Program-made: the position numbers and the translations under genes
Part shown: positions 1-34,702 of the stretch, piece by piece
Position numbering within the stretch: position 1 is the first letter of the stretch
How the letters are laid out: every line of letters begins with the position of its first letter
The notes under the pieces: model-generated
Databases searched by the model: none
Told to the model about the DNA's origin: nothing
Seen by the model: only the letters and a program-made list of their open reading frames with translations
From: Rhodospirillales bacterium
GTDB taxonomy: Bacteria; Pseudomonadota; Alphaproteobacteria; Rhodospirillales; 2-12-FULL-67-15
Reading direction: 5' to 3'
NCBI GenBank assembly: GCA_009693905.1
Contig: SHWG01000007.1
Coordinates: 1-34,702, forward strand
Length of the DNA stretch: 34,702 bases

Positions 1-248
1 GTTTTTGTCTTCAAGTCGCCCCCTCGTTTTTGTTTTGGGCTGGCGTGGACGGCTGGTTGCGCCGCAAGGCGCCCTAAGTCACCGCCGCCACGGGCTTGCG
101 GGAACTTGCGGGCGAAGAAAGCCGCGAACACTCGCCGCCCGAAAATCTACTCCCGCGGCGCATTAAAGTCGTCGAGCCGCGGGACGATGCGGATGTCCTC
201 GTCTCGGGTCAGCCAGTTCAAACTCGGCATTGGTTTTTGCCCGTTTCA

Positions 249-608
249 TCATTCTGATTTTTCGGAACCCACGTGTCGGCTCGGCTCCATGCGCTCGTGC
301 AGCACACGCACGATCTCGACCAGGCCCGCCTTGACCGCGCGGTAGAAAATCACGTGCACCGGCGCGGCAACCGGCGCCTCGCTGCTTTGGTTGCGGCTGT
401 GCCGGATATGCAGGCTGCGAAGCCCGGCGAAGAGTTCGCTCCGGTCGACCGTCGAGCGCGCCCGAGGATCGTCGGCGATCCGGCGCAGCGCCGCCGCCAG
501 CAGCCCGCGATAGCGGATACGCGCTTCGGCTCCGTGTTGCATTTCGCTGGCGCGCAAGATCGATGCGATGTCGGCCTTCGCCGGATTGGATAGCCGATAG
601 CGCGCCAC
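249..608 (-). CDS. RelE/ParE-family toxin (GTG start)
   Basis: 119-aa ORF MARYRLSNPAKADIASILRAS...VHVIFYRAVKAGLVEIVRVLHERM, typical ParE fold motifs; directly downstream of a ParD-like gene. Confidence 0.85.
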   Translation of the reverse strand: MARYRLSNPAKADIASILRASEMQHGAEARIRYRGLLAAALRRIADDPRARSTVDRSELFAGLRSLHIRHSRNQSSEAPVAAPVHVIFYRAVKAGLVEIVRVLHERMEPSRHVGSEKSE

Positions 609-611
609 CGA

Positions 612-884
612 TCACCGCGATCCGGCGGTTGCGAGGCCGTCGAGGGCGGCGTCGAGGTCCGCGTCGGCGATTTCCGTGAACTCGCCGCGATCGAGCGCGT
701 CGACTCCGGCCTTGATCCGCGCCCTGAGCGCTTTCAGCTTCAAAGCATCTTCGCGGCGGCGCTGCTGCAGCACGCGCAGCGCGTCGCGGATGGCTTCGCT
801 GGCGCTTTGGTATTCGCCTGTCTTGACCACCCGTTCGACAAAGGTGTCCTGCTCGGCGGTCAGATTGATGTTTCGGGTGGGCAT
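612..884 (-). CDS. ParD-family antitoxin
   Basis: MPTRNINLTAEQDTFVERVVKTGEYQSASEAIRDALRVLQQRR... matches ParD ribbon-helix-helix pattern; AGGAGG Shine-Dalgarno just upstream of the ATG at 884 favours this over the longer ORF start at 929. Confidence 0.88.
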   Translation of the reverse strand: MPTRNINLTAEQDTFVERVVKTGEYQSASEAIRDALRVLQQRRREDALKLKALRARIKAGVDALDRGEFTEIADADLDAALDGLATAGSR

Positions 885-910
885 GCCGTTCCTCCTCGAA
901 GGTCGGGGAC

Positions 911-939
911 ATAATATCATAACTGGCAAGGATTGCCAA
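911..939 (-). promoter_or_regulatory. Putative sigma70-type promoter of parDE: TTGGCA - 17 nt - TATTAT, overlapping a TGGCAA-N3-TTGCCA inverted repeat (924-938)
   Basis: Hexamers and spacing read directly on the minus strand; the inverted repeat overlaps the -35 region. Confidence 0.65.
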
Positions 940-971
940 TGCTCGCCCGTCCCCCTCGAAATGCCCGCCCC

Positions 972-2738
972 CTACTCCTGCAGGGCGTTGAAGTCGTCGA
1001 GCAGCATGGCGATCCGGACCGCATCGACCTGGTCCATGATCAGGAGCGCCCGGTGGCGGGCGGCGAGCGCGTCCATGGCGCGGATGCGCTGCTTGACGCG
1101 CGGCAGATTGGCCGCGGCCATGGACAGCTCGCGGAAGCCGAGCCCCACCAGCAGGGCGGCGAAGCGCGGATCGCCCGCGATCTCGCCGCAGATGCTGACC
1201 GGAATGCCGGCGCGCACCGCCGCCTCGGACGCGAACTGCATCAGGCGCAGCACCGCGGGATGGAGCGGATCGAACAAATGCGCGACGGTCTCGTTGGCCC
1301 GGTCGGCGGCGAGCGTGTACATGGTGAGATCGTTGGAGCCGACGGCGAAGAAGTCGCACACCTTGGCGAGCGCGTCGGCGGCGAGCGCGGCGCCGGGAAC
1401 CTCGATCATCGCCCCCACCGGCGGGAGCTTCTCGGGCACGCCCCCGCGCCGGCGGCGGATTCCTTGCGCCACGCGCTCCAGGATCTCGCGCGCCTTGCGC
1501 ACCTCGCTCGGCGTCGTCACCATCGGCAGGAGAATCCGCACCGGCCCGTGCGCCGACGCGCGCAAGATGGCGCGGAACTGGGTTTCCAGCGTCTCGCGCT
1601 TTTTCAGCGACAATCGGATGCCGCGCAAGCCGAGCGCCGACGGGCCGCCGCCGGCGAGCCCGTCGGTGAGCACGGCGGCGAGCTTGTCGGCGCCGATATC
1701 GAGGGTGCGCACCGTGACCGGGCGGCCGTCCATGGCGGCGACGACGCGGGTGATCTCGCGCGCCTGCTCGTCTTCGCCGGGCAGATCGTCGCGGTTCATG
1801 AACATGAATTCGGTGCGCAGCAGCCCGACCCCGGCGGCGCCGGCGGCGCGGACCGCGTCCATTTCGAGCGGCAGCTCGACGTTCGCCTCGAGCCGGATTT
1901 CGGTGCCGTCGCGGGTCGCCGCCGGCAGGCCGCGCAGGCGGGCAAGGCGGTGGACGTCGCGCAAGCGTTCCTCGCGCCGGCGCTCGTAGGCCGCGAGCGT
2001 CGCCGGAGCGGGATCGAGGATCACGCGGCCCGAGTCCCCGTCCACGATGGTGACGGTTCCGCTCGTGGCGTGATCGAGCAGGCCGGCGACGCCGAGCACG
2101 GCGGGCAGGCCGAGCGCGCGCGCCATGATCGCGGTATGGCCTTCCGCGCCGCCGACCGTGGCGGCGCAGCCCATGACGCGCGCCGGGTCCATCTGCGCCG
2201 CGCCCGCCGGCGTGATCATGTCGGCGACGATGATCGCGCCCCTGGGCACGGCCGAAAACGGCTTGACCGGCGCGCGGGTGAGGTTCCGGACCAGGCGGTT
2301 GCCGATGCCGCGAATGTCCTCGAGCCGGGCGGCGAGATAAGGGTCTTTCATCTGGGCAAACGCGCGGCCGATGTCGACGATCTCGGCTTCGACCGCGGCC
2401 TCGGCGTTGATCCGGCCCTGCTCGATCCGCGCGCGCGCGCCGCGCAGCAGCCTTGATTCTCCCAGCATCTGTCCGTACGCGTCGAGGAGATGCGCTAGTT
2501 CCTCGCCGGCCGCGCCGCGCATGCCGCGCGCCTTGATCCGGAGCCGGCCGATCTGGCGCTTGGCGCGCTCGACCGCCGCGTCGAGGCGGGCGATCTCGGG
2601 TTCGACCGCGCGGGCGGCGATGGTGTAGGTCGGGACCTCGGCGGTTCCGCTCGCGCGCACGTAAGCCGGGCCGATGGCAATCCCCGGCGACACGCCGAGG
2701 CCCTTCAAGCTCCGTTCCGGGCGGCGTTCGGGGGTCAT
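972..2738 (-). CDS. ptsI: Phosphoenolpyruvate-protein phosphotransferase (PTS enzyme I)
   Basis: GVSPGIAIGPAYV N-terminus, GGAEGHTAIMARALGLPAV phospho-His motif, LLRTEFMFMNR and FFAVGSNDLTMYTLAADR motifs. Confidence 0.93.
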   Translation of the reverse strand: MTPERRPERSLKGLGVSPGIAIGPAYVRASGTAEVPTYTIAARAVEPEIARLDAAVERAKRQIGRLRIKARGMRGAAGEELAHLLDAYGQMLGESRLLRGARARIEQGRINAEAAVEAEIVDIGRAFAQMKDPYLAARLEDIRGIGNRLVRNLTRAPVKPFSAVPRGAIIVADMITPAGAAQMDPARVMGCAATVGGAEGHTAIMARALGLPAVLGVAGLLDHATSGTVTIVDGDSGRVILDPAPATLAAYERRREERLRDVHRLARLRGLPAATRDGTEIRLEANVELPLEMDAVRAAGAAGVGLLRTEFMFMNRDDLPGEDEQAREITRVVAAMDGRPVTVRTLDIGADKLAAVLTDGLAGGGPSALGLRGIRLSLKKRETLETQFRAILRASAHGPVRILLPMVTTPSEVRKAREILERVAQGIRRRRGGVPEKLPPVGAMIEVPGAALAADALAKVCDFFAVGSNDLTMYTLAADRANETVAHLFDPLHPAVLRLMQFASEAAVRAGIPVSICGEIAGDPRFAALLVGLGFRELSMAAANLPRVKQRIRAMDALAARHRALLIMDQVDAVRIAMLLDDFNALQE

Positions 2739-2742
2739 GAAT

Positions 2743-3096
2743 TCAATCCCTCTCGTCGAATCCGGATTCGATCAGCGCCTGGATCGCATCCAGCGCCGCC
2801 CTGGCCGCCGGCCCGCGGGCCGCGATTTCGATGTCCATGCCCGGACCCGCCGCCAGCATCATCAGGCCCATGATCGAATGGCCCGAGACGGTCTGGCCGG
2901 CGCGCGAAACCTGGATGTAGGCGTCGAACTGGCCGACGAGCTTGACGAACTTGGCCGCGGCGCGGGCGTGCAATCCACGCTGGTTGCGGATGACCGCGTG
3001 GCGCCTGAGGACGGCATTATTCACGGTGCGCGGGGATTCTTTCGTTGGCCCATCTGCCGGTGGGACCGCGCGGGTCGGCGAACGCCCCTTGTTCAT
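2743..3096 (-). CDS. HPr family phosphocarrier protein with about 28-aa N-terminal extension
   Basis: RGLHARAAAKFV (His site) and SGHSIMGLMMLAAGPG (regulatory Ser site); extension MNKGRSPTRAVPPADGPTKESPRTVNN precedes the canonical domain. Confidence 0.9.
   Translation of the reverse strand: MNKGRSPTRAVPPADGPTKESPRTVNNAVLRRHAVIRNQRGLHARAAAKFVKLVGQFDAYIQVSRAGQTVSGHSIMGLMMLAAGPGMDIEIAARGPAARAALDAIQALIESGFDERD
3024..3067 (-). repeat. Repeat element family 2 within the HPr N-terminal extension
   Basis: 44 nt aligns without gaps to 18080-18123 (33/44 identical by eye); 26-nt core 3035-3060 aligns to 32619-32644 in dnaX (21/26, all differences transitions). Confidence 0.7.
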
Positions 3097-3097
3097 G

Positions 3098-3505
3098 TCA
3101 CGCGCCGTTTTGGGCCAGGAGCTTGGAGGCGATGGTGATGTACTTGCGCCCGGCCTCCTGTGCGCTCACCGCCGCTTGGGGCAGAGTCTCCGTCTTGCGC
3201 GCGCTCGCCAACTTGATGAGCATCGGCAGATTCACGCCGGCGATGACCTCGACGTTGCCCTTGTCCATGATCGAGATGGCGAGATTGGACGGGGTGCCGC
3301 CGAACATGTCGGTGAGCACCGCGACGCCTTTGCCGGAATCGGTGCGGGCGACGGCGTCGAGAATCTCGGCGCGCTTCGCCTCCATGTCGTCGTCGGGACC
3401 GATGCACACGGTCGCGGTTTGCGGCTGCGCGCCGACGATGTGCTCGAGCGCGCTCTGCAGTTCGATCGCCAGGCGGCCGTGCGTGACCAGCACCATTCCG
3501 ATCAT
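3098..3505 (-). CDS. PTS EIIA component, mannose/fructose family
   Basis: MIGMVLVTHGRLAIELQSALEHIVG...VAVLTDMFGGTPSNLAISIM, EIIA-Man pattern. Confidence 0.9.
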   Translation of the reverse strand: MIGMVLVTHGRLAIELQSALEHIVGAQPQTATVCIGPDDDMEAKRAEILDAVARTDSGKGVAVLTDMFGGTPSNLAISIMDKGNVEVIAGVNLPMLIKLASARKTETLPQAAVSAQEAGRKYITIASKLLAQNGA

Positions 3506-4488
3506 TGCCGTCGTCCCTTCGGTCGTTTAACAGTCTTGCGCGCGCGGAGCGCACGACTCCGGTTTCGGCCGGGGCGCCGATTGTGCGCCGCCACCGCCCC
3601 CGTTTCCAGATCCCTATGGCGAATCTCGACGGGAATCTCGCGCTTCTTCAGCCATTGGGCGAGCCGTTCGGCGACGAAAACGGAGCGGTGCCGCCCCCCG
3701 GTACAGCCGACCGCGAGGGTGAGGTAGCTCTTGCCTTCGGCGGCATAGCGCCCCAACAGCGGTCCGACCAACTGGGTGAGATGGCGGAAAAAACCCGCGA
3801 AGTGCCGATCGCGGCCGATATAGGCGGCCACCGCCCGGTCGCGGCCATCCCTGGGCTTCAGTTCGGGGCGGTAATGCGGATTGCGCAGGAACCGGACGTC
3901 GAACACCATATCCGCTTCGCCCGGCAGACCATGGCGATACGCGAACGAGGTCACGAACACCACCATGCCGCCCTCGGCGCCGGCGGCGAAACGGCCCGAG
4001 AGCACGTGCTTGAGTTCGCCAGGCCCGATCTCGCTCGTGTCGATGACCAGATCGGCGCGTTCGCGCGCCGCGCGCAAGAGCCGGCGCTCGCGGCGGATGC
4101 CCTCGCCGAGCGTGCCTGAGCCGGCGAGCGGATGGCGATGCCGGGTTTCGGCGTAGCGGCGCTGCAACACCGCGTCGGTCGCGTCCATGAAGACGAGGTG
4201 CGCTTTTTTTCCGGCATGCTTGGCAAGCGCGGCGAGCAGGCCGCGCACATTGAAATCGCGGGTGCGGACGTCGATGCCGACCGCGAGCGGGCGCTGGGGC
4301 CGGCCCCGGCCCGCGGGCGCGATTAGTTTTTCGAGCAATCCCAATGGCGCGTTGTCCACGGTTTCGAAGCCCATGTCCTCGAACGCCTTCAAGGCGGAGC
4401 TTTTTCCCGCCCCGGAGATCCCGGTGACGAGGACGACCCGGCGGGGAGTCGTGCGGGCGCGCGGGCTTAACCCCGCGCGCTTAATCAT
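3502..4488 (-). CDS. rapZ: RNase adapter protein / nucleotide-binding protein RapZ (YvcJ)
   Basis: VVLVTGISGAGKSSALKAFEDMGFETVDNAP...AVGCTGGRHRSVFVAERLAQWL; alternative GTG start at 4512 would overlap the hprK stop. Confidence 0.93.
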   Translation of the reverse strand: MIKRAGLSPRARTTPRRVVLVTGISGAGKSSALKAFEDMGFETVDNAPLGLLEKLIAPAGRGRPQRPLAVGIDVRTRDFNVRGLLAALAKHAGKKAHLVFMDATDAVLQRRYAETRHRHPLAGSGTLGEGIRRERRLLRAARERADLVIDTSEIGPGELKHVLSGRFAAGAEGGMVVFVTSFAYRHGLPGEADMVFDVRFLRNPHYRPELKPRDGRDRAVAAYIGRDRHFAGFFRHLTQLVGPLLGRYAAEGKSYLTLAVGCTGGRHRSVFVAERLAQWLKKREIPVEIRHRDLETGAVAAHNRRPGRNRSRALRARKTVKRPKGRRQ

Positions 4489-4500
4489 GGTGCGCCCCTT
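4455..4500. repeat. GC-rich palindromic repeat family 1 copy at the rapZ start
   Basis: gggcgcgcgggcttaaccccgcgcgcttaatcatggtgcgcccctt; about 39/46 identical with one gap to 18006-18050 at gltB. Confidence 0.75.
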
Positions 4501-4508
4501 CGCGGCGG

Positions 4509-4961
4509 TCACGGTTTTCTCTTTCTTTTCCGGTGCCGCGTTATTCGCGCGAGCGCCATGCCGATCTTGATCGGTGCCGTCGCCTCGAACGGCGCGAGGC
4601 CGACGCGCGCCAGCGACACGCCGGCCATCACGCAGCGGCCGGGCGCGGGCATGCGTTCCACCCGCTCCGGTCTCGCCAAATCCACCACTAGAACGAGTTC
4701 GACGGCGGGGCGCCTCGGAACGGCGACGACGCCGATGCCGCGGACTTCGATCAACCCGGCCAGAGCCGGGGGCGCGGCCGCGAACAAGCGGTTGCGGCGA
4801 ACCGAAAGCACGACCCGGTCGTCGGCGACGAGAAGGGCGCCCCGGTCGATGAGCCGGAGCGCGAGATCGGATTTTCCCGCCCCCGGAGGGCCGCGCAACA
4901 AAACGCCCCGGCCGTTCACGGCGACCACGGTTCCATGGATCTGGCGGAGCGGGGCGGGCAT
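4509..4961 (-). CDS. hprK: HPr kinase/phosphorylase, short alphaproteobacterial form
   Basis: GRGVLLRGPPGAGKSDLALRLIDRGALLVADDRV Walker A; IEVRGIGVV motif; gene neighbourhood. Confidence 0.9.
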   Translation of the reverse strand: MPAPLRQIHGTVVAVNGRGVLLRGPPGAGKSDLALRLIDRGALLVADDRVVLSVRRNRLFAAAPPALAGLIEVRGIGVVAVPRRPAVELVLVVDLARPERVERMPAPGRCVMAGVSLARVGLAPFEATAPIKIGMALARITRHRKRKRKP

Positions 4962-5030
4962 GGGGGCAAGCGTGGAGCGAGCGGGTAAGGATTGTCAACG
5001 ATTTGTAATTAAGGGTGGTGGGTCAGTTTG

Positions 5031-5090
5031 CCCTCATGCTGAGCCTGTCGAAGCATGAGGGCCTCACCATTCGACAAGCTCAGGGTGAGG
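5031..5090. repeat. Twin-hairpin REP-like intergenic element
   Basis: CCCTCATGCT...AGCATGAGGG (10-bp perfect stem) followed by CCTCACC...GGTGAGG (7-bp stem); loops carry inverse versions of TGAGCYTGTCGAA. Confidence 0.8.
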
Positions 5091-5105
5091 CACAGGAAAG
5101 CGGTT

Positions 5106-6710
5106 TCAAGCGGCCGGAAGGGTGACGAGAAAGCGCGCGCCGAGCAGCCGCCCGGTTTCGTCGCGGCGGTTTTCGGCGCGGATCGTTCCGCCGTGGGCGG
5201 CGACGATCTGGCGCGAGATGCTGAGCCCGAGCCCGGAATGGATGCCGAACTTCTCGCCTTCGGGCCGGGCGCTGTAGAACCGATCGAAGATCGCGTTCTC
5301 GCTGCCTTCGGGAATCCCCGGCCCTTCGTCCTCGACGCTCGCGACCACGATCCCGGCGCCGGCCCGGGCGCCGAGCGTGATGGTGCCGCCGGGCGGGCTG
5401 AAGGACTGGGCGTTGGCGATCAGGTTGCGAAAGACCTGGACCAGCCGCCCTTCCACCCCGCGCACCGCGAGCGCAACGTCGGAGGCCAAGTCGAGCGCGA
5501 GCGCGGGCCCGTTGCCGCCGCTGGTCGCCCGGTGAACCTCGACCACCGTCTTCAATAGTTGATCGAGACGGACCGGCTCCAGCTTCGCTCGCGACAGCTC
5601 CGCGTCCACCCGCGAGGCCGCCGAGATGTCGTTGATCAGGCGATCCAGCCGCTGGATGTCGTCGGCGATGATCGCCATCAGCTTTTCCTTTTGCGCCGGA
5701 TCGTCGACCCGGCGGATGGTCTCGACCGCGCTTTGGATCGAGGTGAGAGGGTTCTTGATCTCGTGGGCGACGTCGGCGGCGAAGCTTTCGATCGCGTCCA
5801 TGCGCTGCCACAGCGCCTCGTTCATTTCCTTCAAGGAGGCGGCGAGTTCGCCGATCTCGTCGTTGCGCCGGCCGAAGTCGGGAATGCCGTGACGCTCGTG
5901 CACGCCGCCGCGCACCTTGCGCGCGGCGGCGGCGAGATGCAGCAGCGGCTGGGCGATGGTGCCGGCGAGATAGAGCGAGAGCAGCACCGTCACCGCCAGC
6001 GCGACGCCGAACATCTTGATGATATCGAGGCGCACCTGGTATATGGCCGCGTCGATTTCGGCCGAATCCTTGGACAACATCAGAGCGCCGAGAACTTTTT
6101 TGTAACGCTGCACCGGCACCGCGACGCTGAGAATCAGGCCCCCGTCCGGCGCGATGCGCACGGCGCGGTCCTCGTCGCCGCCGAGCGCGGCGACGACCTC
6201 GGCGTAGTCCTCGGCGCGGGGATTGGACGCTTCCTCGTAGGGCTCCATCCCCTCCAACCCGAACAGCCGGCTGAGAACGCGGTGATAGACTCCGAGCACC
6301 CGGCTCAGGATGCCCGGCCGTTCGCCCGGCGGCGGCAGGTCCTCGATGCTGACGCGGCTTCCGGTCATGCCGAGCGTGCGGCTGTCGGCGACCAGGGCCC
6401 CGTCGAGCTGATAGAGCCTGGCGCGCGCATCCGTCGTCTCCATCACGCGGCGGATGATGCGCGCCGCGAGCTCGGGCACCAGCTCCTCGCTCGCGAATTG
6501 GTCGACGGTGACCGCGACCTCGGCCACCGCGGCGGCGTAGGTGTCGGCCTGCAATTGCAGCGCGAACAGTTCGGTCTGGATCAGGCTGCGCTGATGCTGG
6601 CCGAGGAACAGAAGCCCGCCGACCAGGATCACCAGCGCGAGCACGTTGACCGCGAGAATCCGCCGGGTGATCGGCGACAGCCGGGGTCGCTTGGCGTGGG
6701 TTATCCGCAT
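5106..6710 (-). CDS. chvG: Sensor histidine kinase, ChvG/ExoS-like
   Basis: N-terminal TM, HAMP region, FAADVAHEIKNPLTSIQSAVET H-box, GEKFGIHSGLGLSISRQIVAAHGG ATPase motifs; adjacent to ChvI-like regulator. Confidence 0.88.
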   Translation of the reverse strand: MRITHAKRPRLSPITRRILAVNVLALVILVGGLLFLGQHQRSLIQTELFALQLQADTYAAAVAEVAVTVDQFASEELVPELAARIIRRVMETTDARARLYQLDGALVADSRTLGMTGSRVSIEDLPPPGERPGILSRVLGVYHRVLSRLFGLEGMEPYEEASNPRAEDYAEVVAALGGDEDRAVRIAPDGGLILSVAVPVQRYKKVLGALMLSKDSAEIDAAIYQVRLDIIKMFGVALAVTVLLSLYLAGTIAQPLLHLAAAARKVRGGVHERHGIPDFGRRNDEIGELAASLKEMNEALWQRMDAIESFAADVAHEIKNPLTSIQSAVETIRRVDDPAQKEKLMAIIADDIQRLDRLINDISAASRVDAELSRAKLEPVRLDQLLKTVVEVHRATSGGNGPALALDLASDVALAVRGVEGRLVQVFRNLIANAQSFSPPGGTITLGARAGAGIVVASVEDEGPGIPEGSENAIFDRFYSARPEGEKFGIHSGLGLSISRQIVAAHGGTIRAENRRDETGRLLGARFLVTLPAA

Positions 6711-6725
6711 CCGTGGCCCGCGCCG

Positions 6726-7415
6726 TCAGCCCGCCCGATAGCGGTAGCCGACGCCGTAGAGCGTCTCCACCTCGGCGAAGCCGGGATCGTGTTCGCGGAA
6801 CTTGCGCCGGATGCGCTTGATGTGGCTGTCGATGGTGCGGTCGTCGACGAACACATTCTGCCCGTAGGCTTCGTCGATGAGCTGGTCGCGGTTCTTGACG
6901 TGGCCGGGCCGGCGGGCGAGCACCTGGAGCAGCAGGAATTCGGTCACGGTCAAGTCGACCTCATGGCCCTTCCACCGGCACGAGTGGCGCTGAGGATCGA
7001 GCTCGAGCTCGCCGCGCTTGAGGAGGCCTGCCGCGGGCGATGTTCCCAAGGCCTCGCGCCGGCGCAGGATCGCGCGGATGCGCTCGATCAGGAGCCGTTG
7101 CGAGAAGGGCTTGGTGATGTAGTCGTCCGCGCCCATGCGCAATCCCATCATTTCGTCGATCTCGTCGTCCTTGGAGGTGAGAAAGATGACCGGCATGCTG
7201 CTTTTCTGGCGCAGCCGCTTGAGCAGCTCCATGCCGTCGAGGCGCGGCATCTTGATATCGAGGATCGCGAGGTCGGGCGGCTGGCGCTCGAACGCGGCCA
7301 GCGCTTCGACCCCGTCGGTATAGGTACGGACGCGGAATCCTTCCGTCTCCAAGGCCATGCTCACGGACGCAAGGATGTTGCGGTCGTCGTCAACCAGGGC
7401 AATGCTGTGAGTCAT
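6726..7415 (-). CDS. chvI: Response regulator, OmpR family, ChvI-like
   Basis: [44 protein letters not shown], winged-helix C-terminus [13 protein letters not shown]. Confidence 0.9.
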
Positions 7416-7542
7416 CGAATTTAAGTCTCCACCCGTGCCCGGGCGCGGTTGACGGGGAGCGCGGCGGGAAATTATAGTCTCGGCAATGGTTTTCCGGCAC
7501 GGAGATTAACAAGGAACCCGGCGCGCCGCGACATTATATAGT

Positions 7543-7582
7543 CTTGCGCGCGCGGGACGCGGGCTTGCGCGCGTGGGACGCG
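7543..7582. repeat. Tandem 21-nt-period GC repeat (two copies) just upstream of the HugZ-like gene
   Basis: cttgcgcgcgcgggacgcg / cttgcgcgcgtgggacgcg (18/19); agtcttgcgcgcgcgg (7540-7555) also occurs at 3532-3547 in the rapZ 3' end. Confidence 0.7.
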
Positions 7583-7589
7583 CACAATC

Positions 7590-8354
7590 ATGGCCGAGTC
7601 TGACCTGAGAATTGAGCTTACCGTGCGCCGGCTTCTCCGCCGGGGGCGCTCGGGCACGCTCGCGACCGCGCTCGGCGGAGAAGGTGCCCGAGCGGGGCAT
7701 CCGTACGCCTCGCTGGTCACGGTGGCGTGGGATATCGACGCAACCCCGATCTTTCTCTTTTCCGCGCTCTCCGATCACACCCGGAATCTGGCCCGCGATC
7801 CGCGCGCCGCGTTGCTGATCGAGGAAGCGAGCCGGCGCGCCAACCCCCAGACTGGCCCCCGGGTCACGTTGCTCGGCCGAATCGCGCCCGTGGCCGAGGG
7901 CGCGGACGAATCCTCCGCCCGGCGGCGTTTCCTCGCCCGGCATCCCGAGGCCGCGCGCTACGCCGGGTTCGGCGACTTTCGTTTCTTTCGCATGACGGCC
8001 GAAAGCGCGCACTACGTCGGCGGTTTTGCCCGCGCGGTGTGGATCGAGCGATCCCGCTTCGCGCTTCGGCCCGAGATCGTCGCCGCCCTCGCGGCGTGCG
8101 AGGAGAGCGTGCTCGCCCACATGAACGCCGATCACGCGGACGCGGTCGGTCTCTACGCCCGGCGCCTGCTCGGGCGGCGCGGCCAGGGCTGGACGCTCGC
8201 CGGCCTCGATCCCGACGGGGTCGATCTCAAGCGCGGCTCGCAATTCGCCAGGCTCGACTTTCCCGAACCGGCCGCAAACGCGGGCGCGGTGCGCGCCGCC
8301 CTGGTCGCGCTGGCCGATCGAGCCCGGGGCCGGAAGCGCCCCAAGAAAAAATAA
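7590..8354 (+). CDS. HugZ-like heme utilization / pyridoxamine 5'-phosphate oxidase family protein
   Basis: LRRGRSGTLATAL...GHPYASLVTVAWDIDATPIFLFSALSDHTRNLARDPRAALLIEE and C-terminal HMNADHADAVGLYARRL (DUF2470-like). Confidence 0.85.
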   Translation: MAESDLRIELTVRRLLRRGRSGTLATALGGEGARAGHPYASLVTVAWDIDATPIFLFSALSDHTRNLARDPRAALLIEEASRRANPQTGPRVTLLGRIAPVAEGADESSARRRFLARHPEAARYAGFGDFRFFRMTAESAHYVGGFARAVWIERSRFALRPEIVAALAACEESVLAHMNADHADAVGLYARRLLGRRGQGWTLAGLDPDGVDLKRGSQFARLDFPEPAANAGAVRAALVALADRARGRKRPKKK

Positions 8355-8488
8355 TTTCCCCCACCAAGAGGGGGTTGATACCCACCCGAACCGGTGGCTA
8401 AGGTGAGCCTCGGTCCGCCTGGGAGGGGCGGCCGGACGCGGGGCGCGAACAACCCGCCGGCGTTCCGTCGCGCGCGAAATCTCCAGGA

Positions 8489-10111
<1,623 letters not shown>

Positions 10112-10118
10112 TATTGGC

Positions 10119-10146
10119 GGCCTTCGATCGTGACCGATCGAAGGCC
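10119..10146. terminator. Perfect 11-bp hairpin, likely bidirectional terminator between convergent pckA and trkH
   Basis: GGCCTTCGATC-gtgacc-GATCGAAGGCC, 7 nt after the pckA stop. Confidence 0.7.
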
Positions 10147-10245
10147 CCCCTCGGTCGCCGGGCGGCGAGCGCCGCTCGCCTTGGCTTTCGCGCCATTCGG
10201 CGCGCCGCCGCGCATATCGTATTGCGCCCCTACCGGGGCGGGGCG

Positions 10246-10283
10246 GACCAACGGCCAAGAAGAGACGGGCGTGGCCGTTGGTC
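10246..10283. repeat. Perfect 12-bp inverted repeat with 14-nt loop
   Basis: GACCAACGGCCA - N14 - TGGCCGTTGGTC, just downstream of the trkH stop; ACCAACGGCCA also at 33912-33922. Confidence 0.75.
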
Positions 10284-10295
10284 TATGCGGCTTTC

Positions 10296-11735
10296 TTACG
10301 TCCGCCAGAAGGCGCGGCTGAACAGCACCAATACGGTGAACAGTTCGAGCCGACCGAGCAACATCGCCAACGACAGCACCCACTTGGCTTCGGGCGGCAA
10401 GGGGGCGAAGGTCCCCGCCGGACCGATGATGTTGCCGAGCCCCGGCCCGACGTTGCCGACCGCCGTCGCCGCGCCCGAAAGCGCCGTCACCAGGTCAAGG
10501 CCAAAGGCGGCGAGCAGCAGGGCCGTCACCGCCACCGTGCCGACGTAGGCCCCCATGAACAGCAGCACCGAGGCGAACAGCTCGTTCGAGAGCTTGCGCT
10601 CGCCGTAGAACGTCGGGCGCACGCTCAAGGGCGCGATCAGGCGCCAGCCGTGCGCCCGGATCGCGATCGCCAGCACCTCGAAGCGGAAAATCTTGATGCC
10701 GCCGGCGGTCGAGCCGGTGCAGCCGCCGACGAAGGTGAGAAAAAAGAAGGCCGCGATCGGAAACGCGCCCCATTCCATGTAGTCGGCGGCGACGAATCCG
10801 GTCGTGGTCACGATCGAGACCACGTGGAAGACCGCGAGGCGGAGCGCGTCGGCGACCGGCATGGCGCGGGTCTCGACGAGCCAGGCCGCGACCGCAAGGC
10901 TCGCGAGCATGACCAGCAGCGCGAGCATCCGCGCCTGGGGATCGCGGAACAGCGCGCCGGAGTGCCCCATCGCGGTGCGCAAATAAAGGATGAACGGCAG
11001 GCCGCCCAGGAACATGAACGGCGCGCCGATCCATTCGATCGTCGGGCTCTTGAAATGGCCGATCGAGTCGTCGGACGTCGAAAAGCCGCCAGTCGAGACG
11101 GTCGACATGGCGTGGATGGCGGCCTCGAATCCGGTCATACCGGCGGCCCAGTAGGCCAGCGCACAGGCGAGATTCAGCGCCACGTAGGCGATGAAGATGC
11201 CGGTCGCCACCTGCTTGATCTGGGGCATGGACTTTTCCGAAATGTCGGAGCTTTCGGTCTTGAACAACTGCATGCCGCCGACGCTGAGGAACGGCAATAG
11301 CGCGATCGCCATGACCACGATCCCGATCCCGCCCAGGAACTGGAGCAGGCCGCGCCAGAGCAGCACGCCGGGCGTCGCCGAATCGAGGCGGGTCAGCACC
11401 GTCGCCCCGGTGGTGGTGAGGCCCGACATCGCCTCGAAGTAGGCGTCCGCCCACGGCAGGCGATACTCCGAGAGCGTGAACGGCAGGGCGGCGAAGGCGC
11501 AGAGCAAAACCCAGCTCAAGCTCGTCAGGAGAAAGCCCCGCTTGCGGTCGAGGGTGAAGGCCGTGGAGCGGTTGGCGAACAGCAACGCCCCGCCCGCGAA
11601 CGCGGTCACGCCCGAGGAAACCGCGAAAGCCCGCCACTCGGGATGGCCCACCGCCCAATCGGCAGCCGCGGGCAGGAGCATCGCGCCGGCGAGCACGAGC
11701 AACAGGATCCCGACGATGTAGAGGACTTGGCGCAC
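10296..11735 (-). CDS. trkH: Trk/Ktr-type potassium uptake membrane protein TrkH
   Basis: EAMSGLTTTGATVLTRLD, AMSTVSTGGFSTSDDSIGHF, FVGGCTGSTAGGIKIFRFEVL, SGAATAVGNVGPGLG selectivity-filter repeats. Confidence 0.93.
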   Translation of the reverse strand: MRQVLYIVGILLLVLAGAMLLPAAADWAVGHPEWRAFAVSSGVTAFAGGALLFANRSTAFTLDRKRGFLLTSLSWVLLCAFAALPFTLSEYRLPWADAYFEAMSGLTTTGATVLTRLDSATPGVLLWRGLLQFLGGIGIVVMAIALLPFLSVGGMQLFKTESSDISEKSMPQIKQVATGIFIAYVALNLACALAYWAAGMTGFEAAIHAMSTVSTGGFSTSDDSIGHFKSPTIEWIGAPFMFLGGLPFILYLRTAMGHSGALFRDPQARMLALLVMLASLAVAAWLVETRAMPVADALRLAVFHVVSIVTTTGFVAADYMEWGAFPIAAFFFLTFVGGCTGSTAGGIKIFRFEVLAIAIRAHGWRLIAPLSVRPTFYGERKLSNELFASVLLFMGAYVGTVAVTALLLAAFGLDLVTALSGAATAVGNVGPGLGNIIGPAGTFAPLPPEAKWVLSLAMLLGRLELFTVLVLFSRAFWRT

Positions 11736-11827
11736 GGGGGGTCCGGAAAGACGATGGGGGGCGGGCGATGCGGGCCGATGTTAGAGCATTATCGCGCTGA
11801 CTGAAATCGCCCCCCCGCTCACTCCAC

Positions 11828-11949
11828 CCCCTCACCCGGCCGCTAACGCGGCCACCCTCTCCCGCAAGGGGAGAGGGTCACGGAAATCCCCTCTCCCGCG
11901 TGAGCGGGAGAGGGAGGGACCCAGCCCGTCAGGGCTGGGAGGGTGAGGG
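11828..11949. repeat. Five-stem cloverleaf-like palindromic cassette between gltD and trkH
   Basis: Outer stem 11829-11837/11941-11949; inner perfect hairpins at 11838-11853 (6 bp), 11854-11878 (10 bp), 11889-11914 (11 bp), 11920-11939 (8 bp). Confidence 0.85.
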
Positions 11950-13392
11950 TCAGCGCGGCAGCTCCGAAGCGCCCATCAGGAATTCGTCGACCGCGCGGGC
12001 GCACTGGCGGCCTTCGCGGATCGCCCACACCACCAGCGACTGGCCCCGGCGGGTGTCGCCGCAGGCGAACACTCGGGGCGTCGAACTCTGGTAGTCCTCG
12101 ACGCTCGCCCGGACGTTGCCGCGCGGGTCCAACGCCACCTTGATATCCTTCACCAGCCCTTCGTGGACAGGATGGACAAACCCCATCGCGAGCAAAACGA
12201 GATCGGCCTCGACGGTGAATTCGCTGCCCGGAACCTCGCGCGGGACGGAACGGCCGTCCTTATCCTTCGCCCATTCCATCCGCGCGCAGACGAGACCGGC
12301 AACCGCGCCGTCGCTCCCGAGAATCCGCTTGGTCGTGAGTGCCCAGTCGCGCTCGCAGCCTTCGGCTTGCGAGCTCGAGGTGCGGAGCTTCGACGGCCAG
12401 TCCGGCCAGATGAGTCCTTTGTTCTCCTTATCCGGGGGCTTGGCCAGGATTTCGGTCTGAAGGATCGACTTGGCGCCCTGGCGGGTCGAGGTGCCGATGC
12501 AGTCCGAGCCGGTATCCCCGCCGCCGATCACCACCACCCGCTTGCCGGAAGCGAGAATCGGGCGGTTGTCGGCGATGAACTCGCCGCTGACGCGGCGGTT
12601 CTGCTGGCCGAGAAAATCCATCGCGAAGTGAACGCCGTCGAGTTCGCGCCCCTCGACCTCGAGCGCGCGCGGCGCTTCCGAGCCGAGCGCCAAAACCACC
12701 GCATCGAATTCCTTCAACAGCCGGCCCGCCTGGAACGTGGTCCCGACGTGGATGTTGGGATGGAACTCCACGCCTTCCGCCTGCATCTGGGCCATGCGCC
12801 GGTCGATCAGGCGCTTCTCCAGCTTGAAGTCGGGGATGCCGTAGCGGAGCAGGCCGCCGATGCGCGCGTTCTTCTCGAATACCGTCACATCGTGCCCGGC
12901 GCGGGCCATCTGCTGGGCGCACGCCAAGCCGGCGGGACCGGAGCCGACCACGGCGACCCGCTTGAAGGTGCGGTGGCGGGGAACGTCGGGTTCGATCCAG
13001 CCTTCGGTCCAGGCGCGATCGACGATCGCGCATTCGATCGTCTTGATGGTGACGGGAACGTCGGGGATGTTGAGGGTGCAGGCGGTCTCGCACGGCGCCG
13101 GACAGATGCGGCCGGTGAATTCGGGGAAATTGTTGGTCGAGTGCAGCACCTGGCTCGCCTGGCGCCAGTCGCCGCGATACACCAGATCGTTCCAGTCCGG
13201 AATGATGTTGTTGACCGGGCAGCCCTCGTGGCAATAGGGCACGCCGCAATCCATGCAGCGCGCGCCCTGGCGCTTGAGCTCGTCTTCGGGCAGCGGCTGG
13301 ACGAACTCGCGATAATGCCTGAGACGCTCCGCGACCGGCGCGTAGTCGCGCTCGATCCGTTCGATCTCCAGGAATCCGGTCGGCTTGCCCAT
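11950..13392 (-). CDS. gltD: Glutamate synthase small subunit
   Basis: [20 protein letters not shown]...[59 protein letters not shown]. Confidence 0.96.
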
Positions 13393-13403
13393 GATGGAAA
13401 ACC

Positions 13404-18038
<4,635 letters not shown>

Positions 18039-18095
18039 GGCGCGCCCCTTTCCGGGCGCGACGCGCATCCCGCGCGCGCGGTCCCGCCGGTAGGC

Positions 18096-18142
18096 GGGCG
18101 CGGAACAGAATCCCCGCGCGCCGCCAGCATTGCGCCCCTTTC
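18096..18142. repeat. Second palindromic repeat copy, exactly 90 nt from the first, in the gltB leader
   Basis: Ungapped alignment with 18006-18052 (33/47), with perfect blocks gggcgcg, gaatccccgcgcgc, gcgcccctttc. Confidence 0.65.
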
Positions 18143-18376
18143 GGGGGGCGCGCGCGCGCGCGTACTGGCGGTCCGATCCTTTCATCGTCCGGGCTCCGGT
18201 CTCTCGTTGACAGGCAAGTTCTTTGCATATCAGCGCCCGGCGTTCGAGGCCAGCGGGAATCCGCCGCCAGCCCCCCCGGAAGGGTCGGTTTCCCACCCCC
18301 TCCGCCTTGGGGGCCGGCTTGGGAGCCAAGGGCCGGGGTGTTATAAGAACACTCGCATTATCCGGGGGGCCGGCGC

Positions 18377-19180
18377 TTGACCACCATCCATATCGTGATT
18401 CTCGCCTTGGTCCAGGGCGTCACCGAATTCCTGCCGGTGTCCTCGTCGGGGCATCTCATTTTCATTCCCCACCTATTCCATTGGCCCGACCAGGGCCTGA
18501 TCGTGGACGTCGCGGTCCACGTCGGCACGCTCGGCGCGGTGACACTTTATCTCTGGCGCGACGTGTGGCGGATGACGACCGGGCTCGGCCGCTTCGTCCA
18601 GGGCCGCAATAACCCGGACGCGATGCTCGCCTTCCACGTGATCGCCGCGACCATCCCGGTGGTGATCGCCGGGCTCGCCCTCAAGCGCTACTACCCGGGG
18701 GGAATCCGCGACCTCGCCGTGGTCGGATGGGCGACGTTGGGTTTCGGAATTCTGCTCTGGGTCGCCGACCGGATCAGCATGACGGTCCGGCGGCTCGAAC
18801 ACCTCAAGATTTGGGACGTGCTTCTCATCGGCATGTCCCAGGTGCTGGCGCTCGTTCCCGGCACCAGCCGCTCCGGCATCACCATGACGGCGGCGCGGCT
18901 GCTCGGGATGGAGCGGCTCGACGCGGCGCGCTTTTCCATGATCCTCTCGATCCCGACCATCGTCGGCGCGGGCGTGCTCGAAGGCTGGGAGCTGTTCAGG
19001 CTCGGCGACGCGAAACTGACCGCGGACGTCTTCCTCGCCGTCCTGCTCGCTTTCGTGTTCGCGCTCCTCGCCATCATCGCCATGATGGCCTGGCTCAAGC
19101 GCGCGAGCTTCACGCCGTTCGCGATCTACCGGCTGGGGCTCGGCGCGTTCATTCTCGCGTTCGCCCACGGCTACGTGTGA
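18377..19180 (+). CDS. uppP: Undecaprenyl-diphosphatase
   Basis: [21 protein letters not shown] and [19 protein letters not shown] motifs; TTG start. Confidence 0.95.
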
Positions 19181-19184
19181 ACGA

Positions 19185-20114
19185 TCAATATTCCCGCGCT
19201 TTATCGACCAGCCCGTTGGGCACGAGGCCCGCGCGGATCGCGCGGATGTTGTCCGCGAGATCGAGCGCCGACGGTCCCGGCTGGGTGACCGCCGCGTTGT
19301 GGGGGGTGACGATCACGTTGGGATGGGTCCAGAACGGGCTCTCGGGCGGCAAGGGCTCCCGGCGGAAAACGTCGAGCCACGCTCCGGCGAGCTGCCCGGT
19401 CGCGAGCGCGGCCAGGATGTCTTCCTCGACCGCGAGCCCGCCGCGCCCGGCGTTGACGAGATAGGCGCGCCTCGGCAATTGCGCCAAGTTCGCCGCGTTC
19501 ACGATCCCTTCGGTTTCCCGGGTCAAGGGCGCGAGGGTGACGAGAATATCGGTGCGGGCGAGGAACTTGGCCAGCTCGCCCGGCCCGGCGAAGCTTTCCA
19601 CGCCGGGAAATTGCTTGCGCGTCCGGCTCCAGCCCGCGACCGGAAAGCCGAGCGCGACCAGAACTTGCGCCGCCGCCTGGCCAAGCTGGCCAAAGCCGAG
19701 AATGCCGACGCGACGCGCGCCGGGGAGAATCTGCGGGATATCGATCCACGCTTTCGCCGCCTGCTGGGCGCGGTAGCGGTGGAAATTGCGATGAAAGTGC
19801 AAAACCGCGTGCACCACGAACTCGACCATGCCCTCGCGCAAGCCCCGGTCGACCAGGCGCGTCAGCGGCACGTCCCTGGGCAGGTCGGGATCGCCGAGCA
19901 CATAATCCACGCCCGCGCCCATGTTGAGGATCGCCTTGAGATTGGGAAACCCCTTCATCGAGCCCGGCGGCGGCCGCCAGACCAGCAGGAACTCCACGTC
20001 GGAGCGGTTGCCCACCTCGGGCCAGACGCGGAATTCGTCTCCCGGCAGCGCGCGGGCGAATTCCGCGCGCCAAACCTCCGGGTCTTCAACCGCGCTGATG
20101 AAGAGAAGGGCCAT
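19185..20114 (-). CDS. D-2-hydroxyacid dehydrogenase, glyoxylate/hydroxypyruvate reductase A-like
   Basis: VGILGFGQLGQAAAQVLVALGFPVAGWSRT; YLVNAGRGGLAVEEDILAAL; WTHPNVIVTPHNAA. Confidence 0.88.
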   Translation of the reverse strand: MALLFISAVEDPEVWRAEFARALPGDEFRVWPEVGNRSDVEFLLVWRPPPGSMKGFPNLKAILNMGAGVDYVLGDPDLPRDVPLTRLVDRGLREGMVEFVVHAVLHFHRNFHRYRAQQAAKAWIDIPQILPGARRVGILGFGQLGQAAAQVLVALGFPVAGWSRTRKQFPGVESFAGPGELAKFLARTDILVTLAPLTRETEGIVNAANLAQLPRRAYLVNAGRGGLAVEEDILAALATGQLAGAWLDVFRREPLPPESPFWTHPNVIVTPHNAAVTQPGPSALDLADNIRAIRAGLVPNGLVDKAREY

Positions 20115-20116
20115 GA

Positions 20117-21748
20117 TTACATCGCCACCGCGCCGCTCTCGTCGGCCTTGAGCTCGATCGCGGCGGCGATCAGCGCCCGGGTATAGGGTTCGCGCGGCCG
20201 GGCGAAGATATCGGCGGCCGGTCCGTGCTCGACGACCCGGCCTTGGCGCAGCACCGCGATTTCGTGGGCCATGGCGCGAACCACGCGCAAATCGTGGCTG
20301 ATGAACAGATACGCGAGCCGGTGCTTTTTCTGTAGCTCGCGCAGCAACTCCACGATCTGCGCCTGGACCGAAACGTCGAGGGCGCTGGTCGGCTCGTCCA
20401 AGACGACGAACTTGGGCTTCAGGACCAAGGCGCGCGCGATCGCGATGCGTTGCCGCTGGCCCCCTGAGAATTCGTGCGGATAGCGGTCTTGGGTCTCCGG
20501 GTCCAACCCCACTTCGGTCAAGGCTTGCCCGATGAGCTGGCGGCGAGCGTCCGCGTCGCCGCCCTGGCCGTGGACCAAAAGCCCTTCCTCGACGATCTGG
20601 CCGACCGACAGGCGCGGGCTCAAGGACCCGAACGGGTCCTGAAAGACGATCTGCATCTCGCGCCGGAGCGGGCGCAGCGCCTTGGCGCGCAGCGCCTCGA
20701 TGGCGCGGCCCCGGAACGCGACCTCGCCTTCGCTCCGCTCCAGGCGAAGCAACGCCCGGCCCAACGTGCTTTTGCCCGAGCCGCTTTCGCCGACGATCCC
20801 GAGCGTGTGACCTTCGCGCACGGAAAGAGTCACCCCGTCCACCGCCTTGACGTGGCCGACGACCCGGCGGATCACACCGCGCTTGATCGGAAACCAGACT
20901 TTCAAATTCTTGCACGCCATGATCTCCGGCGCACTTGCGGACGCCGGCTCGGGCGTCCCCTTGGGCTCGGAGGCGAGCAGGTGGCGGGTGTAGTCGTGGC
21001 GGGGCGCGCGAAAAACGTCCGGCAAAACCCCCTCTTCGACGATACGTCCCTGGCACATGACGTAGGCGCGGTTGGCGATCCGGCGCACGATGCCGAGGTC
21101 GTGGGTGATGAACAGCACCGCCATGCCGAGGCGGGCCTGCAATTCCTGGAGCAATTTCAAAATCTGCGCCTGGATGGTGACATCCACCGCCGTGGTCGGC
21201 TCGTCGGCGATGAGCAGATCGGGGGTGTTGGCGAGCGCCATCGCGATCATCACCCGCTGCTGCTGCCCCCCTGAGAATTCGTGCGGCAGCGCGTCCATGC
21301 GCGCGATCTGCTCACGGAGGCCGACCAGCTCGAACAGCTCGACCACGCGTTCGCGCGCGGCGGCGGCCGAAACGGGCCGGTGCAACACCACGCTTTCCGC
21401 GACCTGGCGGCCGATGCCCTGGAGCGGGTTGAGGGACGTGAGCGGCTCCTGGAAAATCATGGACATCCGATCGCCGCGCAGCGCCCGGACACGGTCCTCG
21501 GGCGCCGACAAAATCTCCTCGCCCTTGAAGCGGATGCTCCCCTTCGGGTGCCACGCCAAGGGGTACGGCAAAAGCCGCATCGCCGAGAGCGCGGTCACCG
21601 ACTTGCCCGAGCCGCTCTCGCCGACCAGAGCCGCGATTTCGCCCGGGCGGACCACGAGATTCGCCCCTTGGACCGCCTTGACCTCGCGCTCACCCCGGTT
21701 GAAGGAGACGTGCAGGTCCTCGATTTCAAGGATGGGTGCTTCGGTCAT
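20117..21748 (-). CDS. yejF: Peptide/microcin C ABC transporter, fused dual ATPase (YejF-like)
   Basis: Two Walker A (GESGSGKS) and two ABC signatures (EFSGGQQQR, EFSGGQRQR). Confidence 0.9.
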   Translation of the reverse strand: MTEAPILEIEDLHVSFNRGEREVKAVQGANLVVRPGEIAALVGESGSGKSVTALSAMRLLPYPLAWHPKGSIRFKGEEILSAPEDRVRALRGDRMSMIFQEPLTSLNPLQGIGRQVAESVVLHRPVSAAAARERVVELFELVGLREQIARMDALPHEFSGGQQQRVMIAMALANTPDLLIADEPTTAVDVTIQAQILKLLQELQARLGMAVLFITHDLGIVRRIANRAYVMCQGRIVEEGVLPDVFRAPRHDYTRHLLASEPKGTPEPASASAPEIMACKNLKVWFPIKRGVIRRVVGHVKAVDGVTLSVREGHTLGIVGESGSGKSTLGRALLRLERSEGEVAFRGRAIEALRAKALRPLRREMQIVFQDPFGSLSPRLSVGQIVEEGLLVHGQGGDADARRQLIGQALTEVGLDPETQDRYPHEFSGGQRQRIAIARALVLKPKFVVLDEPTSALDVSVQAQIVELLRELQKKHRLAYLFISHDLRVVRAMAHEIAVLRQGRVVEHGPAADIFARPREPYTRALIAAAIELKADESGAVAM

Positions 21749-21752
21749 CGCT

Positions 21753-22796
21753 TTACCGCCGGGCTTTGCGCGGATCGAAAGCGTCGCGCACGCCCTCGCC
21801 GACGAAAACGAGCAGCGAGAGCATCACCGCGAGCACGAAAAACGCCGTCAGCCCGAGCCACGGCGCCTGCAAGTTCGCCTTGCCCTGACCGAGAAGCTCG
21901 CCCAAGGAGGCCGAGCCCGGTGGAAGTCCGAGGCCGAGAAAGTCGAGGGCGGTGAGGGTGGTGATCGAGCTGTTCAAGATGAACGGCAAAAACGTCAGCG
22001 TCGCGACCATGGCGTTGGGAAGGATATGGCGGGACATGATGGTCACGTCCGAGACGCCGAGCGCGCGGGCGGCGCGGACATAGTCGAAGTTGCGCCCACG
22101 CAGGAATTCCGCCCGGACCACGCCGACCAGCGCCATCCAGCTGAACAGCAGCATCAGGCCGAGCAGCCACCAGAAATTCGGCTCGACCACGCTCGCCAGG
22201 ATAATAAGAAGATAAAGCGTCGGCATGCCCCCCCAGATTTCGATGAAGCGCTGGAAGATAAGATCGGTTTTGCCGCCGAAGTAGCCCTGGACGGCCCCGG
22301 CGGCGACGCCGACCACCGAACTCAACAGCGTCAGCGCCAGCCCGAACAGGACCGAGACGCGAAACCCGTAGATGAGTCGGGCGACCACGTCGCGGGCCTG
22401 ATCGTCGGTGCCGAGCCAATGTTCGCCGGATGGCGGCGCCGGCGCCGGCACCGGGAGGTTCCGATCGACGGTGGTGAAGGAGTAACGCACCATTGGCCAG
22501 ACGATCCAGCCGTCGGCCTCGATCTTCTTCTTGAGATAGGGATCGCGATAGTCGGCCTCGGTAGGGAAGTCGCCGCCGAAGTCGGTCTCGGCGTAGGCAA
22601 ACAGCACCGGCGCGTAAAATGTTCCCTCGTGGCGGATCAACAGCGGCTTGTCGTTGGCGATCAGCTCGGCGAACAAACTTAAGACAAAAAGAGCGAGAAA
22701 AATCCACAGCGACCAGAAGCCGCGGCGATTGGCGCGAAAGTTATCGAGCCGCCGCGCCGTCAGCGGCGCCAGCTTGAGGACAAGAGCAGCGCTCAT
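21753..22796 (-). CDS. yejE: Peptide ABC transporter permease (YejE-like)
   Basis: [55 protein letters not shown] overlap with yejB stop. Confidence 0.9.
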
Positions 22797-23911
22797 GTTT
22801 CCCTGACCTCGAAGTCGATGCGCGGATCGACGACGTGATAGGCGAGATCGCCGAGCAAATTCATCAACAGCCCGAGCAGGGTGAAAAAATAGAGCGTGCC
22901 GAACATCACCGGATAGTCGCGCTTCAAGGCCGCCTCGAAGCCCAAGAGCCCGAGCCCGTCCAAGGAAAAGATCACTTCGACCAGCAGCGCCCCGGTGAAC
23001 AGGATGCCGACGAAGGCGCCGGGGAAGCCCGCGATCACGATCAGCATGGCGTTGCGGAAGACGTGGCCGTAGAGGATGCCGCGCTCGGGCAACCCCTTGG
23101 CGCGCGCGGTGGTGACGTACTGCTTGTTGATCTCTTCGAGGAACGAATTCTTGGTCAGCATGGTGAGGCCGGCGAAGCCGCCGACCACGAGCGCGGTGAC
23201 CGGCAACGCGATGTGCCAGAAATAATCGGCGACGCGCGCGGGCCAATCCATCGTCGCCCAGTCGGGCGACGTCAGCCCGCGCAGGGGGAACACGCTCCAG
23301 AAGCTGCCGCCCGCGAACAGCACGATCAGGAGGATCGCGAACAGGAATCCGGGGATGGCGTAGCCGACGATGACCACCGCGCTGGTCCAGACGTCGAAGT
23401 GCCCGCCGTCGCGCACCGCCTTGGCGATGCCGAGCGGGATCGAGATGAGATAGACCAGCAGCGTGGTCCAAAGCCCGAGCGAGATCGAGACCGGCATCTT
23501 GTCGAGCACCAGATCGACGACAGGACGGTCGCGGAAGAAACTCTCGCCGAAGTCGAAGACGAGGTAGTTCTTGAGCATGAGCCAAAACCGCTCGTGCGCC
23601 GGCTTGTCGAAACCGTAGAGCTTCTCGATCTGCTTGATCAGGTCGGGCTCGAGGCCCCGCGCGCCGCGATATTTGGAAACGACGTCGCCGGCGCCGGCCC
23701 CCGGCTGGGCGCGTCCGGTCCCCTCGCCCGCCTCGCCCGCCCCGGTGCCGGAGAAGCGCGCGGTCACGTCGCCGGCGGTGCCCTGGATCTGGGCAATCAT
23801 CTGCTCGACGGGGCCGCCCGGCGCGGCCTGAACGACGATGAAGTTGACGACCATGATCCCGAACAGCGTCGGGACGATGAGCAACAGGCGGCGGAGGGCG
23901 TAGGCGAACAT
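22793..23911 (-). CDS. yejB: Peptide ABC transporter permease (YejB-like)
   Basis: [70 protein letters not shown]. Confidence 0.92.
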
Positions 23912-23914
23912 TAT

Positions 23915-25747
23915 TTATTTACGCCCGCGCCGGATCTCGAGCGCGCGGGCTTTCTCGGCGTCCACCCACCAGCATTCGACGCAGAGCGTGTATTTCGCCG
24001 GTATTGAAGGGCGGCCGAACTTGTCCCAATAGGCGACGCGGAAGGTGCGGATGTGCCAGTGCGGGATCAGGTAATTGCCGGCAAGCAGAACCCGATCGAG
24101 GGCGCGGGTGCGCACGATCAGGGATTCGCGGTCGGGCGCGGCGATGACCAGTTCGATCAATTTGTCCACCACCGGGTCCTTGATGCCGACGGTATTGCGG
24201 CTGCCTGGCGTGGCGGCGGCGGCCGTGCTCCAGAAGTCGCGCTGCTCGTTGCCGGGCGAGAGCGACTGGCCGAACGAATCGACGATCATGTCGAAATCGA
24301 AGTCGTCGATCCGCTTGCGGTATTGGGCCGGCTCGACGGTGCGCACCCGCGCCTCGATGCCGAGGCGTTCGAGATGACGGACGAAGGGAAGCGCGATCCG
24401 CTCCCAGGTCGGTTGCGCGAGCAGGATCTCGAACGAGAACGGCTTGCCGGTGGTGCCATGAACCAGTTTTCGTTCCTTGACGATCCAGCCCGAGTCGCGC
24501 AAGAGATCGAGGGCGACGCGCAGATTGGCCCGGAGTGCCTCGTCGCTGCCGCCGACCGGCGGGGCGTATTCCCGCTCGAATATTTCCTCGGGGATGCGGC
24601 CTTTGAACCCGGCGAGGATTTTCAATTCCTCGCCCTCAGGCAGGCCCGAAGAGGCGAGCTCGGAATTGGAAAAGAAGCTCCGGGTCCGCACGTACTGGCC
24701 GAAGAACAGGTTCTTGTTCGCCCACTCGAAGTCGAAGGCCAGCGTCAGCGCCCGGCGCACCCGCTTGTCCTTGAACATCTCGCGCCGGGTGTTGAAGGAG
24801 AACCCCTGCATCCCGGTCGGGCGCTCGTGCTCGATCTCGACCTTCTTGATCAAGCCCTCGCGCACCGGGGGCGCGTCGTAGGCGGTCGCCCACTCCTTGG
24901 CGACGTTTTCCTGGCGGAAGTCGTATTCGCCGGCCTTGAACGCCTCCAGCGCCACGGTGCCGTCGCGGTAGTAATCGTAGCGAAGCAGATCGACGTTGTA
25001 GGTGCCGCGCCGGACCGGCACGCCCTGGCCCCAGTAATCGGCGACGCGCTCGTAGGTGACGGAGCGGCCGGCCTCGAACGATTTGATGCGAAAGGGCCCG
25101 CTGCCGAGGGGCGGTTCGAGCGTCGTTTTTTCAAAGTCGCGGGTCGCCCACCAATGCTTGGGCAGGATCGGAAGCTGGCCGGCGATCAACGGCAGTTCCC
25201 GGTTGACGCCGCCCGAGAACGTAAACCGCACGCGACCCTCGCCGGTCTTTTCCGCGCTCGCCACGTCCTTGAAATAAGAGCGGTAGAAGGGATGGCCCTT
25301 GGTCTTGAGGGTATCGAGCGAGAAGATCACGTCCTCGGGCGTCACCGGACGGCCGTCGTGCCAGCGCGCTTGGGGCCGGAGCGTAAACGCGACCCAGGAG
25401 CGGTCCTCGGGTACCTCGATCGCCTCGGCCAAGAGGCCGTATTCGCTGAACGCCTCGTCGCCGGAACTGGCGAGCAGGGTCTCGAACACCGCGCCCAATC
25501 CCGCCGCCGGATCGCCCTTCAGGATGAATTGATTGAAACTGTCGAAGCTGCCGATGGCGGAAAGCCGGGTCTCGCCCCCCTTCGGCGCGTTGGGATTGGC
25601 GTAGTCGAAATGCGTGAACTCGGGGCCGTACTTCGGCGCCCCGTGCATCGCCAGCCCGTGGACGCGGACGGTTTTCGTTTCCGCCAGGGCTGGCGGCGCG
25701 AACGCCAGGACCGCGAGCAGGCCGAAGGCCGCGAACAGAGCGCGCAT
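23915..25747 (-). CDS. yejA: Extracellular peptide-binding protein (YejA-like, SBP family 5)
   Basis: Signal peptide; HGLAMHGAPKYGPEFTHFDYANPNAPKGGETRLSAIGSFDSFNQFILKG. Confidence 0.92.
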   Translation of the reverse strand: MRALFAAFGLLAVLAFAPPALAETKTVRVHGLAMHGAPKYGPEFTHFDYANPNAPKGGETRLSAIGSFDSFNQFILKGDPAAGLGAVFETLLASSGDEAFSEYGLLAEAIEVPEDRSWVAFTLRPQARWHDGRPVTPEDVIFSLDTLKTKGHPFYRSYFKDVASAEKTGEGRVRFTFSGGVNRELPLIAGQLPILPKHWWATRDFEKTTLEPPLGSGPFRIKSFEAGRSVTYERVADYWGQGVPVRRGTYNVDLLRYDYYRDGTVALEAFKAGEYDFRQENVAKEWATAYDAPPVREGLIKKVEIEHERPTGMQGFSFNTRREMFKDKRVRRALTLAFDFEWANKNLFFGQYVRTRSFFSNSELASSGLPEGEELKILAGFKGRIPEEIFEREYAPPVGGSDEALRANLRVALDLLRDSGWIVKERKLVHGTTGKPFSFEILLAQPTWERIALPFVRHLERLGIEARVRTVEPAQYRKRIDDFDFDMIVDSFGQSLSPGNEQRDFWSTAAAATPGSRNTVGIKDPVVDKLIELVIAAPDRESLIVRTRALDRVLLAGNYLIPHWHIRTFRVAYWDKFGRPSIPAKYTLCVECWWVDAEKARALEIRRGRK

Positions 25748-25842
25748 GAGAGCGATTTCGCGGGAGACCCCGCGCCTTCCCCGGGCTTAGCCGAACGAGG
25801 ATTGTGGCGGCTTGCTCTCAGCCGATCAAGGGCGTGGGGGCT

Positions 25843-26640
25843 TTATCCCTTAAGCGCGGCGAGCGCGTCGGAGTGCCTGAGGGGATCGCCGGCGGCGAGA
25901 ACCTGGCCCTGGGACTCGAGGCCGAGCGGAAGCCCTTGCCAATCGGTGATGACGCCGCCCGCGCCCTCGACCACCGCCACCAGCGCCATATAGTCCACCG
26001 GCTTCATGGTCGCCTCGGCGACCAGATCGACGAACCCTTCGGCCAGGAGCCCGTAGGCGAGACACTCGGCGCCGTAGACCGGAAACTTGACCTGACCCTT
26101 GAGGCGGGCGAAGGCGTCGGCTTCGGCCCCCGCGCGGAACATCTCGGGCGTGGTCGCGTAAAGCCAGGCGTCCTTGAGCGCGCCGCACGCGCGCACGCGC
26201 ACGACTTCGCCGTTCCGCGTCGTCGGCCTTCCGGCGACGCCGACATAGCGCACGTCGATCGCCGGATGATCGATGATTCCGAGCATTGGCCGGCCACGGT
26301 GCAAAAGCGCGATCAGCGTCCCGAACAGCGGCTTGCCCGTGACAAAGGATTTTGTCCCGTCGACGGGATCGATCACCCAGACCCACTCGGCGTCAGCGCG
26401 GGTCGCGGCCATCTCCTCGCCGACGACGCCGTGGCCGGGATGTTCGCTGGCGATCAGGGCGCGCAAAGCGGCCTCGCACTCGCGGTCGGCGGCGGTGACC
26501 GGCGAAGCGTCGGCCTTGTCGTCCACAATCAGCGCGCGGGTGCGGAAATGCGCCATGACCGCCGCGCGCGCGGCATCCGCCATCCGGCCCGCGAACGCGA
26601 TGAAGGCTTCGGGAACGACGAGGGACCCGGCGGGCGCCAC
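25843..26640 (-). CDS. hisN: Inositol monophosphatase family, histidinol-phosphatase HisN-like (GTG start)
   Basis: SPVTAADRECEAALRALI, VVGEEM, WVIDPVDGTKSFVTGKPLFGTLIAL, YGAECLAYGLLAEGFVDLV. Confidence 0.85.
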   Translation of the reverse strand: MAPAGSLVVPEAFIAFAGRMADAARAAVMAHFRTRALIVDDKADASPVTAADRECEAALRALIASEHPGHGVVGEEMAATRADAEWVWVIDPVDGTKSFVTGKPLFGTLIALLHRGRPMLGIIDHPAIDVRYVGVAGRPTTRNGEVVRVRACGALKDAWLYATTPEMFRAGAEADAFARLKGQVKFPVYGAECLAYGLLAEGFVDLVAEATMKPVDYMALVAVVEGAGGVITDWQGLPLGLESQGQVLAAGDPLRHSDALAALKG

Positions 26641-26641
26641 G

Positions 26642-27169
26642 TCAGGGCAGGGGCTTTGGCGAATCGCTCAAAGTGCGCAGATAGGCGATCGCGGCGGCGC
26701 GCTCGGCGGCGTCGGGAAGTCCGATGAAGGTCATCTTGTTGCCGGGCGCGTAGTCCTTCGGGCTTTTAAGAAAGGTATCCAGCGTGTCGTAGGTCCATTC
26801 CTTCCCGACCTTGGCCATGGCGCCGGAGTAACTGAAACCCTCCGCCTTGCCCGGCATCTTGCCAACCACGTCCCACAGTCCGGGCCCGACCTTGTGCTTG
26901 GCGCCCTTTTCGGCGGCATGGCAGGCGACGCATTTGCGGAAGACCTTGGCGCCAGCCTCAGGCGTGGCGGCGACGAGCAGGACCTTGAAGTCCTGGGGCG
27001 CGGCGGCGGGCGCGGACGCGGCCGGAGCGGCGGCGGGCGCGGCGAAAACGATCTTTTCGGCGCCGGCGGTGCGGGGCGCGACCAGGAGGTCGCCGAAAAA
27101 ATGGCCACCCCAGATCAGCCACGCCGAAATGAGGAGTCCGGCCCCCACCTTTTCCAAGAACGAGATCAT
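26642..27169 (-). CDS. Membrane-anchored class I cytochrome c
   Basis: N-terminal TM anchor, Ala/Pro linker, CVACHAAEKGAKHKVGPGLWDVVGK heme motif, distal MTFIGL Met. Confidence 0.9.
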   Translation of the reverse strand: MISFLEKVGAGLLISAWLIWGGHFFGDLLVAPRTAGAEKIVFAAPAAAPAASAPAAAPQDFKVLLVAATPEAGAKVFRKCVACHAAEKGAKHKVGPGLWDVVGKMPGKAEGFSYSGAMAKVGKEWTYDTLDTFLKSPKDYAPGNKMTFIGLPDAAERAAAIAYLRTLSDSPKPLP

Positions 27170-27295
27170 GGCCTGCGATTCCTTAATGCTGGGCGCGGGA
27201 ATACCGGGCGCGAGCCCGCACTCTAGCCCGCCGCCCCCGGTTCATTCAATGTCCGAGGGGACGGCCGGACCTCGGGGGATATACACTGCCGCGTC

Positions 27296-28078
27296 ATGTC
27301 TTCGACCGCCCGAACCCGCGCTCATTCCGCCCTGCCCCGCAATCCGGTGGTGGCGATTCCGGCGCGCCTGGCCGCGACCCGGTTTCCGGGCAAGCCGCTC
27401 GCCGACATCCTGGGCGAGCCGATGATCGTCCATGTCTGGCGGCGCGCCCGCGAGGCCGATATCGGTCCGGTGATCGTCGCGGCGTGCGAAGACGAGGTCG
27501 CCCGGGCCGTGCGCCAGGCCGGCGGCACCGCGATCCTGACCCCGCCCGGGCTGCCCTCGGGCTCGGATCGCATCCATGCCGCGCTTCTCTCTTTCGACCC
27601 CGACGGACGTTTTGATGCGGTGGTGAACGTACAGGGCGATCTCCCCACCCTCGAAGCGGACTCGGTGCGCGCGGCGCTCGAGCCGCTCGCGCACCCCGAC
27701 GTGGACATCGCCACCCTGGTCGCCGAAATCGCGCGCTCCGAAGAACGAGACGACCCCAACGTGGTCAAGGCCGCGGTCGGGTTCGCGCCTGGCGCCAAGA
27801 TCGGCCGGGCGCTCTACTTCAGCCGCGCCCCGATCCCTTCGGGCGAGGGCCCGCTTTATCACCACATCGGGCTTTACGCCTACCGGCGCGAAGCGCTCGC
27901 GCGCTTCGTCGCGCTGCCTCAAGGTGCGCTCGAGCGGCGCGAGCGGCTGGAGCAGCTGCGCGCGCTCGAAGCCGGCATGCGCATCGACGCCCGGCTCGTT
28001 GACACCGTTCCGCTCGGTGTCGATACTCCCGCCGACCTCGAGCGGGCGCGCGTCATGCTTGGCGCACGAAAAAAGTGA
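27296..28078 (+). CDS. kdsB: 3-deoxy-manno-octulosonate cytidylyltransferase
   Basis: VVAIPARLAATRFPGKPLADILGEPMIVHVWRRA; VVNVQGDLPTL; HHIGLYAYRREAL. Confidence 0.95.
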   Translation: MSSTARTRAHSALPRNPVVAIPARLAATRFPGKPLADILGEPMIVHVWRRAREADIGPVIVAACEDEVARAVRQAGGTAILTPPGLPSGSDRIHAALLSFDPDGRFDAVVNVQGDLPTLEADSVRAALEPLAHPDVDIATLVAEIARSEERDDPNVVKAAVGFAPGAKIGRALYFSRAPIPSGEGPLYHHIGLYAYRREALARFVALPQGALERRERLEQLRALEAGMRIDARLVDTVPLGVDTPADLERARVMLGARKK

Positions 28079-28085
28079 GCGAGCG

Positions 28086-28982
28086 ATGAGAAAAACCAAA
28101 GAGCGCGGAATTATCGCCTTCCAGGGCGCGGCCGGAGCGTACTCCGACCTCGCCTGCCGCGAAGCCTATCCGTCGATGCGAACTTTGCCGTGCCGCACCT
28201 TCGAGGACACCTTCGCCGCGCTGGCCAAGGGCCGGGCAGGACTCGCCATGATCCCGATCGAGAATTCGGTCGCCGGGCGCGTCGCCGACATTCACCATTT
28301 GCTGCCCGATTCGGGCCTGTTCATCGTCGCCGAGCATTTCCAGCGGGTCAACCACCACCTGCTCGGACTCAAGACCGCGCGGTTGGCCGACATCGCCCGC
28401 GTCCACAGCCACGTCCATGCGCTCAGCCAATGCCGCAAACTGATCCGCAAGCTGCGTCTGCGTCCGGTGATCCATGAGGACACCGCCGGCGCGGCGGCAT
28501 TGGTGGCGAAGCTCGGCGATCCGACCCAAGGAGCGATCGCGTCCAGGCTCGCGGCCCGCATCCATGGCCTCAAATCGCTGAAAGCGAACATCGAAGACGC
28601 GGATCACAACACCACGCGCTTCATCGTCATGGCTAAGCGGCCGCGGGTTCCCGGCACGAACGCCGGCCCGGTCGTCACCAGTTTCGTCTTCCGCGTGCGC
28701 AACGTGCCCGCCGCGCTCTTGAAGGCGCTCGGCGGCTTCGCCACCAACGGCGTCAACATGACCAAGCTCGAAAGTTACGTCAGCGCCGATTTCATCGCCG
28801 CCCAGTTCTACGCCGATATCGAGGGACATCCCGAAAGCCGCAACGCCGGGCGCGCTTTCGATGAACTCGCCTTCTACACCCACGAGGTGAAGGTGCTCGG
28901 CGTCTACCCGGCGCACCCCTATCGCCTCAAGATGGAAAAGCGCGCGTCGCGCGGGCTTACCCCCGCGCGCACCAAAAAATAA
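28086..28982 (+). CDS. pheA: Prephenate dehydratase (with ACT domain)
   Basis: IIAFQGAAGAYSDLACREAYP, IPIENSVAGRVADIHHLLP, NTTRFIVMAK, KLESYVSADFIAAQFYADIEGH. Confidence 0.94.
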   Translation: MRKTKERGIIAFQGAAGAYSDLACREAYPSMRTLPCRTFEDTFAALAKGRAGLAMIPIENSVAGRVADIHHLLPDSGLFIVAEHFQRVNHHLLGLKTARLADIARVHSHVHALSQCRKLIRKLRLRPVIHEDTAGAAALVAKLGDPTQGAIASRLAARIHGLKSLKANIEDADHNTTRFIVMAKRPRVPGTNAGPVVTSFVFRVRNVPAALLKALGGFATNGVNMTKLESYVSADFIAAQFYADIEGHPESRNAGRAFDELAFYTHEVKVLGVYPAHPYRLKMEKRASRGLTPARTKK

Positions 28983-29004
28983 GCGCGGGCTTAACCCCAC
29001 GCGC
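28948..29004. repeat. Two palindromic repeat family 1 copies flanking the pheA stop codon, between convergent pheA and nudC
   Basis: cgcgcgggcttacccccgcgcgc (28948-28970) and gcgcgggcttaaccccacgcgc (28983-29004); core shared with 4459-4480. Confidence 0.75.
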
Positions 29005-29011
29005 AAGTGAC

Positions 29012-29974
29012 CTAACCCACTTCCGCCAGCCACTCCTCGATCAGGAAACGCGCGATCGAGTCGGACCGCGAGAGCTTGAGGTCTTCGCCAGGCAGGGTCT
29101 TAAGTTCGGCGCGGGTGAACCAGCGCGCATCGGCAAGTTCCCGGTCGTCGCGCCGGATTTCCTCGTCGGCCGCCTCGGCGCGAAACCCGAGCATGAGCGA
29201 GGACGGAAACGGCCACGGCTGCGAGGCGCGGTAAGTGACCTGGGCGAGGCTTAACCCCACTTCTTCCAATACCTCGCGCGCGACCGCCGCTTCGAGACTC
29301 TCGCCCGGCTCGACGAAGCCCGCGAGCGCCGAATAAAGCGCCTCGGGCCAATGCGCCTGGCGCGCGAGCAGGCAGCGCGCCTGGCCGGGATGGCCCGGCG
29401 GTGCTGGCCGGGTCAGGAGCATGATCACCGCCGGATCGGTGCGCGGAGAGTGGTCGCGGGCGCAGCGTTTGTCGGTGCAGCGGCGCGCGTGCCCGCCGTC
29501 GCGGAATTCGGTCGGCTGGCCGCACGCGCCGCAGAACCGGCTCGCGCCGTGCCAATGAACCAGGCCGCGCGCGCAGGCGAGCAACGCCGCTTCGGTCCCG
29601 ACCATCAACGCGCTCGCGGTTCTGAGTTCCTGGAACGCGGCGCCCGCGGGCGCGCCGGCGAGCACACCCGCCAGATCGGATAGCGGGTTTTGGCCGATGT
29701 CGGCCGCGAACCAGGCACCCTTGTCGTCCGCGCCAAGAAAGACCTTCTCGGGCGCGGCGGCGAGAGCCGTTTGCGCGACCTCGCCCGCGAGCGCGACAGC
29801 GACCGGGGTCGCGCCGGGCACGATCAAATTCAGGCCCCGCCAGACCGGAACAACCCGGGTTGAAGGCGCGCGTTCGGCCGCCGCCAGCGCCTGGACGTCG
29901 CGGCGGGTGTGGCTGGCCCGGTCGAGAGAAAACGCCGAGTAGGCGATTCGAGGCGGAACAGGGCGGGCGGACAT
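29012..29974 (-). CDS. nudC: NAD(+)/NADH diphosphatase (NudC)
   Basis: Zn ribbon FCGACGQPTEFRDGGHARRCTDKRCARDHSPRTDPAVI; Nudix box GFVEPGESLEAAVAREVLEEVGL; SQPWPFPSSLMLGF. Confidence 0.94.
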   Translation of the reverse strand: MSARPVPPRIAYSAFSLDRASHTRRDVQALAAAERAPSTRVVPVWRGLNLIVPGATPVAVALAGEVAQTALAAAPEKVFLGADDKGAWFAADIGQNPLSDLAGVLAGAPAGAAFQELRTASALMVGTEAALLACARGLVHWHGASRFCGACGQPTEFRDGGHARRCTDKRCARDHSPRTDPAVIMLLTRPAPPGHPGQARCLLARQAHWPEALYSALAGFVEPGESLEAAVAREVLEEVGLSLAQVTYRASQPWPFPSSLMLGFRAEAADEEIRRDDRELADARWFTRAELKTLPGEDLKLSRSDSIARFLIEEWLAEVG

Positions 29975-30131
29975 GAGAACCAACGTCGCATGGCCCCCCG
30001 CCCGCCGACAACCGCCGCCCCCTTCTTTTGGGGCTTTGTTAACCGAACAGCGGCTAAGCAGGGGTCTTGAGCGGAACCGGTCCTCTTGGCGCGCCCAGGC
30101 TGGGGCGGCCTTGGGCCATAGGGACGAAGGC

Positions 30132-31142
30132 ATGGCGTTTCGGCATAATTGGATCGGGCGGGGCACTGTCTTGGCGGCGGCGTTGGCCGTCGGCGCTTGC
30201 GCGCCGGTGCCGAGGATACCTTCCCCCTACGTCGGCTGCGACGAGGTACCGCCCGACGTATTCGAATCCGTGGACTGGGACGCCGCGCGCAGGATCAACG
30301 TGCGTATCCGCGACGGCGAATTCCAGCCTTCCCTGATCCGGCTCTACCAGGGCCGCCCCTATGTGATGCGGATCGAAAACCGCGACCGCGGCGCGCGGCG
30401 GTTCCAATCGCGGGAGTTTTTCCAGGCGGTCTATATCCATTCCCTGACCAGGCCGAGCGGGACCTATTCGGTCGAGTGCCCGTGGGGCGTGCGCGTGTCG
30501 CCAGGCGAGGTCGCGGAGGTGCGTTTCATCGCCGCCCGCGACGGCCGTTACGAGTATTCCGACGATGTGCTCCCCTTTGTGTTCGGCGCCATCCCGGACG
30601 GCATCGTCCACATCGAACAGCCGCCGGCGATCGCCGCCCTGATGTCGCCGGTGGCTCCGGGAATCATCAAGCCCGAGGATGTCCCGGCCGGGCCTTACAC
30701 CCCCGTCGCCGTGCCCGTCGTTCCACCCGCGCCCGAGACACCCCCTTCGCCCGCCGATCCCGCCCTGTTCCCGCTGCCGATGCCCGCGCCGGAGATACCC
30801 GCGATGCCGGTCGAGCCCGTCACGCTGCCAATACCGATGCCCGCGCCCGAGGCCCCTTCGCCCGCCGATCCCGCCCTGCTCCCGCTGCCGATGCCGGCGC
30901 CGGAGATACCCGCGATGCCGGTCGAGCCCGCCCTGCTGCCAATACCGCTGCCGGCACCCGAGACTCCGCCTCCCGCCGATCCCGTCCTGCTCCCGCCGCC
31001 TTCGCCCGCGCCGGTTCGGCCGGCCGAGCCGGAAGCGGCGCCGACGCCACCGCCCGCGCCGCCTCGGTCACTCCTGCCCCAACCAGCGCCTCAGGGCCTA
31101 TTCGAAAAAAATCCCGGCGGCGTCGGCCTGTTCGGGCAATAA
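30132..31142 (+). CDS. Predicted lipoprotein with cupredoxin-like region and proline-rich repetitive C-terminal tail
   Basis: Lipobox-like LAVGAC; IRLYQGRPYVMRIENRDRGARRFQSREFFQAVYIHS resembles cupredoxin-like domains; tail with two 37-aa repeats. Confidence 0.7.
   Translation: MAFRHNWIGRGTVLAAALAVGACAPVPRIPSPYVGCDEVPPDVFESVDWDAARRINVRIRDGEFQPSLIRLYQGRPYVMRIENRDRGARRFQSREFFQAVYIHSLTRPSGTYSVECPWGVRVSPGEVAEVRFIAARDGRYEYSDDVLPFVFGAIPDGIVHIEQPPAIAALMSPVAPGIIKPEDVPAGPYTPVAVPVVPPAPETPPSPADPALFPLPMPAPEIPAMPVEPVTLPIPMPAPEAPSPADPALLPLPMPAPEIPAMPVEPALLPIPLPAPETPPPADPVLLPPPSPAPVRPAEPEAAPTPPPAPPRSLLPQPAPQGLFEKNPGGVGLFGQ
30747..30968 (+). repeat. Two tandem 111-bp (37-aa) in-frame repeats
   Basis: SPADPALFPLPMPAPEIPAMPVEPVTLPIPMPAPEAP / SPADPALLPLPMPAPEIPAMPVEPALLPIPLPAPETP; period 111 nt. 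Confidence 0.85.
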
Positions 31143-31152
31143 ACTCCACCGG

Positions 31153-31180
31153 GCGGCGGCACTTATCCACACGCCGCCGC
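31153..31180. promoter_or_regulatory. DnaA box TTATCCACA (31163-31171) inside an 8-bp perfect inverted repeat
   Basis: GCGGCGGC-acttatccacac-GCCGCCGC. Confidence 0.5.
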
Positions 31181-31228
31181 GGCTTGCGCGCGCTTTCCGT
31201 CCCCGCCTCCGGCTTGGTATAGTCCGGG

Positions 31229-31328
31229 CGGGAGGTTGGCGCCGGACGGGTCCCTCGCCAACCCGGTCAGGTCCGAAAGGAAGCAGCCGTAACGAGTTTC
31301 GGCCCGGGTCGACGTTCAGCCTCCCACC
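31229..31328 (+). ncRNA. ffs: Signal recognition particle RNA, small bacterial type (4.5S)
   Basis: GGTCAGGTCCGAAAGGAAGCAGCC conserved domain; terminal pairing GGGAGG...CCTCCC; upstream of dnaX. Confidence 0.9.
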
Positions 31329-31361
31329 TTCACCGCCTATTCCTCAGGCCCCTCACGCCCA

Positions 31362-32993
31362 ATGACCGGACCAGGCGAACGCAATTTCCTTTCCTCCGGC
31401 GACGCGGCCGGCGGGGCCTATCGGGTCCTCGCCCGCAAGTACCGCCCCGCGACCTTCGCCGACTTGATCGGCCAGGAGGCGATGGTGCGCACGCTCACCA
31501 ACGCGCTGCGCTCGGGCCGGCTCGCGCACGCCTTCGTGTTGACCGGCGTGCGCGGCGTGGGCAAGACGACGACCGCGCGGATCATCGCCCGCGCGCTCAA
31601 CTGCGTCGGCCCCGACGGCCAGGGCGGGCCGACCGGGTCGCCGTGCGGCGCGTGCGAGCATTGCCGGGCGATCGCCGAGGACCGCCATGTCGACGTGCTC
31701 GAAATGGACGCCGCCAGCCGGACCGGCGTCGACGAGATGCGCGAGCTGATCGAGGGCGTGCGCTACCGCCCGACTTCGGCGCGCTACAAAATCTACATCG
31801 TCGACGAAGTCCACATGCTGTCGAAGAACGCCTTCAACGCGCTCTTGAAAACGCTCGAAGAGCCGCCGCCGCACGTGAAGTTCGTCTTCGCCACCACCGA
31901 AATCCGCAAGGTTCCGGTCACGGTGCTGTCGCGCTGCCAACGCTTCGACCTCCGCCGCATCGACGAGGACGTCTTGAAGACGCACTTCCGCCGCATCGCC
32001 GAGCGCGAAGGTGCCCGCATCGCCGAGGCCGCGCTCGGCCTGATCGCGCGCGCCGCCGACGGCAGCGTGCGCGACGGCCTCAGTTTGCTCGACCAGGCCA
32101 TCTCCCATGTCCACGACAAGGATTCGGCCGGCGATGACGGCGGCGCGGCGCAGCGCGAAATAACCGAGGCCGAGGTCCGCGCCATGCTCGGGCTCGCCGA
32201 CCGCACGCTGACCTTCGATCTGGTCGAGGCCGCGCTCAAGGGCGACGGTAAGCGCGCGCTCGACGTGCTTTCCGCCCAGCACGACGCCGGCGCGGAGGCC
32301 GCCCAGACGATCGAGGATACGCTTGGCCTCGTCCATTGGCTGACGCGGATCAAGCTCGTGCCCGAAGCCGCCGACGACCTGGCGGTGCCGGAGTTGGAGC
32401 GCAAGCGCGGGCGGGCGATGGCCGACGCGCTCGCGATCCCCGCCCTCGCGCGCGCCTGGCAAATCCTGCTCAAGGGTCTCGCCGAAACCCGCGCCGCCCC
32501 GAACGGCGCCGAAGCCGCGGCAATGGTCCTGGTGCGGCTCGCCTACGCGAGCGCGCTGCCGACTCCGGAAGAGGCGATCCGCGCGCTCATCCCGCCGGCA
32601 GGCGGGCCAATGGTCTCGCCGGTAGGTGGGCCAATGAAGGAACCGCCGGCGGCCCCCGCCCAGCCGATGCCCGCCCCGCAATCCCGCCCGCCGAGTTCTT
32701 CGCCCCGATCCTCGGCCGCGTTGGCGCGGCCCGCGCCCCAGACCCAGTCCGAGCCCGAAACCGAGCCGCAAGCCGCCGCCGGCATGCGCACGTTGACCGA
32801 GGAACAGGCGGCGGCGCGCGACGCGGCGCGCGCCGAGATCGCCCTGCATCCCTTCGTCCGCGCGGTCCATGCCGTCTTTCCCGAGGCCCGCCTCGAAGCG
32901 GTGCGTTCCCCGTTACGCGAAGGCATGCCCAACGGCATGACGCCGCCGGCGGCCGATCGACCGGGCACGGACGACGAACCGGACCGCGAATGA
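31362..32993 (+). CDS. dnaX: DNA polymerase III subunit gamma/tau
   Basis: YRVLARKYRPATFADLIGQEAMVRTLTNAL, GVRGVGKTTTARIIARALNC, CGACEHCRAIAEDRHVDVLEMDAASRTGVDEMRELIE. Confidence 0.96.
   Translation: MTGPGERNFLSSGDAAGGAYRVLARKYRPATFADLIGQEAMVRTLTNALRSGRLAHAFVLTGVRGVGKTTTARIIARALNCVGPDGQGGPTGSPCGACEHCRAIAEDRHVDVLEMDAASRTGVDEMRELIEGVRYRPTSARYKIYIVDEVHMLSKNAFNALLKTLEEPPPHVKFVFATTEIRKVPVTVLSRCQRFDLRRIDEDVLKTHFRRIAEREGARIAEAALGLIARAADGSVRDGLSLLDQAISHVHDKDSAGDDGGAAQREITEAEVRAMLGLADRTLTFDLVEAALKGDGKRALDVLSAQHDAGAEAAQTIEDTLGLVHWLTRIKLVPEAADDLAVPELERKRGRAMADALAIPALARAWQILLKGLAETRAAPNGAEAAAMVLVRLAYASALPTPEEAIRALIPPAGGPMVSPVGGPMKEPPAAPAQPMPAPQSRPPSSSPRSSAALARPAPQTQSEPETEPQAAAGMRTLTEEQAAARDAARAEIALHPFVRAVHAVFPEARLEAVRSPLREGMPNGMTPPAADRPGTDDEPDRE
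32591..32644 (+). repeat. Tandem 24-nt repeats in dnaX linker, family 2
   Basis: cgccggcaggcgggccaatg (32593-32612) / cgccggtaggtgggccaatg (32617-32636); second copy extends into homology with HPr 3035-3060. Confidence 0.7.
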
Positions 32994-33313
32994 AGAACCT
33001 GGGCCAGATGCTGAAGCAGGCGGGCGAGTTGCAAGCGCGCATGCAGGCGATGCAGGAACAGCTGATGCTTCTGGAAGTGACGGGAAGCTCCGGCGGCGGC
33101 CAGGTCGAAGTCACGATGACCGGCAAGGGCGAAGTGCGCCGGGTGCGGATCGCGCCCGAGCTGCTCGCCGCCGGCGCCGCCCAGGCGTTGGAAGACCTGG
33201 TCCGCGTCGCCGTCAACGACGCCCGCGCCAAGGCCGACGCCGAGGCCCGCGCGCGCCTCGCCGAGATCACCGGTGGGCTGCCGCTGCCCCCCGGATTCCA
33301 GCTTCCGTTCTGA
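32990..33313 (+). CDS. YbaB/EbfC family nucleoid-associated protein
   Basis: MKNLGQMLKQAGELQARMQAMQEQL...VTMTGKGEVRRVRIAPELL; ATGA overlap with dnaX stop. Confidence 0.95.
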   Translation: MKNLGQMLKQAGELQARMQAMQEQLMLLEVTGSSGGGQVEVTMTGKGEVRRVRIAPELLAAGAAQALEDLVRVAVNDARAKADAEARARLAEITGGLPLPPGFQLPF

Positions 33314-33322
33314 CATTCGCCG

Positions 33323-33910
33323 ATGCTCGACATCGAACGGCTGATCCAGATGCTCGCGCGACTGCCGGGCTTGGGCCCCCGCTCGGCCCGGCGCGTGGCG
33401 TTGCATCTTCTCAAGCGCCGCGACGCCATCCTCGCGCCCTTGATCCAGGCGCTGACCGAGGCCGCCGCCAACGTCCGCGTCTGCGGCGCTTGCGGCAACC
33501 TCGACACCGCCGACCCTTGCGGCATCTGCGCCAATCCGAAACGCGACGGAAGCGTCGTTTGCGTCGTCGAGGACGTGGCCGATTTGTGGGCGATGGAGCG
33601 CACCGGGGCGTTTCGCGGGCACTATCACGTGCTCGGCGGCGCGCTCTCGGCCCTCGACGGCGTCGGCCCCGAGGAGCTGCGGATTCCCAAATTGATCGAG
33701 CGCGTCCGGGCCGAGCGCACCGCCGAGGTGATTCTCGCCACCAACTCGACCGTCGAGGGCCAAACCACCGCGCACTATATCGCCGAAAGGCTTTCGGGAG
33801 CGGGCGCCAAGGTCTCGGGTCTGGCGCAAGGCATTCCGGTCGGGGGCGAACTCGACTATCTCGACGACGGCACGCTCTCGGCCGCGCTCAAAACGCGAAG
33901 GCCGCTGTAA
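33323..33910 (+). CDS. recR: Recombination mediator protein RecR
   Basis: [68 protein letters not shown]. Confidence 0.97.
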
Positions 33911-33911
33911 T

Positions 33912-33952
33912 ACCAACGGCCAGGGGTCTTTGATCCGTCACGATCAAAGGCC
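33912..33952. terminator. Hairpin with ACCAACGGCCA leader, likely bidirectional terminator between convergent recR and rmuC
   Basis: GGTCTTTGATC-cgtcac-GATCAAAGGCC (33925-33952; 11-bp stem with one G-T); same family as 10119-10146. Confidence 0.65.
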
Positions 33953-33964
33953 ATTGATGTAATT

Positions 33965-34702
33965 CTATTTCTCGGGAACGTCGGCTTCGGCGATGCGGCC
34001 GATGCGGTTTGCGAGCTTGCCCGCCGAAATCTTGACCTGGCGCAATGTTTCGACCACCCGGTTGAACCCGTTCTCCAAGTCCGCCGTCCGCTTATCGAGC
34101 AGGTCGGCGTCCTCTTTCAGGCGCTGGACCTCGGCGCGGATTTCCTGGGCGCGTTCGACCATTTCGGCGTCGAGCACGATCGCACGCACCGTCGTCAGCA
34201 CCGCCATCAAGGTCGTGGGCGAGACGATGCCGACCCGGCGGCGGTGCGCCTCGGCGACCGTTTCGGGCAGGCTGGTGTGGATTTCCGCGTACACGGATTC
34301 GGAGGGCACGAACATCAGCGCCCAGTCGGCGGTTTCCCCGGGCACGATGTATTTATCCGCGATGTCCGCCACGTGCTTGGAAACATCGACCTTGAACGCG
34401 CGCAGCGCCGCCACGCGGGCGTTGTCGTCGGCCGCCTTGCGCAAGCCCTGGAACGATTCGAGCGGAAACTTGGCGTCGACCCCGATCGGCCCGGGCGGTT
34501 TCGGAAGTTTAACGAGACAATCCACCCGTTTGCCGTTCGCCAGCGTCGCCTGCAACTCGTAGGCCGCCGCGGGCAGGATGTCGCGCACCAGTTCCTCCAT
34601 CTGGAATTGGCCGAAGGCGCCGCGCGCCTGCTTGTCGCCGAGGACCCGGTTGAGGCCGACCACCTGCTCCGCCAGTTTCTCGATGTTGCCGCGCGCCTGG
34701 TC
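33965..34702 (-). CDS. rmuC: DNA recombination protein RmuC, C-terminal part (truncated by window edge)
   Basis: LGDKQARGAFGQFQMEELVRDILP, VDAKFPLESFQ, DWALMFVPSESVYAEI, IVSPTTLMAVLTTVRAI. Confidence 0.93.
   Translation of the reverse strand, partial: DQARGNIEKLAEQVVGLNRVLGDKQARGAFGQFQMEELVRDILPAAAYELQATLANGKRVDCLVKLPKPPGPIGVDAKFPLESFQGLRKAADDNARVAALRAFKVDVSKHVADIADKYIVPGETADWALMFVPSESVYAEIHTSLPETVAEAHRRRVGIVSPTTLMAVLTTVRAIVLDAEMVERAQEIRAEVQRLKEDADLLDKRTADLENGFNRVVETLRQVKISAGKLANRIGRIAEADVPEK

Follow-up and report, generated by a model that had tools for sequence, protein, structure and literature searches.

Our analysis suggests that the N-terminal tail of HPr in this Rhodospirillales bacterium very probably contains a genus-specific, non-autonomous, REP-like palindromic element that was inserted in frame. 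Elements of this kind would spread through DNA, with flexible, frame-keeping insertions surviving, and HPr would still be translated from its ancestral ATG, carrying a disordered addition of 16 residues with little or no effect on its contacts. The window, by which we mean the whole stretch of 34,702 nucleotides analysed, corresponds to a single contig in a draft genome of 1.91 Mb and 132 contigs that is 82% complete. It was compared with two congeners, G001 and G002, all three genomes being draft assemblies. The features around HPr are as follows.

2743-3096, minus strand: ptsH (HPr), extension included; its ATG (3096-3094) is common to the congeners; TIGR01003 match (1.7e-24) from residue 31
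3028-3072, minus strand: repeat copy in HPr, with arms GCGCGG and CCGCGC around the core GGTC-CCACC-GGCA-GATGG-GCCA (E 8.8e-12; 7.2e-10 by a sister-trained model)
3025-3072, minus strand: about 48 nt (16 codons) missing from both congeners in the codon alignment with G001 (L026) and G002 (L025), the ends being ambiguous by a few nt
3022-3024, minus strand: in-frame GTG beside the insertion, with no counterpart codon in the congeners
3098-3505, minus strand: gene upstream of HPr, which we take to encode EIIA (mannose type); its stop abuts the HPr ATG
972-2738, minus strand: ptsI (EI), downstream of HPr

The codon alignment of HPr reads MNKGRSPTR-AVPPADGPTKESPRTVNN-AVLRR in the source species, MNKERAPKR-PD-AVLSR in G001 and MNKERSPARQGDALRR in G002. 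The first codons are conserved (MNKER[AS]P.R in both congeners), several of the differences being synonymous, and neither congener gene has an in-frame ATG, GTG or TTG between the shared ATG and the core of the protein. Since the congeners share this ATG and lack any later start before the core, the ATG at 3096-3094 is, on the sequence comparison, the ancestral start. The repeat most likely reflects a genuine insertion of 48 nt, in frame and following codon 9, and not a mis-called start. The first-pass annotation had described an in-frame repeat that extends HPr, and the congeners, with the same ATG and first codons and without the 48 nt, bear this out; they are too diverged for the insertion borders and target duplications to be other than ambiguous. 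The annotation had also allowed for initiation downstream of the repeat. Translation would then start at the GTG at 3024, and the segment would be 5' UTR only, the repeat being an ordinary REP in the EIIA-HPr intergenic region. With the ATG common to both congeners, we consider this improbable. It is true that the in-frame GTG immediately follows the repeat, that no clear Shine-Dalgarno sequence precedes the ATG, and that many N-terminal REPs may be extragenic with mis-called starts (PMC3733652). However, the GTG likewise lacks a clear Shine-Dalgarno sequence. The ATG lies directly next to the stop codon of the EIIA gene or overlaps it, an arrangement that fits coupled translation. Both congener genes open with this ATG, retain the MNK.R.P.R codons despite several synonymous substitutions, and offer no later in-frame start ahead of the core.

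The repeat match itself could be recomputed exactly. The HPr repeat at 3024-3067 (minus strand) shares 33 of 44 positions, ungapped, with the gltB-side sequence at 18080-18123, and its best 26-nt match to dnaX (32619-32644) has 21 identities. The repeat is real, its unit (3028-3072) being slightly shifted from the span first proposed. Chance similarity, or convergence of low-complexity GC-rich sequence, might be invoked given the high GC content (68%), but it is extremely unlikely: the best 44-nt match had at most 28 identities in 200 of 200 simulated windows (first-order Markov, with the window's own dinucleotide transitions), none of which reached the observed match, and the family is genus-restricted with E-values down to 2e-13. 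A covariance model (R2) trained solely on copies from the two sister genomes, the source genome never being in the training set, recovers the HPr copy (3072-3028) at E 7.2e-10 together with the three copies below. Chance was rejected, being contradicted by both the simulated windows and this independent sister-trained model.

18075-18119, plus strand: the window's best-preserved copy; it runs antisense to gltB, close to the start of that gene and probably 5' of it (2.8e-11)
32591-32610, plus strand: first partial core copy in dnaX, encoding PPAGGPM (0.0066)
32612-32647, plus strand: second, tandem core copy in dnaX, encoding SPVGGPMKEP (6.6e-5)

The dnaX match thus stands, with two tandem partial copies in the gene; dnaX of G001 (L111) has a single related copy. 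The gltB match also stands, and its placement in a gltB leader is uncertain: downstream of the copy there is an ATG with GGAAAGGGG before it, so that the copy is more likely 5' of the gltB start. The sole match of an Rfam search was the small SRP RNA gene (RF00169, 31230-31328, plus strand), upstream of dnaX.

Aligned copies give the consensus CGCGCGGTCCCGCCGGTAGGCGGGCCAACGAnAGAATCCCCGCGC. The core is a hairpin with a [GC]GTC tag, a stem of 5-6 bp, a 4-nt loop (GGTA, GATA, GGAA) and a tail that is mostly GCCA, GCGA or GCAA. Among 71 copies, the tag is GGTC in 45 and CGTC in 20, and the tail GCCA in 34 and GCGA in 17; the final C of the tag is able to form a pair with the G that follows the stem. 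Stem types (CCGCC/GGCGG, GCGCC/GGCGC, ACGCC/GGCGT) differ by compensated changes, and GTAG occurs only across the loop, not terminally. Core copies occur in either orientation, within genes as well as in intergenic regions, and most forward coding copies are in the frame VPPxGGP, the codon-model classification of all copies being a guide only, as calls from short flanks were uncertain. In many copies, those of HPr and gltB included, the core is enclosed by the two halves of a second palindrome, GCGCGG ... GAATCCCCGCGC. This host palindrome, chiefly GCGCGGGC..AHCCCCGCGC, is itself genus-specific. The HPr extension had been assigned to a second repeat family; it is indeed a separate family, yet nested inside the window's other one, which explains why the ends of the repeat resemble that family. 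Other copies have alternative arms around the core (e.g. GCGGCGG ... CCGCCGC), and the outer arms of a copy match each other better than they match the arms of other copies (p = 0.00075 for non-consensus arms, in a permutation that ignores copy relatedness). The host palindrome also occurs bare in the window.

4459-4478, plus strand: bare host palindrome GCGCGGGCTTAACCCCGCGC, apparently in frame at the RapZ N-terminus
18010-18029, plus strand: bare host palindrome GCGCGGGCGAATCCCCGCGC, beside the core-bearing copy
28949-28968, plus strand: bare host palindrome where a prephenate-dehydratase-like gene ends

At 4440-4510 (minus strand), the RapZ N-terminus MIKRAGLSPRARTTPRR is apparently encoded by the first of these, which is likely to be a further insertion that keeps the frame within this PTS gene cluster. 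Two neighbouring host palindromes are seen at 28948-29004 (plus strand), at and just past the end of the prephenate-dehydratase-like gene. Elsewhere, nine loci carry a two-hairpin relative of about 66 nt (84% mean column identity), which reads as RPPAKPASFDGAPSGATRAS and is in frame at several genes. At L104 (contig C194 of G001, from position 4600 onward), a 27-nt form of the core is repeated in tandem, which suggests local amplification as in dnaX, and a CCGGTCTTTTGTTTTGGCGG-like module recurs after the core in four places, including hisH.

The annotation had left room for the repeat having no other copies. Blastn found about ten further good ones in its own draft genome, and copies also exist in the congeners. 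Across the three congeners, the covariance model yielded at least 113 matches at E<=1 (48, 40 and 25 per genome), the weak tail of which is not to be trusted, and at least 39 pass 1e-5 under stricter filters. With these filters and E<=1e-5, there was none in 196 other genomes of the order and, with model R1, none in 384 other genomes drawn from the class. Exact copies of the host palindrome number 48, 39 and 47 in the three congeners and zero in 37 other genomes of the order, and a reversed control pattern gave zero matches. The exact core pattern was absent from 2.9 million viral contigs. Among the sampled genomes, the repeat family is therefore genus-specific, being present in the three congeners and in no other member of the order or class.

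In the AlphaFold model, HPr residues 1-29 have a pLDDT of about 60 and no secondary structure, whereas the core exceeds 90 and matches solved HPr structures at about 1 A. The added 16 residues are modelled, with low confidence, as a tail without structure that is attached to an otherwise normal HPr core. HPr homologs had been said normally to start close to RGLHARAA, which is partly true: 11 to about 40 residues precede GLHARA within the order, with 40 in the source HPr, at the long end, and 24 in both congeners. This range marks the tail as a tolerant place, and a functional effect of the insertion is unlikely because HPr tails vary across the order. The conflict with EI, HprK and EIIA contacts implied by the annotation finds no support in a variable tail modelled as a disordered appendage on an intact fold. 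A search of NCBIfam with the extension gave no match even at E 10. One could imagine that the extension is a selected new functional peptide, for docking or localisation, as a single frame (VPPxGGP) predominates among coding copies. Stop codons already limit the usable frames, however, and this peptide also turns up in unrelated proteins; given also that the HPr peptide occurs in one of the three species only and is modelled as disordered, we regard such a role as very unlikely. The repeat might instead be kept as a functional RNA hairpin, an attenuator or mRNA stabiliser in the EIIA-HPr-EI operon. Intact copies elsewhere do fold stably (-31.6 and -32.3 kcal/mol), and REPs are able to act as RNA elements (PMC3733652). 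In the HPr copy, however, the hairpin is partly eroded, one change in its stem lacks a compensating partner, and its folding does not surpass that of shuffled sequences (z -0.11). The insertion is also missing from the operons of both congeners, and we consider this role very unlikely. An RNA-regulator role for the HPr copy was rejected on the folding statistics.

The repeat family is found in well over a dozen other genes across the source genome and its two nearest relatives. Empty sites in congeners were established for the six genes covered by this comparison (HPr, polA, plsC, hisH, moeA and an rlmJ-like gene), and all insertion lengths are multiples of three. The insertion in polA measures 30 nt, with an empty site in a congener (L203; polA was not found in the draft genome G001), and that in plsC 27 nt. 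The insertions in hisH (75 nt) and moeA (111-114 nt) include neighbouring repeat modules, and a 22-residue block in HisH interrupts the continuous chain of solved HisH structures. A 24-nt insertion affects a methyltransferase, presumably rlmJ-like (it has no NCBIfam match), with orthologues in G002 and two order relatives. A second extra block in polA (L086, G000 C83), GVTPRGVHLHD, is also missing in the congener and appears to belong to a different hairpin family. Additional hosts, known here from family models only, are dnaG, cobB, ruvC (C-terminus), an amidase, a molybdenum hydroxylase and DUF3750, as well as an aldolase-SDR fusion and an AphA-like regulator, both common to two species; these last two insertions are older, since they are shared. 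A longer relative of the element occurs at the UbiE N-terminus and in a PAS kinase.

We propose that the element spreads through DNA with the help of some mobilising enzyme. Purifying selection would remove frame-breaking or misplaced insertions, and frame-keeping insertions in loops, linkers or termini would survive because the encoded Pro/Gly-rich peptide VPPxGGPxxES is probably flexible. The HPr product would begin at the ancestral ATG with its disordered 16-residue addition, which would have little or no effect on contacts with EI, HprK or EIIA. No Y1 transposase (PF01797; RAYT/IS200) was detected in the three genomes, two of them incomplete, with positive controls. It is tempting to go further and to suggest that the core inserts preferentially in other palindromes, perhaps via single-stranded hairpin DNA, and that, moved by a non-Y1 enzyme, it has come to serve in this genus as a general source of flexible peptide loops for conserved proteins, but we hold this broader idea to be doubtful.

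The family has its closest parallels among CGTC REPs, which are common in alphaproteobacteria and include RPE-4 and RPE-6 (PMC3733652; Di Nocera, De Gregorio and Rocco 2013). These are reported without a dedicated transposase, accept TGTC and CCTC as tag variants, and in several species occur within genes and can be nested in palindromes; intragenic REPs are known in other genera too, many N-terminal ones perhaps reflecting mis-called starts (PMC3733652). The present family resembles them in its short stem, 4-nt loop (4-5 nt in CGTC REPs) and CCA-type tail, in its alphaproteobacterial host, and in its intragenic units, DNA polymerase I being among known REP hosts, and its nesting in palindromes. 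The tag at one end may be of the same type, although its last C can be paired, and the absence of Y1 transposases from the three genomes may be a further parallel. The family differs in its stem of 5-6 bp instead of 8-9 bp, whose first two positions are not A-T pairs, in GGTC as the main tag, in its restriction to one genus and in its compound structure with a second abundant palindrome. With the stem too short and the A-T pairs missing, it is best read as a short-stem, GC-rich variant of CGTC-type REPs, set apart from CGTC-1 to -4 by their descriptions. GTAG REPs with RAYT are likewise short dispersed hairpins, sometimes in genes or nested in palindromes, but here there is no terminal GTAG tag and no Y1 transposase in the three, partly incomplete, genomes. 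MITEs are similarly short and non-autonomous with complementary ends, whereas no target duplication or parent transposon could be identified here, borders relative to the congeners being ambiguous.

No sequence match to the Rickettsia RPEs was detected, NCBIfam being searched with the extension and the sampled genomes of the class with R1. Judged by their descriptions, RPEs are also palindromic repeats in frame in unrelated conserved genes, with several families per genome and insertions absent from orthologues, as here in HPr, polA, plsC, hisH, moeA and the rlmJ-like gene. The host here belongs to another order and is GC-rich, and single elements measure 24-48 nt, whereas the longest RPE family reaches about 150 bp. 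Together with the shared start codon, the empty sites in sister species show that six conserved genes, HPr, DNA polymerase I and HisH among them, have received insertions that keep the frame in a GC-rich alphaproteobacterium that does not belong to the Rickettsiales. These genes offer a clean system for studying the movement of such repeats and the reasons for which proteins tolerate them. Protein-coding repeats of the REP and RPE kind are a known phenomenon, of which HPr is a clear new case; as far as the literature searched shows, the family, its nesting and the proof from sister species are new.

Follow-up and report, generated by a model that had tools for sequence, protein, structure and literature searches.

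A double-hairpin repeat, apparently mobile and genus-specific, lies in frame within genes of a GC-rich alphaproteobacterium, including rapZ

The window analyzed here, a stretch of 34,702 nucleotides, carries on its minus strand the gene hprK followed by rapZ, and a copy of a repeated element occupies the 5' end of rapZ. The host genome is alphaproteobacterial, its 16S is bacterial, and its RapZ is closest to those of Rhodospirillaceae and Magnetospirillum (57-60%). We compared the genome that contains the window (G000; 1.91 Mb, 132 contigs, 82% complete) with two congeners of the window species (G001 and G002). All three are draft MAGs of apparently uncultured bacteria, 76-96% complete, and genes were called with a codon-usage caller written for this analysis. 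Copies of the element, which consists of two hairpins (hp1 and hp2) and a linker, were scored with a covariance model, R1, built from aligned BLAST copies and used with a cut-off of E<=0.001. The features of the window are as follows.

4509-4961, minus strand: hprK (PF07475), upstream of rapZ; its stop TGA at 4511-4509 overlaps the rapZ GTG
3502-4512, minus strand: rapZ; PF03668 from residue 26, directly after the element-encoded part, and PF22740
4510-4512, minus strand: GTG overlapping the hprK stop (GTGA), homologous to the ancestral rapZ ATG of G002
4453-4508, minus strand: rapZ copy of the element, hp1 decayed and hp2 intact (R1 56.6 bits, E 2.4e-12 in the window)
4495-4500, minus strand: AAGGGG, right arm of hp1, Shine-Dalgarno-like (duplex -7.6 kcal/mol)
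4486-4488, minus strand: ATG in the element linker; its homolog is the sole in-frame start of the G001 ortholog
4457-4480, minus strand: hp2 of the rapZ copy, GCGCGCGGG-GTTAAG-CCCGCGCGC, reading RAGLSPRA in the RapZ frame
10196-10241, minus strand: copy with shortened hp2, between the ORF 8489-10111 and trkH (R1 32.4 bits)
18004-18059, minus strand: gltB copy with loop GATTCG (ancestral type) and linker ATG at 18036-18038 (R1 60.7 bits)
18092-18149, minus strand: second copy upstream of gltB, degenerate (R1 32 bits)
28943-28992, minus strand: copy across the stop of the prephenate dehydratase gene (28086-28982, plus strand; R1 40 bits)
28982-29004: further hp2-like unit beside the prephenate dehydratase copy

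A first-pass annotation of this DNA had described a palindromic repeat at the beginning of rapZ, and the sequence, its coordinates, the ATG (4488-4486) and AAGGGG (4500-4495) are all present as it described them. So is the alternative GTG (4512-4510) across the hprK TGA (4511-4509), from which the element is also in frame. The 85% identity given for the rapZ and gltB copies recurs over about 47 nt, and the view that canonical RapZ begins after the repeat agrees with the PF03668 boundary, residue 26 being counted from the GTG. The repeat had been taken for a single short palindrome; it is palindromic, but the unit is longer and comprises two hairpins, the first of which has decayed in the rapZ copy. 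Elsewhere in the window, positions 30742-31014 hold imperfect repeats of alternating 54 and 57 nt within an ORF (30270-31142, plus strand) that lies directly upstream of the small SRP RNA (31230-31328) and dnaX.

A BLAST search of window positions 4420-4530 against its own genome returned 41 matches, 29 of which yield the consensus GCGCCCCGATAGGGGCGCATCATTTAATGCGCGCGGGGTTAAGCCCGCGCGCCC. The element of about 51 nt is composed of two GC hairpins, hp1 (CGCCCC-GATA-GGGGCG) and hp2 (GCGCGCGGG-GTTAAG-CCCGCGCGC), separated by a linker of about 10 nt. Folded as DNA, the consensus gives z = -3.9. Few base pairs vary across copies, so covariation lends the fold little independent support; the predicted fold is backed by symmetry and copy number. 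Model R1 finds 93 matches in G000, a few of them antisense double matches, corresponding to about 90 copies, and in this respect the further genomic copies that the first-pass annotation had anticipated are present in abundance. Congener G001 yields 78 matches to the same model and G002 yields 69; 37 additional genomes of the order yield none, nor do 384 others drawn from the class. An exact-pattern search of GTDB r220 contigs and IMG/VR, weak because genomes near G000 are perhaps not covered, gave no match, and an Rfam scan of sampled copies gave no match to known RNA families. Within the window R1 detects five copies, each of them on the minus strand. Taken by themselves, the two half-motifs do not reach significance against dinucleotide shuffles of the window; the whole element is significant in the genome-wide comparison. 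Only that comparison settles the significance of the element, pattern statistics from the window alone being insufficient. Taken as a whole, the best explanation is very probably that of a genus-specific, non-autonomous, palindromic mobile element without a gene of its own.

The family also includes composite forms. A longer version of about 75-87 nt, in which hp2 encloses a further hairpin (for example TCACGCCGGTAGGCGTG...CACGACG), is open in frame in several genes and is represented by L114 (C25_8194), L127 (C6_4961), L224:1182-1264 and L173:7511-7597. In other copies (L113, C83_26502; L129, C44_5896; L231:3361-3431) hp1 encloses a CGTC-REP-like hairpin (TCCCCGCGAAAGCGGGGA), as if one repeat were nested in another.

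Clean empty sites are seen in the orthologs of G001 or G002. The 12 distinct intragenic inserts that align cleanly measure 48, 51, 63 or 75 nt, every one a multiple of 3; the same holds for only about half of 10 inserts that are non-coding or cross a stop. The cleanest pair, filled in G001 (L060) and empty in G000 (L127), differs by 48 nt. A MITE is marked by terminal inverted repeats and a target-site duplication; across filled and empty pairs no consistent target-site duplication is seen, the ends being ambiguous by a few nucleotides, and in the fold of the element its two ends are unpaired with each other. The RAYT/Y1 transposase family PF01797 was not found in G000, G001 or G002, although control genomes gave matches, and a RAYT/Y1 transposase as the mover was rejected on its absence from the three genomes searched. 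The element may move as single-stranded DNA, a route proposed solely by analogy with single-strand hairpin elements.

The rapZ site is empty in G002 and filled in G001 and G000, and those more distant relatives whose sequence is readable there have no visible element at rapZ. The N-terminal sequence is thus not ancestral, and the first-pass proposal that a mobile palindrome was captured as coding sequence gains support from both the copies and these filled and empty sites. In G002, rapZ begins ...GTCC ATG ACC CGG CGT CCC ATA ACC CGA CGC CCG TCG CCG CGC CCG GTC GTG CTC GTC ACC. In G001, the ancestral frame reads ATG ACC GCC CCG AGA GGG ACG CAT CAT GAT TAA and stops within the element, and the ATG of the element is in frame with the P-loop strand VVLVTG (ATG ATT AAG CGC GCG GGG ATT CGC CCG CGC GCC CGC GGA CTT GCG...). 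Because the element ATG alone opens RapZ there, capture of the translation start is required on that sequence, a draft assembly with an N-run just upstream of rapZ where an assembly error could alter the one-base frame difference. Next to a run of N, G001 has another copy of the element (L218:13634-13678), which occupies the 3' portion of hprK immediately ahead of the rapZ copy.

The G000 gene reads GTG ACC GCC GCG AAG GGG CGC ACC ATG ATT AAG CGC..., with an hp1 one base shorter than that of G001. This 1-nt difference brings the ancestral start, now GTG, back into frame, so that GTG 4512 and the element ATG at 4488 both lead into RapZ. G000 RapZ might accordingly begin at the ancestral GTG, coupled to the hprK stop, with the element as an in-frame insertion a few codons from the N-terminus and its ATG incidental. 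The GTG is homologous to the G002 ATG, retains the stop/start overlap and opens a frame that continues into RapZ. Pairing with the 16S 3' end, which carries CACCTCCTTT, is nonetheless weak at the GTG (-3.5 kcal/mol) and strong at the element ATG (-7.6 kcal/mol); background sites have a median of -2.7 and a 5% tail of -6.9. In the sister lineage G001, where the ancestral frame stops in the element, the element ATG must suffice. We consider initiation at the GTG possible but doubtful, and the element ATG is probably the start used in G000. The earlier suggestion that the start was captured together with the repeat therefore holds for G001, where the element ATG is the only one available; for G000, with both starts in frame, it is the likelier of two readings.

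A different reading would make copies near gene starts untranslated regulatory hairpins, terminators or attenuators of the 5'-UTR, with the proteins beginning downstream. Short GC hairpins near starts are often regulatory, many other copies are intergenic, and many N-terminal REPs have been considered possible annotation artefacts (PMC3733652). At rapZ, however, the stretch between the element ATG and VVLVTG is free of ATG, GTG and TTG in G000 and G001 alike, so hp2 is translated if RapZ keeps its first strand, and many copies elsewhere sit well within genes, between two stretches of coding sequence. Untranslated hairpins are accordingly a very improbable account. The insert sits in a tolerant part of RapZ, for the leader is both unstructured and unconserved: in an AlphaFold model residues 1-20 have pLDDT 53-55 and no secondary structure, the first strand starts at 26, and in RapZ of other Alphaproteobacteria the stretch ahead of this strand is not conserved and contains no element. 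The element appears to be neutral for RapZ.

For gltB, the first-pass claim that the repeat supplied the start fares less well. The linker ATG (18036-18038) has a good Shine-Dalgarno match, its energy of -7.3 kcal/mol being calculated one base away from the start; the ATG at 18068, farther upstream, also reads in frame. The element-free gltB of G002 already begins ATG ATG GAA TCG GAT CGC GCC CGC ATG CCT GGA; with ATG GAA present there, the element may have inserted around a pre-existing start, judging from these sequences. In glutamate synthases the residues before the catalytic Cys form a propeptide that is removed, so the gltB site would be tolerant.

Across G000, where 87% of the sequence is coding, 38 of 92 copies lie inside predicted genes, 11 across a stop, 1 across a start and 42 between genes. 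Many of the interior copies are deep within genes, flanked by coding sequence on both sides. We assigned reading frames to 70 interior copies from the three genomes, G001 and G002 being sampled and the G001 contigs having been selected for carrying copies, so that the G001 fractions are not those of a random sample. On the same strand as the gene, frame 0 accounts for 28 copies, frame 2 for 4 and frame 1 for 1; on the opposite strand, frame 2 accounts for 30, frame 1 for 4 and frame 0 for 3. Fifty-eight of the 70 thus share one frame per strand. Same-strand frames 0 and 2 and opposite-strand frame 2 are mostly open, and same-strand frame 1 contains a TAG. As stops are no commoner in same-strand frame 2 than in frame 0, the 28:4 ratio is a real bias (p about 1e-5) that needs another reason. 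The frame-0 peptide, which is hydrophilic and rich in R, P and G, may be better tolerated; the element peptides, RPDRGASFNARGVKPAR on one strand and RAGLTPRA..APL.GR on the other, are short and hydrophilic.

By Pfam, copies lie within or next to conserved domains of HflX, a TrmA-like methyltransferase, a CofC-like protein, asparagine synthases, RimP, MltG, DnaG, ferrochelatase (hemH), Mur ligase and SpoU methylase, among others. One Mur ligase gene of G000 contains two in-frame copies (L103:1577-3106; C60_8278 and C60_8536). At gene ends, all 11 same-strand copies that cross the end of a gene in G000, G001 and G002 give that gene its TAG stop in frame 1, and the element thus also provides new C-termini to 11 genes.

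The loop of hp2 distinguishes the species. Among typed loops, GATTCG accounts for nearly all in G001 (33) and most in G002 (21), and G000 has GTTAAG (35) in excess of GATTCG (10), plus others. In nine orthologous shared copies, differing positions make up 6% of hp1, 23% of the linker, 0-2% of the hp2 stems and 48% of the loop, and in 8 of the 9 pairs, rapZ included, the G000 loop is of the GTTAAG type or closely derived from it. Separate insertions at preferred sites in each species would account for loops that differ consistently between species at shared sites. The shared pairs nevertheless keep the same insertion points and private linker or hp1 variants, namely GATTAA (rapZ), GCGGATCA (C96_12100) and CGGTA with CAA (C53), and we regard independent insertion as distinctly improbable. 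Because orthologs have these private variants in common, the copies appear to be old, and in G000 their loops seem to have changed in parallel from GATTCG to the GTTAAG type while each linker, a few bases away, kept its own variant. GATTC fits the GANTC motif of CcrM, and selection against such a methylation or restriction site is an unlikely cause of the change, GATTC and GAATC not being clearly depleted in G000 relative to G001 and G002. The leading idea is very short-tract gene conversion: copying of this kind would keep the element uniform within a species, amounting to concerted evolution of dispersed hairpins of about 24 nt, a proposal that we put forward tentatively and at somewhat less than even confidence. 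If true, it would mean simultaneous replacement of the same residues across many unrelated proteins (GDSPAR to GVKPAR, GESPRA to GLTPRA).

Comparison with described families begins with the Rickettsia palindromic elements (RPE), reportedly due to Ogata et al. in 2000. Like RPE, the element belongs to palindromic families found within and between alphaproteobacterial genes, lies in frame in conserved genes and encodes a conserved peptide. RPE measure 105-146 bp, form a long stem from terminal inverted repeats and are reported from Rickettsia and Wolbachia (PMC2229807, PMC10969869). Compared with RPE by description, our element is only about 51 nt long, has two separate hairpins and inhabits a GC-rich host of another order. 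The CcrM-associated intergenic repeats (CIR) of Caulobacter and Brucella are described as about 110 bp long, extragenic only and furnished with stops in all six frames (PMC2229807). As in that description, the element is alphaproteobacterial and has two arms, a linker and, in the dominant GATTCG type of G001 and G002, GANTC in the terminal loop; it differs in its length of about 51 nt, in the 38 of 92 G000 copies inside genes, and in most typed G000 loops, which have no GANTC. GTAG/CGTC REPs are short hairpins, some of them intragenic, that can provide TAG stops, and CGTC families have no dedicated transposase (PMC3733652). The ends of the element consensus bear neither a GTAG nor a CGTC tag, two unlike hairpins act as a unit, there is no RAYT, and hairpins resembling CGTC REPs are confined to a few copies, where they are nested. 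The mitochondrial double-hairpin elements (DHE), which reportedly go back to Paquin et al. in 2000, resemble the element in having two GC-rich hairpins as one mobile unit. DHE, however, belong to mitochondrial genomes and the element is bacterial and protein-coding. DHE are GC-rich, potentially mobile and mostly intergenic or in rRNA genes (PMC10085805).

Membership of a described family (RPE, GTAG/CGTC REPs or CIR) would fit the in-frame intragenic copies, as known for RPE and some REPs, and the arms, linker and GANTC loop of the CIR as PMC2229807 describes them. The length of about 51 nt against 105-146 (RPE) and about 110 (CIR), two independent hairpins unlike the RPE stem, the missing terminal tag, RAYT and Rfam match at scanned copies, and the statement that CIR are absent from genes and have stops in all frames make such membership improbable. 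The element is best classed as a variant of protein-coding palindromic elements outside the RPE, CIR, REP and DHE families, set apart by their descriptions.

The repeat family, the filled and empty sites, the frame bias and the unavoidable translation of hp2 in RapZ are legible in the sequences, and a course of events can be proposed for them. The hairpins presumably allow spread via single-stranded DNA, with an enzyme supplied in trans. Persistence within genes would follow from an element that is free of stops in certain frames and encodes a short hydrophilic peptide, selection retaining only in-frame inserts at tolerant places. At rapZ, an insertion just after the first codons in the common ancestor of the window species and G001 would have brought the hp1 arm AAGGGG and the linker ATG as a ready-made translation start, and hp2 would have become the N-terminal residues of RapZ.

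The best-known examples of selfish palindromes that code for protein come from Rickettsia and Wolbachia, which live inside cells and are under relaxed selection. The version described here is smaller, has two hairpins and occurs in conserved genes (dnaG, hemH, rimP, mltG and Mur ligase) of a GC-rich bacterium from another order. The three species, with filled and empty sites side by side, make insertion, choice of frame and loss countable, and the parallel loop change in old copies turns the question of how very short dispersed repeats remain uniform into a testable one. The rapZ case illustrates how a mobile repeat can equip a gene with a new ribosome-binding site, start codon and N-terminus, and it indicates that the conversion of selfish DNA into protein sequence extends beyond the Rickettsia group.
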